The notes beneath the pieces are model-generated. The model was not told the origin of the DNA. It saw only the letters and a program-made list of their open reading frames with translations, and searched no databases. A stretch of DNA of 64,000 bases, from contig NZ_NEGZ01000001.1 in the NCBI RefSeq assembly GCF_002127585.1, positions 192,345 to 256,344 on the forward strand, given 5' to 3'. Positions 1 to 64,000 of the stretch are shown in pieces. Every line of letters starts with the position of its first letter. Position 1 is the first letter of the stretch. The stretch comes from Janthinobacterium sp. GW458P (GTDB lineage: Bacteria; Pseudomonadota; Gammaproteobacteria; Burkholderiales; Burkholderiaceae_D). The position numbers were made by a program, and so were the translations under genes.

Positions 1-1123
1 TTCGCACGAATTCCACGTCATCGCCCATACGGGCGAAGACGCGCTCGTGTACTGCCCGACGTCCGACTACGCGGCCAACATGGAAGCGGCCGAAGCGCTG
101 CCGCCAGCGGGCGCGCGTCCAGCCGCCACCCAGGCCCTGACGAAAACGGCCACGCCGGACACCGTCAAGTGCGAAACCGTGGCAGCCTTGCTGGGTATTG
201 ATCTGTCGCGCACCGTGAAAACCATCGCCCTGACGGTGGAAACGACGGGCAAGGACGAGAAAGTCACGAAGCAGCATTTCATGCTGCTGCTGCGCGGCGA
301 CCATGAATTGAACGAGATCAAGGTGGGCAAGGTTGCCGGCCTGGCCGGTCACCGTTTCTCGACGGAAGCGGAAATCCTGGAAGTCTACGGCACCATCCCC
401 GGCTACCTGGGCCCGATCGGCACGCAAGCACCGGTCACCGTGGTGGCGGACCGCACTGTTGCCCTCATGAATGATTTCGTCTGCGGCGCGAATGCGGCCG
501 GTTTCCACTACACGGGCGCCAACTGGGGCCGTGACATGGCAGAGCCTGCCATCGTGGCCGACTTGCGCAATGTCGTTGCCGGCGACGCGTCGCCGGACGG
601 CCAGGGCCTGCTCGCCATCGAGCGCGGCATCGAAGTGGGCCACGTGTTCCAGCTGGGGACGGCGTATTCGGAAAGCATGAAAGCCACCTTCCTCGACGAA
701 AACGGCAAACCGGCGCCACTGCAGATGGGTTGCTACGGCATCGGCGTGACGCGCATCCTGGGCGCCGCCATCGAACAGAACTTCGACGACAAGGGCATCA
801 TCTGGCCAGCGTCGATCGCGCCTTTCGAAGTCGTGCTGTGCCCGATGGGCATGGACCGCAGCGAACTGGTCAAGGAAGAGACGGAGAAGCTGTACGCGGC
901 CCTGCAAGGCGCTGGCGTGGACGTCATCGTCGACGACCGCGGCCTGCGCCCTGGCGCCATGTTTGCTGACTGGGAACTGATTGGCGTGCCGCACCGCATC
1001 GTCATCGGCGAGCGCGGCCTGAAAGAAGGCAAGCTGGAATACCAGGGCCGCCGCGATGTGGAAGCGACCGGCGTGGCGCCGGACGAGATCGTCGCCTTCA
1101 TCCAGGGCAAAATGGCGCAGTGA
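1..1123 (+). CDS. proS: Prolyl-tRNA synthetase, C-terminal part (5' end outside window)
   Basis: This is the 3' portion of a bacterial-type ProRS, which charges tRNA-Pro in the cytoplasm. The reading frame is already open at base 2, so the start lies upstream; about 373 residues are visible against roughly 570 to 580 for the family. The first residues ([14 protein letters not shown], then [14 protein letters not shown]) belong to the class II catalytic core. They are followed by the inserted YbaK-like editing domain, where [17 protein letters not shown] is recognisable. The class II core resumes with [18 protein letters not shown] (motif 3 region), and the last 100 residues are the anticodon-binding domain ([20 protein letters not shown]). 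The TGA stop overlaps the GTG start of the next gene by 4 bp, so the two are probably translationally coupled. Confidence 0.97.
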
Positions 1124-1746
1124 AGCGCCCATCGCTAAGTAAAACGGCCGGCGCGCTCGCGCTGGCCGCCTGCCTGGCCTGCGCTCCCCTGGCACAGGCC
1201 GGCAACCAGAAGGAGGAGGCGCTGGCCGACTCCGTCCGCCTGGCCCTGTCGCACGCGATCCGCGACGAACGCCCGCCGCAACCCAAATTTGCCACGCGCG
1301 CCGACTTGCAGCGCTACCAGCAATGGCTGGCGCAGATGTCGCAACGCCTGCAGCGCAAGCTGCCGGACGCCCAGCTGCGCACGGAATTCCTGGAAACCGT
1401 CTGGTACGAGTCGCGCCGCGCGGGCCTGGAGCCGGCCCTGGTGCTGGGCCTGATCCAGGTCGAGTCGGCCTATCGCAAATACGCCGTTTCGCTGGCCGGC
1501 GCGCGCGGCTACATGCAGGTGATGCCATTCTGGACGGGCGTCATCGGCGACCATGACCGCAGCAAGCTGTTCCACATGCAGACGAATCTGCGCTACGGCT
1601 GCGCCATCCTGCGCATGTACCTGGACATGGAAAAGGGCGACTTATACCTGGCGCTGGGGCGCTACAACGGCAGCCGGGGGCGGGCCGAGTACCCGAATGC
1701 CGTGCGGGCGGCGTGGCGGCAGTGGGAATTCAAGCCAGCCAGTTGA
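1120..1746 (+). CDS. Lytic transglycosylase, SLT domain
   Basis: This is a predicted soluble lytic murein transglycosylase-like enzyme of 208 residues that would cleave peptidoglycan glycan strands in the periplasm. The start is a GTG overlapping the proS stop (GTGA). An N-terminal signal peptide is clear: basic MKRPSLSK, a hydrophobic stretch, then a likely cleavage site after LAQA. The SLT fold is shown by [19 protein letters not shown], with the catalytic Glu in VES, followed by [12 protein letters not shown] and by [29 protein letters not shown]. The position directly behind proS is a familiar betaproteobacterial arrangement. Substrate details cannot be read from sequence. The convergent SWIB-domain gene lies downstream with a hairpin between them. 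Confidence 0.9.
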
Positions 1747-1755
1747 CCGGCAGGC

Positions 1756-1791
1756 AAAAAAATGCCCCGCTCGCAGTGATGCGGCGGGGCA
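1756..1791 (-). terminator. Intrinsic terminator of the SWIB-domain gene
   Basis: A perfect 8-bp stem (TGCCCCGC at 1763-1770, GCGGGGCA at 1784-1791) is followed on the minus strand by a run of seven T (the A run at 1756-1762). It sits between convergent genes and, read leftwards, ends the SWIB-protein transcript. It may also slow rightward transcription, but there is no T run on that side. Confidence 0.75.
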
Positions 1792-1825
1792 CTCGCTCGG
1801 CGGTTGAAGCCGGCGCGTATCTGAT

Positions 1826-2221
1826 TTATTTCAAATGATCGGAGATCAGTTTCGTCATTTCAAACATGGAGACTTGGGCTTTGCCGCCGAAAACTGCTTT
1901 CAGCTTGTCGTCCGCATTGATCATGCGGCGGTTGGCCGGATCTTGCAGATCGAGTTTTTTGATGTAATCCCATACCTTTTTGGTCACTTCCGTGCGCGGC
2001 AGCGGTGCTGCGCCAACGACGGCTGCCAGGGAGGCGGATGGCGTCATCGCTTTCATGAATGCTGCGTTTGGCTTGCGTGGTGTTGCCGGTGCTGCCGCTT
2101 TCTTCGCCGCTGCTGGTTTCGCTGCTGCTTTGGCTGCGGGTGCTGCTTTCTTGGCGGCTGCAGGCTTGGCTGCTGCTGCTTTGGCTGGCGCTGCTACTGG
2201 GGTTTTTTTGGCTGTTGCCAT
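1826..2221 (-). CDS. SWIB/MDM2-domain protein with histone-like N-terminus
   Basis: A 131-residue protein in two parts. Residues 1 to about 50 are Lys/Ala/Pro-rich with AAKPAAAKKAA-type repeats, like bacterial histone-H1-like tails that bind DNA. Residues 55 to 131 form a SWIB domain (LPRTEVTKKVWDYIKKLDLQ, then NRRMINADDKLKAVFGG and MFEMTKLISDHLK). Stand-alone SWIB proteins occur in several bacterial groups including chlamydiae and betaproteobacteria; a role in chromosome condensation or topology is plausible but not established here. ATG at 2221 is preceded on its strand by a good GGAGG ribosome site. A second Lys/Ala/Pro-rich protein is encoded at 24303-25580. Confidence 0.9.
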   Translation of the reverse strand: MATAKKTPVAAPAKAAAAKPAAAKKAAPAAKAAAKPAAAKKAAAPATPRKPNAAFMKAMTPSASLAAVVGAAPLPRTEVTKKVWDYIKKLDLQDPANRRMINADDKLKAVFGGKAQVSMFEMTKLISDHLK

Positions 2222-2455
2222 CTTCGAGCCTCCTTAACAAACACATGGGAAATTGCGCAATTAATCGCACGGCTAATATTGGTGTGGATTTACCTAGTAT
2301 GCAAGTGTTTTTCACGTTTTCACGAGGAAAAAGCAGGGAAATGGCAATGCTGTCGCCCGGGCGCACCGCTTGGGAGCGCAGAACGGCGTTTTTGCCCGTA
2401 AATGGCATGGTTGCTGGCTATGCGGGGAGGGGGACTGCGGAGGGAGGGGAGCGTG

Positions 2456-2486
2456 ATGCCGGACACCTGAAAATGCAATCCGGCAT
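2456..2486 (+). terminator. Orphan hairpin with T-rich tail
   Basis: An 8-bp stem (ATGCCGGA at 2456-2463, TCCGGCAT at 2479-2486) is followed by TATTTTAT on the plus strand. No plus-strand gene was found ahead of it. It could be a back-up terminator for read-through from the transglycosylase side or a remnant. Apart from this hairpin and the structured repeat further right, nothing else was recognised between 2222 and 2652. Confidence 0.3.
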
Positions 2487-2540
2487 TATTTTATAACGGT
2501 GTTTCTGGATTCGAACTACGCCTCACGCGGCGTAAAAAAG

Positions 2541-2652
2541 GCCTTCAAAATCACAGCGAGCGGGGATGATTTGTGGCCGAGAAGCGCAAGCGCACTCTAG
2601 TGCGCTGAGCATCGCCGGCCGCAAGGCGCCCCGCGCAGCGGATTTTGAAGCC
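2541..2652. repeat. Structured intergenic repeat, copy A (next to ffh stop)
   Basis: A 112-bp element abuts the ffh stop codon (2653-2655). Outer arms: G2541 and 2543-2552 pair with 2641-2650 and C2652, with one C-C mismatch (2542 and 2651). A middle stem pairs TTGTGGCC (2571-2578) with GGCCGCAA (2617-2624), with one G-T pair. The apical 16-base palindrome is GCGCACTCTAGTGCGC (2590-2605). A second copy lies at 43055-43172. On the minus strand the outer stem runs directly into six T (complement of 2534-2539), so this copy probably also terminates ffh transcription. Origin and function are unknown; REP-like sequence or structured RNA module are both possible. Confidence 0.8.
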
Positions 2653-4020
2653 TTACCTCATCCCGGGCATCATGCCCTTCATGGAGCGCATCATCTTCAT
2701 CATGCCGCCGCCCGACAATTTCTTCATCATCGTCTGCATCTGCTCGAATTGCGTCAGCATGCGGTTCACTTCCTGCACCTGCACGCCGGCGCCGGCGGCG
2801 ATGCGGCGCTTGCGCGTCGCCTTGATCAGTTCAGGCTTGGCGCGTTCCTGCGGCGTCATCGAATCGATGATGCCGCACATGCGGCGCACCTGCTTATCGG
2901 CCTGATCCATGTTCTTGCCGCCTGCCGCCTGCTGGAACTGGGCCGGCAGCTTGTCCATCAGGTTGGCCATGCCGCCCATTTTCTTCATTTGCCCCAGCTG
3001 CGCCTTGAAGTCGTTCATGTCGAACTTGCCGCCGACCTTGATCTTTTGCGCCAGATCGGCCGCCGCCTTGCTGTCGACGCCCTTGCGCGCCTCTTCGACC
3101 AGCGCGAGGATGTCGCCCATGCCCAGGATGCGGTTGGCCATGCGGGTCGGGTCGAACGCTTCCAGGCCGTCGAGTTTTTCCGAGACACCGGCAAACTTGA
3201 TCGGTTTGCCCGTGATGTGGCGCACCGACAGGGCCGCACCGCCGCGCGCGTCGCCATCGAGCTTGGTCAGCACGATACCGGTCAGCGGCAGCGCATCGTT
3301 AAAGGCTTTCGCCGTGTTGATGGCGTCCTGGCCCAGCATGGCGTCGACGACAAACAGGGTTTCGATCGGTTTCACGGCGCCGTGGACGGCGGCGATTTCG
3401 CGCATCATCTCTTCGTCGATACCGAGGCGGCCCGCCGTATCGATGATCAGTACGTCGTGGTAGTGCTTTTTCGCCCAGTCCAGCGCGGCCAGCGCGATAT
3501 CGACCGGCTTGTCCGTGCTGGTGGACGGGAAGAAGTCGGCGCCCACCTGGGCCGTGACCGATTGCAGCTGGGCGATCGCGGCGGGACGGTACACGTCGGC
3601 CGAGACGGTCAGCACTTTCTTCTTCTTTTCTTCCTTCAGGTACTTCGCCAGCTTGCCGACGGTGGTGGTTTTACCCACACCCTGCAAACCGGCCATCAGG
3701 ATGATGGCGGGCGGCTGCTGGGCAAAGCTGATCTGCGACGCTTCCGGTCCCAGGTCGGCGCCCATCAGGGCGGCCAGCTCGCGCTGCACCACGCCCACCA
3801 GGGCCTGGCCTGGCGTGAGCGAGGAAATGACATCCTCGCCCATGGCTTTTTCTTTGACTTTGGCGATGAATTCGCGCACGGCGGGCAGGGCGACGTCGGC
3901 CTCGAGCAGCGCCAGGCGCACTTCGCGCAGCATGTCGGCGGTGTTCGCTTCGGTCAGGCGCGCCTCGCCGCGCATGGTCTTGACGACTTTGGCAAGCCGT
4001 TGGGTGAGATTATCTAGCAT
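2653..4020 (-). CDS. ffh: Signal recognition particle protein Ffh
   Basis: SRP54-type GTPase that, with 4.5S RNA, brings ribosomes making membrane proteins to FtsY. At 455 residues it has the usual length. The N domain covers about residues 1-90; the G domain carries the P-loop GLQGVGKTT at 111-119, then DTAGRLGIDEEMM, TKLDGDARGGAALS and the GxGD-like GMGDILALVEEA region. The C-terminal M domain is methionine-rich, ending in MMKMMRSMKGMMPGMR. ATG at 4020 is the only sensible start. Its upstream region contains a strong hairpin (4059-4110), and its downstream side ends in the structured repeat at 2541-2652. Confidence 0.98.
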   Translation of the reverse strand: MLDNLTQRLAKVVKTMRGEARLTEANTADMLREVRLALLEADVALPAVREFIAKVKEKAMGEDVISSLTPGQALVGVVQRELAALMGADLGPEASQISFAQQPPAIILMAGLQGVGKTTTVGKLAKYLKEEKKKKVLTVSADVYRPAAIAQLQSVTAQVGADFFPSTSTDKPVDIALAALDWAKKHYHDVLIIDTAGRLGIDEEMMREIAAVHGAVKPIETLFVVDAMLGQDAINTAKAFNDALPLTGIVLTKLDGDARGGAALSVRHITGKPIKFAGVSEKLDGLEAFDPTRMANRILGMGDILALVEEARKGVDSKAAADLAQKIKVGGKFDMNDFKAQLGQMKKMGGMANLMDKLPAQFQQAAGGKNMDQADKQVRRMCGIIDSMTPQERAKPELIKATRKRRIAAGAGVQVQEVNRMLTQFEQMQTMMKKLSGGGMMKMMRSMKGMMPGMR

Positions 4021-4058
4021 GATGAACCTGCAATGAAAAGCTTGGGAGTGGGCGGCGC

Positions 4059-4110
4059 TAGGAGCTTAGCCCAGCAGGAGATGTATTCATCTACTGGGCG
4101 GGAGGCTCTA
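4059..4110. other. Hairpin upstream of ffh (candidate leader structure)
   Basis: Imperfect palindrome about 40 bp in front of the ffh start. GCCCAG (4069-4074) pairs with CTGGGC (4094-4099), AGATG (4079-4083) with CATCT (4088-4092), and an outer arm TAGGAGC (4059-4065) pairs with GCTCTA (4105-4110) with one bulged base. There is no T run. It could lie in the ffh 5' leader or be a regulatory DNA palindrome; no known family was recognised. Confidence 0.4.
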
Positions 4111-4250
4111 AACCGGACGATGGGCGTCATTTTACCTTATCGCGGTTGGCTGGCGGTCCCGCGCAGCAGCGCCTGACGGTTGGCCTGCTTTTGAATGAGT
4201 TGGTATTTCTGGCAATGCCACGATTGCATGAAAGTCAAAAACACGGTTAA

Positions 4251-4270
4251 AATGAGAATAATTCTTATTT
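4251..4270. promoter_or_regulatory. Fur-box-like operator
   Basis: TGAGAATAATTCTTA (4253-4267) is a 7-1-7 inverted repeat with one mismatch, and the AATGAGAAT half resembles the Fur-box core (GATAATGATAATCATTATC). It lies 41 bp ahead of the FecI-type sigma factor, a classical Fur-repressed position. Iron repression of the whole cluster is inferred from this site and the gene content. Confidence 0.7.
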
Positions 4271-4310
4271 ACATTCGCAGGCGCGCCGCGCTTGACCGGA
4301 AAGGGATGCC

Positions 4311-4820
4311 ATGTCGGCCGCCGATTTTGCCCAGCAACAAGACCTGCACGCGCTCTACAGCAGCCATCACGGCTGGCTGCAGGGCTGGCTGCGGCATAAG
4401 CTGGGCCATGCGGGCGATGCGGCGGATCTGGCGCAAGACACCTTCATCAGCGTGCTGAGCAACGGTACGGCGCCGCAGATCCGCGAAGCGCGGCCGTTTC
4501 TTGCCACTGTCGCGCGCCGCCTGGTGGCGCACCGCTACCGCCGGCAAGTGCTGGAAGACGCCTACCTGCAGGCGCTCGCTTGCCTGCCGCACGAGGTAGC
4601 GCCCGCGCCCGAAGCGCGGCTGCTGGCGCTGGAAGCGTTGCAGGAAATCGACCAGGCCCTCGAAGGCTTGCCCGCGCCCGTGCGCACGGCGTTTTTGCTA
4701 GCGCAATTGGAGGGCCTCAGCTATGCCGAGATCGCCGCGCGCCTGAAGGTGTCGGCCAGCTCGGTCAAGCAATACCTGACGCGCGCCAACCGCCAGGTGT
4801 TTTTCTCGCTGCCGGCATGA
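4311..4820 (+). CDS. ECF sigma factor, FecI type
   Basis: A 169-residue extracytoplasmic-function sigma factor of the iron-starvation FecI group. Region 2 covers roughly residues 10-75 (LYSSHHGWLQGWLRHKLGHAG, then DAADLAQDTFISVL) and region 4 covers 108-160 (LPAPVRTAFLLAQLEGLSYA, then EIAARLKVSASSVKQYLTRA, the helix-turn-helix). ATG at 4311 follows an AAGGG ribosome site. A Fur-box-like site precedes it, and the anti-sigma gene overlaps its stop by 4 bp. The usual output is transcription of the neighbouring TonB-dependent receptor. Confidence 0.92.
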   Translation: MSAADFAQQQDLHALYSSHHGWLQGWLRHKLGHAGDAADLAQDTFISVLSNGTAPQIREARPFLATVARRLVAHRYRRQVLEDAYLQALACLPHEVAPAPEARLLALEALQEIDQALEGLPAPVRTAFLLAQLEGLSYAEIAARLKVSASSVKQYLTRANRQVFFSLPA

Positions 4821-5809
4821 GCGCGGTGGCAGAATCCACGGCCCCGGCAGCGATCCACGAGGAAGTGCAGCAGCAGGCGGCCGAATGGCTGACCGTGCTG
4901 ATGTCGGACGCGGCCAGCGCAGCGGAGCACGCGGCCTGGCAGCGCTGGCGCGCAGCCGACCCGGAACATGAACGGGCCTGGCGGCATATTGAAGCGGTAT
5001 CGCAGCGCTTCAACGGCTTGCATCGCAGCGCGGCCGCGCAGGCGCTGGCCGGCACGCAGCAGAACGCCGCCAACGGCAAGCGGCGCCAGTTGCTGGCGTG
5101 GCTGGGCGTGGCGGCCGGCGGCGGTTTGCTGGCCGCGCAGACGGGCGCCTGGGATGCAGTCCGCACCGTGCGCGCCGACTACCGCACGGCCACGGGCGAG
5201 CGGCGCGAGGTGGCGCTGGACGACGGCAGCATGCTCAGCCTGAATACGGGATCGGCCGTGAACGTGCGTTTTGACGCCAGCCGCCGCCTGATCGAGCTGC
5301 TGGCTGGTGAAATCCTCGTCGCCAGCGGCCACGGCGCCGGCAGCGCCGCGCCGCTGGAAGTGGTCACGCGCGAAGGCGTGGTGCGCGCGCTGGGCACGCG
5401 CTTTGCCGTGCGCCAGCACGATGGCACCAGCACGGTGGACGTGTTTGAAAGCGCCGTTGACATCAGCCCCCGCGACGGCGATGGCGTGCCAATGCGGCTG
5501 GCGGCCGGGCGTGGCGTGGCGTTTTCGCGCCACGCGCCCGGCGCGCCGCACGCCATCGATGCGTCTGCCGACGGCTGGTCGCGCGGGCAGCTGATCGTCG
5601 ACGACGTGACCCTGGGCGATTTCCTGGCCGACCTGGCCCGTTATCGCCCCGGCGTGATTCATTGTGCGCCGGAGGTCGCCCGGTTGCGCCTGTCGGGTGT
5701 ATTCCCGCTGGACGACACCCAGCGCATCCTGACCATGCTGCCCCATTCCCTGCCGGTGCAGGTGCGCAGCCGCACGCCGTTTTGGGTGACGGTGGAGCCC
5801 GCCCCATAG
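4817..5809 (+). CDS. FecR-type anti-sigma / signal transducer
   Basis: A 330-residue membrane protein that holds and activates the adjacent sigma factor. The start is the ATG overlapping the sigma stop (ATGA). Residues 10-60 match the DUF4880 N-terminal domain of FecR proteins (QQQAAEWLTVLMSD, AWQRWRAADPEHERAWRHIE). One hydrophobic segment near residue 100 (LLAWLGVAAGGGLLAA) is the single membrane span. The periplasmic FecR domain follows (TATGERREVALDDGSMLSLN, GEILVASG, VVRALGTRFAVRQHDG). The C-terminal region ends in a secretin/TonB-short-like segment (VARLRLSGVFPLDDTQRILT). FecR normally contacts the N-terminal signalling domain of its receptor; the receptor encoded next lacks that domain. 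Confidence 0.93.
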   Translation: MSAVAESTAPAAIHEEVQQQAAEWLTVLMSDAASAAEHAAWQRWRAADPEHERAWRHIEAVSQRFNGLHRSAAAQALAGTQQNAANGKRRQLLAWLGVAAGGGLLAAQTGAWDAVRTVRADYRTATGERREVALDDGSMLSLNTGSAVNVRFDASRRLIELLAGEILVASGHGAGSAAPLEVVTREGVVRALGTRFAVRQHDGTSTVDVFESAVDISPRDGDGVPMRLAAGRGVAFSRHAPGAPHAIDASADGWSRGQLIVDDVTLGDFLADLARYRPGVIHCAPEVARLRLSGVFPLDDTQRILTMLPHSLPVQVRSRTPFWVTVEPAP

Positions 5810-5919
5810 CAGGCCCGTAAAAATATTTACAGTTCGATTGCCCGTTTTTAGTTTTCGCGGCACCTACAGAGTAGGCGCCTATTTCTTACCGTCTCATGAC
5901 GCCATTTTCAGGATTTTTC

Positions 5920-8118
5920 ATGCCACAAGCTTTGCAAATTGCTATTTCGACATCGCATCTTTCCAGACTGCGCCCGCTGGCGCAGGCGGCTGCGGCCCTG
6001 TGCCTGGCCGCGGGCCTGCCGGCGCTGGCCCAGCAGGCGCCAGCCGGCCCTGCGTCCGAGCAGACCATGGCCGGCGTCTCCGTCACCGCGGGGCGCGATG
6101 CGACGACAGAAGGCAGCGGCTCCTATACGACGGGCGTGAGCAACACGGCAACCAAGCTGAACCTGTCGCTGCGCGAGACGCCGCAGTCGGTCAGCGTGCT
6201 GACGCGCCAGCAGATCGACGACCTGGGCATCACCACGCTGGACGACGCCGTGCAGTCGATCACGGGGTTGGTCATGCAAAAAGGCAACTTTACGGGCGAT
6301 TCGGGCAGTTTCAGCGCACGGGGCTTTCCAGTCGACAACATCCTGCTCGACGGCTTGCCCACCAGCCTCGGTGCGAACAATACTTTTAATGGCGACAATG
6401 ACGACCTGGCCATCTACGACCGCATCGAGGTGGTGCGCGGCGCCACGGGCTTGACCACGGGCAGCGGCACGCCCAGCGCGGCCATCAATATGGTGCGCAA
6501 GCGCCCGACGGCCACGCCGCAGGCGTCGTTCTCGGCCAGCGTGGGCAGCTGGAGCAACTACCGCCTGGAAGCCGACGCCGCCAACGCGCTCAATGAAGCG
6601 AAGACCGTGCGCGGGCGCATGGTCGTCACGCTGCAGGACAAGAAGGATTTTGTCGACGTGCTGCATGGCCGCAATCACCAGCTGTACGGCGTCATCGAGG
6701 CCGACCTGCGCCCTGACACCACGTTGACCCTGGGTGCGCATTACCGCAAGACCGATAACGACGGCGTCACGACGGGCGTGGTCACGGCCGCCGACGGCCG
6801 CTTCTTGAATTTGCCCCGCTCGACTTACCTGGGCAGCGACTTCGACGGCTGGCGCCAGACCGATAAAACCATCTTCGCCGAACTGGAACACCGCTTCGGC
6901 AACGGCTGGAAGGCCAGGCTGGCGGCCACGCGCAAGACGCCGGAGATCGATACCACGTTTTCCGGCATCAACCGTCGTGGCGACACCCTGCGCTTCAATT
7001 CGCAAAGCTACCGCGCCGAACTGGCCAACACCAGCTACGACGCGTATGCGAGCGGCAGCTACGGCCTGTTCGGCCGCCAGCACGAGCTGACGGTCGGCGC
7101 CAGCCACCGCCGTTCGTCGAAAAACAGCTATGGCGGATGGGCGCCGTACAGCTGGGGCGCGAACGCGCCCGTGCTTGACCCGTACAACTGGGACGCGGGC
7201 AGCGTGGCGCGCCCCGTCATCAACTACGCGCAGTGGCGCACGGCCAGCATCACCGAGCAAAGCGGCATATATGCGGGCACGCGCCTGCGCCTGGCCGACC
7301 CGCTGTCGCTGGTGCTGGGCGGGCGCGTAAGCTGGTACAAGGACGACGCCGGCTATTCGGTGGCGCGCGAATTCACGCCCTACGCCGGCGTCGTGTATGA
7401 CCTCGACAAGCAGCATTCCGTGTACGCCAGCTGGACCGAGATCTTTCAGCCGCAGGCGGCCACGGACGTCCATGCGCAGCCCCTGAAGCCGATCAGCGGC
7501 ACCAACTATGAAGCTGGCGTGAAGGGCGAATATTTCGGCGGCGCTCTCAATGCCAGCGCGGCCGTGTTCCAGATCCGCCAGCAGAACCGCGGCGTGGACG
7601 ATCTGGCCGGCCCGACTCCCTGCCCCGGCAGCACCTGGGGCTATTGCCAGCGCGCCTCGGGCGAAGTGCGCAGCGAAGGCGTGGAACTGGACGTGGCGGG
7701 CGCGCTGACGCCGAACTGGCAGCTGTCGGCCGGTTTTACGTATGTGAAGGCGCAATTTACGCGCGACAGCGATCCGGCCAATATCGGCAAGGATTTTAAT
7801 AGCCGCTATCCGCGCCAGCAGCTCAAGCTGGCCACCAGCTACCGCCTGTCCGGCGCGGCGCAGGGCTGGCGCGTCGGCGCCTCGGTGTACGGCCAGGGCG
7901 CGACCGAGTCGAGCGACGGCACCTACCATCTGCGCCAGGGCCGCTATGCGATCGTGGGCCTGAACGCGGCCTGGCAGATCGACAGCCGCGCCGAGCTGCG
8001 CCTGAACGTCAACAATGCGCTCGACAAGCACTATTACCAGAGCATCTATTCCGATGTCTTCGGCAACCTGGCAGGGGCGCCGCGCAACGTGATGCTGACA
8101 TTGAACTACAAACTGTAA
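5920..8118 (+). CDS. TonB-dependent siderophore receptor
   Basis: Outer-membrane ferric-siderophore receptor. I chose ATG 5920 because an AGGA ribosome site lies 6 bp ahead; an in-frame ATG at 5896 would add eight residues. A signal peptide ends near GLPALAQQ. The plug domain follows at once (LRETPQSVSVLTRQQIDDLG, DDAVQSITGLV, SARGFPVDNILLDGLP), and then a 22-strand-type barrel of about 560 residues that ends NVMLTLNYKL. Total length is 732. There is no room for the roughly 80-residue STN signalling domain found in FecA or FpvA. The substrate cannot be named from sequence; the family includes hydroxamate and catecholate receptors. Confidence 0.95.
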   Translation: MPQALQIAISTSHLSRLRPLAQAAAALCLAAGLPALAQQAPAGPASEQTMAGVSVTAGRDATTEGSGSYTTGVSNTATKLNLSLRETPQSVSVLTRQQIDDLGITTLDDAVQSITGLVMQKGNFTGDSGSFSARGFPVDNILLDGLPTSLGANNTFNGDNDDLAIYDRIEVVRGATGLTTGSGTPSAAINMVRKRPTATPQASFSASVGSWSNYRLEADAANALNEAKTVRGRMVVTLQDKKDFVDVLHGRNHQLYGVIEADLRPDTTLTLGAHYRKTDNDGVTTGVVTAADGRFLNLPRSTYLGSDFDGWRQTDKTIFAELEHRFGNGWKARLAATRKTPEIDTTFSGINRRGDTLRFNSQSYRAELANTSYDAYASGSYGLFGRQHELTVGASHRRSSKNSYGGWAPYSWGANAPVLDPYNWDAGSVARPVINYAQWRTASITEQSGIYAGTRLRLADPLSLVLGGRVSWYKDDAGYSVAREFTPYAGVVYDLDKQHSVYASWTEIFQPQAATDVHAQPLKPISGTNYEAGVKGEYFGGALNASAAVFQIRQQNRGVDDLAGPTPCPGSTWGYCQRASGEVRSEGVELDVAGALTPNWQLSAGFTYVKAQFTRDSDPANIGKDFNSRYPRQQLKLATSYRLSGAAQGWRVGASVYGQGATESSDGTYHLRQGRYAIVGLNAAWQIDSRAELRLNVNNALDKHYYQSIYSDVFGNLAGAPRNVMLTLNYKL

Positions 8119-8228
8119 ACAATCACTTTTGAATGACCTATCTTGATGAAGGATGCATGGCTTATGGATGTGCAGTTGAATCTGGCCCGCGACGGCGCGG
8201 GCCAGCGTATGCCACAGGGAGCGCCGCG

Positions 8229-8510
8229 ATGATGAAATCGGCCAATATGATGTTGTTTTCGCGCGTGCTCGCCGCCGTTTTCGGCGGCTATGCGCTCACG
8301 TCCGGCGTGGCCGTGCTGCTGGCGGCCGTGCTGCCGCTGTCGCGCGCCGAAGCCGTGCTGACGGCGACCCTGAGCGCCTTTGTCGTCTACACCTGCGCCG
8401 TGATCTGGGTCTTTGCCGTGCAAGACCTGCGCCGCGCCTGGCTCGGCATGCTGCTGCCAGCGATCCTGTGCGGCGGCATCGGCCTGCTGCTGTCGCGGGG
8501 GGCCGCATGA
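8229..8510 (+). CDS. DUF3649 small membrane protein
   Basis: A 93-residue protein with three hydrophobic segments, typical of the DUF3649 family that accompanies siderophore receptors. ATG at 8229 (MMKSANMMLFSRVLAAVFGG) is chosen for its AGGGAG ribosome site; the upstream in-frame extension is Arg/Gly-rich and unlikely. Its stop overlaps the start of the PepSY gene (ATGA). Biochemical function is not established; the genomic association suggests a part in ferric-siderophore processing at the inner membrane. Confidence 0.82.
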   Translation: MMKSANMMLFSRVLAAVFGGYALTSGVAVLLAAVLPLSRAEAVLTATLSAFVVYTCAVIWVFAVQDLRRAWLGMLLPAILCGGIGLLLSRGAA

Positions 8511-10204
8511 ACGCCGTCAAGGTAGACAAAGTGGTGAAAACGCCACAGCAGGGCGGCCTGCGCCAGGCCATGGCCTGGCTGCATACGTGGAGCGGCCTGT
8601 GGATTTCCTGGCTGCTGTTCGCCATCTTTCTGACCGGCACCCTGGCCGTCTTCGACGACCCGATCGGCCACTGGATGACGCCCGAACACGCGTTGGAAGA
8701 GGCGGCGCATGCGAACGATCCGCCGCTGCCGAAGGTCACGGACCGCGCGCACCGCCTGGAGCTGGCGCTCGACTTCATGGCGAAGGAGCACCCGAAGGCG
8801 GACATGTGGGAAATCTGGCCCGTGCAGCGTCCCGGCCACGGCCTGTCCGCCTACTGGTTCCAGCCCAGCGGCGGCTATGGCTCGGCGGACCTCGATCCGC
8901 TGACGGGCGCCGTCATCGAACATGCGCGCGAAGCAACGGAGCGCGAAACCATCGGCGGTCACCATTTCGTCGATTTCCACTATGAGCTGCACGCGGGCCG
9001 CATCGGCGTATGGATCGTCGGCATCACCACCATGATCATGCTGGTGGCGCTGGTGAGCGGCGTCATCACGCACAAGCGCATCTTCAAGGATTTCTTCACC
9101 TTCCGCCCGGCAAAAGGGCAGCGCTCTTGGCTCGATGCGCACAACGCGGTGGCTGTGCTGACCTTGCCGTTCCAGTTCATGATCGCCTACACGGGCCTGG
9201 CGTTCTACAGCGACGACTATGTGCCGGCGCCCGTGGCGGCGCAGTACGGCATGGACAATCCAAAGAAAGCCTTCCTGGCAGACTGGAACGATGCGGGCAA
9301 ACCTGTGAAGACGGGCCAGCCGCTGGCCATTCCCGCGCTGGAATCGTTCGCGCTGCGCGCCGAGCAGGCCATCGGCCAGGAAATCCGCGCCGTGGTGCTG
9401 GACAATCCGAACGACGCCTCCATGCGCGTCTGCATGTACGGCTGGAATGAAGAAACGGATACGATGGAGCGCATCAGCGCCAACACGGGCAGGGCCTGCT
9501 ATGCGCTGGCCACGGGCGAGCAGACCGCCTTGCGCCGTCCTGGCGAGTCGGACACGGGCGGCGCAGGCCTGACGCGCTCCGTCATGTCGAACCTGCACAT
9601 GGTGGGTTTTGGCGGCACGCCCATGCGCTGGCTGTACTTCTTTTGCGGTCTGGCCGGCACGGTCATGATGGGCACGGGCGCCATTTTGTTCATGGTCAAG
9701 CGCCGCCAGAAGTCGGGCGGCGAGTTCGGCGCCTATACGCAGCGCGTGTACCGCGTCATCGAATGCCTGAACGTGGCGGCCATCGCCGGCCTGGCCATCG
9801 CCTGCGTGGGCTTCCTGTGGGCCAACCGCCTGATCCCCGTCGGCATCGAGCAGCGCGCCGGCTGGGAAGTGCGCGCCTTCTTCGGCGTCTGGTTTTTGAT
9901 GCTTGTGCACGCCTGCCTGCGCGCGGAAAAGCGCGCGTGGATCGAGCAACTGTGCCTGCTGGCCGCCCTGTGCCTGTTGCTGCCCGTCCTCAATGTGCTG
10001 AGCACGGGCGACAACCTGATGGCACAGGTCGCGCGCGGCGACTGGGAAAGCGCCGGCGTGGAACTGGGCAGCATGGCCTTCGGCCTGCTGGCCGTCTGGG
10101 GCGCGTGGAAAGTCCACAAGCGCAAGGAAAAACCGGTGAAAAAGGCCGCCGCCAGGGCAACGCCAGTGGCCAGCCTGCAGGTCAATACGGAAGGACAGTC
10201 ATGA
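8507..10204 (+). CDS. PepSY-associated transmembrane protein (iron-uptake type)
   Basis: A 565-residue inner-membrane protein of the PepSY/PiuB-like group. Starting at the overlapping ATG it shows the family opening AWLHTWSGLWISWLLFAIFL (first membrane span), a periplasmic portion, a conserved HHFVDFHYELH stretch, a second span near LVALVSGVITHKR, and several more spans in the last third. Members of this group have been implicated in reduction of ferric siderophores; the paired histidines would suit haem or metal binding, but that is inference. It is in a four-gene overlapping chain with DUF3649 and DUF3325. Confidence 0.88.
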   Translation: MNAVKVDKVVKTPQQGGLRQAMAWLHTWSGLWISWLLFAIFLTGTLAVFDDPIGHWMTPEHALEEAAHANDPPLPKVTDRAHRLELALDFMAKEHPKADMWEIWPVQRPGHGLSAYWFQPSGGYGSADLDPLTGAVIEHAREATERETIGGHHFVDFHYELHAGRIGVWIVGITTMIMLVALVSGVITHKRIFKDFFTFRPAKGQRSWLDAHNAVAVLTLPFQFMIAYTGLAFYSDDYVPAPVAAQYGMDNPKKAFLADWNDAGKPVKTGQPLAIPALESFALRAEQAIGQEIRAVVLDNPNDASMRVCMYGWNEETDTMERISANTGRACYALATGEQTALRRPGESDTGGAGLTRSVMSNLHMVGFGGTPMRWLYFFCGLAGTVMMGTGAILFMVKRRQKSGGEFGAYTQRVYRVIECLNVAAIAGLAIACVGFLWANRLIPVGIEQRAGWEVRAFFGVWFLMLVHACLRAEKRAWIEQLCLLAALCLLLPVLNVLSTGDNLMAQVARGDWESAGVELGSMAFGLLAVWGAWKVHKRKEKPVKKAAARATPVASLQVNTEGQS

Positions 10205-10542
10205 TCAACACCATCCTTTGCGCGCTGGGTCTGTCGTATGCGGGCATGGCCAGCCTCTCGCTGGCCATGGACCGTCATCACGGCCAGGTATGGGGGCGCG
10301 ACGCGGCGCCGAACGTGCGGCGCGCGCTGCAGCTGGCCGGTGCGTTGCTGCTGGCGCTGGCCATCTGGCCCTGCGTGGCCGGCTGGAGCGCCACCGTCGG
10401 CGTGGTCGCCTGGCTGGGTTTTATTTCTGCCGGCGCGCTGCTGGTGGCCCTGTTGCTGCCGTATGCGCCCCGCTTGCTGTTTCGTAGTTCCCTGCTGGCA
10501 GCCGTCGCCGCGCTGGCAGGTCTTGTGACGTTCCTGCAGTAA
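10201..10542 (+). CDS. DUF3325 small membrane protein
   Basis: A 113-residue protein with three predicted membrane spans (LGLSYAGMASLSLAMDRHHG, then LAGALLLALAIWPCVAGW and a third near LVALLLPYAPRLL). It starts at the ATG that overlaps the PepSY stop by 4 bp. DUF3325 proteins commonly follow DUF3649 and PepSY genes behind siderophore receptors. No enzymatic motif is visible. The next open frame, a short leader, begins 29 bp after its stop, so transcription probably continues into macAB. Confidence 0.82.
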   Translation: MINTILCALGLSYAGMASLSLAMDRHHGQVWGRDAAPNVRRALQLAGALLLALAIWPCVAGWSATVGVVAWLGFISAGALLVALLLPYAPRLLFRSSLLAAVAALAGLVTFLQ

Positions 10543-10571
10543 TGTTGACTGCCATTTTCAAGGATAGACTG

Positions 10572-10634
10572 ATGCACTTTTTACGCCTGGCGACACCGTT
10601 TGATGTTTTGAATGTATTGAAAGTGGCTTCCTGA
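10572..10634 (+). CDS. Candidate 20-codon leader peptide coupled to macA
   Basis: A 20-codon open frame starting at ATG 10572 with a good AAGGA ribosome site 7 bp ahead (10560-10564) and ending TGA at 10632-10634. Its last base is the first base of the macA ATG (TGATG). The peptide begins [10 protein letters not shown] and is mostly hydrophobic. The macA start itself has only a weak ribosome site, so translation of macA may depend on ribosomes finishing this frame. It may also be a chance frame; no homologue is known to me. Confidence 0.45.
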
Positions 10635-11821
10635 TGGCGGCCCGCCTGCCTTCCCGCCGCGCCCGCATCCTGGGCGGCGCGGTCTTGCTGGCGCTGTTTG
10701 GCGCCGGCGTTCTATGGGCCACGCGCGGCCCGGCCACCGTGTTCGACACGGCGCCCGTCAAGCGCGGCAATATCGAAGCGAGCGTCACGGCCATCGGCAC
10801 CCTGCAGCCGCAAACCTATGTCGACGTGGGCGCGCAGGTGTCGGGCCAGATCACGCGTCTGCACGTGCAGCCCGGCAGCGCCGTGGAAAAAGGCCAGCTG
10901 CTGGCCGAGATCGACCCCAGCGTGCAGCAAGCCACGGTCGATGCGGGCCGCGCAGCGCTGGCCGGTTTGCGCGCGCAGCTGGCCGACCAGCAGGCGCAGC
11001 ACCGGCTGGCGGGCCAGCAGCACGTGCGCCAGAAGCAGATGGCGAAATTCGACTCGACGCCTTTGGCCGACCTGGAAACGGCGGAAGCCACCCTGGCCTC
11101 GGCGGCCGCCAAGATCGACCACCTGAAGGCGCAGATCGACCAGACCCAGGCCAGCCTGAAGGCCGACGAGGCGCGTCTCGGCTATACGCGCATCTACGCG
11201 CCGATGGGCGGCAGCGTCGTGGGCCTGGATGCGAAAGAGGGGCAGACCCTGAACGCGACGTACCAGACGCCGAATATCCTGCGCATTGCCGACTTGTCGG
11301 CCATGACGGTGTGGACGGAAGTGTCGGAAGCGGACGTGCGCCGCGTGCGCGCGGACATGCCCGTGTACTTCACCACCCTGGGCGGCGACCAGCGGCGCTG
11401 GAGCGGCAAGGTGCGGCAGGTGCTGCCCGCGCCGCCGGTGCCGGGCGGCACCAGCGCCGGCACGGCCCTGGCGCCGTCGACCAGCAAGGTGATCCTGTAT
11501 ACAGTGCTGTTCGATGTCGACAACGCCGATGGCGAGTTGATGCCGCAGATGACGGCGCAGGTGGTATTTGTTACGGCCGCGAAGAAGAATGTGCTGGCCG
11601 TGCCCCTGCCGGCCCTGAAACCGTCCACCGAGGACGGCGCGCCGCCTGGCCAGTTCACGGCCCGCGTGATGGATGCCGACGGCAAGGTCGACACGCGCAC
11701 CGTCACCGTGGGCGTGCGCAACCGCCTCAGCGCGGAAGTGCTGCAAGGCTTGCGCGAAGGCGAATTGCTGGTCACGGGCGAGCAGCCGGCCGGTGGCGGC
11801 GCCAGCAGGTTCCAGCTATGA
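10634..11821 (+). CDS. macA: MacA-type periplasmic adaptor of an efflux pump
   Basis: A 395-residue membrane-fusion protein of the MacA/PvdR group. Residues 10-32 form the inner-membrane anchor ([18 protein letters not shown]). The lipoyl-like half is [20 protein letters not shown], followed by an alpha-helical hairpin of about 100 residues rich in Ala, Gln and Lys (residues 90-180). The return half is [20 protein letters not shown], then beta-barrel and membrane-proximal domains. It would connect the MacB ATPase to an outer-membrane TolC-type channel that is not encoded here. It overlaps macB by 4 bp. The position behind siderophore uptake genes favours a PvdR-like siderophore-export role over macrolide export. 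Confidence 0.9.
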
Positions 11822-13821
11822 GCGCCATGAGCGAAGTGGCGTCGCTGGGCCCGTCCGGCGACGCGGGTCCGGCGGCGCCGTTGATTGAATTGCAAGGCAT
11901 CCGCAAGCGCTACGGCGGCCATGACGGCGCGCCGGCCGTGGAAGTGCTGCGCGGCCTGACCTTGGCTATCGGCGCCGGCGAATTCGTCGCCATCGTCGGC
12001 GCGTCCGGTTCCGGCAAGTCGACCCTGATGCACTTGCTCGGTTGCCTGGACCGGCCCAGCGACGGCTCCTACCGTTTTGCCGGGCAGGACGTGGCCAGCC
12101 TGAATCCCGATGAACTGGCGTGGCTGCGGCGCGAAGCGTTCGGTTTCGTCTTCCAGGGGTATCATCTGATCGCCACCGAATCGGCGCGCGAGAACGTGGA
12201 GGTGCCGGCCCTGTACGCGGGCATGCCGGCCGCGGCGCGCCATGCCCGTTCCGAGGCGCTGCTCAAGCGCCTTGGACTCGGTGACCGGCTCGACCACCGG
12301 CCGAATCAACTGTCCGGCGGGCAGCAGCAGCGCGTGTCGATCGCCCGCGCCCTGATGAATGGCGGGCGCATCATCCTGGCCGATGAACCGACGGGGGCCC
12401 TGGACAGCAGCAGCGGCGCCGAAGTCATGGCCCTGCTGGGGGAACTGGCCGATGCGGGCCACACCATCATCCTCATTACGCATGACCGCAAGGTGGCGGC
12501 CCAGGCGCGCAGGGTGATCGAGATCAGCGACGGCGAAATCATCGCGGACACGGGCGCCATCGCCATTCCCGCCACGTCGACGGCCCTGCCGCCGCTGGAC
12601 ATGTCGCGCGCCGCTCATGATACCGGCGCGTCGCTGGGCACGGAATTGCTCGACGCGGCGCGCGCCGCCTGGCGCGTGCTGTGGATCAACCGCTTCCGCA
12701 CGGGTCTGACCCTGCTCGGCATCATCATTGGCGTCGCTTCCGTGATCGTCATGCTGGCCATCGGCCTGGGCACGCGCCAGCAGGTGATGGCGCAGCTGGG
12801 CGCTTTCGGCTCGAACCTCTTATATATGTCGTCGATCGGCGAAAGCTCGCGCATCCCCGGGCGCAGCATCACCCTGGCCGACCTCGAGGCGCTTGAGGGC
12901 GTGCCCGGCATTTCCCACGTGTTGCCTAACGTTACCGGCAACAAGGTAATCCGCCATGGCAACCTCGACGTGCAAACCTATGTACGGGGCACGGGCGCGG
13001 CGCTGCCGCAGATCCAGACCTGGCCGCTGGCGCATGGCGGCTTCTTCACGCAGCAGGACGAGCGCGAGATGGCCACCGTTGCCGTACTGGGCTGGCGCCT
13101 GGCGCACAAGCTGATGCCTGACATTGCCAACCCGGTGGGACAGAATATTCTGATCGGCAACGTGCCGTTCCAGGTGATCGGCGTAATGAGCGAGAAGGGC
13201 GCGCTGACTGGCGACAAGGATGAGGATGACGTGCTGCTGCTGCCGTTTTCCACGGCAGGTATCCGCGTCTTCGGCCAGCGCGAGCCCACGTATATCGTGC
13301 TGGCGGCCGACGACGTGAAGCGCATCGCCGAAACCGAGAAGGCGGTCGACGCCGTCATGTTCGAGCGCCACCGCATCCGCGACTACGGCATCAGCAACGC
13401 GGCCGCTTCTATTGCGGCCGAAGCGCGCACGCAGGACAATATGACCATGATGCTCAGCCTGATCGCGGCCGTTTCGCTCGTGGTGGGCGGCATCGGCGTC
13501 ATGAACGTGATGCTGATGACGGTGCGCGAGCGCACGCGTGAAATCGGCATCCGCATGGCGACGGGCGCGCGCCGGCGCGACATCCTGCGCCAGTTCCTCA
13601 CGGAAGCGGTGCTGGTGTCGGTGGTGGGCGGCGTGGCCGGCATCGTGGCCGGCGTGGCGTTTGCCGCTGCGCTGCTTGTGTGGGAAGTGCCCGTGATCTT
13701 TTCGCTCAGCGCCATCGGCGGCGCGTTTGCCTGCGCCGTGGTGACGGGACTGGTGTTTGGCTTCATGCCGGCGCGCAAGGCGTCGGGACTCGATCCGGTG
13801 GTGGCGCTGGCGGGACAGTAA
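11818..13821 (+). CDS. macB: MacB-type ABC efflux ATPase/permease
   Basis: A 667-residue MacB-family transporter. The N-terminal nucleotide-binding domain has Walker [10 protein letters not shown] at 61-69, signature LSGGQQQR at 165-172 and Walker B IILADE at 185-190 followed by PTGALD. The C-terminal half has a first membrane span at about 285-310 ([20 protein letters not shown]), a large periplasmic MacB domain and three spans near the end, with the family motif [20 protein letters not shown]. The start is the ATG overlapping the macA stop. PvdT of pyoverdine-type systems belongs to the same family. No tolC-like gene follows. Confidence 0.93.
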
Positions 13822-13882
13822 TAACAGGGAGTAGCAACAACGCCGGCAGCGTGGCTGCCGGCAAAAAAATGTTGCCCTGGCT

Positions 13883-14046
13883 TTAAGTAACCCCCAATAA
13901 ATTATTGTGATTTCTGACTTCCATAACCGGCGCTGTGCGGTGTTGCCCGCAGCTAGCAGTGCTCGCACTGCGTCGCAGCGGGCGCCTTGCACAGCATCCG
14001 GTTCTGTTCGTCATAAATTCACAATAATTTCCCGAGGGTTACTTAA
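13883..14046. mobile_element. 164-bp palindromic MITE-like element
   Basis: A long imperfect palindrome. TTAAGTAACCC (13883-13893) is matched by GGGTTACTTAA (14036-14046). Further in, AAATTATTGTGA (13899-13910) and its complement recur, then AACCGG with GCTGTGC on each side, a GCCCGC/GCGGGC stem, and an apical GCAGTG-CTCG-CACTGC hairpin. The ends can be read as an AGTAACCC terminal repeat flanked by duplicated TA, the target duplication of IS630/Tc1-type elements. No open frame of note lies inside. A smaller GC hairpin (13842-13862) lies just left of it. The promoter of the next gene must lie within or right of this element. Confidence 0.6.
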
Positions 14047-14133
14047 CACGCGGTACTATCTCCCCATAACAAAAAGCAGTGTTTCGTGTTTTATGCCCTT
14101 GCGGGCATATACCCACCACCACAGGAGAACCCG

Positions 14134-15117
14134 ATGCAGAAAAAATCAACCTTGAAGACCGGAATCGCCGCCGCCCTCGTGCTGGCGTTCGGCATGGGCG
14201 CCGTCCAGGCCCAGGAAGTAGTGCGCCTGGGCAACCTGAAATTTGCCCATTACGGCGCCGTGTCATATATCAAGGAAATCGCCCCCAAGTGCGGCATCAA
14301 GGTGGAAGAGCATATCTTTGCCAAGGGTCTCGACGTGATGCAGGCGATTATCGCGGGCGAGCTGGACGTGGGGGCGACGGCCTCGGAGGCGGCCATTTCC
14401 GGCCGCGCCGGCGGCGCGCCTATCTACGTGGTGGCCGGCTTTGCCAAGGGCGGCGCGCGCCTGGTGGCGGGGGCGGGGCAAAAGATCGCCAGCGTCAAGG
14501 AACTCAAGGGCAAGCGCGTGGGCGTGACGCGCGGCGGCATCCAGGAAGTGCTGCTGCTGGCCGAGCTGGCGCAGGCGGGCCTGACGTATTCCGAAACCAA
14601 GGGCAAGGACGTGCAGCTCGTATTTCTGGCCTACGCCGACTTGAACCAGGCGCTGATGGGCAAGAATATCGACGCCATGATGCAGTCGGAGCCGCAATCG
14701 TCGCAGGCGATCAACAAGGGTTTCGGCGTGGAAATATTAAAGCCGTACGACACGCCCATCGGCGAGCCCGTGCGCACCATGGTGATGACGGAGAAGTTCT
14801 ACAAGGAACGCCGTCCCGTGGCGGAAAAATTCATGCGCTGCTTCGTCGAAGCGACGAAAACCTTTATCGACAGCAAGGCGACGGCGGAAAAATACGTGCG
14901 CGAAGTCGTGTTCCGCGGCCAGATCACGAAGGACGACTTCGACGATGCGATCAGCAATTCGCCGTATTCATATGACATCTCGCCCGAGCATATCCAGGTG
15001 ACCACCGATGTGATGGTGAAAACGGGCGTGGGACGCATGACGAAACCGCCCGTGGCCAAGGACTGGGTCAAGACGGACTTGCTGGAGCAGGCGAAAAAGA
15101 GCCTGAATGTGAAGTAA
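14134..15117 (+). CDS. Orphan ABC-type substrate-binding protein (NMT1/TauA-like)
   Basis: A 327-residue periplasmic binding protein of the SsuA/TauA/NMT1 fold. I chose ATG 14134 because AGGAG lies 6 bp ahead and a normal signal peptide follows (MQKKSTLKTGIAAALVLAFG, cleavage after VQAQ). Fold markers are LGNLKFAHYGAVSYIKEIAP, LDVMQAIIAGELDVGATASE, GKRVGVTRGGIQE and MTEKFYKERRPVAEKFMRCF. Relatives bind taurine, alkylsulfonates, nitrate or thiamine precursors; the ligand here cannot be assigned. No permease or ATPase gene adjoins it, so it must share a transporter or sense its ligand another way. A strong terminator follows. Confidence 0.85.
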   Translation: MQKKSTLKTGIAAALVLAFGMGAVQAQEVVRLGNLKFAHYGAVSYIKEIAPKCGIKVEEHIFAKGLDVMQAIIAGELDVGATASEAAISGRAGGAPIYVVAGFAKGGARLVAGAGQKIASVKELKGKRVGVTRGGIQEVLLLAELAQAGLTYSETKGKDVQLVFLAYADLNQALMGKNIDAMMQSEPQSSQAINKGFGVEILKPYDTPIGEPVRTMVMTEKFYKERRPVAEKFMRCFVEATKTFIDSKATAEKYVREVVFRGQITKDDFDDAISNSPYSYDISPEHIQVTTDVMVKTGVGRMTKPPVAKDWVKTDLLEQAKKSLNVK

Positions 15118-15138
15118 ATCAAGCAACCATTAAAAAAA

Positions 15139-15170
15139 CCTCCGCGCCAGCAATGGTGCGGAGGTTTTTT
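15139..15170. terminator. Bidirectional intrinsic terminator
   Basis: An 11-bp stem (CCTCCGCGCCA at 15139-15149, TGGTGCGGAGG at 15154-15164, one G-T pair) has a GCAA tetraloop, six T on the right and seven A on the left. It serves the binding-protein gene on its left and the convergent lipoprotein gene on its right. Confidence 0.92.
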
Positions 15171-15185
15171 GATGGGGAGACGGCC

Positions 15186-15791
15186 TTAGCGGGCGTTAAA
15201 ACCCATCCAGCCCTTCTCCGTCTGCCGGAAGCTCAGGGTATAGATGCGCGTCAGCTCATCGCCCTTCTTCAACTGGCGGTTGATGATGGCGCCGTAGTTG
15301 TCTTGCACGAGCTGGTCCGACCATTGCAGCAGGTTCTCGAAACGCTCGGCCGTCATCGCCGCCTGGCGCGCCAGCAGCGGCGCGGGAATCGCTTTCTTTT
15401 CCTGCTGCTGCGCCCAGAATTCGCGGAAAACCTTGTTTTCGCCGCCCATGCCGCGCGCCATCAAGCCCAGGCCCATGCTCATGCCGACGGTGCTGTCCGT
15501 CCTGGCCTGCGCCTCGAGCTTGTCGGCCACGTCGGCCAGCAATTCCAGGTAGCCCACCTTGGCGCGCAGCACGGCCGAGCCCTTGATTTCGTACTGCTCA
15601 TTCTCTTTCCAGCCGTTCAGCTTTTCCAGCTTCGCGATGTCGAAGTAATCCTTGTACAAGTCATAGCCCTGGATCGAGGTACGGAAATACTCCTCGTACG
15701 TGGACTGGGAAGGCGCGTCTTTCATGCAACCGCTTAATACAGTGCAGGCGACCAGCAGGATACAGGTCCAGGAGAGTTTTCGAAAAGACAT
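15186..15791 (-). CDS. Predicted lipoprotein of unknown function
   Basis: A 201-residue predicted lipoprotein. ATG at 15791 gives a short signal peptide MSFRKLSWTCILLVACTVLS with lipobox LSGC (modified Cys near residue 22); longer upstream starts would bury the signal. The mature part is hydrophilic, with YEEYFRTSIQGYDLYKDYFD, a helix-rich centre and a Gly/Met stretch (GMSMGLGLMARGMGGENK), ending RQTEKGWMGFNAR. I recognise no family. Asp at +2 is absent (CMKD), so outer-membrane sorting by the Lol system is possible. The gene is convergent with the binding-protein gene. Confidence 0.8.
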   Translation of the reverse strand: MSFRKLSWTCILLVACTVLSGCMKDAPSQSTYEEYFRTSIQGYDLYKDYFDIAKLEKLNGWKENEQYEIKGSAVLRAKVGYLELLADVADKLEAQARTDSTVGMSMGLGLMARGMGGENKVFREFWAQQQEKKAIPAPLLARQAAMTAERFENLLQWSDQLVQDNYGAIINRQLKKGDELTRIYTLSFRQTEKGWMGFNAR

Positions 15792-16052
15792 GGCGAGATC
15801 GGCGGTGAAGTAAGGGTGGACAAATATTGCTTTGCGGACACGATTATAGGACTGGCTAGTCAGGATGGCAACGTGTCCGCTGCCAGCGACAGGGAGTGCA
15901 AGGAAAGATTGCGGAAATCTTGAGGGTGCGCCACCCCGTTGCGCCTCAGGCGCGATATCATGGCAGGCTTGCAGCATTGGCTGGCGGCGGAATGCCTGTC
16001 ACCCGGGCTGTCGCTTGAATCGCGCTTGCCGGCTATGGTGTAAACTTAACAT

Positions 16053-16856
16053 ATGCAGACCTATTTCTTTCTTCTTGCCGCCCTCCTGTATGCAGCGTGT
16101 GCCGTGCTTCCCTCGTCCCGCGCCAGGCTCATCGCCGGCCTGACGGGCGTCGCGTGGCTGGCGCACGCCGTCACCCTGTGGTTCGACCTGATGGCGCCGG
16201 GCACCTTGCGTTTCGGCTTTTCCGCCATGCTCTCGGCCGCGCTGTGGGTGTCGGTCGGTGCTTACTGGATAGAGAACCGCAATTTCAGTCTCGATGGACT
16301 GCGCCGCATGGTCATGCCCAGCGCCGTCATCGCCATCGGCCTGGCGTGGGCCTTTCCCGGCAGCCAGGTCAGCATGGAAGGCAAGTCGGCCGTCTTCGGC
16401 TGGCACATTGCGGTGGCCGTGCTCGCTTACAGCACCTTGACGATCGCCGCTTTCCACGCCGTGCTGATGGCGCTGCAGGAATCGCGTTTGCACACGCGCA
16501 GCGAAAGCCGCGGTTTCATCGGCAGCGCGCTCGATCAGCTGCCCGCGCTGCTGACGATGGAAAAGTTGCTGTTCCGCATGATCGGCCTGGGCTTCATCTT
16601 GCTCAGCCTGACCGTGCTGTCGGGTATCGTGTTTTCCGAACAACTGTTTGGCAAGGCCCTGAACTGGGATCACAAATCGGTGTTTACCATGCTGTCGTGG
16701 CTATTGTTTGCCGCCTTGCTGGCAGGACGCCGTTTCCGCGGCTGGCGCGGCAAGACGGCCCTGAGCTTTACCCTGGCCGGTTTCGCCACCTTGCTGCTGG
16801 CGTATGTCGGCAGCCGTTTTGTACTGGAAGTGGTTTTACACCGAGGATTCGCATGA
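16053..16856 (+). CDS. ypjD: CcsA/YpjD-like inner-membrane protein
   Basis: A 267-residue protein with about eight membrane spans, of the cytochrome-c-assembly (CcsA/CcmC-like) family, inner-membrane YpjD/HemX branch. Typical features are the second-helix region LIAGLTGVAWLAHAVTLWFD, a WHIAVAVLAYSTLTIAAFHA helix with conserved His, and MEKLLFRMIGLGFILLSLTV, followed by WDHKSVFTMLSWLLFAALL. Some relatives take part in cytochrome c maturation; for this branch the role is not established. In many betaproteobacteria this gene is the direct divergent neighbour of ffh; here about 12 kb separates them. Its stop overlaps the next start (ATGA). Confidence 0.88.
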   Translation: MQTYFFLLAALLYAACAVLPSSRARLIAGLTGVAWLAHAVTLWFDLMAPGTLRFGFSAMLSAALWVSVGAYWIENRNFSLDGLRRMVMPSAVIAIGLAWAFPGSQVSMEGKSAVFGWHIAVAVLAYSTLTIAAFHAVLMALQESRLHTRSESRGFIGSALDQLPALLTMEKLLFRMIGLGFILLSLTVLSGIVFSEQLFGKALNWDHKSVFTMLSWLLFAALLAGRRFRGWRGKTALSFTLAGFATLLLAYVGSRFVLEVVLHRGFA

Positions 16857-17113
16857 CACGTGTTTTGTTCTGGCTGGCGCTGGTGTTTCTGGTGCTGTTT
16901 GCTATCCGCAGCAAGATCCGGGGCATGCAGCAGCGCGCCCGCGCACAGCGGCAACCGCCGTCTCAGCCGTTTACGCCGCCAGGCCGGGCGCGGGAATTGC
17001 CCGATGCCGAGCTGATGCTGTGCTGCGCCCACTGCGGCGTGTATTACCCGGCCTCCGAAAACGTGCAGGCCAAGGGCCACGATTACTGCAGCCACGCGCA
17101 CGCCACGCTGTAG
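16853..17113 (+). CDS. PP0621-family small membrane protein
   Basis: An 86-residue protein with an N-terminal membrane helix (VLFWLALVFLVLFAIRSKI), a basic Arg/Gln linker and a compact C-terminal motif CCAHCGVYYPASENVQAKG ending DYCSHAH. The paired CxxC-like cysteines and histidines suggest a small metal-binding (zinc-ribbon-like) module facing the cytoplasm. The family commonly sits beside ypjD and pilS/pilR genes in betaproteobacteria. It starts at the ATG overlapping the ypjD stop. The function is unknown. Confidence 0.82.
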   Translation: MTRVLFWLALVFLVLFAIRSKIRGMQQRARAQRQPPSQPFTPPGRARELPDAELMLCCAHCGVYYPASENVQAKGHDYCSHAHATL

Positions 17114-17241
17114 CGCGGGCGGCGCGCCGGCCTCGCCGCCGCGTCTGCATTGCTCATCCGTATCGTAACGCCCCCCGCCGCCCGCCAGGCGTACCATCTG
17201 CATGCAGCGATCCGATATCGCCATCGCAGGGAGCCGGGAAT

Positions 17242-18324
17242 ATGTCCAATTCGCATACTGTGTCGGCCGCCCGCACGCAGGCGGCCAGGGGCTTGCCGCC
17301 TGCGCCGCAGCTGATTGGCGACTCGGCCGCCATGCAGGCCTTGCGCGCGCAGATCGGCCGCATCGCCCGCTGCGGCGCGCCGGTGGCTATCCGCGGCGAA
17401 TCGGGCAGCGGCAAGGAACTGGCGGCGCGCGCCATCCATGCGCAAGGGGAGCGCGCCCGCTTCCCGTTCATTGCCGTCAATTGCGCGGCCATCCCCGAGG
17501 CGCTGATGGAGGCGGAGTTCTTCGGCTGCCGCCAGGGAGCGTATACGGGCGCGCTGCATGAGCGGGAAGGGCTGTTCCAGGCGGCCAACGGCGGCAGCCT
17601 GCTGCTTGACGAGGTCGACGACCTCCCGCTGGCCATGCAGGTGAAGCTGCTGCGCGCGCTGCAGGAGCAGCGCGTGCGCAAGCTCGGCGGCAGCGCCGAT
17701 GAGGCCGTTGATGTGCGCATCCTGTGCGCCAGCCAGCATGGTCTGGCGCGTGGCATGGCGGCGCGTACCTTTCGCCAGGACCTGTATTACCGGCTCAATG
17801 TGATTGAACTGGTCCTGCCGCCGCTGCGTGAACGGCTCGGCGATCTGCCTGTATTATGTGAGGCAATTCTGGCGCGCCTGGCGCCACGGCAAAGCGTGCG
17901 CCTGGCGCCGCCGGTGCTGGACGCCTTGCGCCACTACGCGTTCCCGGGCAATGTGCGCGAACTGGAAAACCTGCTGGAACGGGCACTGGCCTTTGCCGAC
18001 GATGGCGTGATCGCACTCGATGGTCTGGGCTTGCCGAGCACGGCGACGGCCTCGGTCACGCCCTTGAAGACGGTCCTGCCGGGCGTCGAGCGGCAACTGT
18101 CCCTGCCGGGTATGGCGACGCGCGACGCGGCGCCGCTTCTGCCGCTGGCCTTGTATTTGCGCCAGGCCGAGCGTGAAATGATCACGCTGGCGCTGGTACG
18201 CGAGCGCTACCACCGCGCACGGGCGGCGCGGCAACTGGGGCTCAGTGCGCGCCAGTTGCGTTACCGGATGCAAAAGTTGATGATACAGGAGTCCTGGCTT
18301 GATGATGGCATGGAAGATAGATGA
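17242..18324 (+). CDS. Sigma-54 activator, PilR-like but without receiver domain
   Basis: A 360-residue bacterial enhancer-binding protein. The AAA+ domain begins almost at once: Walker A GESGSGKE at 52-59, GAYTGA (a GAFTGA variant) at 99-104, Walker B LLLDEV at 120-125, arginine-finger region RTFRQDLYYRLNVIEL. The C-terminal Fis-type helix-turn-helix (LGLSARQLRYRMQKL) closely resembles PilR. Full PilR is about 450-500 residues with an N-terminal receiver that PilS phosphorylates; here only about 23 residues precede the AAA+ domain and no pilS gene is present. The ATG at 17242 follows GGGAG-type bases. The likely outcome is constitutive or differently controlled activity, or a decaying remnant. 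Confidence 0.88.
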   Translation: MSNSHTVSAARTQAARGLPPAPQLIGDSAAMQALRAQIGRIARCGAPVAIRGESGSGKELAARAIHAQGERARFPFIAVNCAAIPEALMEAEFFGCRQGAYTGALHEREGLFQAANGGSLLLDEVDDLPLAMQVKLLRALQEQRVRKLGGSADEAVDVRILCASQHGLARGMAARTFRQDLYYRLNVIELVLPPLRERLGDLPVLCEAILARLAPRQSVRLAPPVLDALRHYAFPGNVRELENLLERALAFADDGVIALDGLGLPSTATASVTPLKTVLPGVERQLSLPGMATRDAAPLLPLALYLRQAEREMITLALVRERYHRARAARQLGLSARQLRYRMQKLMIQESWLDDGMEDR

Positions 18325-18913
18325 AGACGGCTGGTGCGACGGCGCCGTGCGCTACGACTCGCCGTATTGTGATGCGCGTCCGGAAGGCGCGCAAATCGAC
18401 TTGCTGGTGATTCACAACATCAGCTTGCCCGGGGGACATTTTGGCGGGCCGCATGTGTCGGACTTGTTTACGGGCCGGGTAGATTATAATGCCGATCCTT
18501 CCTTCGCCGACCTGCGTGGCTTGCAGGTGTCGGCGCACTTTTTTGTGCGGCGCGATGGCGCGTTGTTGCAATATGTTTCGGCTGACCAGCGCGCCTGGCA
18601 TGCCGGCACGTCCACGTTCGAGGGACGCCCGCAGTGCAATGAATATTCCATCGGTATCGAAATGGAAGGCTCGGATATTACTCCCTTCCAGCCGCGGCAA
18701 TATCATGTTCTGGCGGCATTGACGGCCGCGCTGGCGGCGCGCTACGGGCTGGCCCATGTGCGCGGACATGAACATATCGCGCCTGGCAGGAAGACGGATC
18801 CGGGGCCATATTTTGACTGGAATTGCTACCAGGAATGTTGGTTGGGAGCGCTGCGCGAACGGCCGGCGTTAGCGCTTACTTCGCGGGTATTGGGCTTCCC
18901 GTCGGCGCGCTGA
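18302..18913 (+). CDS. ampD: 1,6-anhydro-N-acetylmuramyl-L-alanine amidase AmpD
   Basis: A 203-residue cytoplasmic amidase that removes the peptide from anhydro-muropeptides during cell-wall recycling. It is an amidase_2 family member with LLVIHNISLPGGHFGG (first zinc His), AHFFVRRDGALLQYV, RAWHAGTSTFEGR, NEYSIGIEMEG and VRGHEHIAPGRKTDPGP (remaining His/Asp ligands). Two ATG codons (18302, 18305) and a TTG (18299) are possible starts behind AGGAG at 18287-18291; I used 18302. It overlaps the sigma-54 activator gene by 23 bp. In gammaproteobacteria AmpD activity controls AmpR and beta-lactamase induction; no such genes are seen here. Confidence 0.95.
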   Translation: MMAWKIDEDGWCDGAVRYDSPYCDARPEGAQIDLLVIHNISLPGGHFGGPHVSDLFTGRVDYNADPSFADLRGLQVSAHFFVRRDGALLQYVSADQRAWHAGTSTFEGRPQCNEYSIGIEMEGSDITPFQPRQYHVLAALTAALAARYGLAHVRGHEHIAPGRKTDPGPYFDWNCYQECWLGALRERPALALTSRVLGFPSAR

Positions 18914-18957
18914 AAAGTCAACCGAAATCGTAGAAGAAAGAACAAAAAATTACCAGG

Positions 18958-18988
18958 GGCGATGCCTGAAAACTATTGCATCGCCTTT
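18958..18988 (+). terminator. Weak terminator behind ampD
   Basis: An 8-bp stem (GGCGATGC at 18958-18965, GCATCGCC at 18978-18985) is followed by only three T. It lies 45 bp after the ampD stop and just before the NrdR-like boxes, so it separates ampD from nrdA transcription at least in part. Confidence 0.5.
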
Positions 18989-18996
18989 CGATGGGT

Positions 18997-19039
18997 ACTA
19001 CAATTAGTGCGGAATTTGGATTCAACGACTATATGTAGT
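18997..19039. promoter_or_regulatory. Tandem NrdR-like boxes upstream of nrdA
   Basis: Two 12-base inverted repeats of the form ACTA-N4-TAGT occur at 18997-19008 and 19028-19039, and both continue TAGTGC to the right. Their start-to-start distance is 31 bp, about three helical turns, which is the known spacing of paired NrdR boxes (core near ACTATATATAGT). NrdR represses ribonucleotide reductase genes. A possible promoter follows (TTGTCA at 19065-19070, GATAAA at 19088-19093). No other feature was recognised in the 380-bp gap. Confidence 0.75.
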
Positions 19040-19294
19040 GCCATCACAGACGTTTTCATAATTATTGTCAAAGCTACCCGGATTGCTGATAAAGCACTGG
19101 AACTGGCGGTTTATCACCCTTGATCGTGTTTCACGCCAGCCGGGCAGTGCGGGTTGGCTGTATGAATTCTGACTGTGAATTATTTACTATTTAGCAATAA
19201 ATACCTGAAGAAACCCTGACCATCGGGCGTTCTATTCAACAACATACGCGGCAGCAAAACTGCAGGCTGACTTTAGCTGACAACGGGAGCTTCA

Positions 19295-22252
19295 ATGCAA
19301 TCACCTCAAGATATTTCCATCCATCCAACGCCAGCATCGCCAGCGCCCAGCGCGGCCAATAGCGTGGCGAGCACGGGCGCGGCCTTGGGCGACTATCGCA
19401 TCATCCGCCGCAACGGTGCGGTGGTGGCATTTGAGCCTTCGAAGATCGCCATCGCCATGACCAAGGCGTTTTTGGCCGTTAACGGCGGCCAGGGCGCTGC
19501 CTCTGCCCGTATCCGCGAACTGGTGGAACAGCTGACCGCTGGCGTCGTCGCGGCGCTGGTGCGCCGCCAGCCGGGCGGCGGCACCTTCCACATCGAAGAC
19601 GTGCAGGACCAGGTGGAGCTGTCGCTGATGCGTTCGGGTGAGCACGACGTGGCGCGTGCCTACGTGCTGTACCGCGCCAAGCACATGGAAGAGCGCCGTC
19701 TGCAGAAGGAAGCGCAGGGCGCTGCCGCGCAAGTTTCCGCACCGCAATTGAATGTCACCGACAACGGCGTGCGCCGCCTGCTGGACATGCAGGAAGTGCG
19801 CGACCTGATCAACGCCGCCTGCGCCGGCCTGGAAAAGCACGTCGATGCCGACGCCATCCTCGCTGAAACCGTGAAAAACCTGTACGACGGCGTGCCCGTC
19901 GAAGAACTGCACAAGTCGGCCATCCTGGCGGCGCGCGCGCTGATGGAAAAAGACCCGGCCTACAGCCAGGTCACGGCCCGCATCCTGCTGCACACGGTGC
20001 GCAAGGAAGTGTTCGGCAAGGAAGTGCCGCAAGCGGCCGCTGCCGCCGAATACCTGACGTATTTCCCGGCCTATATCGCCAAGGGCATCGCCGCCGAGCT
20101 GCTGAACCCGGTACTCGCCAGTTTCGACCTCGAGCGCCTGGCGAAAGCCATCGTTGCCGACCGCGACTTGCAGTTCGGCTACATTGGCCTGCAAACCCTG
20201 TACGACCGCTACTTCCTGCACATCCAGGACGTGCGCATCGAAATGCCGCAAGCGTTCTACATGCGCGTGGCCATGGGCCTGGCGCTGAACGAGGCGGACC
20301 GCGAAGCGCGCGCCATCGAGTTCTACAGCCTGCTGTCCTCGTTCGACTTCATGAGCTCGACCCCGACCCTGTTCAATTCGGGCACCCTGCGCTCGCAGCT
20401 GTCGTCGTGCTACCTGAGCACCGTCTCCGATGACCTGGAAGGCATCTACGACGCCATCAAGGACAACGCGCTGCTGGCCAAGTTCGCCGGCGGCCTGGGT
20501 AACGACTGGACGCCGGTGCGCGCCCTGGGCGCCCACATCAAGGGCACCAACGGCAAGTCGCAAGGCGTGGTGCCGTTCCTGAAAGTGGTCAACGACACGG
20601 CCGTGGCAGTCAACCAGGGCGGCAAGCGCAAGGGCGCCGTCTGCGCCTACCTGGAAACCTGGCACATGGACATCGAGGAATTCCTCGACCTGCGCAAGAA
20701 CACGGGCGACGACCGCCGCCGCACGCACGACATGAACACGGCGAACTGGATTCCCGACATGTTCATGAAGCGCGTCATGGAAAAAGGCGAATGGACGCTG
20801 TTCTCGCCGTCGGACACACCGGATCTGCATGACAAGGTCGGCAAGGCCTTTGAACAGGCTTACCTGGGCTACGAAGCCAAGGCCGCCGCCGGCGAAATCC
20901 GCGTCTTCAAGAAGATCGCGGCGCTGGACCTGTGGCGCAAGATGCTGTCGATGCTGTTTGAAACGGGCCACCCATGGATCACGTTCAAGGATCCGTGCAA
21001 CATCCGCAGCCCGCAGTCGCACGTCGGCGTCGTCCACAGCTCGAACCTGTGCACGGAAATCACGCTGAACACGGGCCCTGACGAAATCGCCGTCTGCAAC
21101 CTCGGTTCCGTCAACATGCCGGCGCACATGAAGGAAGGCAAGCTCGATCACGTCAAGCTGGCCAAGACCATCCGCACCGCCATGCGCATGCTAGACAACG
21201 TCATCGACATCAATTACTACGCCGTCGACAAGGCGCGCAATTCGAACATGCGCCACCGTCCGGTCGGCATGGGCATCATGGGCTTCCAGGACTGCCTGCA
21301 CATGATGCGCGTGCCGTTCGCCTCGGACGCCGCCGTGTCGTTTGCCGACACCTCGATGGAAGCCGTCTGCTACTACGCCTACCTGGCGTCGACGGAACTG
21401 GCCGAAGAGCGCGGCCGCTATGAGTCGTACGCCGGTTCGCTGTGGGACCGCGGCATCCTGCCGCAGGACTCGGTCAAATTGCTGCTTGAGGAGCGCGGCG
21501 GCTACCTGGAAGTCGATTCCTCGTCGGCCATGGACTGGACCCCGGTGCGCGAACGCATCGCCAAGTTCGGCATGCGCAACTCGAACTGCGTGGCCATCGC
21601 CCCGACGGCGACGATTTCGAACATCATCGGCGTTTCGGCCTGTATCGAGCCGACGTTCCAGAACCTGTACGTGAAATCGAACCTGTCGGGCGAATTTACC
21701 GAGATCAACGGCTACCTGGTGCGCGACCTGAAGGCGCGCGATCTGTGGGATGAAGTCATGATCTCCGACCTGAAGTACTTCGACGGCTCGCTGGTGAAGA
21801 TCGACCGCATCCCGCAAGACCTGCGCGATATCTACGCCACGGCCTTTGAAGTGTCGCCAAGCTGGCTGGTGGAAGCGGCTTCGCGTCGCCAGAAGTGGAT
21901 CGACCAGGCACAGTCGCTGAACATCTACATGGCTGGCGCATCGGGCAAGAAGCTCGACGAGACCTACAAGCTGGCATGGCTGCGCGGCCTGAAAACCACC
22001 TACTACCTGCGCACCATCGCCGCTACCCACATGGAGAAATCGACCTCCAAGACGGGTGCCCTGAACGCCGTGGCAGTCGACGGCGGCATGTCGGCCAGCG
22101 CGCAGAGCGCCCAGGCAGCGGTCGTGGCGGCAGCCGCTGCCGCCGTGGCGCCGGCGGCAGCGGTGGCCGCTGCAGCGGACGACGCCGATGGTGAAGCCTG
22201 CTACCTGCGTCCCGGTGATGACGGCTTTGAAGAATGCGAAGCCTGCCAGTAA
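19295..22252 (+). CDS. nrdA: Ribonucleoside-diphosphate reductase class Ia, large subunit
   Basis: A 985-residue NrdA that reduces ribonucleoside diphosphates to deoxy forms with NrdB. After about 30 low-complexity residues comes an ATP-cone (RIIRRNGAVVAFEPSKIAIA, residues 32-125), the allosteric activity site. The catalytic barrel includes LRSQLSSCYLSTVSDDLEGI, NLCTEI, NLGSVNM and RNSNCVAIAPTATISNI. The C-terminal tail ends EECEACQ, carrying the mobile CxxC pair that re-reduces the active site. A Pro/Ala-rich linker (residues about 930-960) precedes this tail. ATG at 19295 follows GGGAG. Transcription is probably NrdR-controlled through the two boxes upstream; nrdB follows after 117 bp. Confidence 0.98.
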   Translation: MQSPQDISIHPTPASPAPSAANSVASTGAALGDYRIIRRNGAVVAFEPSKIAIAMTKAFLAVNGGQGAASARIRELVEQLTAGVVAALVRRQPGGGTFHIEDVQDQVELSLMRSGEHDVARAYVLYRAKHMEERRLQKEAQGAAAQVSAPQLNVTDNGVRRLLDMQEVRDLINAACAGLEKHVDADAILAETVKNLYDGVPVEELHKSAILAARALMEKDPAYSQVTARILLHTVRKEVFGKEVPQAAAAAEYLTYFPAYIAKGIAAELLNPVLASFDLERLAKAIVADRDLQFGYIGLQTLYDRYFLHIQDVRIEMPQAFYMRVAMGLALNEADREARAIEFYSLLSSFDFMSSTPTLFNSGTLRSQLSSCYLSTVSDDLEGIYDAIKDNALLAKFAGGLGNDWTPVRALGAHIKGTNGKSQGVVPFLKVVNDTAVAVNQGGKRKGAVCAYLETWHMDIEEFLDLRKNTGDDRRRTHDMNTANWIPDMFMKRVMEKGEWTLFSPSDTPDLHDKVGKAFEQAYLGYEAKAAAGEIRVFKKIAALDLWRKMLSMLFETGHPWITFKDPCNIRSPQSHVGVVHSSNLCTEITLNTGPDEIAVCNLGSVNMPAHMKEGKLDHVKLAKTIRTAMRMLDNVIDINYYAVDKARNSNMRHRPVGMGIMGFQDCLHMMRVPFASDAAVSFADTSMEAVCYYAYLASTELAEERGRYESYAGSLWDRGILPQDSVKLLLEERGGYLEVDSSSAMDWTPVRERIAKFGMRNSNCVAIAPTATISNIIGVSACIEPTFQNLYVKSNLSGEFTEINGYLVRDLKARDLWDEVMISDLKYFDGSLVKIDRIPQDLRDIYATAFEVSPSWLVEAASRRQKWIDQAQSLNIYMAGASGKKLDETYKLAWLRGLKTTYYLRTIAATHMEKSTSKTGALNAVAVDGGMSASAQSAQAAVVAAAAAAVAPAAAVAAAADDADGEACYLRPGDDGFEECEACQ

Positions 22253-22369
22253 GATTTTAGTTGTCAGCCCGGCACGGCCGGGTTGATTCAATGTTGTTAA
22301 TGTCTGTATTGTCCGATTCAACGGGCCTGTTGCAGACGCCGGTGAGCCGGCATGGAAAGGAAGAAGAAT

Positions 22370-23521
22370 ATGTCGTTGTCTTGGGATGATGAAACCACGT
22401 CGGCAGCTGTGCCGCGTCCGGCGCAGCAAGCGCCACTGGGAAATACCGATTTGAACCTGCCGGCCGGCGCCGAGCCGTCCGAAGCGAACGCCGAGCAAGT
22501 GGCGCGCCGCGTGAATGCCGATGACAAGCGCATCATCAACGGCAAGACGGACGTCAACCAGCTGGTGCCGTTCAAGTACAAGTGGGCGTGGGACAAATAC
22601 CTGGCCGGCTGCGCCAACCACTGGATGCCGCAGGAAGTGAACATGCAGCGCGATATCGAGCTGTGGAAGAACCCGAACGGCCTGACGGACGACGAGCGCC
22701 GCCTGGTCAAGCGCAACCTGGGCTTCTTCGTGACGGCCGACTCGCTGGCCGCCAACAACATCGTGCTGGGCACCTACCGCCATATCACGGCGCCCGAGTG
22801 CCGCCAGTACCTGCTGCGCCAGGCGTTCGAGGAAGCGATCCATACGCACGCCTACCAGTACATCGTCGAATCGCTGGGCCTGGACGAAGGCGAGATCTTC
22901 AACGCCTACAACGAAGTCAAGTCGATCCGCGACAAGGATGAATTCCTGATCCCGTTCATCAACACCCTGACCGACCCGGCGTTCGTCACGGGCACGGTGG
23001 AAAACGACCAGAAGCTGCTGAAATCCCTGATCGTGTTTGCCTGCCTGATGGAAGGCCTGTTCTTCTACGTGGGCTTCACGCAGATCCTGGCGCTGGGCCG
23101 CCAGAACAAGATGATGGGCGCGGCTGAGCAGTACCAGTACATCCTGCGCGACGAATCGATGCACTGCAACTTCGGCATCGACTTGATCAACACGATCAAG
23201 ATGGAAAACCCGCAGCTGTGGACGGCCGCCTTCCGCGAAGAGATCAAGGACCTGTTCATGAAGGCCGTGGAACTGGAATACGCGTACGCGGAAGACACCA
23301 TGCCGCGCGGCGTGCTGGGTCTGAACGCGCCGATGTTCAAGGGCTATTTGCGCTTCATCGCCAACCGCCGCGCGCAGCAGATCGGCATCGAGCCGCTGTT
23401 CGCCCAGGAAGAAAACCCGTTCCCGTGGATGAGCGAAATGATCGACATGAAGAAAGAGCGCAACTTCTTCGAGACGCGCGTGACCGAGTACCAAACGGGT
23501 GGTGCGCTGAACTGGGAATAA
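22370..23521 (+). CDS. nrdB: Ribonucleoside-diphosphate reductase class Ia, small subunit
   Basis: A 383-residue radical-generating subunit. ATG 22370 (MSLSWDDE) has an AAGGA site 8 bp ahead. The di-iron/tyrosyl ferritin-like fold is seen in [16 protein letters not shown], the iron ligands in [18 protein letters not shown], and [19 protein letters not shown]. The C-terminal region ends [12 protein letters not shown], the tail that docks to NrdA. The N-terminal 50 residues are low-complexity, as often in betaproteobacterial NrdB. A strong terminator closes the nrdAB unit. Confidence 0.97.
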
Positions 23522-23544
23522 GCCTTCGCTTTCAAAAGCCAAAA

Positions 23545-23573
23545 GCGCCGTCACTGTGACGGCGCTTTTTTTT
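23545..23573 (+). terminator. Intrinsic terminator of nrdAB
   Basis: A near-perfect GC-rich palindrome (GCGCCGTCAC at 23545-23554, GTGACGGCGC at 23556-23565) is followed by eight T. It lies 23 bp after the nrdB stop. From here to 23822 nothing was recognised. Confidence 0.95.
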
Positions 23574-23822
23574 GTGCCTGGCCGAGAAAAATGCCGCCGC
23601 CGGTGGGCGCCGAAAAGCATCAGCGGCACGGCCGGAAAAGCGCCTGCGGCCGCGCCGATATGAGGAGGCCCGCGCCAGCTTTTTCAGTGCTCACGCGCGG
23701 CCGCATCGGAGGCGGAAAATAGCGTTTCCGGACACGCTGGCGGCGGCATTTGGCGCGCGATTGTGCGATAGCGCGCGTATCGTGCAAAAAAGCCCGTGAA
23801 AACGTGTCGTGCCGGTTGCGCA

Positions 23823-23850
23823 TTGACAAGGTTTTCGTGTACTTTATGAG
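23823..23850 (+). promoter_or_regulatory. Candidate sigma-70 promoter of an orphan transcript
   Basis: A perfect -35 hexamer TTGACA (23823-23828), a 16-bp spacer and a -10 candidate TATGAG (23845-23850, four of six consensus). It points at a non-coding stretch closed by a terminator at 23969-24006, not at an obvious gene. Confidence 0.45.
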
Positions 23851-23855
23851 ATTGC

Positions 23856-24006
23856 AAATGCGAGCGTTAGAATGCGGGGTTTTTTGACCAGCGCGGTAAC
23901 GAAAAAACCTCGCAAAACAGGGATACAGATTTACACGGATATGCACAAAACCACACCGTTTTCGTCTGCCGCCGTGCCCGAATTTTTTCAGGCATGGCGG
24001 TTTTTT
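23856..24006 (+). ncRNA. Candidate small RNA of about 150 nt
   Basis: Between the TTGACA promoter and a terminator lies a stretch with no convincing reading frame. It contains a 12-bp stem (GCGGGGTTTTTT at 23874-23885 with AAAAAACCTCGC at 23902-23913, one G-T pair). It ends in a canonical terminator: CCGCCGTGCC (23969-23978) pairs with GGCATGGCGG (23991-24000), followed by six T (24001-24006). Start and end are inferred from these signals. I do not recognise an Rfam family. An alternative is a long leader with premature termination in front of the histone-like gene 300 bp downstream. Confidence 0.45.
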
Positions 24007-24079
24007 ATTTGACGCATGGGTGTTGTGGCGAGCGCGATGCGAGGAGCGAAAAAACGCACGGCATCGAAAACGAATGACC

Positions 24080-24222
24080 GAATTCAGACTTTGCCACCAG
24101 CTGCGAGATAAAGCAGGGTGGCACCGACGATGGCTGAAGTGCTGCAAACGTGAGGAGTTGCAGCAGTTCAGCTGGTGCCGAATTCATTAGCGCAAACGAC
24201 CGTTTGTGCCGATGAATAATTC
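24080..24222 (+). other. Structured leader region ahead of the histone-like gene
   Basis: Several nested pairings occur. ACCAGCTG (24096-24103) pairs with CAGCTGGT (24169-24176) and encloses GCTGCAA (24141-24147) with TTGCAGC (24158-24164). GGCACC (24120-24125) could instead pair with GGTGCC (24174-24179), which would exclude the first stem. A further hairpin pairs GCAAACG (24192-24198) with CGTTTGT (24201-24207), with GAATTCAT/ATGAAT-type arms outside it. The alternatives resemble a switchable leader, but no known riboswitch was identified. Confidence 0.35.
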
Positions 24223-24302
24223 GCCTGGCCTATCCCTGTGGTGGGTCGGACGGGTTTAAATCTTGTAGCTTAAATTTCTCATCTCAGATGAAGGAGAGAC
24301 AA

Positions 24303-25580
24303 ATGGCAACAGCCGCTAAGAAATCAGAAGTAAAGAAACCAGCCGCCAAGGCTGCTCCTGCCGCGAAGAAGCCGGCAGCCGCAGCCAAGACGGTTGCCGC
24401 TAAACCAGCTGCGAAAGCCGCAGCCAAACCAGTCGCCAAGGCCGCAGCGAAACCTGCAGCCAAAGTGGTTGCCAAGCCAGCAGCAAAAGTGGCAGCCAAG
24501 CCAGTAGCGAAAGCCGCAGCGAAATCTGCCGCCAAGGCCAGCGCAAAACCGGCAGCCAAGCCGGCAGCGAAAGTTGCAGCGAAACCTGTCGCCAAGGCAG
24601 CAGCCAAGCCAGCAGTGAAAAAAGCTGCAGCCAAACCGGCAGCCAAACCGGCCGCCAAGCCAGCAGCAAAAGTCGCGGCAAAACCTGCCGCCAAGGCAGC
24701 AGCCAAGCCGGCAGTGAAAAAAGCGGCAGCGAAACCTGCCGCCAAGGCAGCAGCCAAGCCAGCAGCGAAAAAAGTCGTCGCCAAGGCAGCAGCGAAGCCG
24801 GCCGTCAAGGCAGCAGCGAAGCCAGCAGCAAAAGCGGCCGCCAAGCCAGCAGCCAAAGCGGCAGCCAAGCCAGCAGTGAAAAAAGCCGCAGCGAAACCTG
24901 CCGCCAAAGCTGCAGCGAAACCGGCTGCCAAAGCGGCAGCCAAGCCAGCAGCGAAAAAAGTCGTCGCCAAAGCAGCAGCCAAGCCAGCAGCAAAAGCTGC
25001 AGCGAAGCCTGCGGCCAAGGTAGCAGCGAAGCCGGCAGCGAAAGCAGCAGCCAAGCCAGCGGCCAAGGTAGCAGCGAAGCCAGCGGCGAAAGCAGCAGCC
25101 AAGCCAGCGGCCAAGGCAGCAGCGAAGCCGGCAGCCAAAGCGGCAGCCAAGCCAGCAGCGAAAGTCGCGGCCAAGCCGGCAGCCAAAGCGGCAGCGAAAC
25201 CCGCCGCCAAGGTTGTAGCGAAGCCGGCAGCGAAACCTGCAGCCAAGCCAGCGGCCAAGGTAGCAGCGAAGCCAGCAGCGAAACCTGCAGCCAAGCCAGC
25301 CGCCAAGCCGGCAGCGAAAGCCGCAGCGAAACCTGCCGCCAAGCCAGCTGCAGCACCAGCAGTGGTGGCGCCAGCTCCGGTAGCCGCGGCCCCGGCAGCA
25401 GCGCCGGCGGCGCCAGCCGCCGTTGCCGCCAAGCCAGCCGCCAAGAAGGCTGCGCCTAAAAAGGCCGCACCGAAGAAGGCTGCTGTCGCCAAACCATCGG
25501 CACCTATCGCACCTGTAGCAAAAACCGTGTTGGCACCGGCTGCAGCCTGGCCATTCCCAACCAGCACCCGCCCATCGTAA
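24303..25580 (+). CDS. Histone-H1-like Lys/Ala/Pro repeat protein
   Basis: A 425-residue, highly basic, low-complexity protein. ATG 24303 is 6 bp behind AAGGAG. Residues 1-20 (MATAAKKSEVKKPAAKAAPA) lead into about 45 units of KPAAK or AAAKPAAK type, ending near residue 355; then comes an Ala/Pro/Val section, a short KKAAPKKAAPKKAA block and a non-repetitive end PFPTSTRPS. There is no globular domain. A larger block with KKAAAKPAAK and KKVVAKAAAKPA occurs twice. Eukaryote-H1-tail-like proteins such as Bordetella BpH1 bind and condense DNA; this one is unusually long. DNA repeats suggest length variation by recombination. An open frame on the opposite strand is a composition artefact. Confidence 0.85.
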   Translation: MATAAKKSEVKKPAAKAAPAAKKPAAAAKTVAAKPAAKAAAKPVAKAAAKPAAKVVAKPAAKVAAKPVAKAAAKSAAKASAKPAAKPAAKVAAKPVAKAAAKPAVKKAAAKPAAKPAAKPAAKVAAKPAAKAAAKPAVKKAAAKPAAKAAAKPAAKKVVAKAAAKPAVKAAAKPAAKAAAKPAAKAAAKPAVKKAAAKPAAKAAAKPAAKAAAKPAAKKVVAKAAAKPAAKAAAKPAAKVAAKPAAKAAAKPAAKVAAKPAAKAAAKPAAKAAAKPAAKAAAKPAAKVAAKPAAKAAAKPAAKVVAKPAAKPAAKPAAKVAAKPAAKPAAKPAAKPAAKAAAKPAAKPAAAPAVVAPAPVAAAPAAAPAAPAAVAAKPAAKKAAPKKAAPKKAAVAKPSAPIAPVAKTVLAPAAAWPFPTSTRPS

Positions 25581-25615
25581 TCCCAACGAGACGGATGCCT
25601 GGATGAGGCAACACG

Positions 25616-25651
25616 CCGCTGTGTGACTCAATCACACAGCGGTTTTTTTTT
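25616..25651 (+). terminator. Intrinsic terminator behind histone-like gene
   Basis: A perfect 11-bp stem (CCGCTGTGTGA at 25616-25626, TCACACAGCGG at 25632-25642) with a 5-base loop is followed by nine T. The yggT ribosome site begins directly after it. Confidence 0.95.
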
Positions 25652-25663
25652 GGAGAATTTGTC

Positions 25664-26197
25664 GTGCTGATCGTTATACTTACATTGATCGTTGATACCA
25701 TTGCCACGCTGTTGGGCGGCGTCCTGCTGCTGCGCTTCTGGATGCAGGCGGTACGCGTGCGGCCGCCTTCGTCCGTGGCGCAATTCACCTTTCAATTGTC
25801 CGACTGGCTGGTACGTCCCCTGCGACGCGTGGTACCTGGCGTGGGCGGGTATGACTGGGCCAGCCTGATCGGCGCCTTCCTGATCGTCTTGCTGGCCAGC
25901 TCGGTCCTGTTTATTTCCGGCTATCCCGTCGGAGTGGTGCTGCTCAAGTCGCTGCAACGCTTCCTGCAATGGATACTCTACGGTTTCATGGCCTTGCTGA
26001 TCATCGAAGCCATCTTCAGCTGGGTCAACCCGCATGCGCCGCTGGCGCCGTTCGTACGGGCCCTGAATGAGCCGCTGCTGCGTCCGATACGCAAAGTGGT
26101 GCCGCTGGTGGGCAGCCTGGACCTGTCGCTGCTGGTGGCCCTGATCGTGCTGCAGATCGCGCAAGTGCTGGTGGGGATGATTATTGTTGTCCGATAA
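25664..26197 (+). CDS. yggT: YggT family membrane protein
   Basis: A 177-residue protein made of two YGGT repeats, each with two membrane spans: LLLRFWMQAVRVRPPSSVAQ with WLVRPLRRVVPGVGG, and FSWVNPHAPLAPFVRALNEP with LLRPIRKVVPLVG. The start is GTG at 25664 with GGAG 8 bp ahead. YggT proteins are linked to osmotic or membrane stress and, in some bacteria, to division-site functions; the exact role is unclear. It overlaps yggU by 14 bp, a widely conserved pair. Confidence 0.92.
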   Translation: MLIVILTLIVDTIATLLGGVLLLRFWMQAVRVRPPSSVAQFTFQLSDWLVRPLRRVVPGVGGYDWASLIGAFLIVLLASSVLFISGYPVGVVLLKSLQRFLQWILYGFMALLIIEAIFSWVNPHAPLAPFVRALNEPLLRPIRKVVPLVGSLDLSLLVALIVLQIAQVLVGMIIVVR

Positions 26198-26498
26198 ACA
26201 AGACTGGTGTTCGGCATTGCCAGGCGGCATACGCCTGGCCGTGCAGATTGCCGCGAATGCGAAGAAAACGGAAGTGCTGGGCGTGCATGACGGCGCCCTG
26301 AAGATCAAGCTGCATGCGCAGCCTGTCGAAGGCAAGGCTAACCTGGCCTTGATCCGTTACCTGGCCGAGGCGCTGGGCGTACCGAAAAGCGCCGTGACAT
26401 TGACGCACGGACACACCAATAAACGTAAATTGCTGGAAGTGGCGAAAGCGTCGCTGACGCCGGAGCTGGCGCAGCAGATATTGCTGGAAGGCAAGTGA
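26184..26498 (+). CDS. yggU: DUF167 / YggU family protein
   Basis: A 104-residue small protein of the YggU (DUF167) family. The start appears to be TTG at 26184, inside the yggT end; TTG 26187 is also possible. Conserved parts are IRLAVQIAANAKKTEVLGVH, LKIKLHAQPVEGKANLALIR and LTHGHTNKRKLLEV. The structure of the family is known but its biochemical function is not. It is convergent with the adenosine-kinase-like gene; a 30-bp hairpin fills the space between them. Confidence 0.9.
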   Translation: MLSDKQDWCSALPGGIRLAVQIAANAKKTEVLGVHDGALKIKLHAQPVEGKANLALIRYLAEALGVPKSAVTLTHGHTNKRKLLEVAKASLTPELAQQILLEGK

Positions 26499-26528
26499 GC
26501 CTGCCTGACACGAGTGTGCCAGGCAGGC
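26499..26528. terminator. Hairpin between convergent genes
   Basis: GCCTGCCTG (26499-26507) pairs with CAGGCAGGC (26520-26528), and ACAC with GTGT inside. There is no T run on either strand, so efficiency is uncertain; it nearly fills the 38-bp gap between yggU and the kinase gene. Confidence 0.5.
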
Positions 26529-26536
26529 CGGACTTA

Positions 26537-27475
26537 TTAATAGCGGTAGCCGAACGCCGTTTCAAACTGGTCGGCGATGCTGGCCGGTGTAAACACATGG
26601 TTTTGCGCGCCTTGGGTGGCGATCTTGATGGCGCCGAGCAGGCTGGCCAGGCGGCCGCTGGTTTCCCAGCCCAGGTCGTTGGTGATGCCGAACAGCAAGC
26701 CAGCGCGGTAGGCGTCGCCGCAGCCGGTCGGGTCCAGTACTTCCTTGGCGGTCACGACAGGAATATCGATGCGCTTGCCGTCCGTATAGATTTCCGACCC
26801 CTTCTCGCCGCGCGTGACGATGAGCGCCTGCAGGCGGCTGGCGATGTCCGGCAGGGTCAAGCCTGTGCGTTCCATCAACATTTCCATTTCATAGTCGTTG
26901 GCCGACACATAAGTGGCTTTGTTGATGAAATCGATCAACTGTTCGCCATTAAAGCGTGGCAACTGTTGACCCGGATCAAACATGAAGGGGATGCCCAGCT
27001 CGGCCAGATCGGCGGCGTGCTTGAGCATGCCCTGGTCGCCGTCCGGCGAAATGATGGCCACCTTGGCCGGGCCCGCATTGGCCACCGGATTTTCATGCGC
27101 GTACGACATGGCGCCAGGGTGGAAGGCATTGATCTGGTTATTGTCGGCGTCGGCCGTGACGAAGCACTGCGCGTTGTAGCTGTCGGCCTTGATCAGGATG
27201 TTGGCGGTGGAAATGCCCAGCTTTTGCAGGCGTTCCAGGTAGGCGGCGCTATCTTGCCCCATGACGCCGACGATGCGCGGGTCGCCGCCCAGCATTTTCA
27301 GGCTGTAGGCGATATTGCCCGAGCAGCCGCCAAATTCCGTGCGCATGGTAGGCACGAGGAAAGAAACGTTCACCTTGTGCAATTGGTCGGCCAGCAGGGA
27401 CTCGCCGAAGCGGCCCGGGAATTGCATGATGGTGTCGGTGGCGAGCGAGCCGCAGATCAACGATGTTTTGGTCAT
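26537..27475 (-). CDS. PfkB-family sugar kinase, adenosine-kinase-like
   Basis: A 312-residue ribokinase-family enzyme; close relatives are annotated as adenosine kinase (adenosine plus ATP to AMP). ATG 27475 gives MTKTSLICGSLATDTIMQFP. FGGCSGNIAYSLKMLGGDP carries the first PfkB signature, and VLDPTGCGDAYRAGLLFG carries the second with the catalytic Asp. An ATRGEKGS-like block (IVTRGEKGSEIYTDGK) binds ATP. Alternatives are a fructokinase or other nucleoside kinase. It is the last gene of a minus-strand run that begins with the TlpA-like gene. Confidence 0.85.
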   Translation of the reverse strand: MTKTSLICGSLATDTIMQFPGRFGESLLADQLHKVNVSFLVPTMRTEFGGCSGNIAYSLKMLGGDPRIVGVMGQDSAAYLERLQKLGISTANILIKADSYNAQCFVTADADNNQINAFHPGAMSYAHENPVANAGPAKVAIISPDGDQGMLKHAADLAELGIPFMFDPGQQLPRFNGEQLIDFINKATYVSANDYEMEMLMERTGLTLPDIASRLQALIVTRGEKGSEIYTDGKRIDIPVVTAKEVLDPTGCGDAYRAGLLFGITNDLGWETSGRLASLLGAIKIATQGAQNHVFTPASIADQFETAFGYRY

Positions 27476-27486
27476 GATAGTGTGCT

Positions 27487-28734
27487 TTAAGGATAAAAGA
27501 TGGCGATATGGTAGCCAGACGCCGTGAGCTGGTCTAATGCAAAGTACAGTTTGATGGTTTGTTCCGAGCGCGGCGCGAAACCCCGGGTCACGTCGATGCT
27601 GGACGGCAGGTAGTCGCGCGGCGCGATGACGCGGCGCAATACCGGCTTGTCGTCGCCGTCGTTGAGGGTCAGTTCGATGCTGGGCCAGGCTTGCACGCTG
27701 CGGCTCTGGTTGCGCAGCAGCGAGACATACGAAAACGTCTGTTCCTTCAGGGTTTGCAGTTCCCCCTGCTCGATGGCCAGCGCCTCGATTTGCGCCGGCA
27801 AGTCCACCTGGCAGCCACTGAGCTTGCACAGCGCCACCAGGGTGGGCTTCCACTGTGGAAACTGCGCCGCCAGCGGATTGCGGAAGGTGGTCATCACTTG
27901 CACTGATAGCAAGAATAGCAGCACCAGCGAGCCGATGGCCATGGCCACGCGCAAGGCCTTGCTGCTTTGTTCGCGGCGCCGGCCCCGGGTCACAAACGCC
28001 GGTTCATCCTCTGCCGGCGGCAACGGTGCCTCTGTTGTGCCGGTTTCCCCGGCCGGGTCTGGCACGGCGGCGGCGGGCGGCGGCGCGAACGATGGCTCGC
28101 TCAGGCTCGGCTCCTGTCGCGCGGGTGGCGGCACAGGCTTGTCCAGGCTGACTTTTTCCTGCACCGCCAGCGCAGGTGCATCGTCCGCGTCCAGGCCCGG
28201 TTCGCGGCGGCTGTCGCGCAAATACGTGGCAAAGGCAGGCGCGTCATCGACCTGGCGGCGCTTGAACGGCGCCATCGGCCGGGGCAAGGGAGCTTCGGGC
28301 GGCTCCGCCGGTATTTCTGCAGGGACTTCGAGAGGGGCGGCGGCAGGCGCGTCGGCCAGTACCTCGGCCGGCAGGCTGACGTCGAGGTCCAGTTCGATGT
28401 GTTCGTTATCGTCTGCGTCGCCCTTGAGCTGCGCCGTTTCCGGCAGGATGCCGAACGGGTCGAACGAGGTGTCGAAATCGAGGGAATAAATGGGTTCATC
28501 GTCCGTGACGGACGGCAGGCTGTTCTCAGCCGGGTACGCGGTGGAAAATGGAGCGGCAGGGCCAAGGCCGGACGTTAAAAACGGCGATGCCGCAGCTGGA
28601 TCGACCAGTGCGGCATTGCCGTCAAAGACTTCCCTGCACGTGCCACAGCGCACGATGCCCCCACGTAACTTCAACTGGTCAGCAGCGACCCGAAATATCG
28701 TGTTGCAATGGGGGCATTTGGTGGCGAGTGCCAT
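27487..28734 (-). CDS. DUF3426 zinc-ribbon membrane protein
   Basis: A 415-residue protein. ATG 28734 opens with an MJ0042-type zinc finger (CPHCNTIFRVAADQLKLRGG ending RCGTC), followed by about 230 disordered Pro/Glu/Ala-rich residues. One membrane span lies near residue 255 (VAMAIGSLVLLFLLSVQVM), and a C-terminal DUF3426 domain is extracytoplasmic (QFPQWKPTLVALCKLSGCQV through PRDYLPSSIDVTRGFAPRSE). It almost always follows prmA in betaproteobacteria, as here (8 bp). The function is not known. Confidence 0.9.
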   Translation of the reverse strand: MALATKCPHCNTIFRVAADQLKLRGGIVRCGTCREVFDGNAALVDPAAASPFLTSGLGPAAPFSTAYPAENSLPSVTDDEPIYSLDFDTSFDPFGILPETAQLKGDADDNEHIELDLDVSLPAEVLADAPAAAPLEVPAEIPAEPPEAPLPRPMAPFKRRQVDDAPAFATYLRDSRREPGLDADDAPALAVQEKVSLDKPVPPPARQEPSLSEPSFAPPPAAAVPDPAGETGTTEAPLPPAEDEPAFVTRGRRREQSSKALRVAMAIGSLVLLFLLSVQVMTTFRNPLAAQFPQWKPTLVALCKLSGCQVDLPAQIEALAIEQGELQTLKEQTFSYVSLLRNQSRSVQAWPSIELTLNDGDDKPVLRRVIAPRDYLPSSIDVTRGFAPRSEQTIKLYFALDQLTASGYHIAIFYP

Positions 28735-28742
28735 TGCTGTGC

Positions 28743-29687
28743 TTATGCACCTTCCGCGCGCGGCGCAGGGGCTTGCGTGGCGCCGAGGCGGCCATGCAGG
28801 GCCACCCAGCCGTCTTGCTCGGCCCACACAGCCAGCTGGATGAACGGTGCGTAGGCGGCGGCCACCTCTTCCGCCTGGCGTGCCAGCACGCCGGACAGGA
28901 TCAGGGCGCCGCCGTCGGCGACACGGCCCGACAGCATCGGCGCCATCAGTTTCAAGGGGCTCGACAGGATGTTGGCGACGACGATATCAAACTTGGCCGT
29001 GGCGTGTGCCGAGGTGGCAAACGTGTCTGGCAAGAAATATTCGATGTCGCACTGGTTGCGCTCGGCATTGTCGCGCGCCGATTCGATCGCCTGCGGGTCG
29101 ATATCGACGCCCGCCACCGTTTGCGCACCGAGTTTCTTGGCCACCATGGCCAGGATGCCGGAACCGCAACCGTAGTCGAGCACGGTCTTGCCTGGGGCGG
29201 GATGGGCTTCCAGCCATTCCATGCACAGGCGCGTGGTCGGATGGCTGCCCGTGCCGAAGGCCAGGCCCGGGTCCAGTTCCAGGATCAGACCGCTTGGGTC
29301 CGGTGCCTCGTGCCAGCTGGGCACGACCCAGATATTCTTGCCGATGTGAATCGGCGCGAATTGCGACTGGGTCAGACGCACCCAGTCCTGCTCTTCCACG
29401 GGGCGCACGGTAAATGCCGGTGCCTGCGCCATGCCGACCGCTTGCGCGGCAGCAGCCACGATGGCGGCCTGGTCGGCGTCGACGTCCGTCAGCGCCACCA
29501 CGCGGCTGCGTTCCCACGCCGCTTCCTTCGGTTCCATGCCCGGTTCGCCAAACAACGGCTGCTCGGCTTCCGTGCCTTCATCGGCGTCTTCCACCGACAC
29601 CGACAGGGCGCCCGCTTCCATCAGCGCGTCGGACATGGCCTCGGCGTTGTCACGGGCGATTTCGATGACGATTTCCGTCCAGCTCAT
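28743..29687 (-). CDS. prmA: Ribosomal protein L11 methyltransferase
   Basis: A 314-residue enzyme that trimethylates ribosomal protein L11 using S-adenosylmethionine. The N-terminal substrate-recognition domain covers residues 1-115 ([20 protein letters not shown]). The SAM-binding domain has [19 protein letters not shown], motif [38 protein letters not shown] and the NPPY-like [15 protein letters not shown]. The length is slightly longer than the E. coli enzyme because of an acidic insert ([12 protein letters not shown]). It overlaps the accC stop by 4 bp. Confidence 0.97.
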
Positions 29688-31099
29688 GCGCCCGCCTTGA
29701 TTTCGGATTTCTTGGCGATGCTGGGGCTGCCGCCATTGAGGTTCTTGCCCAGGTCCGGCATGTCGGCCAGTTTCTGTTCCAGATAGTGAATGTTGGTGCC
29801 GCCTTCGATGAAGCGCGCATCGATCATCAGCTCGCGGTGCAGGGCGATATTCGTGTTGATGCCTTCAACCACCATTTCGGACAGGGCGATCTGCATGCGG
29901 CGGATCGCTTGCTCGCGCGTGGCGCCGTAAGCGATCACTTTGCCGATCATCGAGTCGTAGTGCGGCGGCACGTAGTAACCGGCGTAGGCGTGCGAATCGA
30001 CGCGGATGCCAGGACCGCCTGGTGCGTGCCACGACACGATCTTGCCCGGCGATGGCGTAAATTTGAACGGATCTTCCGCATTGATGCGGCACTCGACGGC
30101 GTGGCCCGACAGCATGACGTCGCGCTGGCGATAACGCAGTTTTTCGCCGGCGGCAATGCGGATCTGTTCTTGCACGATATCAATACCGGTGATCATTTCG
30201 GTGACCGGATGTTCCACTTGCACGCGGGTATTCATTTCAATGAAATAGAACTCGCCATTTTCGTACAGGAATTCAAACGTGCCGGCGCCGCGGTAGCCGA
30301 TCTTGCGGCAGGCCTCAGCGCAACGGTCGCCGATTTTCTCGATGAGCTTGCGCGGGATGCCCGGCGCCGGTGCTTCTTCGATCACCTTTTGGTGGCGGCG
30401 CTGCATGGAGCAGTCGCGCTCGCCCAGCCAGACGGCGTTCTTGTGTTCGTCGGCAAGGATCTGGATTTCCACGTGGCGCGGATTTTCCAGGTACTTCTCC
30501 ATATACACTTCAGGGTTGCCGAACGCCGTACCGGCTTCCGTCTTGGTCATCGCCACGGCGTTGATCAGGGCAGCTTCCGTGTGCACGACGCGCATGCCGC
30601 GTCCGCCACCGCCGCCGGCGGCCTTGATGATGACCGGATAGCCGATCTTGCGGGCAATTTGCACGATCGCTTTCGGATCGTCCGGCAACGCGCCTTCCGA
30701 ACCGGGGACGCATGGGACGCCAGCCTTGATCATGGTTTGCTTGGCCGACACTTTGTCGCCCATCAAACGGATCGATTCGGAACGGGGACCGATGAAGACG
30801 AAGCCCGATTTCTCGACGCGTTCGGCGAAGTCGGCATTTTCCGACAGGAAACCATAGCCTGGGTGAATTGCTTGTGCATCCGTCACTTCAGCGGCGCTGA
30901 TGATGGCGGGCATGTTCAGGTAGCTCAGGGCGGACTGTGCCGGCCCGATACAAACGGACTCATCGGCCAGCTTGACGTATTTTGCGTCCTTGTCGGCTTC
31001 GGAGTGGACTACAACCGTTTTAATGCCCATTTCGCGGCAGGCGCGCTGAATACGGAGGGCAATTTCACCACGGTTGGCAATCAGGATTTTTTCAAACAT
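29684..31099 (-). CDS. accC: Acetyl-CoA carboxylase, biotin carboxylase subunit
   Basis: A 471-residue biotin carboxylase that carboxylates biotin on AccB in the first step of fatty acid synthesis. It starts [20 protein letters not shown]; the ATP-grasp core has [20 protein letters not shown], the [14 protein letters not shown]-like stretch [39 protein letters not shown] and the C-terminal [13 protein letters not shown]. There are about 20 extra C-terminal residues compared with E. coli. It lies 101 bp downstream of accB in one operon. Confidence 0.98.
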
Positions 31100-31200
31100 G
31101 GTAGGTTCGCGTATGTCTGTGAGAGCCGGCGAGCCGGCGAAACAACAAGTGTGAGGGGCTAAAACTGCAAACGGCCGTTGCCGGCCGTGTGGACTGGTTT

Positions 31201-31665
31201 TTAGCCGATCACAAACAAGGGTTGACCGAATTCGACCGGTTGGCCGTTTTCGACCAGAATCTGGGTCACGACACCGGCTTTGTCCGAGTCGATTTCATTG
31301 AGCAGCTTCATCGCTTCGATGATGCACAGGGTATCGCCTTCCTTGACGGTGGAACCGACTTCGACGTACGCGGCGCTGCCAGGAGCGGAGGAACGGTAGA
31401 AGGTGCCGACCATCGGCGACTTGACCACATAGCCTGTGGGCTCGGCGGCGACCACGACGGCAGGTGCCGCAGCGGGGGCGGCGGCTGGCGCGGCTGGCTG
31501 GTATTGGGCTTGCATGCCTTGCGGCTGCATCATGACCATCTGGTTTTGCGGCATGGCCGACGATTTGACGATGCGAACCTTGCTTTCGCCTTCGGTAACT
31601 TCCAGCTCTGCGATATCCGATTCGGCGACCAGGTCGATCAAGGTCTTGAGTTTTCGTAGATCCAT
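31201..31665 (-). CDS. accB: Acetyl-CoA carboxylase, biotin carboxyl carrier protein
   Basis: A 154-residue BCCP. An N-terminal helical part ([20 protein letters not shown]) is followed by an Ala/Pro-rich flexible linker (residues about 50-75) and the biotinyl domain, where [15 protein letters not shown] carries the Lys that is biotinylated; it ends [10 protein letters not shown]. Near-usual length (156 in E. coli). The promoter of accBC may lie in the 90 bp before it, or transcription may come from aroQ. Confidence 0.98.
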
Positions 31666-31755
31666 GTAAAACCCCTAGGAATGTAGTTTGTTTTATGAGT
31701 GATGCGGTGATGTCCAGAACCTATCGCCGCGCTAAATGCGTGCAGATCGCGTAGA

Positions 31756-32193
31756 TTAACGTTTTTTAAGCGCAAAGTCGATGGCAAACCGATATCCTTC
31801 GATACCCAGGCCGCAGATCGTCCCCTGCGCGATCGCGCTGAGAAATGAGTGATGTCGAAACGTTTCGCGTTGATAAATATTCGAGATATGGACTTCCACA
31901 AACGGAATGGCCACCCCGGCCAGCGCATCGCGCAAGGCGACGCTGGTATGGGTCAGGCCGCCCGGATTGATGACGATGGCATCGATCCCTTCCGCTCGCG
32001 CGGCATGGATGCGGTCGATCAGCGCGCCTTCATGGTTGCTTTGAAAGCAAGCCAGGCTGGCGCCGGCCGCCATGGCTTGCGCCACTGCTGCCTGTTCGAT
32101 ATCGGCCAAGGTGCTGGCGCCGTAGACCTCAGGCTCGCGCGTCCCCAGCAAATTCAGGTTGGGGCCGTTGAGCAGAAGGAGGTTTTTTGCCAT
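31756..32193 (-). CDS. aroQ: 3-dehydroquinate dehydratase, type II
   Basis: A 145-residue type II dehydroquinase of the shikimate pathway. [20 protein letters not shown] carries the active-site Asn, Arg and Tyr loop, [13 protein letters not shown] the Glu/His region and [19 protein letters not shown] the substrate loop; [20 protein letters not shown] completes the set. The aroQ-accB-accC order is widespread in proteobacteria. A second shikimate gene, aroE, lies at 39274. Confidence 0.97.
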
Positions 32194-32275
32194 GTATGGA
32201 AGACCGTTTTAGCGAAAGTTCCGCATTTTGCCGCCAAAGATACGCATTGGCAAGAGAAAAAAGCACGCTCCGAAT

Positions 32276-32827
32276 TTACAAATTGTCCAGGTCGGCGCGC
32301 AACTGATCAAATTTCAAGCGTCCCAGATAGGTCTTTTTCACTTCGCCATCGGCGCCGATCAGCACCGTGAAGGGCAAGCCGCCCGTGGCATTGCCAAAAT
32401 GGCGCGACAGGTCGGTGCCGCTCATGCCGGAGACGTAGACGGGATAAGCAATCTTGAACTTGCTGGCAAAGGTGGCAATATTGCTGGCCGAATCGATGCC
32501 GATGCCGATCACCTGCAGGTTTTTCGCCGCATAGTGGCCTTGCACCTCGGATAATTCCGGCATTTCTTCCACGCATGGCGGGCACCACGGCGCCCAGAAA
32601 TTGACCAGCAGGTTCTTGCCTTTCCATTGTGACAAGGCTTGCGTGGTACCGGCCGCGTCCGGCAGCGACAGTGCATACAGTTCATTCACCGGCCCCGTCG
32701 CGCCCGGCGCGATGGTCGTTGTCAGGGGGCCTGCTTTTTCTTTCTCTTTATGCATGCCCACGTAGGCGCCCATGCCGCCGAACATCAGGGCAACGATGGC
32801 ACAGGCTATCCAATTCTTTTTTGTCAT
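32276..32827 (-). CDS. TlpA-family membrane-anchored thioredoxin
   Basis: A 183-residue protein with an N-terminal membrane anchor (MTKKNWIACAIVALMFGGMG) and a periplasmic thioredoxin fold whose active site is FWAPWCPPCVEEMPEL (CPPC). Start ATG 32827 is chosen; an upstream ATG in frame (32869) would put 14 polar residues before the signal. TlpA/ResA relatives reduce disulfides in cytochrome c or other exported proteins. The cis-Pro loop GGLPFTVLIG is present. It sits between the unknown gene and aroQ in the minus-strand run. Confidence 0.9.
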   Translation of the reverse strand: MTKKNWIACAIVALMFGGMGAYVGMHKEKEKAGPLTTTIAPGATGPVNELYALSLPDAAGTTQALSQWKGKNLLVNFWAPWCPPCVEEMPELSEVQGHYAAKNLQVIGIGIDSASNIATFASKFKIAYPVYVSGMSGTDLSRHFGNATGGLPFTVLIGADGEVKKTYLGRLKFDQLRADLDNL

Positions 32828-32846
32828 AACTTTATCTATATCAATG

Positions 32847-33485
32847 TTAGTCAGCAGCCGGCGCGCCATCGGCGAGGCTGGCGGCCAGCAGGCTGCGCAG
32901 CCCGGCGATATCGGTGCGCAACACCTTGCCGTCGGCCTTGGCTTTCAGCGCGCCGCGCATGTCGTCGAGTTCATACATGGCCGCGTGCACGCCTTCGTTT
33001 TTCCACAAGAAACTGGCTGTCTCGACCGCATCATAACGCGCTCCCTTGAAATGGGGGCTTTCCGACATGTCGAGCGCGACATTTTTATTCAGCAGAAAGA
33101 TGTGGATTTCCTTGGCGCTCTCGGCAAACAGCTGCAAATAGATCTCATCATGGGGCCCGGCCGTGCCGTTGAGGACGGGGCCGCTGAGCAGGGGATGAAA
33201 TTGTTGCAACGCTTCCATCACCTGCAAGGCTATCGTGCGCAGCTGGAACAGGCGCGCCGGCTGGCTGTCGGCCAGGAACAGGGCATTGTATTGCCGCACC
33301 TGTTCTTCGATCATGTCGTTGTCAGGAAGGATGTTGGGCCGGTTCGGCGCGTCGCCCAGAACCTGCCGCGCCGCCTTGCGCTTGGCGCTGCCATAGTCGG
33401 CGCCGTCCTGCGCCACGAGGCGCGCGGCGGCGGCGGCGATTTCCAGGCGCACCAGCGCGCTATCGTCAAATGCATCAGTCGTCAT
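32847..33485 (-). CDS. Conserved protein of unknown function beside mpl
   Basis: A 212-residue soluble, helix-rich protein with no signal or membrane span. ATG 33485 (MTTDAFDDSALVRLEIAAAA) is chosen; 26 more residues upstream would be in frame but include a hydrophobic, atypical stretch. Visible conserved-looking blocks are SAKRKAARQVLGD, NRPNILPDNDMIEEQVRQYN, GPHDEIYLQLFAESAKEIHI and FKGARYDAVETASFLWKNEG. I do not recognise catalytic motifs. It is divergent from mpl (147 bp apart), a pairing I recall from related betaproteobacteria, sometimes with misleading ligase or nucleotidyltransferase names. Confidence 0.8.
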   Translation of the reverse strand: MTTDAFDDSALVRLEIAAAAARLVAQDGADYGSAKRKAARQVLGDAPNRPNILPDNDMIEEQVRQYNALFLADSQPARLFQLRTIALQVMEALQQFHPLLSGPVLNGTAGPHDEIYLQLFAESAKEIHIFLLNKNVALDMSESPHFKGARYDAVETASFLWKNEGVHAAMYELDDMRGALKAKADGKVLRTDIAGLRSLLAASLADGAPAAD

Positions 33486-33632
33486 GAGCGAGATGATACT
33501 CCGAAGCGGAAAAAACCATGGCGTCAGGTAAAATCCCATACTTGCCCATTTTAATTGCCCCACTTATTTTTTAACCGTGCACCTTCATGTGTACCTTGTA
33601 CACCTTGAACGCGCACCTTTCGCACTGATCAC

Positions 33633-35009
33633 ATGCATATTCATATCCTCGGCATTTGCGGTACCTTCATGGGCGGCCTGGCCGTCCTGGCCAAGGAAGC
33701 CGGCCATAAAGTCACCGGTTGCGATGCCAACGTCTATCCGCCGATGAGCACCCAGCTGGAATCGCAGGGAATCGAACTGATCCAGGGCTTTGATCCCGAA
33801 CAAACCAAGCTGAACCCGGATTTGTATGTGATTGGCAATGTGGTGTCGCGCGGCAATCCGCTGGTAGAAGAAATCCTCAACCGCAGCCTGCCGTATGTAT
33901 CCGGCCCGCAGTGGATCGGCGAACATATATTACGCAACAAATGGGTGCTGGCCGTGGCCGGCACGCATGGCAAGACGACAACATCCGCCATGCTGGCCTG
34001 GATACTCGAAGACGCGGGCTACGCGCCGGGCTTCCTGATCGGCGGCGTGCCGATGAATTTCGGCATTTCCGCCCGCCTGAGCGGCAAAATCGACGGTAAA
34101 AGCGCCGATTCGGACTTCTTCGTCATCGAAGCGGACGAATATGACACGGCCTTCTTCGACAAGCGCAGCAAGTTCGTGCACTACCACGCGAAGACGGCCG
34201 TCATGAATAACCTCGAATACGATCACGCCGACATCTTCCCCGATCTGCATGCCATCGAGACGCAATTTCACCACCTGGTGCGCACGGTGCCAGGCATCGG
34301 CCGGCTCGTCTTCAACGGCGACGAAGCCTCGCTGCAGCGCGTGCTGGCGCGCGGCTGCTGGAGCGAAAAGGAAAGCTTTGGACAAGATGCCAACTGGCAA
34401 TTGCAAGAGCAGGCCGACGGCAATTTCGATGTCTTGTTCAATGGCAAGCAGGAAGGTCATGTGGCGTGGGCTCTCACGGGCAAGCACAACCGCAGCAATG
34501 CGCTGGCCGCCATCGCCGCCGCGCGCCATGTGGGCGTGACGATCGCCCAGGCGTGCGCCTCGCTGGCTACGTTCGAGAGCGTCAAGCGCCGCATGGAAGT
34601 GCGCGGCGTCGTCAACAACATTACCGTGTACGACGATTTTGCCCACCACCCGACAGCCATTGCCACCACCGTCGGCGGCTTGCGCCAGAAGATAGGCAAG
34701 ACGGGCCGCATCCTGGCCGTGCTGGAGCCGCGTTCGAACACCATGAAGCTGGGCGCCATGAAAGATGCGCTGCCGGGCAGCCTGAAGGACGCGGACCTGG
34801 TCTTCGGTTACGGCAGCCAGGCCGCGCTGGGCTGGAGCCTGGGCGAGGCGCTGGCACCGCTGGGCAAGATTGCCAGCGCGTATGAAGAAATCGACGTGCT
34901 GGTAGCCGCCGTGGCCGCTGGGGCCCGTCCCGGCGACCAGATCGTGGTCATGAGCAATGGCGGCTTTGGCGGCGTGCACCAGAAATTGCTGGAGGCGCTG
35001 GGCCGATGA
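33633..35009 (+). CDS. mpl: UDP-N-acetylmuramate:L-Ala-gamma-D-Glu-meso-DAP ligase
   Basis: A 458-residue Mur-ligase-family enzyme that re-attaches recycled tripeptide to UDP-MurNAc. It starts MHIHILGICGTFMGGLAVLA (Mpl-type N-terminus); the ATP-binding P-loop is VAGTHGKTTTSAMLAW near residue 110. VIEADEYDTAFFDKRSKFVH and LTGKHNRSNALAAIAAA are characteristic, and the C-terminal domain carries YDDFAHHPTAIATTVGGLRQ. Together with ampD (18302) it indicates an active peptidoglycan-recycling route. The esterase gene overlaps its stop by 4 bp. Confidence 0.97.
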   Translation: MHIHILGICGTFMGGLAVLAKEAGHKVTGCDANVYPPMSTQLESQGIELIQGFDPEQTKLNPDLYVIGNVVSRGNPLVEEILNRSLPYVSGPQWIGEHILRNKWVLAVAGTHGKTTTSAMLAWILEDAGYAPGFLIGGVPMNFGISARLSGKIDGKSADSDFFVIEADEYDTAFFDKRSKFVHYHAKTAVMNNLEYDHADIFPDLHAIETQFHHLVRTVPGIGRLVFNGDEASLQRVLARGCWSEKESFGQDANWQLQEQADGNFDVLFNGKQEGHVAWALTGKHNRSNALAAIAAARHVGVTIAQACASLATFESVKRRMEVRGVVNNITVYDDFAHHPTAIATTVGGLRQKIGKTGRILAVLEPRSNTMKLGAMKDALPGSLKDADLVFGYGSQAALGWSLGEALAPLGKIASAYEEIDVLVAAVAAGARPGDQIVVMSNGGFGGVHQKLLEALGR

Positions 35010-35590
35010 TTCTGTACCTGCATGGATTCCGCTCGTCGCCGCTGTCGATGAAGTCGCGCCTGCTGGCTGGGCAGATGCAGGCGCTGGGCCGCGAGGCGCA
35101 GTGGCTGTGCCCGCAATTGCCGGCCTCGCCGAAGCTGGCCATCGAGCTGGCCCTGGCATTAGTGAAAGACGTGGCGCGAGCCGACTTGACGATCATCGGC
35201 TCCTCGCTGGGCGGCTATTACGCCACCTGGCTGGCCGAGCAGCTTGGTTGTCGCGCCATATTGCTCAATCCCGCCATCGTGCCCCTGATCGACCTGGAGC
35301 AGCATGTGGGCGTGACGACCGAGTTCCATTCTGACAAGCCATTCGAGTTCAAGCGCGAGTATATGGACGAACTGGCTGCCTTTGCCGTAGAGAAAATTAC
35401 TCACCCACAACGTTACTTCCTGATCGCCGCCACCGGCGATGAAGTGCTCGACTACCGCGACATGGTGGCGCATTATCAGGGCGCGCGCCAGCTCGTCATC
35501 GAGGGCAGCGATCACGGCATCAGCGAATTTGCCGATTATGTGGCGCCCGTGCTCGAATTTTGCGGCATCAGTACGGACCCGTGCCGGTGA
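35006..35590 (+). CDS. YqiA/YcfP-type alpha/beta-hydrolase
   Basis: A 194-residue small esterase. MILYLHGFRSSPLSMKSRLL gives the oxyanion region, TIIGSSLGGYYATWLAEQLG the nucleophile Ser in GSSLGG, ATGDEVLDYRD the Asp, and IEGSDHGISEFADY the His. The family matches E. coli YqiA (thioesterase/esterase activity reported). The physiological substrate is unknown. It is translationally coupled to mpl on the left and to ubiC on the right through 4-bp overlaps. Confidence 0.9.
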   Translation: MILYLHGFRSSPLSMKSRLLAGQMQALGREAQWLCPQLPASPKLAIELALALVKDVARADLTIIGSSLGGYYATWLAEQLGCRAILLNPAIVPLIDLEQHVGVTTEFHSDKPFEFKREYMDELAAFAVEKITHPQRYFLIAATGDEVLDYRDMVAHYQGARQLVIEGSDHGISEFADYVAPVLEFCGISTDPCR

Positions 35591-36192
35591 GGCCGGGTTC
35601 GCTGCGGCAGGCGCAGTGGCATGCGCACGTCAACGCCGTCAATGCGCCGCCCGCCTTGCGTCACTGGCTGACGGGCGGCGGTTCGCTGACGGCCAAGCTG
35701 AAAGCGCATAGCCGGGCCTTTCGCGTGCAATGTTTACATCAGGAAACTGCGCGTTGCCTGAGCGACGAGGCGGCCAGCATCGGCCTGCACCGTCCGGGCC
35801 GGGTGTGGGAGCGCGAAGTGCTGCTGCGGTGTGATAATAGGCCGGCCGTGTTTGGCCATACCGTCGTGCCCATGCAGGCGACGGCCACGGACTGGCCCCT
35901 GTTTTCCGCGCTGGGCGAACGCTCGCTGGGCACGACCCTGTTCGGCGACCGCATGGTGCGCCGCGGTCCACTGGAGTTTGCCCGCTTGCGCGCCGGGCAC
36001 CCGCTGGTGCAGCGGGCGCAGGCGGCGCTGGCGCTGGAGGGGACGCGCACCAGTGACAAGGCGCTGTTTTTTGCCAGGCGCTGCCTGTATCAGCGCCATC
36101 AAGGATTGCTGCTGGTAACGGAAGTATTTCTGCCGGCGGTGTTTGAGCTCACTCGCACCGTTGCAACCGACACATTAATAAACAAAGCATAA
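35587..36192 (+). CDS. ubiC: Chorismate lyase
   Basis: A 201-residue chorismate pyruvate-lyase that makes 4-hydroxybenzoate, the first ubiquinone ring precursor. I chose GTG 35587, which overlaps the preceding stop (GTGA); GTG 35581 and TTG 35560 are in frame but less likely. Family blocks are WEREVLLRCDNRPAVFGHTV (with product-binding Arg), LGTTLFGDRMVRRGPLEFAR and RRCLYQRHQGLLLVTEVFLP, which holds the conserved Glu near the C-terminus. Confidence 0.92.
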   Translation: MRPGSLRQAQWHAHVNAVNAPPALRHWLTGGGSLTAKLKAHSRAFRVQCLHQETARCLSDEAASIGLHRPGRVWEREVLLRCDNRPAVFGHTVVPMQATATDWPLFSALGERSLGTTLFGDRMVRRGPLEFARLRAGHPLVQRAQAALALEGTRTSDKALFFARRCLYQRHQGLLLVTEVFLPAVFELTRTVATDTLINKA

Positions 36193-36194
36193 CA

Positions 36195-38282
36195 ATGAAT
36201 CTATTTTTTGAAGAATCCGGCGATTTCAAGGTCGGCACGGTCCTGTCGCAAGCGGGCGAGGCTTACCAGGTCGAGATGGCCAGCGGCAAGCGCACCAAGG
36301 TCAAGATCAAGGATGTGCTGCTGCAGTATGAAAAGCCGGCCCCGGCCGAGCTGCTGGAGCAGGCCAAGAGCATTGCCGCCGAGATCGATCTCGATTTCCT
36401 GTGGGAAGTGGCGGGCGAAGACGAATTCGGCTTTGCCGAACTGGGCGCCGAGTATTTCGGCCATGCGCCGCTGCCTGCCGAGGCTGCCGGACTGATCCTC
36501 TCCCTGCATTCGGCGCCCGTGTATTTCTACAAGAAGGGCCGCGGCCGCTACAAGGCGGCGCCGGAAGCGTCGCTGAAGGCGGCCCTGGCTGGCATCGAAA
36601 AGAAGAAGCAGCAGGCGCTGGTGCAGGCAGGCTATGTGGACGAGCTGAAACAGAACCGCTTGCCCGCCTCGATGCAGCCCATGGTGCTGCAACTGCTGTT
36701 CAAGCCGGACAAGAACACCATCGAATACAAGGCGCTGGAAGCGGCGTGCACGGAATTGCACACGACGCCGGCGCGCCTGATGCTGGCCGTCGGTGGTATT
36801 GCTTCACCGAAAGATTTGCACCTGTCGAAATTCCTCTTCGAGAATTTCCCCAAGGGCGCCGGCTTCCCCAACGTGCCCGTACCGTCCGTGACGGCCAAGC
36901 TGCCGCTGGCCGACGTGGCCGCTTTCTCGATCGACGACGTGACCACCACCGAGATCGACGATGCCTTCTCCGTGCAGCCGCTGCCGGACGGCACCGTGAA
37001 AGTGGGTATTCACATTGCCGCGCCGGGCCTGGGCATCCGTCCGGAAGACGTGATCGACAAGATGGCGCGCCAGCGCATGTCCACCGTCTACATGCCGGGC
37101 GACAAGATCACCATGCTGCCGGACGAAATCGTCAATGCTTTCACGCTGGCCGAAGGCACGACGTGCCCGGCCCTGTCGCTGTACGCCACCCTGGACCCGA
37201 AAGCGGACTGGGCGGTAGTCAGTACGCAGACGCGCGCCGAACTGGTGCCGATCGCCAGCAATTTGCGCCATAACCAGCTCGATGACCTGGTCAACGAGGA
37301 AACCCTTGCCAGCGGCGAGGGAGAATACCCGCACAAGGCCGACTTCGCCATCCTGTGGCAATGGGCGCAGCAGCTGGAGCAGGGCCGCATGAAGAAGCGC
37401 GAAGCGTTTGGCTTGAAGCCGGAACAGAACAACCGCGTCGATTTCAACTTCTATGTGGAAAACGACATCGTTACCGTGGCGCGCCGCAAGCGTGGCGCGC
37501 CACTCGACAAGATCGTCGCCGAATTGATGATTTTTGCCAACAGTACCTGGGGCAAGATGCTGCACGACCACGGCGTGCCCGGCATCTACCGCAGCCAGGG
37601 CGGCGGCAGCGGCAATAGCTGGGCGGCAAAGATGCAGGTGCGCATGGTTACCCATGCGGCGCCGCACCAGGGCCTGGGCGTGGATCAGTACGCATGGAGC
37701 ACCTCGCCCCTGCGCCGCTATACGGACCTGGTCAACCAGTGGCAAATCATCGCCTGCGCCGAGCATGGCGTGACGGCGCCCCTGGTGGCCCCGTTCAAGC
37801 CGCGCGACGCGAACCTGTTCGCCATCGTCTCGGCGTTCGACGCCGCCTATGCCGCGTATGGCGATTTCCAGTCGAACATGGAACGCTACTGGTGCCTGCG
37901 CTGGCTGCATCAGGAAAACGCGCGCCAGGTCGATGCTGTCGTGCTGAAAGATGAAATCCTGCGCCTGGTCGACATTCCGCTGGTCATCAAGCTGCCGGGC
38001 ATGCCATCGGTGGCGCGCGGCGCCCAGGTGAAACTGGACTTGCTGCGCTGGGATGAAGTCGACCTGAGCATTGAAGCGCGCCTGCTGGAAATCGCCGCCG
38101 TGCCCGACGTGGCGGCCGACGCCGAGCTCGATTACGAGGAAGACGCGGGCGACGAAGGCGACGACGAGGGAGAAGTCGCGGCCGAAGCGTCGCCGCAAGC
38201 GGCGAACCAGGTCAGCGACGCCGACGCGGAAGTGGCGGAACTGGCCAGCGAAGACGTGGTCAGCGAGCCCGAGGTCAAGTAA
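36195..38282 (+). CDS. RNB-domain ribonuclease (RNase II/R family)
   Basis: A 695-residue 3'-to-5' exoribonuclease. The N-terminal 200 residues are only weakly conserved. The RNB catalytic domain begins at about 240: TTTEIDDAFSVQPLPDGTVK holds the Asp cluster that binds Mg, followed by GIHIAAPGLGIRPEDVIDKM, MPGDKITMLPDEIV and YAWSTSPLRRYTDLVNQWQI. A C-terminal S1-like part is followed by a 50-residue acidic tail (DYEEDAGDEGDDEGE). It is distinct from classical RNase R in lacking a basic tail. It starts 2 bp after ubiC. Confidence 0.92.
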   Translation: MNLFFEESGDFKVGTVLSQAGEAYQVEMASGKRTKVKIKDVLLQYEKPAPAELLEQAKSIAAEIDLDFLWEVAGEDEFGFAELGAEYFGHAPLPAEAAGLILSLHSAPVYFYKKGRGRYKAAPEASLKAALAGIEKKKQQALVQAGYVDELKQNRLPASMQPMVLQLLFKPDKNTIEYKALEAACTELHTTPARLMLAVGGIASPKDLHLSKFLFENFPKGAGFPNVPVPSVTAKLPLADVAAFSIDDVTTTEIDDAFSVQPLPDGTVKVGIHIAAPGLGIRPEDVIDKMARQRMSTVYMPGDKITMLPDEIVNAFTLAEGTTCPALSLYATLDPKADWAVVSTQTRAELVPIASNLRHNQLDDLVNEETLASGEGEYPHKADFAILWQWAQQLEQGRMKKREAFGLKPEQNNRVDFNFYVENDIVTVARRKRGAPLDKIVAELMIFANSTWGKMLHDHGVPGIYRSQGGGSGNSWAAKMQVRMVTHAAPHQGLGVDQYAWSTSPLRRYTDLVNQWQIIACAEHGVTAPLVAPFKPRDANLFAIVSAFDAAYAAYGDFQSNMERYWCLRWLHQENARQVDAVVLKDEILRLVDIPLVIKLPGMPSVARGAQVKLDLLRWDEVDLSIEARLLEIAAVPDVAADAELDYEEDAGDEGDDEGEVAAEASPQAANQVSDADAEVAELASEDVVSEPEVK

Positions 38283-38389
38283 GGCCGCGGGGCGGCGCGA
38301 AAAACGGGACTAAAACTGTTTCCAGCGCCGCCCTTTGACGTAGAATTCAGCCATCTTGTATCTTGTGCTTGTTGCGAACTGGGTTGCGC

Positions 38390-39277
38390 GTGAAGTCTTT
38401 CCGAGAGAATCGTTTCCTGATGATCGCCGTGGCGGTATCGCTGCTGGCGCACGGCGCCTTGCTGGCGATGCATTTTGTCGCCCCGGCCCCGCAGCGGGCC
38501 GTGGCCACGGATCCGGGCCTGGAAGTGATCCTCGTCAATGCCAAGCATGCGAACAAGCCGCTGAAGGCTGACGCGCTGGCGCAAGCCAGCCTCGATGGCG
38601 GTGGCCAGGCCGACAAGGGTCGCGCCAAATCTCCCTTGCCCGACATGCGCAAGGTGGAAGAGGGCGAGAGCGTCAAGGCCAGCGCCCGGCGCATCGCCGA
38701 ACTCGAACAGAAACAGCAGGAGTTGCTGACGCAGGCGGCCAAACCGACGCCTTACAGTGCCGCGCCCGTCACGGAAAAGGACAAGCCCAATCCCCTGGCC
38801 AGCGGTTCGGACCTGATGGAAAGCAGCAAGGCCATCGCGCGCATGGCGGCCGAGATCAGCCAGACCGTGGAAGATCAGAACAAGCGTCCGCGCAAGACTT
38901 TCATTACGCCCAGCACGCAGGAAGTCGGCTATGCCATGTATTACAAGACCCTGCAAAAGCGCATCGAGGAAATCGGCACGCTGAATTTTCCGCAAAAGAA
39001 TGGCCGCAAGATGTATGGCGAGCTGGTCGTGTACATTCCGATTTTCCAGGATGGCACGATTTACCAGAAAGAGGGCGGCGCCCGCGTCGAGCGCAGCTCC
39101 GGCAATCCCGCGCTGGATGCGGCTGCCCTGGCCATCGTGCGCCGCGCGGCGCCGTTTGGCCGTTTTCCACCGAATATGTTGTCGAGCGACAAGGATGACC
39201 TGTGGGTCGTCATCACCCGTTTCAAGTTTACCCGCGAAGAAAAAATGGAAGCTAACCTGACTGGCGGCAGCAATTGA
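38390..39277 (+). CDS. TonB-like energy transducer
   Basis: A 295-residue protein with an N-terminal membrane anchor ([20 protein letters not shown]) carrying the His found in TonB anchors, a long charged periplasmic linker, and a TonB C-terminal domain ([20 protein letters not shown], then [19 protein letters not shown]). The start is most likely GTG 38390. No ExbB/ExbD genes adjoin it. The region [20 protein letters not shown] is typical of the betaproteobacterial paralogue near aroE, which may not serve siderophore receptors. Its stop overlaps the aroE TTG start. Confidence 0.85.
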
Positions 39278-40116
39278 GCAAGCAAAATATTAATCCTGAT
39301 CAATATTGTGTATTTGGCAATCCCATTGCCCACAGCAAGTCACCCTTGATACACGCCGCGTTCGCCCTGCAAACGGGCGAGCCCATTGTCTATGAACGCC
39401 GGCTGGCGCCGCTCGACGGTTTTGCGCTGGCGGCCCGCAGCTTTGCGGCCGAAGGCGGCAAGGGCGCGAACGTGACGGTGCCCTTCAAACTCGATGCGTG
39501 CGCGCTGGCCACCGTCCTGACGCCGCGGGCTAGGGCCGCCGGCGCCGTCAATACCCTGCGTTTTGATGGAGACACCATTCTTGGCGATAATACCGATGGC
39601 GCCGGCCTGGTGGCGGACATCGTGCGCAACGCGGCTGTCGCCGTCGCCGGCAAGCGCGTCCTGTTGCTGGGGGCGGGCGGCGCGGCGCGCGGCGTGATCC
39701 TGCCCTTGCTGGAGCAGGGGCCGCAGGAAATCGTCATTGCCAACCGCACCGTGGCCACGGCCGAGGCGCTGGTGGCGCAGTTTGCCGATGCGCTGAGTCA
39801 CCCGGAGCAGCTGCGCGCCGGCGGCTTCACGCAACCCGACGGCGTTTTCGATATCGTCATCAACGCCACCTCGGCCAGCCTGGCGGGCGACTTGCCGCCT
39901 GTGCCGCCCGGTATCTTCGGCCGCCGCACCCTGGCGCTGGACATGATGTATGGCGCCCAGCCCACCGTCTTCATGGACTTTGCCGCCCAACATGGCGCGC
40001 AGGTGCGCGACGGCCTGGGCATGCTGGTGGAGCAGGCGGCCGAAGCGTTTTACGTGTGGCGCGGCGTGCGGCCGCAGACGCGGGACCTGCTGGCGCAATT
40101 GCGGGGCAGCCTGTGA
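39274..40116 (+). CDS. aroE: Shikimate 5-dehydrogenase
   Basis: A 280-residue NADPH-dependent enzyme that reduces 3-dehydroshikimate. It starts at TTG 39274 overlapping the previous stop. [20 protein letters not shown] and [15 protein letters not shown] form the shikimate site (Ser, Lys); AGAVNTLRF and [10 protein letters not shown] follow; [20 protein letters not shown] is the Rossmann nucleotide loop with [12 protein letters not shown] after it. Full-length. The mtgA gene overlaps its stop (GTGA). Confidence 0.97.
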
Positions 40117-40844
40117 GCGGCGGCAAGAAGGGACAACGCAAGGGCGGCAGCGGCGGCCGCTACGGCTGGATCAAGTGGCTGTTCATCGTGCCCGTGCTGG
40201 CGTTTATCGTCGTACAACTGTATTTCTTCCTGCAAATCTGGTGGTGGGTCGACCATAACCCATCCAGTACGGCCTTCATGCGCGAGCAGTTATCCGTCTT
40301 GCAAGACAAGAATCCCAATGCCGCCATCCAGCAGATGTGGGTGCCGTACAACCGCATTTCGAATAATTTAAAGCGGGCCATCATCGCCTCGGAAGACGCG
40401 AATTTTTCCGAGCACGAAGGCGTGGACTGGGAGGCCTTGCAAAAGGCATATGAAAAAAACAGCAAAAAGCAGAAGGTCGTGGCCGGTGGTTCCACCATCA
40501 CGCAGCAACTGGCGAAGAATCTGTTCCTGTCCGGTTCGCGCAGTTATGTGCGCAAGGGCCAGGAACTGATCATTACCTACATGCTGGAAAGCCTGATGGA
40601 GAAGCAGCGCATTTTCGAGATTTACCTGAATGTGGTGGAATTTGGCACGGGCATCTTCGGCGCCGAGGCGGCCGCCCGCCACTATTACCATGTGAGCGCG
40701 GCAAGCCTGAGCGCGGCGCAGGCGGCGAAACTGGCCGTGATGCTGCCGAATCCCCGTTTTTACGACCGTCACCGCGATACGGGTTACCTGAACCGGCGCA
40801 CCAGTGTCATCCTGCGCCGCATGGGGGCGGCCGAACTGCCTTGA
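40113..40844 (+). CDS. mtgA: Monofunctional peptidoglycan glycosyltransferase
   Basis: A 243-residue GT51 enzyme that polymerises lipid II in the periplasm. The start is the GTG overlapping aroE ([12 protein letters not shown]). There is one membrane anchor ([20 protein letters not shown]); the catalytic blocks are [20 protein letters not shown] (catalytic Glu in EDANF), [20 protein letters not shown] and [20 protein letters not shown]. Length and order aroE-mtgA are normal for the group. Confidence 0.97.
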
Positions 40845-41067
40845 CGCCAGCGGGTGCTGCTTTGCATAAGATTAAGCATGTCTAATTTGCACTATTGCGA
40901 TGTGGCATCTTAATCGATCCCCTTGGTGCAGCGACACACAATTTCCGTGAAAAAGCGGTGGCGAGGGGTGGTCGTGAAAAGGGCTTTGCGGGTACACTTG
41001 CGCTGTTTTCATTTTTGGCGCCAGCGCCAGCACATCACGATAACCTAACATCCGGCTGAGAGCGCGC

Positions 41068-42033
41068 ATGATCAATGTTTTTGTATTACAGAATGGCCGG
41101 CTCAACCAGGTGCCGATCGACAGCCGCGCAGACCTCGAAAACGCCGAACCGGTCTGGGTCGACCTGACCGACCCCACCGATGACGAACGGGCCTGGGTCA
41201 AGGCCATCTACAACGTGACCCTGCCGGGCGAAGACGAAGTCAAGGATATCGAAGCGTCGGCCCGCTATTACGAAGCGGAAAACGGCGACTTGCATCTGCG
41301 CACGGATTTTTTGCGCGAAGAAGACGACGGGCCGTCGCGCGTCATCACCGTGGCGTTCATTCTTGCCCGCAAGATTTTGTTTTCCATGCATACGGACGAC
41401 CTGCCCGTGTTCCGCCTGGTGCGCATGCGCGCCCGCTCGCGGCCAGGATCGATTGCCGACTACATGGACGTGCTGCTGGACCTGTACGCCACCGATGCCG
41501 AATATTCGGCCGATGTGCTTGAAGGCATCTACCAGAACCTGGAAGAAGTCAGCACGCGCGTGCTGCAAAAGGAATTTACCGATGCGCACGCGGCCGAAGC
41601 GCTGAACGCGATTGCCCACGAGGAAGATTTGAACGGCCGTATCCGCCGCAACATGATGGATACGCGCCGCGCCGTGAGCTTTCTGATGCGTGGCCGCTTG
41701 CTCAATTCCGAGCAGTTCGAGGAAGCGCGACAGATCTTGCGCGACATCGAATCGCTCGATGGTCACACATCTTTCCTTTTCGACAAGATCAACTTCCTGA
41801 TGGACGCCACCGTCGGCTTCATCAACATCAACCAGAACAAGATCATCAAGATCTTCTCGGTGGCCAGCGTGGCCTTCCTGCCGCCGACCCTGATCGCCAG
41901 CGTGTACGGCATGAACTTCAAGCTGATGCCGGAACTGGAATGGTCGTTCGGCTATCCGTGGGCCTGGGGCCTGATGATCACCAGCGCCATCGCGCCCTTC
42001 CTGTACTTCCGCCACCGTGGCTGGCTGAAATAA
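41068..42033 (+). CDS. corA: CorA-type magnesium/cobalt transporter
   Basis: A 321-residue member of the CorA metal-ion transporter family. The cytoplasmic N-terminal domain is acidic and rich in alpha/beta elements; a long helix leads to two C-terminal membrane spans. The selectivity motif is in ASVYGMNFKLMPELEWSFGY (YGMN). The second span ends before the basic FRHRGWLK tail. No Mg-sensing leader was recognised in the 223-bp upstream gap. Confidence 0.95.
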   Translation: MINVFVLQNGRLNQVPIDSRADLENAEPVWVDLTDPTDDERAWVKAIYNVTLPGEDEVKDIEASARYYEAENGDLHLRTDFLREEDDGPSRVITVAFILARKILFSMHTDDLPVFRLVRMRARSRPGSIADYMDVLLDLYATDAEYSADVLEGIYQNLEEVSTRVLQKEFTDAHAAEALNAIAHEEDLNGRIRRNMMDTRRAVSFLMRGRLLNSEQFEEARQILRDIESLDGHTSFLFDKINFLMDATVGFININQNKIIKIFSVASVAFLPPTLIASVYGMNFKLMPELEWSFGYPWAWGLMITSAIAPFLYFRHRGWLK

Positions 42034-42131
42034 TCCATCGGCGCCGGGACGGGTTCGCATCCCGGCGCCGCCACCGGACCTCCCCGGATTTCAAGGCGGA
42101 CGCAGCAATTTCAAAAATCGGCGATAATCAC

Positions 42132-42158
42132 TGGTATTGCGTGGTATTGAATTGGTAT
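42132..42158 (+). repeat. Three phased TGGTAT repeats
   Basis: TGGTAT occurs at 42132, 42142 and 42153, spaced 10 and 11 bp, that is, on the same face of the helix. It lies in the 302-bp gap between corA and the HAD gene. This gap also contains a GC hairpin without T run (42040-42069). A regulator-binding array is possible; no known operator was recognised. Confidence 0.35.
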
Positions 42159-42335
42159 CTACGTTGCCTGCATTGCGCCATGCTGTACCCCGCTGGCTGT
42201 CTTTTGCAGAAAAGTATCGTCATTGATGCGTTTTTTGCGTAGCAGCGTCCGCCTGTTCCACCTATGATCGTTGCGCTGCCAGTCTTGTCGGCTGGCCGCC
42301 GCATTTTCCGCCACTGTTGTACTTCTGGAGATTTC

Positions 42336-43052
42336 ATGCCTGATACCGCTACCGCCCCACCGCGCTTTACCCACCTGATCAGCGACTGCGACGGCGTGCT
42401 GGTCGACAGCGAGGCCGTGGCCCTGCAGGCGCTGCTGGAATTGCTGGGGCCGCGCCTGCAGAACCTGCCCGAGGGCGTCACCCTGCAAGGCTTGATCGAG
42501 CCGCGCCTGGGCCAGCGCCTGGTGCCGCTGATGCAGGATATCTACAAGGAATTGGGTTTATCGCAATTGCCGGCCGACGAAATCATGGCCATCGGCAATG
42601 CCGTCGATGCGGCCTGCGATGCGCAACTGCGCGCCGTGCCCGGCGTGGCGCAGGCGCTGGCGGCGATCCCGCTGCCCAAGGCTGTGGCGTCGAACAGTGT
42701 CAGCGCGCGCGTGCTGTCGTCGCTCGAACGCACGGGCATGGCGCCGCTGTTCCAGAGCCGCGTGTTTACACCGGACCTGGTCGGCCACGCCAAGCCGCAT
42801 CCTGGCGTCTACCTGGCGGCAGCAAGCGCCTTCGGCGTGCCGCCTGGCCAGTGCCTGGTGCTGGAGGACAGCGTCACGGGCGTGACGGCGGCCGTGGCGG
42901 CGGGCATGACGGTCTTGGGATTCATCGGCGGCGGACATATCGCCCCCGGCCAGGAGGCGCGCCTGAAGGCGGCCGGCGCGCAGCTGGTCTTTGGCGACAT
43001 GGGCAGCCTGCCAGCGCTGGTGGCGGAACTGCTACAAGGCGCTACAGTGTAA
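42336..43052 (+). CDS. HAD-family hydrolase, phosphoglycolate-phosphatase-like
   Basis: A 238-residue haloacid-dehalogenase-type phosphatase. ATG 42336 follows TGGAG. LISDCDGVLVDSEAVALQAL carries the nucleophile Asp, with an alpha-helical cap typical of the PGMB/GPH group; AVASNSVSARVLSSLER holds motif II Ser, GHAKPHPGVYLAAASAFGV the Lys, and CLVLEDSVTGVTAAVAAGM the acidic motif III. The substrate is uncertain; phosphoglycolate and sugar phosphates are usual. Its stop codon is 2 bp from the structured repeat copy B. Confidence 0.9.
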   Translation: MPDTATAPPRFTHLISDCDGVLVDSEAVALQALLELLGPRLQNLPEGVTLQGLIEPRLGQRLVPLMQDIYKELGLSQLPADEIMAIGNAVDAACDAQLRAVPGVAQALAAIPLPKAVASNSVSARVLSSLERTGMAPLFQSRVFTPDLVGHAKPHPGVYLAAASAFGVPPGQCLVLEDSVTGVTAAVAAGMTVLGFIGGGHIAPGQEARLKAAGAQLVFGDMGSLPALVAELLQGATV

Positions 43053-43054
43053 CG

Positions 43055-43172
43055 ACACCTGACAAAACCGCAGCGAGCGGCAGTGATTTGTGGCCGAGAA
43101 GCGCAACCGTACTTTAGTACGGTGAGCATCGCCGGCCGCAAAGCGCGACGCGCAGTAGGTTTTGTCAGGTGT
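43055..43172. repeat. Structured intergenic repeat, copy B
   Basis: A 118-bp element fills the gap between the convergent HAD and hemL genes (5 bp from the hemL stop). Perfect 15-bp outer arms: ACACCTGACAAAACC (43055-43069) and GGTTTTGTCAGGTGT (43158-43172). The middle stem TTGTGGCC (43088-43095) pairs with GGCCGCAA (43134-43141), and the apical palindrome is CCGTACTTTAGTACGG (43107-43122). Compared with copy A at 2541-2652, 74 of 85 core bases (43071-43155) are identical and most of the differences fall in stems as paired changes. Confidence 0.85.
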
Positions 43173-43177
43173 GTACC

Positions 43178-44467
43178 TTACGCCAGGGTGGCGAAAACCT
43201 TGCGCGCAGCGGCGATGGTGGCGTCGATGACGGCATCGTCGTGCTGCGCCGAGACGAAGCCGGCCTCGAAGGCGGCCGGCGCGAAGTATACGCCTTCATC
43301 GAGCATGGCGTGGAAGAAGGCATTGAACTTGCTGCGGTCGCCGGCCATCATTTCCGCGTAGCTGGTCGGCGGCGTTTCGCTGAAATAGATGCCGAACATG
43401 CCGCCGATGGAATCGGCGCAGAAGACCACGCCTGCTTCCTTTGCGGCGGCGGTCAGGCCGTCGGCCAGGCGCTTGGCCGTGGCGCCCAGCTGCGCGTAGA
43501 AGCCAGGCTGCTGGATCAGTTTCAGCGTCGTCATGCCGGCCGCGACGGCCACCGGGTTGCCGGACAGGGTGCCGGCCTGGTAGACGGCGCCCAGCGGCGC
43601 CATATGGTGCATCAGCGCGGCGCTGCCGCCGAAGGCCGCCACCGGCATGCCGCCGCCGATCACCTTGCCCAGGGCCGTAAGGTCGGGCTTGATGCCGTAC
43701 AGCGCCTGCGCGCCGCCCAGAGCCACGCGGAAGCCGCACATGACTTCATCGAAAATGAGCAGGGCGCCGTGCTGCGTGCACAATTCGCGCATGGCCTGCA
43801 GGAATTCCGGGGTGGCTTTCACCAGGTTCATGTTGCCGGCCACAGGCTCGACGATGACGCAGGCAATTTCCGCGCCAAAGCTGTCGAAGGCGTCTTTCAG
43901 CTGTTCCACGTTGTTATAGTCAAGCACCATGGTGTGCTTGACGAAGTCTTCCGGTACGCCGGCCGAGGTCGGATTGCCGAAGGTGAGCAGACCACTGCCG
44001 GCCTTGACCAGCAGGGAATCGGCGTGGCCGTGGTAGCAGCCTTCGAACTTGACGATCTTGTCGCGTCCCGTGGCGCCGCGCGCCAGGCGCAGGGTGCTCA
44101 TGGTCGCTTCCGTGCCCGACGAGACCAGGCGTACCTGCTCGATCGACGGCACCAGACGGGTAATTTCCTCGGCCATCAGCACTTCGCCTTCCGTCGGCGC
44201 GCCGAAAGACAGGCCCAGTGCCGCCGCATCCTGCACCGCTTTCACGACTTCAGAGTGGGCGTGGCCGACGATGGCCGGACCCCACGAGCCGATATAGTCG
44301 ATATAGCGCTTGCCGTCCGCGTCCCAGAAGTACGGGCCTTCGGCGCGCGTGATGAAGCGCGGCGTGCCGCCCACGGAGCGGAAGGCGCGCACGGGCGAAT
44401 TGACGCCGCCTGGCGTGGTTTTTTGCGCGCGGGTAAACAGGATGTCGTTCTGGGAAGTCGTCGTCAT
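43178..44467 (-). CDS. hemL: Glutamate-1-semialdehyde 2,1-aminomutase
   Basis: A 429-residue PLP enzyme that makes 5-aminolevulinate in the C5 haem pathway. It starts [40 protein letters not shown] and [20 protein letters not shown] are family blocks, [20 protein letters not shown] holds the PLP-contacting Asp, and [20 protein letters not shown] the Schiff-base Lys. Full-length. It is preceded by thiD on the same strand; a thiD-hemL pairing is common in betaproteobacteria. Confidence 0.98.
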
Positions 44468-44526
44468 GATAATCGTGCCTTGAAAGTGGATCGTTGTCTG
44501 AGTCGTCTGTATTTGTCTGGACGGGA

Positions 44527-45384
44527 TTACTGGGCGCCGCGCTGGCGCTGCAGCTGGAACAGCCGGTTCGGCACCAGCTTGCCCATGCCGTGGCGCTGCG
44601 CATGCGCCAGCGCGCCGGTGGTGAATTCCTGCGCCGCCACCACGACTTGCGGCACATCGTCTTCATTCTCCGCCAGGGCCAGCAAGGCGGTGGCGGCCGC
44701 CGACAGGGTGCTGCCGGCGCCGTTGAAGATGCCGGGCAGGTGGCGCCACTCATCGTGGCGCACCACGCCATCCTCGCCGAACAGGGTGTTGGCGCGCAGC
44801 TTGCCTTCGCCCGTGCCCGACTTGCTGGCGTCGGCCGGCATGCCGGTGACGAGCACGTATTCGCAGCCTAGCGCCACCAGGTAATCGACGTCGTTCTGCA
44901 GGGTGTCGTCCGGATCGGCGTCGCGCCAGGTCTCGGCCAGGCGCTCCAGTTCCACCGGCGAGAGCACCAGCAAGGTCGTTTGCGGGATCAGGAGCTGGCG
45001 CACTGCCGTGAGGATGTCCTCGTCGTCCATGCCCTGTTCCGGCAGCGCCGAAATGAAGGGATCGAGGATCAGCGGCACGTTCGGATAGTCGGAGACGATT
45101 TCGGCGATGGCCGTGACGTTTTCCACGCTGCCCAGGGCGCCGATCTTGATGGCCGAGACGGACATGTCTTCCAGCAGCACGCGCGCCTGGTCGGAGACCC
45201 AGTCCGGGTCGATCGCCTGCACGTCTTCCACGCGCGCCGTATCACTGATCAGGAGACCCGTGGTGACGGACAGGCCATGGCAGCCGAAGGCTGAAAACGT
45301 GGCCAGGTCGGCCTGGATGCCGATGGCGCCGACCGGATCGGACACGCCGAAGCTTAATATGAGGGGAGAAGTTTGGTTTTGCAC
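44527..45384 (-). CDS. thiD: Hydroxymethylpyrimidine (phosphate) kinase
   Basis: A 285-residue ThiD-type kinase of thiamine biosynthesis, phosphorylating HMP and HMP-P. It starts [40 protein letters not shown] is the substrate-binding block (usual GIQAD), [19 protein letters not shown] and [14 protein letters not shown] follow. The ATP side is [20 protein letters not shown], where the usual GTGDTF-type motif reads NGAGST, a deviation from the common Gly-Cys-Gly-Asp pattern but still with the Gly-Ala-Gly anion hole. No thiamine riboswitch was seen nearby. Confidence 0.88.
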
Positions 45385-45441
45385 GGCGGGTAGATTAAGA
45401 TACCTAATTCAGCATTTTACTTGATTGAAGGGTGGCAGAAC

Positions 45442-45633
45442 GTGAGTAGCAACGAAACAACGCAGCAATTCCAAACGTGGATGTGTCTTATTTGCGGCTG
45501 GGTTTATGATGAAGCGGCCGGCCTGCCCGACGAAGACATCGCTCCAGGCACGCGTTGGGCCGATGTTCCGATGAACTGGACCTGCCCGGAATGCGGGGCG
45601 CGCAAGGATGATTTCGAGATGGTGGCCATTTGA
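45442..45633 (+). CDS. Rubredoxin
   Basis: A 63-residue one-iron electron carrier. Two CxxC pairs ligate iron: WMCLICGWVYDEAAG and WTCPECGARKDDFEMV; the intervening APGTRWADVPMNW is typical. GTG 45442 is chosen because GGGTGG lies 6 bp ahead; TTG 45421 would add seven residues. It sits directly before the pil-chp genes and divergent from thiD, as in many betaproteobacteria and pseudomonads; a functional link to pili is not known. Confidence 0.93.
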   Translation: MSSNETTQQFQTWMCLICGWVYDEAAGLPDEDIAPGTRWADVPMNWTCPECGARKDDFEMVAI

Positions 45634-45726
45634 AATTTAATTAATCCTGATCAATTGGCATGTGCCTGCCGCACGCTGGCGTAGCGGTAGCATGTGCTAT
45701 GGTATGAAAGATTGCCGAAAAATCAA

Positions 45727-46146
45727 ATGACGAGTCCGCTACTGCCCGAGGCATCGTCCGATATCGCGTGCGCCGGCATCACGATCCTGGTCATCGACGA
45801 CAGCGCCACCGTGCGCAGCGCGGCCGAAAAAGTCCTGCGTGAGGCCGGCTATGGCGTGGTGGTGGCGGAAAACGGTTTCGATGCGCTGGCCAAGGTTGGA
45901 GATTGCCGCCCGGCGCTGATCGTGTGCGACATCCTGATGCCGCGCCTCGATGGCTATCGTACATGTGCGCTGATCAAGGCCAGCGCGGCGTTCCATGCCA
46001 CGCCGGTGCTGATGCTGTCGTCGAAGGAGGGCTTGTTCGACCGGGCGCGCGGCGTCATGGCCGGCGCCAGCGCCTGTCTGGCCAAGCCGCTGGCGCCGGA
46101 GGCGCTGCTGGCGGCCGTGCGGCAGCACCTGGCCAGCCGTTTTTAG
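45727..46146 (+). CDS. pilG: Twitching-motility response regulator PilG
   Basis: A 139-residue single-domain CheY-like receiver. Start ATG 45727 (MTSPLLPEASS) is chosen; GTG 45694 is also in frame. ILVIDDSATVRSAAEKVLRE gives the acidic pocket, ALIVCDILMPRLDGYRTCAL the phosphorylated Asp, PVLMLSSKEG the Ser/Thr and CLAKPLAPEALL the Lys. Position first in pilG-pilH-pilI-pilJ-chpA identifies it as PilG, which promotes pilus extension and cAMP signalling in Pseudomonas. Confidence 0.9.
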   Translation: MTSPLLPEASSDIACAGITILVIDDSATVRSAAEKVLREAGYGVVVAENGFDALAKVGDCRPALIVCDILMPRLDGYRTCALIKASAAFHATPVLMLSSKEGLFDRARGVMAGASACLAKPLAPEALLAAVRQHLASRF

Positions 46147-46184
46147 TATGATGTATACAACGCAGCAAGGAAGTAAACAAACAC

Positions 46185-46550
46185 ATGGCCATACACACAA
46201 TTCTGATCGTCGATGACTCGCCGACAGAACGTTATTACCTGAGCGAGATGCTGGTGCGTGCCGGTTACGCCGTGCTGACGGCGCAAGACGGCGCCGACGC
46301 GCTGGCGCAACTGAAGCAGGCCAGGCCCGACCTGATCCTGATGGATGTGGTGATGCCAGGTGCGAATGGCTTCCAGATCACGCGCGCGATCGCGCGCGAT
46401 CCCGAGCTGCAGGATGTGCCGGTGATTATCTGTTCCAGCAAGAGCCAGGAAACGGACCGCATCTGGGGTCTGCGCCAGGGCGCGCGCGATTACCTGGTCA
46501 AGCCGGTGGTCGAAGCCGATCTGCTGGCGAAGATCGCGGCGCTGTCCTAG
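46185..46550 (+). CDS. pilH: Twitching-motility response regulator PilH
   Basis: A 121-residue single-domain receiver. ILIVDDSPTERYYLSEMLVR, DLILMDVVMPGANGFQITRA (phospho-Asp), VIICSSKSQETDR and DYLVKPVVEADLLAKI make a complete receiver; the PTERYYL signature is typical of PilH. In Pseudomonas PilH opposes PilG, possibly as a phosphate sink. It lies 38 bp after pilG and 3 bp before pilI. Confidence 0.95.
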   Translation: MAIHTILIVDDSPTERYYLSEMLVRAGYAVLTAQDGADALAQLKQARPDLILMDVVMPGANGFQITRAIARDPELQDVPVIICSSKSQETDRIWGLRQGARDYLVKPVVEADLLAKIAALS

Positions 46551-46553
46551 GCA

Positions 46554-47177
46554 ATGCGCACGATGCCTGGCAATGGCGTGCCCACATCGGCTTTTCCGCC
46601 TGCCGCCGTCCTGCCGACTTTCGACGCGGCACGCCGGCAGGGGCGCTTGCGTCAGTACCAGCTGCAATTGATCGAACGCGTGCAGGCCGCGCGCAGCGGC
46701 GCACTGGCGGCCCGCAAGGAGCTGGGCGTGATGCTCGGTGGCCGGCGTTGTCTGCTGGACCTGACGCAGCTCGGTGAGATCGTCATTCCCGCCGGTTTGC
46801 AGATCCAGGGCGTGCCGCTGGCGCAGGACTGGTACCTGGGCCTGTTGGCCATGCGCGGACGCCTGACGGCCGTCATCGACCTGGCCCGCTACATGGGCGA
46901 ACCCGCCTGCGCGGCAGGCGGCGACAGCCGCATCATCACTTTTTCTCCCCGCCTGGGCATGAATTGCGCGCTGCTGGTCGAACGCGTGCTGGGTTTGCGC
47001 CAGCAGCGCGGCATGCAAGCCATGTCGCTGCACGATGCGTTGCCGTGGGCGGCGCAGGCATTGTGCGACAGCGAAGGGCAGCAGTGGCTACGCCTGGACC
47101 TGGCGCAACTGGTGCAGTCGGAGCGCTTCCTGGACGCCGGCTTCGGCGGCGCCCCCGCACACAAGGACATTTTCTGA
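46554..47177 (+). CDS. pilI: CheW-like adaptor PilI
   Basis: A 207-residue CheW-domain adaptor linking the PilJ receptor to the ChpA kinase. An N-terminal extension of about 65 residues rich in Arg/Gln ([20 protein letters not shown]) precedes the CheW fold: [40 protein letters not shown] and [23 protein letters not shown] 46554. Its stop shares a base with the pilJ start (TGATG), so translation is probably coupled. Confidence 0.92.
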
Positions 47178-49414
47178 TGGGTGCCCATTCCCCTATCCTG
47201 GCGGCCAGCCTGCCCGAAGCGGACAGCGGCCTGGCCGATGTCGCGCTGCCGGATGACCTGCCGCTGCGCCTGCGCGACGCGCTGGGACGGCGCAAGTCGC
47301 TGGCCAGCGCGCCGGCGAGCGACTTGAAGTTGCCGCTGATCGGCCACTTGCCGCTGCAAAAACAATTGAGCATCCTGTCGACGGTAATGGCCCTGAGCCT
47401 GGCCGCCAGCCTGTTGTTCGTCGGCCTGAACACGCGCAGCGGCAATATCGCCTCGGCGCAGACGCAGCTGGCCAGCGATGCGCTGATGCACTCGCAGCGC
47501 ATCGGCAAGGCCACGCCGAACGCGGTGCAGGGCAATCCGGAAGCCTTCCGCCAGCTCGAGGAAAGCCGCAATGAGCTGAACCAGGATTTCCGCCTGATGC
47601 TGCGCGGCGGGACTTATCATGGGCGCGACATCGGCGAATCGCGTTCCGGCTTGCTGGCGGCGGTGGCCGACGCCCGCAAGAAGTGGGCCAGCAGCGACCG
47701 CGCCGCCAGCACCATCCTGCGCCTGAAGACGGAACTGGGCGAATTCGACAAGACCTTGCAGCAATTGAACGCGCTGTCGCCCGCGCTGCTGGCGCAGACG
47801 GAGGAAATCGCCGCCTTGAAGGTGCAGCGGGGCGGCAATGGCCGCGACCTGGCCGTCGTCGGCCGGCTGATGATGCTGACCCAGCGCATGAGCCGCAGCG
47901 CCAGCGAGTTCCTTGCCTCCGGCAGCATCAGCTCGGAAACGGCGTTTTCGCTGGGACGCGACACCACGTATTTCCGCGCTGCCGTCGAGGGCCTGCTCAA
48001 TGGCAGCGTGTCGCTGCAGCTGGCGCCCACGCGCGACGCCGAACTGCGCGAGCGCCTGGTGGCGCTGAAGACCAGTTTTGACGCCTACCAGAAGCTGGTG
48101 TCGTCCATCCTCGACCGCCTGGATAAATTCAGTTCGGCGAAAAGCGCGGAACAGCTGATTTTCAACGAGAACGAAGACCTGCGCCAGCGCCTGACCCTGT
48201 TGCAGCAGATGTATCACGCCAATCAGGAATCGCTGGGCGTGGAATTCTGGCTGATGGTGGCCGGCGTGGTGCTGACCCTGATCGCGGCGGCCGGCATCGG
48301 CCGTGTGCTGTTGCAGGATTCCATCAACCGCACGCGCGATGCGGAGCGTCGCCGCCAGGAAGCGGAAATACAGCGCCTGCTGTCGCAGGAGAAGGAAGAG
48401 CAGGCCAAGGCGCAGAATGACCTGAACCAGGCGGCCATCCTGCGCCTGATGAACGAGTTGCAGAAAGTGGCCGATGGCGACCTGACGGTGCAGGCGACGG
48501 TGTCGGAAGACATCACGGGCGCCATCGCCGATTCCGTCAACTACACGGTCGAGGAATTGCGCGGCCTGGTGGGACGGGTGACGGCCACGGCCGAGCAGGT
48601 GAACCGCGCCTCGACGCAGGCGCAAAGCATCTCCAGCAAGCTTCTGATCGCGTCGCAGCAGCAGTCGCGGGAGATACTCGACGCCAGCGCGACCGTGGTG
48701 AAGATGGCCAACGCGATTACCGACGTGTCGAAATCGGCCAGTGTCTCGGCTGACGTGGCGCGCCAGTCGGTGGCGGCTGCGCTGCAGGGCTCGACGGCGG
48801 TGGAAAATGCGATCAAGGGCATGCATGAAATCCGCGAGCAGATCCAGGACACCTCCAAGCGCATCAAGCGCCTGGGTGAATCGTCGCAGGAAATCGGCGA
48901 AATCACGGAGCTCATTTCCGACATCACCGAGCAGACGAACGTGCTGGCGCTGAACGCGGCCATCCAGGCCGCATCGGCCGGCGAGGCGGGACGCGGCTTT
49001 TCCGTCGTCGCCGAGGAAGTGCAGCGCCTGGCCGAACGCTCGGCCGCCGCCGCCAAGCAGATCGGCGCGCTGGTGCGCACCATCCAGGCCGACACCCAGG
49101 ACGCGACAAGGGCGATGGAAAAATCGACGCAAGGCGTGGTCGAGGGTGCGCGCCTGTCCGACGCGGCCGGCGCCGCGCTGAATGACATCAGCCAGGTGTC
49201 GAAGCACCTGGCCGAGCTGATCCAGGGCATTTCGTTCGCTACCGGCACGCAGGCCGGCTCGGCCAGCGGCGTGGCACTGAATATCCAGCATATCCTGAGC
49301 GTGACGGAGCAGACCCAGGATGGCACGCAGCAAACGGCGCAGTCGATCCACAAGCTGTCAATGCTGGCGCAGGAACTGAAAAACTCGGTGTCGCGCTTCC
49401 GCGTCGCCGCCTGA
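47177..49414 (+). CDS. pilJ: Methyl-accepting chemoreceptor PilJ
   Basis: A 745-residue type IV pilus chemoreceptor. ATG 47177 overlaps the pilI stop. A cytoplasmic lead of about 55 residues precedes the first membrane span near 70 ([20 protein letters not shown]); the periplasmic part holds PilJ-type repeats (residues 90-345: [35 protein letters not shown]); the second span is [17 protein letters not shown]. It is followed by a HAMP-like region and a signalling domain with the hairpin tip [20 protein letters not shown]. There is no C-terminal CheR-binding pentapeptide; it ends VSRFRVAA. Confidence 0.96.
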
Positions 49415-49488
49415 ACGCCGCGCCAGGCGATGGCGCGGCGCATTGTGCGTACCGATTTTTGCGCTAAGATTTCTTTACCGAGGCATGC

Positions 49489-52400
49489 ATGAGCACACCT
49501 GATAGTCCGCAGCAGTCCAAGTCGTTCGACAGCGAACCCCTGTCGTGGGTGATGGTGGAGATCCGCGAAGCGCTGGGCCGCTCGAAAACAGCCCTGTTCG
49601 AGGCGGGTGGCCGCGCGCGCGAGGAGCGCGCCACGGCGTTGCAGCATGCGCGTTCCCACCTGCACCAGGCGCATGGCGCTCTGGTGATGGTCGACGTGGC
49701 CGGCGCCAGCCTGTTGACGGCCAGTGCGGAACAGGCGCTGGCGCGCTTTCGCGACGGCAGCCTGGAATACACGGTGGACCATGCGCAGGTCGTCGCCGAG
49801 CTGTATCTGGCCCTCATCGAATACCTGGAAGACCTGGTAGCCGGCACGCCGCCGCAGCCCACCCGTTTGTTCCCCTATTATCGCGCCCTGCAGGCCATGC
49901 TCGGCGCGGAGCGCATCCACCCGGCAGACCTGTTTTTCCCGCCCGCCGCCATGCTGGAAGGGCATGCCATCGCGCTGTCCGACACGCCTTGCGTGGCGGA
50001 CTATCCAGCCTGGCGCGGCCGCTTTGAAAAATCCCTGCTGCCCTTCCTGAAGGCGGCAGACGCCGGCGCGCAACGCCAGCATGCCGCTGCCCTGCACGAA
50101 ACCCTGACCCTGGTGGCCGATGCACAGCAGGAAGCGCCGGCGCGCACCTTCTGGTTCGTCATGCAGGCGTTCGCCGAACTGGCCGCCAGCGGGCAGGGCG
50201 CGCATGGCCTGTACGCCAAGCAGCTGTTTGGCCTGATTAACTTGCAATTGCGGCGCCTGGCGCAGGGCGCGGGGAGCCTGCCCGAGGCGATGCTGCGCGA
50301 TGCGCTGTTCTTTATCGCCGCGGCAGCCGAACCGACGCCGGCGGCGCTTCAGCTGCGCGCCGCTTTCGCGCTCGATGACCTGGTGGCCGACGACGTGGAA
50401 ACGCGGCGTTATGGCCAGGTCGACCAGGATGCGCTGCACGGCGCACGCGCGGCCCTGGCGCAGGCGCGGGTCAGTTGGAGCCGTTTGGCGCAAGCTGACC
50501 TCGATCCGGCGCTGGGCGCGGCATTCGAGCAGTCCTTGCACCAGGTGGCGGCGCAGAGCGATGTGCTGAAGCTGCCGGCCCTGGCCAGTTTGCTGCGCCA
50601 GTGCGCGGCCGTGGCGCAGCAGGCCGTGGCCAGTGGCCGCAGTGCCCCTCTGGAGCTGGAAATCGGCACCGCGCTGCTGTTTGCCGACACGGGGCTGGAG
50701 CAGGTGCGCCGCCTGCCCGATGATTTCGCGGGCAATGCGGAAACCATCGCCGCGCGCCTGCAGGCGCTGCTGGCGGGTGAGGCCCCGCCTGCCGCCGCTG
50801 GTGAGCTGTCACGCCAGATCGAACAGGGGCAGACCGTTGCTGCGCTGGCCGATGACATGAAAACGGGGCTGCGGCAGGTGGAAAGACTGCTCAACGAGTA
50901 TTACGTGGACGGGGAGCGGCACGCCGCCCTTGATGGTGTGGGAGCGGTGCTGCAGCAGTTGCAGGAGCAGCTGGCCGGACTGGACCAGGACGATGCCGGC
51001 GCCGCCGTGCGGCAGATCGATGCGGCAGTGCGGCAGCTGTCCTCCAGCGAGGCACCGGCCGCAGCGCTCGACGAAATCGCGCAAAATGTCAGCGCGCTGG
51101 GTTTTTTTGTCGATATGCTGGGCCGCAATGCGCAAGCGGCGAAGGGACGCTTTCATTTTGACGCGGCCGCCGGCAGCTTCCGCGCGCTGCCATTTGAGAA
51201 GGTGGCTGCCACCGGTACGGTACCCGTGCCGCTGCTGGACCAGGCCTTGCCGCCGGCCGTGCCGTCTACCGGCGAGGCGGCGCCGGCGACGGCCGGAGTC
51301 GACGCGGAGATGCTCGACATCTTCCTCACCGAGGCGCGCGAAGTGCTGGCCTTTGTCGACACGACACTGGCCTTGCCGCGCGAGCAGGCCGCCAGCGGCG
51401 AACACCTGGCCATGCTGCGCCGTTCCTTCCACACCTTGAAAGGCAGCAGCCGCATGATCGGCCTGGCGCAGTTTGCCGAAGCGGCTGGCGCCATGGAGCG
51501 CGTCATGAATACCTGGCTGGCCGAGGCGCGCCCGGCGAGCGACGACCTGTTTACCCTGTTGAATTACGGCTGGTACCAGCTCAGCGAATGGGTGGCTGAA
51601 CTGGAAGGGGGAGCGGGGCGCGAACGCGAGGCAGGCATGCTGCTGATGGCGGCCGAACGCGTGCGCGAAGGCGGACCGTTCGTACTGCGCAAGCCGCGTC
51701 CCGTCGCACCCGAGACGGTGGCGAAGGCGGCCGCACCGGTGAGCAGCAACGGCAATGTGATCGGTTTTCCCGCAGCGACTGCACCGTTGGTGCACGAAGC
51801 GCCTGACGATAACCTGAAACACGTGGGTGAGCTGCGCATCAGCCTGCCCTTGTACAACATCTACCTGGCCGAGACGGACGAATTACTGCGCGTGCTGACG
51901 CGCGACTTTGGCGAGTGGCGCCATGAGCAGCGCGCCGTCAGTGCGGAGGCGCTGCAAGCCGTGCATACCCTGGCGGGCACGTCCGGCACCGTGGGTTTCC
52001 AGTCTTTGCGCGACCTGGCGCTGGCGCTGGAGACGACCATAGAAAGCGTGGTGCCGCCGCTGGCCGGCTTGCAGGATGCGCAGCACGACGTGCTGGAACA
52101 GGCCACGCAGCGCATCGCGCAGATGCTGCAGGCTTTCGCGCTGGGCGACCTGCCTCCAGCGCAGCCGGACATGGTCGAAACGCTCAATACCTTGTGGCGC
52201 ACCTTGACGGCAATGCCTGGCGAGAGCAGGGGTGCGCAGCTGGACTCCCTGTTTGCCGCCGCCTACGCCAGCATCGTCGGCATGCCGGTGCCTGCCGCCG
52301 AGGCGTCGGCCGAGGTTCCTGTTTCGCAGCTCGATACCTTGTTCGAGGCAACGTATGCGAGCATTGTCGGCGAGGCGGCGTCCTCGCCGCCAGCCGCGCC

Positions 52401-54747
52401 AGAACTGCACATTGGCGCCAGCGATGACCTGTTCGACGCCGGCTTCGAGCACGCGCCGCCATTGGAGCACGCGCTGCCGGAGGCGCTGGTCCCCGCCATC
52501 ATGCCGGCGGATGCGGCCGCGCTGCTTGCCGCCAGCGCCGGCATCAGCGATGAACTCGATCTCGATCTGTTGTCCGTCTTCCTGGAGGAAGGCGCCGATT
52601 TGCTGCCGCAGATCGGCGAGGCGCTGCGCAGCTGGCAGCAGCACCCGCACGACAACGGTCAGGCTCAGATGCTGTTGCGCACCCTGCATACGGTCAAGGG
52701 CAGCGCGCGCATGGCGGGCGCCATGCGCCTGGGCCAGCATGCGCATGAAATTGAAACGCATATCGAAAACATGCTGCATGCCGGCACAGCCACGCCGCAG
52801 GCGTTCGAGGAATTGCTGGCCCATTACGACCATGCGTTGCACCTGTTCGAACAGTTGCAGCAGCCTTTGCTGCCCTTGCCGGGCATGGAAGACACACCGG
52901 CCGCCGAACCGAAGGCCGCCCTGGTGCGCGTGCGCGCCGATATTCTCGACCGCCTGGTGAACCAGGCGGGGGAGGTATCGATCACGCGCTCGAAAATGGA
53001 AAATGAAGTGGGCGTGCTGGGCGCTTCGCTGGCGGAGTTTTCCGATAATTTACAGCGCCTGCGGCGCCAGTTGCGCGAAGTGGAAATGCAGGCCGAGTCG
53101 CAGATCGCCTCGCGCATGGCCGTGGGCAGCGAACGCGATTTCGATCCGCTCGAATTCGACCGCTTTACGCGCCTGCAGGAACTGACGCGGATGATGGCCG
53201 AAAGCGTCAACGATGTGGCGTCTTTCCATGAGAACCTCAGTCACAGCGTCGACGCGGTGACGGACGACCTGGTGCTGCAGGCGCGCCTGACGCGCGAACT
53301 GCAGCGCGACCTGATGCAGGTCCGCATGGTGCCGTTTGCCAGCATCGCCGAACGGCTGTTTCGCGTGGCGCGGCAAAGCGCCAAGGAAGTCGACAAGCGG
53401 GTCAACCTCGATATCCGCGGCGGCGGCGTGGAGATCGACCGCAGCGTGCTTGAACGCATGGCGGCGCCGTTTGAGCACCTGCTGCGCAACGCCATCGTGC
53501 ACGGCGTCGAGCCGCGCCACGCGCGCCTGGCGGCGGGCAAGAGCGAAACGGGCGAGCTGCTGGTGCAGGTGAGCCAGCAGGGAAATGAAGTGGAGATCGC
53601 CTTTTCCGACGATGGCGGGGGCCTGGACCTGGAGCGCATCCGCGCCAAGGCGCACGGCGCCGGCCTGCTGGCGCCGGACGCGCAGTTGAGCGACGCGCAG
53701 GCGGCCGAGCTGATTTTTACGCCGGGATTTTCCACCGCCGATAGCCTGACGGAACTGGCTGGGCGCGGTTTTGGCATGGACATCGTGCGCTCCGAAGCGC
53801 TGGCCCTGGGCGGGCGCGTGGAAACGCTGACGCAGGCGGGCCAGGGTATGCGCTTCACCATCCACCTGCCGCTGACCCTGGCCGTCACGCAAGTGGTGCT
53901 GCTGGCGGCACACGGCAAGACCTATGCCTTGCCATCTGTGCTGGTCGAGCAGGTGCTGCACCTGAAGGGCGAGCAGCTGGAGCAGGTGCAGGCAGCCGGC
54001 TGCATCGAGTCGCACGGACAGGCGCTGGCGCTGCATCACCTCTCGTCCATGCTGGGCGAGACGCCAGCGGCGCAGGCCGTGCAGCGTTACGTGCCCGTGC
54101 TGCTGCTGAGAAATGGCAACGACAGGCTGGCGCTGCAGGTCGACGATGTGCTGGGCAACCGCGAGGTGGTGGTCAAGCATGTGGGGCCGCAACTGGCGCG
54201 CATGCCGGGCATTGCCGGCGCCACGGTGCTGGGCACGGGCGACATCGTGCTGATCCTGAACCCGGTGGCCCTGGCGCAGCACCTGGAGCATCACCCCGAA
54301 CTGCTGTCGCAATACGTGCTGGCGAGCAGCGCACAGCGGAGCGCCGCCAGCGGGCTGGCCGCGCCGCGCGCCTGCGTCATGGTGGTCGACGATTCTCTGA
54401 CCGTGCGTCGCGTGATGCAGCGTCTGTTTGAACGCGAAGGCTATCAGGTGCTGCTGGCCAAAGACGGTGTCGATGCGCTGGAGCAGCTGCACGCACTGGA
54501 AGCGGAGACCCTGCCGGCGCTGCTGCTGGTCGATGTGGAAATGCCGCGCATGGACGGCTTTGACCTGACGCGCAATGTGCGCAGCGATGAAAAAACACGC
54601 GCCATTCCCGTCATCATGATCACCTCGCGCAGCGCTGACAAGCACCGCACGCATGCCTTTGAACTGGGCGTGAATGCTTATTTCGGCAAGCCGTTCCAGG
54701 AAGATGAGCTGCTGGCCGAGGTGGAGTGCCTGCTGGCGGGTGCCTGA
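49489..54747 (+). CDS. chpA: Hybrid chemosensory kinase ChpA/PilL
   Basis: A 1752-residue CheA-type hybrid kinase. Residues 1-600 are helical and degenerate Hpt-like (LHQAHGALVMVDVAG without an active His pattern). Three canonical Hpt domains have phospho-His at about 648 (HTLKGSSRMIG), 826 (HTLAGTSGTVG) and 1067 (HTVKGSARMAG). A dimerisation region, an HATPase domain (N box near 1334, DDGGGLD near 1374), a CheW-like domain (about 1440-1600) and a C-terminal receiver follow, with phospho-Asp near 1682 in LLLVDVEMPRMDG. The linker at 917-990 repeats a QLDxLF motif. ChpA controls PilG and PilH. The stop is 1 bp from the convergent photolyase stop. Confidence 0.96.
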   Translation: MSTPDSPQQSKSFDSEPLSWVMVEIREALGRSKTALFEAGGRAREERATALQHARSHLHQAHGALVMVDVAGASLLTASAEQALARFRDGSLEYTVDHAQVVAELYLALIEYLEDLVAGTPPQPTRLFPYYRALQAMLGAERIHPADLFFPPAAMLEGHAIALSDTPCVADYPAWRGRFEKSLLPFLKAADAGAQRQHAAALHETLTLVADAQQEAPARTFWFVMQAFAELAASGQGAHGLYAKQLFGLINLQLRRLAQGAGSLPEAMLRDALFFIAAAAEPTPAALQLRAAFALDDLVADDVETRRYGQVDQDALHGARAALAQARVSWSRLAQADLDPALGAAFEQSLHQVAAQSDVLKLPALASLLRQCAAVAQQAVASGRSAPLELEIGTALLFADTGLEQVRRLPDDFAGNAETIAARLQALLAGEAPPAAAGELSRQIEQGQTVAALADDMKTGLRQVERLLNEYYVDGERHAALDGVGAVLQQLQEQLAGLDQDDAGAAVRQIDAAVRQLSSSEAPAAALDEIAQNVSALGFFVDMLGRNAQAAKGRFHFDAAAGSFRALPFEKVAATGTVPVPLLDQALPPAVPSTGEAAPATAGVDAEMLDIFLTEAREVLAFVDTTLALPREQAASGEHLAMLRRSFHTLKGSSRMIGLAQFAEAAGAMERVMNTWLAEARPASDDLFTLLNYGWYQLSEWVAELEGGAGREREAGMLLMAAERVREGGPFVLRKPRPVAPETVAKAAAPVSSNGNVIGFPAATAPLVHEAPDDNLKHVGELRISLPLYNIYLAETDELLRVLTRDFGEWRHEQRAVSAEALQAVHTLAGTSGTVGFQSLRDLALALETTIESVVPPLAGLQDAQHDVLEQATQRIAQMLQAFALGDLPPAQPDMVETLNTLWRTLTAMPGESRGAQLDSLFAAAYASIVGMPVPAAEASAEVPVSQLDTLFEATYASIVGEAASSPPAAPELHIGASDDLFDAGFEHAPPLEHALPEALVPAIMPADAAALLAASAGISDELDLDLLSVFLEEGADLLPQIGEALRSWQQHPHDNGQAQMLLRTLHTVKGSARMAGAMRLGQHAHEIETHIENMLHAGTATPQAFEELLAHYDHALHLFEQLQQPLLPLPGMEDTPAAEPKAALVRVRADILDRLVNQAGEVSITRSKMENEVGVLGASLAEFSDNLQRLRRQLREVEMQAESQIASRMAVGSERDFDPLEFDRFTRLQELTRMMAESVNDVASFHENLSHSVDAVTDDLVLQARLTRELQRDLMQVRMVPFASIAERLFRVARQSAKEVDKRVNLDIRGGGVEIDRSVLERMAAPFEHLLRNAIVHGVEPRHARLAAGKSETGELLVQVSQQGNEVEIAFSDDGGGLDLERIRAKAHGAGLLAPDAQLSDAQAAELIFTPGFSTADSLTELAGRGFGMDIVRSEALALGGRVETLTQAGQGMRFTIHLPLTLAVTQVVLLAAHGKTYALPSVLVEQVLHLKGEQLEQVQAAGCIESHGQALALHHLSSMLGETPAAQAVQRYVPVLLLRNGNDRLALQVDDVLGNREVVVKHVGPQLARMPGIAGATVLGTGDIVLILNPVALAQHLEHHPELLSQYVLASSAQRSAASGLAAPRACVMVVDDSLTVRRVMQRLFEREGYQVLLAKDGVDALEQLHALEAETLPALLLVDVEMPRMDGFDLTRNVRSDEKTRAIPVIMITSRSADKHRTHAFELGVNAYFGKPFQEDELLAEVECLLAGA

Positions 54748-54748
54748 T

Positions 54749-56212
54749 CTACGCTACCGCCTTGACTACCGCATAGCGTTCCAGGGTCTCCTTGCGCGCT
54801 TCGTCGTGCTGCACGATGGGATGCGGATAGTCGCGTCCCAGCACGATGTTTTTCTGTTCGAGCAGCATGCGCGGCACCAGCCATGGCGCGTGGATTTCCT
54901 TGTCGCCCAGCGCCTTCAGTTGCGGCAGGTAGCGGCGGATGAAGCGGCCGCCAGCATCGAATTTTTCCGATTGCGTGATCGGGTTGAAAATGCGGAAGTA
55001 GGGCTGGGCGTCGCAGCCGGACGACGAGGCCCACTGCCAGCCGCCGTTGTTCGATGCCAGGTCGAAGTCGTTCAGGTGTAGCGCGAAATACGCTTCGCCG
55101 CGGCGCCAGTCGATGCCCAGATCCTTGATCAGAAAGCAGGCCGTGACCATGCGCAGGCGGTTGTGCATATAGCCGGTCTGGTTCAGCTGCGCCATGGCCG
55201 CGTCGACCAGCGGATAGCCAGTGCGTCCTTCGCACCAGGCCGCGAATCTGGCGTCGGCCTCCGGCCCTGTCTGCCAGGCGATGGCGTCATAGGCCGGCTT
55301 GAAGGCGCCGCCTTCCACGTGCGGGTTCTGGTACAGGATCATGGCGTAGAAGTCGCGCCAGATCAGCTCTGCCAGCCACACGGGCGCGCCATCGCCGCCG
55401 CCGCCCCGATCCATCAGGTCGACGATGGTGCGCACCAGGTAGCGCAGCGAGACGGTACCGAAGCGCAGATGCATGGACAGGTAGGACGGCCCCTTCAGGG
55501 CGGGAAAGTCGCGCGCCACGTCATAGCGCGCTGCGCGCGGCAGGAAGTCCTCGAACAGCTTGCTGGCGCCGGACATGCCGGTCGGAATCGCCAGGTCGGC
55601 CAGGTTGCTGGCCTCGAAGCCCAGCTCTGCCAGGGTGGGCAACGATGCGGGTGTCCCGGCGCGCGGCGGCGCCAGGCTGGCCGCGTGCGGCTCGATGGCG
55701 AACGGCGCCAGGCAGGCCGGTTCGGCGCGCATTTTCTTCAGCCACGCATTCTTGTACGGCGTGTAGACGGTGTAAGGCTTGGCCGAGAGCGTCAGCACCT
55801 CGTCCTTTTCAAAGATCACCTGGTCCTTGAAGCTGAACCACAGGCGCGCGTCGGCGGTCAGCGCGGCAGCCACGGCTGCGTCCCGGGCGATGGCTTGCGG
55901 TTCGTAGTCGTGGTTGGCAAAGACGGCGTCCGCCTGCAGTTCGGCGGCCAGACGCGGGATGGCCTGGGCCGCATCCGCGTGCAGCACGATCAGGTCGCCA
56001 CCCAGCTGGCGCAGTTCGGCAGCCAGTTCGGCCACGCTGGCATGGATGAAATCGACGCGCCGGTCGCGCCGCGGCAAGGCGGCCAGGATGCTTGTGTCGT
56101 AGATGAATACACAATGCACGGCCTGACTCTGGCGCAGGGCGTGATGCAGCGCAGCATGGTCAAATGCGCGCAAATCGCGCCGGAACCATACCAGGGAAGT
56201 CTTAATCGTCAT
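54749..56212 (-). CDS. phrB: Deoxyribodipyrimidine photolyase
   Basis: A 487-residue class I CPD photolyase that repairs UV-induced pyrimidine dimers with FAD and light. The N-terminal antenna domain starts SLVWFRRDLRAFDHAALHHA; the FAD-binding part has YLSMHLRFGTVSLRYLVRTI, WLAELIWRDFYAMILYQNPH, GRTGYPLVDAAMAQLNQTGY and MHNRLRMVTACFLIKDLGID, ending with SNNGGWQWASSSGCDAQPYF. The Trp relay region is intact. Some cryptochromes look similar, but the full set of repair-enzyme motifs favours photolyase. It is convergent with chpA without spacer. Confidence 0.95.
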   Translation of the reverse strand: MTIKTSLVWFRRDLRAFDHAALHHALRQSQAVHCVFIYDTSILAALPRRDRRVDFIHASVAELAAELRQLGGDLIVLHADAAQAIPRLAAELQADAVFANHDYEPQAIARDAAVAAALTADARLWFSFKDQVIFEKDEVLTLSAKPYTVYTPYKNAWLKKMRAEPACLAPFAIEPHAASLAPPRAGTPASLPTLAELGFEASNLADLAIPTGMSGASKLFEDFLPRAARYDVARDFPALKGPSYLSMHLRFGTVSLRYLVRTIVDLMDRGGGGDGAPVWLAELIWRDFYAMILYQNPHVEGGAFKPAYDAIAWQTGPEADARFAAWCEGRTGYPLVDAAMAQLNQTGYMHNRLRMVTACFLIKDLGIDWRRGEAYFALHLNDFDLASNNGGWQWASSSGCDAQPYFRIFNPITQSEKFDAGGRFIRRYLPQLKALGDKEIHAPWLVPRMLLEQKNIVLGRDYPHPIVQHDEARKETLERYAVVKAVA

Positions 56213-56594
56213 TATTTTCTGTGTTTAGGGTCAAAAATAGTCGGTTTTTCGCCGTTCAAGCGGCTTTATGGCCGCTCGCGTCATGCCTTCGACGTCGCTG
56301 CGATGGCAATTCAGTGTAAACTACCGGGTATGTTCACCGTGTTTCGCGTGCGACAACCATTTTGCGGTCAATTTTACAATGATGTTGCAATGGAAGGAGC
56401 AGAGCCGATAATCGGGCTTTGAACTGATGTGCCGCAACACGCAAAGCGAACTTTTATAATTGAATTTACAACAATAATAGCGTCCGGCATCACAGCGTCG
56501 CGCGGCCACCAGTGCCGCGCCGCGTGGTCAGTCCGGCGTATGACAGCAGGGGTAAGCGAGACTTGCCAGCAAGCCCACAGAGAGAGCATCGCGT
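56213..56594. other. 382-bp gap between photolyase and yqgE
   Basis: This divergent intergenic region must hold the promoters of phrB and of the yqgE-pyr operon. A perfect -10-like TATAAT lies at 56455-56460, but no convincing -35 sits at the right distance. No repeat, riboswitch or small gene was recognised. Confidence 0.4.
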
Positions 56595-57242
56595 ATGAAG
56601 AAGAGTAAAATCGACCAGACTCTACCAGGACATCGATTGATGCAGGGTGTCGGGGAACCGGCCGCAACGGGTTCTTCCACTTTGAATCTGGCCAACCATT
56701 TCCTGATTGCGATGCCGGCGATGCAAGACCCCATCTTCGGCGGGACGGTTGTGTACGTTTGCGAGCACAATGAAAACGGCGTGCTTGGCGTCGTCATCAA
56801 CAAACCCACCGACATGACCATGGAAGTGCTGTTCGAGCGTATCGACCTGAAACTGGCGGCCGGCAGCGACACGCCCATCATCAATGAGCCGATCATGTTT
56901 GGCGGACCGGTGCAGGACGATCGCGGCTTCGTGCTGCATACGCCGGGCGCGCGTTACTCCTCGTCGCTGACGGTGACCGATGAAATCGCGTTTACTACTT
57001 CGATCGACGTGCTCGAGGCCGTCGCCAACGGCGATGGCCCCGAGCGCATGCTCGTTTCGATCGGCTATTCGGGCTGGAGCCCGGGCCAGCTGGAAGACGA
57101 GATCGGCCGCAACGGCTGGCTGACGGTGGGCGCCTCAGCCGACATCCTGTTCGATTTCCCCATCGAGCAGCGCTACGTGGCCGCCATCAAATTGCTGGGC
57201 ATCGACCCCCTCATGCTGGCGAGCGAGGCTGGCCACGCATGA
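56595..57242 (+). CDS. yqgE: YqgE/AlgH family protein
   Basis: A 215-residue protein of the UPF0301 (YqgE/AlgH) family. NLANHFLIAMPAMQDPIFGG and GTVVYVCEHNENGVLGVVIN are the family opening; FGGPVQDDRGFVLHTPG and SIGYSGWSPGQLEDEIGRNG follow. ATG 56595 adds 28 residues before the conserved core, in keeping with betaproteobacterial members; a start nearer the core (56640, MQGVGEP) is possible. The function is unknown although AlgH affects alginate regulation in Pseudomonas. It overlaps ruvX by 4 bp. Confidence 0.93.
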   Translation: MKKSKIDQTLPGHRLMQGVGEPAATGSSTLNLANHFLIAMPAMQDPIFGGTVVYVCEHNENGVLGVVINKPTDMTMEVLFERIDLKLAAGSDTPIINEPIMFGGPVQDDRGFVLHTPGARYSSSLTVTDEIAFTTSIDVLEAVANGDGPERMLVSIGYSGWSPGQLEDEIGRNGWLTVGASADILFDFPIEQRYVAAIKLLGIDPLMLASEAGHA

Positions 57243-57637
57243 GCGGCGACGCCATCGACACCATCCTCGCCTTCGATTTCGGGTTGAAGCGCATTGGCGT
57301 AGCCATCGGCAATACCATGATTTGCCAGGCCAAACCACTCAGCGTGATCACGGAGACGGCGAATGAACCGAAGTTCGCCGCCATTGCCAGCCTGATCAGG
57401 GAATGGGGCGCAAGCCGTATCGTGGTAGGGCTGCCCAGCCATCCCGATGGCACGGAACACGAGATGAGCGCGCGCTGCCGGCGTTTCGCCAATCAGATGC
57501 ACGGCCGCTTCAACCTGCCCGTGGAACTGGTTGACGAGCGCTATTCCTCGGCCGTGATTGCCGCCAAGCGCGGTGAGGTGATCGACGACCGTGCCGCCGC
57601 CATCATCCTGCAGCAGTATTTTGACGCGAATTATTAA
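57239..57637 (+). CDS. ruvX: Putative Holliday junction resolvase YqgF/RuvX
   Basis: A 132-residue RNase-H-fold nuclease implicated in pre-16S rRNA 5' end processing and possibly Holliday junction resolution. ILAFDFGLKRIGVAIGNTMI holds the first Asp, RIVVGLPSHPDGTEHEMSAR the central motif, VELVDERYSSAVIAAKRGEV the Glu, and DDRAAAIILQQYFD the last Asp. Full-length and translationally coupled to yqgE. Confidence 0.95.
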   Translation: MSGDAIDTILAFDFGLKRIGVAIGNTMICQAKPLSVITETANEPKFAAIASLIREWGASRIVVGLPSHPDGTEHEMSARCRRFANQMHGRFNLPVELVDERYSSAVIAAKRGEVIDDRAAAIILQQYFDANY

Positions 57638-57661
57638 TCTGACCTTAGCCTCCATTCCTGA

Positions 57662-58201
57662 ATGATTAAGAACTCTATGCCGCATCCTACGAATCCTTCC
57701 CAACTCGACGCCGAGGCCCTGTATGCAGACTTGCTGCAGCAGGTGCAGAGCGGCCTGGCGGGCATTCCCAACGTCGCCATCGTCGGCATTCATTCGGGCG
57801 GCGCCTGGCTGGCCGAACGCCTGGCGCGCGACCTGAACCTGATCGGCCGCCTGGGCGTGCTTGACGTCTCGTTCTACCGCGACGACTTCGCCCAGAAAGG
57901 CCTGCATGCTGACGTCAAGCCGACGCAAATCAGCTTTGACGTGGCCGGCGCCACCATCCTGCTGGTCGACGACGTGCTGTACACGGGCCGCACCACGCGC
58001 GCGGCCATCAACGAATTGTTCGACTATGGCCGTCCGGCCAAGATCATGCTGGCGGCCCTGGTCGACCGCGGTGAACGCCAGTTGCCGGTAGCCGCCGATT
58101 TCGTGGCCGCCTTCACTGCCGTGCAACCGGGCCAGGCCCTGGTCCTGAAGCAAGCCGACGATGGAAAATTCACGCTCACCATAGACACCCACCATGCTTA
58201 A
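57662..58201 (+). CDS. pyrR: Pyrimidine operon protein PyrR / uracil phosphoribosyltransferase
   Basis: A 179-residue PyrR-type phosphoribosyltransferase. [20 protein letters not shown] and [17 protein letters not shown] are PyrR-specific; [20 protein letters not shown] is the PRPP-binding loop. Starts at 57662 or 57677 are both possible and neither has a strong ribosome site. In Firmicutes PyrR attenuates the pyr operon; in betaproteobacteria the protein's RNA role is not established. It overlaps pyrB by 8 bp. Confidence 0.93.
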
Positions 58202-59159
58202 TCCGCAACTGAATAAACACGGCGAACTGCAACACCTGTTGACTATCGAAGGCTTGCCGAAGTCTATCGTCAACCACATCCTTGACACCGCGTCCTCGTT
58301 CGTCGGCATTTCCGACCGCGATGTCAAGAAGGTGCCGCTAATGCGCGGCAAAAGCGTTTTCAACCTGTTCTTTGAAAACTCCACGCGCACCCGCACCACC
58401 TTCGAAATCGCCTCCAAGCGTTTGTCAGCCGACGTCATCAACCTGAACATCCAGGCTTCTTCGGCCAGCAAGGGCGAGTCCCTGCTCGACACCATCGACA
58501 ACCTGTCGGCCATGCATGCCGACATGTTCGTCGTGCGCCATGCGCAGTCGGGCGCGCCTTACCTGATCGCCAAGCACCTGATCGACACGAAGCAGCCCCA
58601 TGTCCATGTGGTCAATGCGGGCGACGGACGCCACGCGCACCCGACCCAGGGCTTGCTCGACATGTACACGATCCGCCACTACAAGAAGGATTTCACCAAC
58701 CTGACGGTGGCCATCGTGGGCGACATCCTGCACAGCCGCGTGGCCCGTTCCGACATCCATGCGCTGACCACCCTGGGCGTGCCGGAAGTGCGCGCCATCG
58801 GCCCGCACACCCTGCTGCCAGGCGGCCTGGAGCAGATGGGCGTGCGCACCTTCACCAACATGGATGAAGGTCTGAAGGGCGTGGACGTGATCATCATGCT
58901 GCGCCTGCAAAATGAACGCATGAGCGGCGCGCTGCTGCCGTCGGCGCAGGAATACTTCAAGAGCTATGGCCTGACGCCCGAGCGCCTGGCGCTGGCCAAG
59001 CCGGACGCCATCGTCATGCATCCGGGTCCGATGAACCGCGGCGTGGAGATCGATTCGGCCGTGGCCGACGGTCCGCAGGCGGTGATCCTGCCGCAGGTGA
59101 CGTTCGGTATCGCCGTACGCATGGCGGTGATGAGTATTTTGGCTGGTAATCAGGGCTGA
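58194..59159 (+). CDS. pyrB: Aspartate carbamoyltransferase catalytic chain
   Basis: A 321-residue ATCase that joins carbamoyl phosphate and aspartate. The carbamoyl-phosphate motif is [20 protein letters not shown], followed by [40 protein letters not shown] and [19 protein letters not shown]. No regulatory PyrI gene is present. Together with the adjacent dihydroorotase-like gene this matches the Pseudomonas-type class A ATCase (PyrB with a non-catalytic PyrC-like partner). Confidence 0.97.
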
Positions 59160-59183
59160 TAGCCCAAGGACGAGTAAGCGAGC

Positions 59184-60485
59184 ATGACGACACTACATAT
59201 CAAGAACGGCCACCTGATCGACCCCGCCAACGGCATCGATGGCTTGCAAGACCTGTTTATCGCCGACGGCAAGGTGCTGGCCGTGGGCAGCGCCCCGGCC
59301 GGCTTCACCGCCGATACGACCTTTGACGCGGCCGGCCTGGTGGTCTCTCCCGGCCTGGTCGACCTGTCGGCGCGCCTGCGCGAGCCAGGTTACGAATACA
59401 AGGCGACCCTGGAATCGGAGCTGCAAGCGGCCCTGCAGGGCGGCGTCACGAGCCTGGTCTGCCCCCCTGACACCGATCCCGTGCTCGATGAGCCAGGCCT
59501 GGTGGAAATGCTGAAGTACCGTGCCAAGACGCAGAACAAGGCCCACGTGCACCCGCTGGGTGCGCTGACGATGGGCCTGAAGGGCCAGTCGTTGACGGAA
59601 ATGGCGGAACTGACGGAAGCGGGCTGCATCGGTTTCGCGCAGGCGGAAGAGCCGATCGAAGACACCACCGTGCTGCTGCGCGCCATGCAGTACGCAAACA
59701 CCTTCGGCTACACCGTCTGGCTGCGCCCGCAGGATCCGCACATCGGCCGTGGCGGCATCGCCCACAGCGGTCCGCTGGCGTCGCGCCTGGGTTTGTCCGG
59801 CGTGCCAGTGATGTCCGAGACCATCGCGCTGCACACGATTTTTGAACTGATGCGTGCCAGCCGCGCGCGCGTGCACCTGTGCCGCATCTCGTCGGCGGCG
59901 GGCCTGGAGCTGATCCGCGCCGCCAAGGCCGAAGGCTTGCCCGTTACCTGCGACGTGGGCGTGCACCATGTGCACCTGACGGACGCCGACATCGGCTTTT
60001 TCGATCCGAACGCGCGTGTGACGCCGCCGTTCCGCAGCCAGCGCGACCGCGACGCGATCCGCGCCGGCCTGCTCGACGGCACGGTCGACGCCATGTGCTC
60101 GGACCACACGCCTGTCGACGACGATGAAAAACTGCTGCCGTTCGGCGAAGCGTCGCCAGGCGCCACGGGCCTGGAACTGCTGCTGTCGCTGGCCCTGAAA
60201 TGGGCCGATGACTATGCTCTGGAGCAGCCGCAGGCGGGCGCGCGCCCGCTGGCCCGCGCCGTGGCCAAGGTCACGTCTGACGCGGCCCGTGTCGCCGGCA
60301 TTCCGGCCGGCAGTCTGGCCGTGGGCGAAGCGGCCGACATCTGCGTCTTCGATCCCGCCGCGCGCTGGACCGTGTCGTCGGCTTCGCTGGCCAGCCAGGG
60401 CAAGCACACGCCTTTCCTCGGCTATGAGCTGAGCGGCATCGTCAAGGCGACCGTCGTGGCTGGACGGGTGGCGTTTCAGCGTTAA
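59184..60485 (+). CDS. pyrX: Inactive dihydroorotase-like subunit (PyrX/PyrC')
   Basis: A 433-residue amidohydrolase-fold protein usually annotated as dihydroorotase. The metal-binding His-x-His of active type I enzymes is absent: PGLVDLSARLREPG has Ser62 and Arg64 in those places. The region that should read FSDDG is FAQAE (151-155), and the HAED-type ligand His is replaced at 181 (RPQD); Asp307 in CSDHTP is kept. This is the pattern of the non-catalytic PyrC' that holds PyrB in its dodecamer in Pseudomonas. A catalytic dihydroorotase should be encoded elsewhere. It starts 24 bp after pyrB. A hairpin without T tail (60504-60522) follows the stop. Confidence 0.88.
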   Translation: MTTLHIKNGHLIDPANGIDGLQDLFIADGKVLAVGSAPAGFTADTTFDAAGLVVSPGLVDLSARLREPGYEYKATLESELQAALQGGVTSLVCPPDTDPVLDEPGLVEMLKYRAKTQNKAHVHPLGALTMGLKGQSLTEMAELTEAGCIGFAQAEEPIEDTTVLLRAMQYANTFGYTVWLRPQDPHIGRGGIAHSGPLASRLGLSGVPVMSETIALHTIFELMRASRARVHLCRISSAAGLELIRAAKAEGLPVTCDVGVHHVHLTDADIGFFDPNARVTPPFRSQRDRDAIRAGLLDGTVDAMCSDHTPVDDDEKLLPFGEASPGATGLELLLSLALKWADDYALEQPQAGARPLARAVAKVTSDAARVAGIPAGSLAVGEAADICVFDPAARWTVSSASLASQGKHTPFLGYELSGIVKATVVAGRVAFQR

Positions 60486-60573
60486 AAAAATCAGATCCGC
60501 GGACCGGGGCACGCTGCCCCGGCATCCCTTGTCTGCTCCCGGATTTCGGTTCTGGTTTATTTGTTGGTGTGAT

Positions 60574-61323
60574 TTGAAACTTCTGCTTACCTACCGCCTC
60601 GCGCGCATCGCCATTCACCTGAGCTGCGGCATGGCCAAGAGCGCCGTGCTGTTTCCCTGGCTGGACCTGGAAGGGCGCAACCGGCGCATTCGCCGCTGGT
60701 CGACCCAGCTGCTCGACATCTGCGGCGTGCACGTGGCGCAGCCGGCGGCCAGCGTGCCCGCGCTCGACCATGCGATGGTGGTGGCGAACCACGTTTCGTG
60801 GCTCGACATCTTCGTCATCAATGCCGTCCACCCCTGCCGTTTCGTCGCCAAGGCGGAAATCCGCGCCTGGCCTATCCTGGGGTGGCTGGCGGGACGCGCC
60901 GGCACCATCTTCATTTCGCGTGGCAGCAAGCGCGACCTGCGCCTGATCTTCCAGGGCCTGGTGGATAAGTTGACGGCGGGCGAGCGTATTGCGTTCTTCC
61001 CCGAAGGCACCACCGCCGCGCAAGGACAGATCCTGCCGTTTCATGCCAACCTGTTCGAGGCGGCCATTGACGCAAAGGTACCGGTGCAGCCGTTCGCGCT
61101 CGTGTACGTGGATGACAAGGGGGAGTTGCACCACGCCGTCGACTTCATCGGCGAGATGAGCTTTGCGCAAAGCATGGTGGCGATCTTGAGCGGCCCGCCG
61201 ATCACCGCGCGCCTGACCTGCCTGGCGCCTGCCGATACGTTGGACGCGCACCGGCGCGAACTGGCGGCGGCAACACAGGCGGCGGTGGCCGCCGCGCTGC
61301 CGCTGGAGCAGGCTAGTTCTTGA
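60574..61323 (+). CDS. plsC: 1-acyl-sn-glycerol-3-phosphate acyltransferase
   Basis: A 249-residue membrane-bound acyltransferase that converts lysophosphatidate to phosphatidate. The HX4D motif is in VVANHVSWLDIFVINAV, the glycerol-phosphate-binding part in FISRGSKRDLRLIFQGL and AFFPEGTTAAQGQILPFHAN. I chose TTG 60574 (MKLLLTYRLARIA) to put the first hydrophobic helix at the N-terminus; TTG 60529 is an alternative. The conserved position after pyrC-like genes supports the call. The last 11 bp overlap the convergent permease gene. Confidence 0.9.
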   Translation: MKLLLTYRLARIAIHLSCGMAKSAVLFPWLDLEGRNRRIRRWSTQLLDICGVHVAQPAASVPALDHAMVVANHVSWLDIFVINAVHPCRFVAKAEIRAWPILGWLAGRAGTIFISRGSKRDLRLIFQGLVDKLTAGERIAFFPEGTTAAQGQILPFHANLFEAAIDAKVPVQPFALVYVDDKGELHHAVDFIGEMSFAQSMVAILSGPPITARLTCLAPADTLDAHRRELAAATQAAVAAALPLEQASS

Positions 61324-62077
61324 CGTGCAGCCAGCGCGCATGCGCGGCGCGGGCCAGGTAGTCGAGGATAAAACCTAGAATCCCGATCAGCACGATGGCA
61401 GCCATCAGCTCCGAATATGCGAGGCGGTCGCGCGTATCGAGGATGAAATAGCCGAGGCCCGCCGAGACGCCCAGCATTTCCGCCGGCACCAGCACGATCC
61501 AGATGATGCCGATGGCCAGGCGCACGCCCGTCAAAATATCGGCCGTGATACCCGGCAAAATCACCTTGAAGACGATCTCGCTGCGCGTGGCTGACAGGCT
61601 GCGCGCCAGCAGCAGCCAGTTCGGATCGAGCCGCGCCACGCCGGCGGCCGTATTGAGCAGTATCGGCCAGACGGCCGCAAACGCCAGCAGGAAGTACACG
61701 GGCGCGTCACCGACACCGAGCACCATCACGGCGATCGGCATCCACGACAGCGGCGAAATCATGCGCAGCAGCTGGAACAGCGGCATGGCCGCGCCGGAAA
61801 AGCTCTTCGACATGGCCACCAGCACGCCCAGCGGCACGCCGATGACGATGGCCAATCCCAGACCCACGCCCACCCTTTGCAGGCTCAGTACTACATGCAG
61901 CCAGATATCCGCGCCGCCCAGCATTTCCCGGAACGCCAGCGCCGTCGGCAGCGGCGCAAAGGCGGTGGCGATCGGCGTGGATTTCTCCAGCGCCGTCACG
62001 CCGACGGACCACAACAGCAAGGCACAGGCCAGCCCCACCAGGGGCAGGCCGAATTTCGTCAACAACTTGCTTGCCAT
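61313..62077 (-). CDS. ABC transporter permease (nitrate/sulfonate/taurine type)
   Basis: A 254-residue permease with six predicted spans, of the SsuC/TauC/NrtB family. SLQRVGVGLGLAIVIGVPLG and the EAA-type cytoplasmic loop ARSLSATRSEIVFKVILPG, where the conserved Gly is in LPGITADILTGVRLAIGIIW, identify it. It starts 2 bp after the substrate-binding protein gene stop. The substrate is not predictable from the permease alone. Confidence 0.93.
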   Translation of the reverse strand: MASKLLTKFGLPLVGLACALLLWSVGVTALEKSTPIATAFAPLPTALAFREMLGGADIWLHVVLSLQRVGVGLGLAIVIGVPLGVLVAMSKSFSGAAMPLFQLLRMISPLSWMPIAVMVLGVGDAPVYFLLAFAAVWPILLNTAAGVARLDPNWLLLARSLSATRSEIVFKVILPGITADILTGVRLAIGIIWIVLVPAEMLGVSAGLGYFILDTRDRLAYSELMAAIVLIGILGFILDYLARAAHARWLHVKN

Positions 62078-62079
62078 CG

Positions 62080-63324
62080 TCAGACCGCCACGGTTTCGCT
62101 GCGCAGCAGGTTGGCCGGCAAGCCGAAGGCGGCCGGGCCACCCACGGCGGTGATGGCCTTGCGCACGAAGCGGTCATCGACCAGGTCGCGCGCGGCAAAT
62201 TTCGGATCGAGGTTGGCCAGGAAGCGCGTGTCGCCTTCGACCTTGGTGCGGCCGATGGCGCGCACCAGTTCTTCCGTGTACGACGCGAACGGATACGGCT
62301 GGAAGTCGATGCGGCGCTGCTGCCAGTTTTTGTGCACGATCAGGCCCTGCTTTTCATAGCCGGCGTAATCGGTGGTGGCCAGCACCTTGGTCAGTACCTG
62401 CAGCGGATGCGGCGTGTAGCGGTGCTCGCCCACGTTCGACAGCAGCTTGGCCGTGTCGACCTGGTTCGAGCGCGTCCACAACTGCGCTTTGACGATGGCG
62501 TTGGTGACCTTTTGCGCCCATTCCGGACGCGTACTGATGTCGCGCTCGGACAGGAAGGTGACGCAGCACGCATGGTTTTTCCACACGTCGCCCGAGAAGC
62601 GCAGGATCTTGCCGATGCCGGCGTTTTCCGCCGCCGCATTGAACGGCTCGGCCACGATGTAGCCGGCAATCGACTTGCTGGCCAGGGCCGAGACCATTTC
62701 GGCCGGCGCCAGAACCACCAGGTTCACCTCGTTCGGCTTGATGGCCGCATTGCGCGCGCGCGTGACCGGGGTCAGGCCGTTGGAGGACAGGATCTGCTGC
62801 AGCAGGATGTTGTGGATCGAGTACCAGAAGGGGATGGCGACCGTACGCCCGCCCAGGTCGGAGACCTTGTTGATCTCGTTGGCCACCGTCAGCGCGGAGC
62901 CATTGACGTGATTCCATGCGACGACTTTCGCGGGGAACTTGGCGCCGTAGCGTACCCACAGGGTGGCGGGCGACAGCAAATGGATGACGTTGACCTGGCC
63001 GGCGACAAACGCTTCGATGATCTGCGCCCAGCTGCGGAACAGGCGCGGCGTTTCCGCCTGCAAGCCTTCCGCCTCGAACAGCTTGCGCGCGTGCGCGACG
63101 AGCAGCGGGGTGGCGTCGGTGATCGGCAGGTAGCCGACTTTCACGGGCTGGTCGTCGCCTTTCGGGCCTTGCTGGGCCATGGCATCGCCGGCGAACAGCA
63201 GCGGCGAGGCGACGCTGGCCGTGGCCAGCGCCGACATGCGCAGGAAGTCGCGCCGCGTCAGGCCGCAGTCGCAGTCGGACGAGGCGCAGATGTGCAGGGG
63301 GGTGTTATCTTGAGGACGGGACAT
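62080..63324 (-). CDS. ABC substrate-binding protein with Tat signal (NrtA/CmpA-like)
   Basis: A 414-residue binding protein exported by the Tat pathway: twin-arginine motif LTRRDFLRMSALATASVA near residue 23, cleavage around GDAMAQ. Three Cys precede the Arg pair (CASSDCDCG), unusual for a Tat signal. The mature part has KVGYLPITDATPLLVAHARK, FVAGQVNVIHLLSPATLWVR and IVAEPFNAAAENAGIGKIL, typical of the NrtA/CmpA group of nitrate, bicarbonate or sulfonate binding proteins. Folding before export could mean a bound cofactor or metal, but that is inference. Confidence 0.9.
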   Translation of the reverse strand: MSRPQDNTPLHICASSDCDCGLTRRDFLRMSALATASVASPLLFAGDAMAQQGPKGDDQPVKVGYLPITDATPLLVAHARKLFEAEGLQAETPRLFRSWAQIIEAFVAGQVNVIHLLSPATLWVRYGAKFPAKVVAWNHVNGSALTVANEINKVSDLGGRTVAIPFWYSIHNILLQQILSSNGLTPVTRARNAAIKPNEVNLVVLAPAEMVSALASKSIAGYIVAEPFNAAAENAGIGKILRFSGDVWKNHACCVTFLSERDISTRPEWAQKVTNAIVKAQLWTRSNQVDTAKLLSNVGEHRYTPHPLQVLTKVLATTDYAGYEKQGLIVHKNWQQRRIDFQPYPFASYTEELVRAIGRTKVEGDTRFLANLDPKFAARDLVDDRFVRKAITAVGGPAAFGLPANLLRSETVAV

Positions 63325-63354
63325 GAAGGGTTCCAGTATGGTGTATGGGATGTG

Positions 63355-64000
63355 CTATAGGGCGGCGGCGTGGGCCTGGTCCTGCTGCTGCAGTGCCTGC
63401 AAGGCGTCGAGGATGTCCATCTTCAGGGCGATGACGTCGGCGCTGTGGCCGATGCGCGGCTGGGCGATGGCGACGGGCCATTCGCGCACGATGTTGCCCG
63501 GCTTGCCGCCCATGAGCAGGATGCGGTCGGCCACCAGGATCGCTTCGTCGATATCGTGCGTGACGAGCAGCACGGCCGTGTGCCAGCGGTGCACCACGTC
63601 GACCAGCAGCGACTGCATCTCGGAGCGCGTGATGGCGTCGAGCGCGGAAAACGGTTCGTCGGCGAACAGCAGTTCCGGTTCGCGCGCCAGCGCGCGGGCC
63701 AGCGCCACGCGCTGCGCCATGCCGCCCGACAGGGCGGACGGATACAGTTTTTCACGGCCCTTCAGGCCAACCGCTTCGATGGCTTGCGCCACGCGCGCCT
63801 CGTGCGCTGCGCGCGTGAGCTGCGGCTGGTGCTTGAAGTCCAGGCCGAAACCCGCATTGCCCGTGACGTTCAGCCAGGGCAAAAGGCTCGCCTGCTGGAA
63901 CACGAGAGCGCTGCGCGGATCGGGTTCGCGCATGGGAGCGTCCAGGAATTGAATTGCGCCCGTGGACGGTGGCTGCAAGCCTGCCAGCACGCGCAGCAGG
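63355..64000 (-). CDS. ABC transporter ATP-binding protein (5' end outside window)
   Basis: The C-terminal 215 residues of an SsuB/TauB/NrtD-type ATPase are visible; the Walker A region lies beyond the window end. Q-loop LVFQQASLLPWLNVTGNAG, signature LSGGMAQRVALARALA, Walker B LLFADEPFSALDAITR and switch His in VLLVTHDIDEAILVAD are intact. It would power the permease at 61313 with the Tat-exported binding protein. The frame stays open to base 64000. The gene order ATPase, binding protein, permease on one strand with 30- and 2-bp gaps indicates an operon. Confidence 0.93.
   Translation of the reverse strand, partial: LLRVLAGLQPPSTGAIQFLDAPMREPDPRSALVFQQASLLPWLNVTGNAGFGLDFKHQPQLTRAAHEARVAQAIEAVGLKGREKLYPSALSGGMAQRVALARALAREPELLFADEPFSALDAITRSEMQSLLVDVVHRWHTAVLLVTHDIDEAILVADRILLMGGKPGNIVREWPVAIAQPRIGHSADVIALKMDILDALQALQQQDQAHAAAL

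Follow-up and report, generated by a model that had tools for sequence, protein, structure and literature searches.

A large, apparently undescribed family of folded repeats of about 120 bases beside stop codons in proteobacterial genomes

Small palindromic repeats are common in bacteria, and both their spread and the retention of their fold are mostly unexplained. REP/BIME sequences have high copy numbers, are mostly extragenic and palindromic and lie near gene 3′ ends, and the passages on them report paired stem changes and GT pairs (PMC3733652, PMC2817692). The REP unit is 20-40 bp long with a terminal GTAG, and the rayt gene is flanked by two inverted copies. In the attC sites of integrons, which lie after a stop codon, the bottom strand recombines as a folded single strand, the stems vary freely while unpaired bases are conserved, and the R boxes follow the consensus GTTRRRY / RYYYAAC. 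ERIC (IRU, RU-1) is a dispersed repeat of ~127 bp with a stable stem-loop, whose orientation matters and which is described with 7-bp TIRs, TA termini and a TSD (PMC2229807). The same source describes YPAL/RU-2 of Yersinia as 168 bp long and not A+T rich, with internal inverted repeats, empty and filled sites, targets at dyad symmetry and a target duplication of variable size (PMC2229807). BOX repeats are stated to give the stop codon to 36 genes in one pneumococcal genome (PMC3049150).

The window analysed here, that is, the whole 64,000-nt stretch of Janthinobacterium sp. GW458P DNA, was originally predicted to hold a structured repeat in two copies with compensatory base-pair changes. A covariance model search found only two good copies within it: copy B at 43053-43174 (+ strand; model R1 positions 1-122; 141.8 bits, E 8.8e-42) and copy A at 2536-2656 (+ strand; 114 bits, E 5e-33), at the 3′ end of ffh. 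The best gap-free stretch shared by the two is 85 nt long with 74 identical positions, as had been aligned by hand, and the core 20-mer occurs exactly twice in the window, at 2568-2587 and 43085-43104, the chance expectation being 0.01 matches with 3 mismatches allowed. The four predicted outer-stem pair changes from A to B proved exact (T2551-A2642 to C-G, T2545-A2648 to A-T, T2544-A2649 to G-C and C2543-G2650 to T-A), and the two apical ones also hold (2590/2605 from G-C to C-G, 2593/2602 from C-G to T-A). The folding of both copies was far above that of shuffled sequence (z -8.2 and -6.3), and for copy B the strand originally named (+) is the folded strand. Gene coordinates agreed with the claim that both copies sit at stop codons. 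Copy B lies between the TAA at 43050-43052 of a HAD-like hydrolase gene (42336-43052, + strand, Pfam PF00702), which ends at its left end, and the TTA (a reverse stop) at 43178-43180 of a class-III aminotransferase gene, presumably hemL (43178-44467, - strand, Pfam PF00202), at its right end. At its right end, copy A overlaps the stop codon of ffh, a TTA at 2653-2655 (SRP54; gene at 2653-4020, - strand; Pfam PF00448, PF02978 and PF02881). Six T residues follow copy A in the gene orientation and no such run follows copy B; a terminator pattern scan returned none near copy A. The original prediction knew of no named family with this core, and a comparison with Rfam at gathering score likewise gave no match in the window. 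For nine related loci Rfam returned nothing of note: a single locus gave two MIR1437 rows with 44.9 and 35.8 bits against a gathering score of 168, and there was one further row, ctRNA at 23.9 bits. Elsewhere in the window, at 13883-14046, a different palindrome of 164 bp was observed, with 31-nt inverted ends TTAAGTAACCC...GGGTTACTTAA that are 84% complementary; it occurs at 11 places in the genome (20 rows minus 9 antisense echoes by our count, 74-100% identical) and is probably another MITE.

The element is a single long hairpin of ~122 nt, and the covariance model spans 122 positions. From the outside in, an outer arm of ~15 pairs is followed by a first internal loop, the mid stem, another internal loop and the apical stem-loop. 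On the + strand of copy B, the left outer arm at 43055-43069 pairs with the right outer arm at 43158-43172, near the stop of the opposing gene, as defined by the fold and by covariation (helices 1-2 for the left arm). The first internal loop has the family motif GTAGCGAGC on its left side (43070-43078; GCAGCGAGC in copy B) and CGCGCAGTAGG on its right side (43149-43159). The left side of the mid stem (43085-43095) faces 43134-43144, varying widely across genera and still pairing. The second internal loop is formed by GAGAAGCGCA (43096-43105) and GAGCATCGCA, and the conserved motif GAGCATCGC[A/C] occupies 43124-43133; these coordinates of the conserved motifs come from alignments A1 and A5. The apical hairpin, ACCGTAC-TTTA-GTACGGT by folding (43106-43123), is extended by 13-14 nt in some copies. 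The internal loops are nearly invariant, with a near-invariant GTAG in the left one and AGTAGG in the right one, while the stem sequences vary freely yet remain paired. The termini also differ between genera, though paired, and are more alike within a genus; the loops stay constant. No consistent signal of a second hairpin was found in the downstream tail, and by eye a separate terminator-like hairpin follows some copies.

The predicted number of two copies did not hold beyond the window. In the GW458P genome the element occupies at least ~138 places (147 covariance-model rows minus 9 antisense echoes by our count; 150 candidates scored) and forms a dispersed family with empty sites; a two-copy pair of structured RNA genes was ruled out by this number. 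Further copies in relatives, for which a search had been suggested, were found in the genus, the GTDB family and the class. Twenty-three of 24 same-genus relatives carry the element, with 1 to at least 87 copies each, and within the GTDB family matches at E <= 1e-6 come from 78 of the 145 genomes sampled and from 32 of 44 genera (own genus included). Genomes of one genus can differ strongly in copy number, with 57 in G179 against 1 in G100 and 17 in G059 against 1 in G098. Class-wide, a model built from 37 diverse members matched 19 of 369 genomes, one of them GW458P itself; all 17 class-level loci that were rescored matched at E <= 2e-9, and four class-level alignments, from two genomes of one family, shared the loop motifs and had a longer apical arm. 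In named genomes, a scan with an exact pattern gave at least 119 stretches; the 80 matches listed include Massilia, Telluria, Herbaspirillum, Ralstonia, Cupriavidus, Collimonas, Zoogloea, Thauera, Rubrivivax and one Solimonas. The idea of a genus-restricted family, first suggested by two weak matches in 16 other-genus genomes, was overturned by the matches in 78 of 145 genomes. Plasmid and phage collections gave no match (blastn, 1e-5). The titles and abstracts listed by literature searches contained no description of such a repeat family, which is not proof of absence. The element thus represents a large and apparently undescribed family of ~120-base folded repeats in many beta- and some other gammaproteobacterial genomes. 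Copies were also seen side by side, two at L179:13196-13444 and three each at L193:1649-2221 and L398:5522-5891.

The covariation of the stems was measured in 116 genus copies (93 from GW458P and 23 from relatives), aligned with the model. Two-sided changes were present at 29 of 37 pairs and 96.0% of the cells were paired, the covariation score being.356 versus.155 after shuffling and <=.075 after sliding. For 83 copies from other named genomes, in which the apical core was fixed by the search pattern, two-sided changes were found at 26 of 38 pairs and the score was.582 versus.172 and.096. Covariation exceeding both controls in the genus and in other genera bears out the selection for a folded structure that the original prediction had argued from two copies. 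Variability was similar in paired and unpaired columns (mean minor fraction.151 and.170, respectively). With shared and rare states pooled, two-sided Watson-Crick changes filled 412 cells of the 116-copy alignment, one-sided G.T 159 and one-sided A.C 60, counts to be read with the relatedness of the copies, which makes shared states not independent.

Which strand folds could be read from the wobble pairs. Since a G.T pair corresponds to an A.C mismatch on the complementary strand, the excess of G.T over A.C tells which strand folds. On the strand of the original prediction, with frozen wobble columns left out, 147 G.T stood against 58 A.C in the genus and 117 against 19 in other genera. By helix, in 73 ungapped copies with frozen columns included, the ratio was 47:25 in the outer, 149:33 in the mid and 11:5 in the apical helix. 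In 84 of 93 GW458P copies the fold of this strand is more stable than that of the sense strand, and with respect to the gene at whose stop codon the element lies, it is the antisense strand. Selection acts on the pairing of the hairpin, and the preference for G.T singles out one of the two strands.

The position of the element relative to genes, which were called with a home-made hexamer scorer, is similarly one-sided. All 123 genus copies are outside called genes. Both neighbours were called for 121 genus copies; a stop codon faces the right end in 103 of these, 90 of them within -13..+4 nt (at negative distances the stop codon is overlapped or provided by the element), and the left end in 56, of which 7 are within the same range. 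The stop of the right-hand neighbour faces the element in 78 of 95 GW458P copies studied, out of the at least ~138. Outside the genus, the right end lies -13..+10 from a facing stop in 56 of 72 cases and the left end in 14 of 55, and 7 of 129 placements, some of them orthologous to one another, are inside a called gene.

The element is widespread, is present or absent at orthologous sites, and combines stems that are free but paired with internal loops that are fixed. On these sequence patterns we tentatively prefer, at somewhat short of even confidence, to regard it as a non-autonomous dispersed mobile DNA repeat of ~122 bp that is recognised as a folded single strand. The next in line, a rather unlikely alternative, is a resident functional RNA, which would be either a 3′ UTR hairpin (a stabiliser, an RNase III or RNase E site, or one with a ribosome/tmRNA effect) or an antisense RNA. 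The fixed orientation at stop codons fits such an RNA, and an effect of ERIC on upstream mRNA is among the findings reported for that repeat (PMC2229807). The strand evidence points the other way: the G.T preference lies on the antisense strand, not on that of the mRNA, even where no neighbour would transcribe it, G.T:A.C being 71:31 where the left gene would transcribe the strand and 76:26 where it would not (Fisher p.53). A promoter of its own reading into the element was rejected, since no promoter-like signal pointed towards it (mean score 3.56 toward, 3.52 away and 3.87 shuffled, with an E. coli type matrix).

The rare changes bear on both readings. When states present in at most two copies per column were taken as rare (a cut-off of our own choice, frozen columns left out), the one-sided ones comprised 9 G.T, 24 A.C (p.014) and 47 other unpaired cells, a reversal of the bias, and breaks of this kind would be unexpected in a resident RNA. 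The two-sided rare states were mostly paired, as such an RNA would lead one to expect: 30 of 45, comprising 20 Watson-Crick and 10 G.T, with 15 unpaired. The paired share exceeds the 4/9 that we expected without selection, indicating that pairing is not wholly ignored after spreading, or that exchange between copies preserves it; a total absence of later selection does not agree with these paired states unless copy exchange creates them. The confinement of the wobble preference to inherited changes fits a fold that is required for spreading. The original prediction had left the choice between RNA and DNA structure. The antisense position of the folded strand, the transcription-independent wobble bias, the lack of a promoter-like signal and the rare one-sided changes that show no preference for G.T narrow this choice, and a single-stranded DNA mobility substrate is now the better, though unproved, candidate than a resident RNA.

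Mobility was also assessed from filled and empty sites. For 20 GW458P copies, the gene end was searched in five relatives with 20 matches in each. Ninety of these 100 orthologous places, belonging to 19 of the 20 chosen sites, were read; 16 were filled and 74 were without the full element, a proportion that speaks against a resident RNA. It is the whole hairpin, not a short unit, that separates full from empty sites. At site B, 30 loci comprised 4 full ones (own included), 2 with a 3′ remnant, 16 without the element and with both flanks placed (a few on short left-flank matches) and 8 with one flank unplaced. At site A, 29 ffh loci comprised 15 full ones (own included), 5 with a short hairpin at the corresponding position and 9 with neither, and this retention after ffh is in favour of a resident RNA. 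Some of the empty sites resemble deletion scars or mini-hairpins, so loss belongs to the pattern, and a given difference may be a gain or a loss. The short hairpins at the ffh 3′ end (L135, L136, L137, L139 and L140) have the loop GCGAGC, GCAAGC or GCGAAC; by eye, the outer arms are close to those of the full element in L136, and elsewhere the stem is changed with pairing kept. These hairpins suggested the idea that the core had been inserted into pre-existing host hairpins, which was not kept because the relatives at site B lack a hairpin and the arms are alike in most genus copies. Internal deletion accounts for the short ffh forms equally well.

The 16 orthologous filled pairs were compared part by part. 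Differences number 82 in 910 positions of the flanking gene, 24 in 288 and 27 in 272 of the two arms, and 113 in 1391 of the core. At three sites the mid-stem type or the 13-14 nt apical extension has changed while the outer arms each differ at 0-2 positions; a fourth site has differences in both arms and in the mid stem, and a fifth has 6 and 7 in the two arms and 1 in the 87 positions of the core. We read these module-wise differences as exchange between copies. A case of persistence is the junction of two genes, which we take from their translated ORFs to be pstB and phoU, in six Herbaspirillum-type genomes, four of them of one genus (L309, L312, L313, L314, L373 and L430), where the element is present with its fold intact. 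This looks like retention and counts, as such, against mobility and for a resident RNA. Two very different versions of the element were seen at this junction: L309 and L312 have flanks identical at 285/296 and 282/299 positions (~95%) and elements identical at 82/121. Among 44 pairs, taken from the fold of the consensus of the six copies themselves, 21 vary, 16 of them on both sides, and none is unpaired except one with a gap. A divergence of this size is too large for step-by-step compensation, and replacement of the element or its re-insertion at this site is likelier. The original prediction of paired, compensatory differences was confirmed as to pairing, and at one site some of the differences are whole-module replacements, not stepwise changes.

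If the element is mobile as a folded strand, a putative trans-acting enzyme would recognise it as a single DNA strand through the fixed internal loops and would attach its right end at, or directly beside, the stop codon of an oppositely oriented gene. Insertion at a stop codon would leave the protein intact, and mainly copies that fold on that strand would spread. After insertion, copies would decay, swap inner modules with other copies or delete the middle, and the upstream mRNA would be affected at its 3′ end, if at all, only secondarily. A neighbouring gene as the mobiliser was considered and set aside: no transposase was recognised by eye in the 25 largest neighbour-ORF clusters of 127 loci. 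No replication-strand bias was seen by eye among the copies listed for three genomes (G004, G045 and G019), taking the origin to be near base 1. IS200/IS605 elements have a strand preference, unlike the element copies in these three genomes, and this counts against the mobile reading, as do the failure to recognise a mobiliser and the lack of a clean target-site duplication.

One candidate enzyme is RAYT, a Y1 tyrosine transposase, and the element could be a long REP relative moved by it, which we consider improbable. The near-invariant GTAG and AGTAGG of the left and right loops would suit this explanation, as would the presence of PF01797 proteins in 31 of 31 genus genomes. The parts of PMC3733652 on REPs further place them near 3′ ends, note GT pairing and allow for rayt genes flanked by long non-REP inverted repeats, so that RAYT is still a possible enzyme. 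However, the GTAG is inside the outer arms and not at the terminus (alignments A1 and A5), and the length is 122 instead of 20-40. In GW458P the model search found no copy in the 6 kb around the RAYT at C89:46814, the copy nearest to C85:16136, among those listed, is at 44856, and no flanked rayt was found. By eye, RAYT content does not track copy number either: the ~240-aa type of RAYT is the only one in G015 (75 copies) and G021 (39 copies), and low-copy genomes have it too. A Y1 transposase gene (PF01797) of 239 aa was observed at L201:2473-3192, with no element copy in the 6 kb around it in GW458P, and similar Y1 transposases of ~240-250 aa occur in most genus genomes searched.

Still less probable, in our estimate, is an ordinary MITE that belongs to a DDE-type IS, duplicates a TNA-like target and finds this target in TGA/TAA stop codons. 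The element is MITE-like in being short, non-coding, dispersed and present or absent, and the flanks offer some encouragement, since TGA or TCA stands on both sides of several other-genus copies, Zoogloea included, and T-N-A is enriched on both flanks in GW458P. However, the duplication is weak: no clean target-site duplication was found, the best of 36 offset combinations giving 8/120 versus 2.7 expected in the genus and 8/80 versus 1.8 elsewhere. Conserved terminal inverted repeats were not found, as the termini differ between genera though paired, and variable termini leave nothing fixed at the ends for a sequence-reading transposase. The strand bias would also be left unexplained. An integron-type recombination site, attC-like or a relic, is very improbable although it too would fold the antisense strand directly after a stop codon with variable stems and conserved unpaired bases, because none of the 31 genus genomes has an integron integrase above the TIGR02249 cut-off, both R boxes occur together in 5 of 92 GW458P copies and 0 of 83 other-genus copies, and the copies are dispersed over the genome, e.g., after ffh, with no cassette array.

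The preferred reading, a mobile repeat recognised as a folded single strand, would matter beyond this family. If the folded single strand is the substrate, it points to a new transposase or recombinase in common proteobacteria and to a gene-sparing way of inserting at stop codons. The family itself offers a natural experiment, with many copies, empty sites and a strand readable from wobble pairs, in which shared and rare changes can separate selection during spreading from selection after insertion.

Compared with the described systems, the element resembles REP/BIME sequences in copy number, palindromic form, paired stem changes, GT pairs and an extragenic position near gene 3′ ends, and is set apart from them by its length of 122 nt, internal GTAG, fixed internal loops and strongly strand-specific fold. 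With ERIC it has in common the size, the stable stem-loop, the dispersal and the importance of orientation, and its variable ends set it apart from the description of ERIC. The likeness to YPAL/RU-2 lies in the base composition, the internal inverted repeats and the empty and filled sites; the 168-bp length and dyad targets differ, and the passages on YPAL/RU-2 in PMC2229807 do not mention family-wide fixed loops. The element resembles attC in the folded bottom strand, the free stems and the position after stop codons. It shares with REP/RAYT and attC the palindrome, the strand-specific fold and the vicinity of stop codons, and lacks defining features of each. It is conceivable, although we hold it to be doubtful, that the element represents a separate class of mobile elements outside REP/RAYT, MITE/DDE and integrons, which would be recognised purely as a folded strand through fixed loops, with variable paired ends, and delivered to stop codons, the folding strand being nearly always the template strand of the upstream gene.
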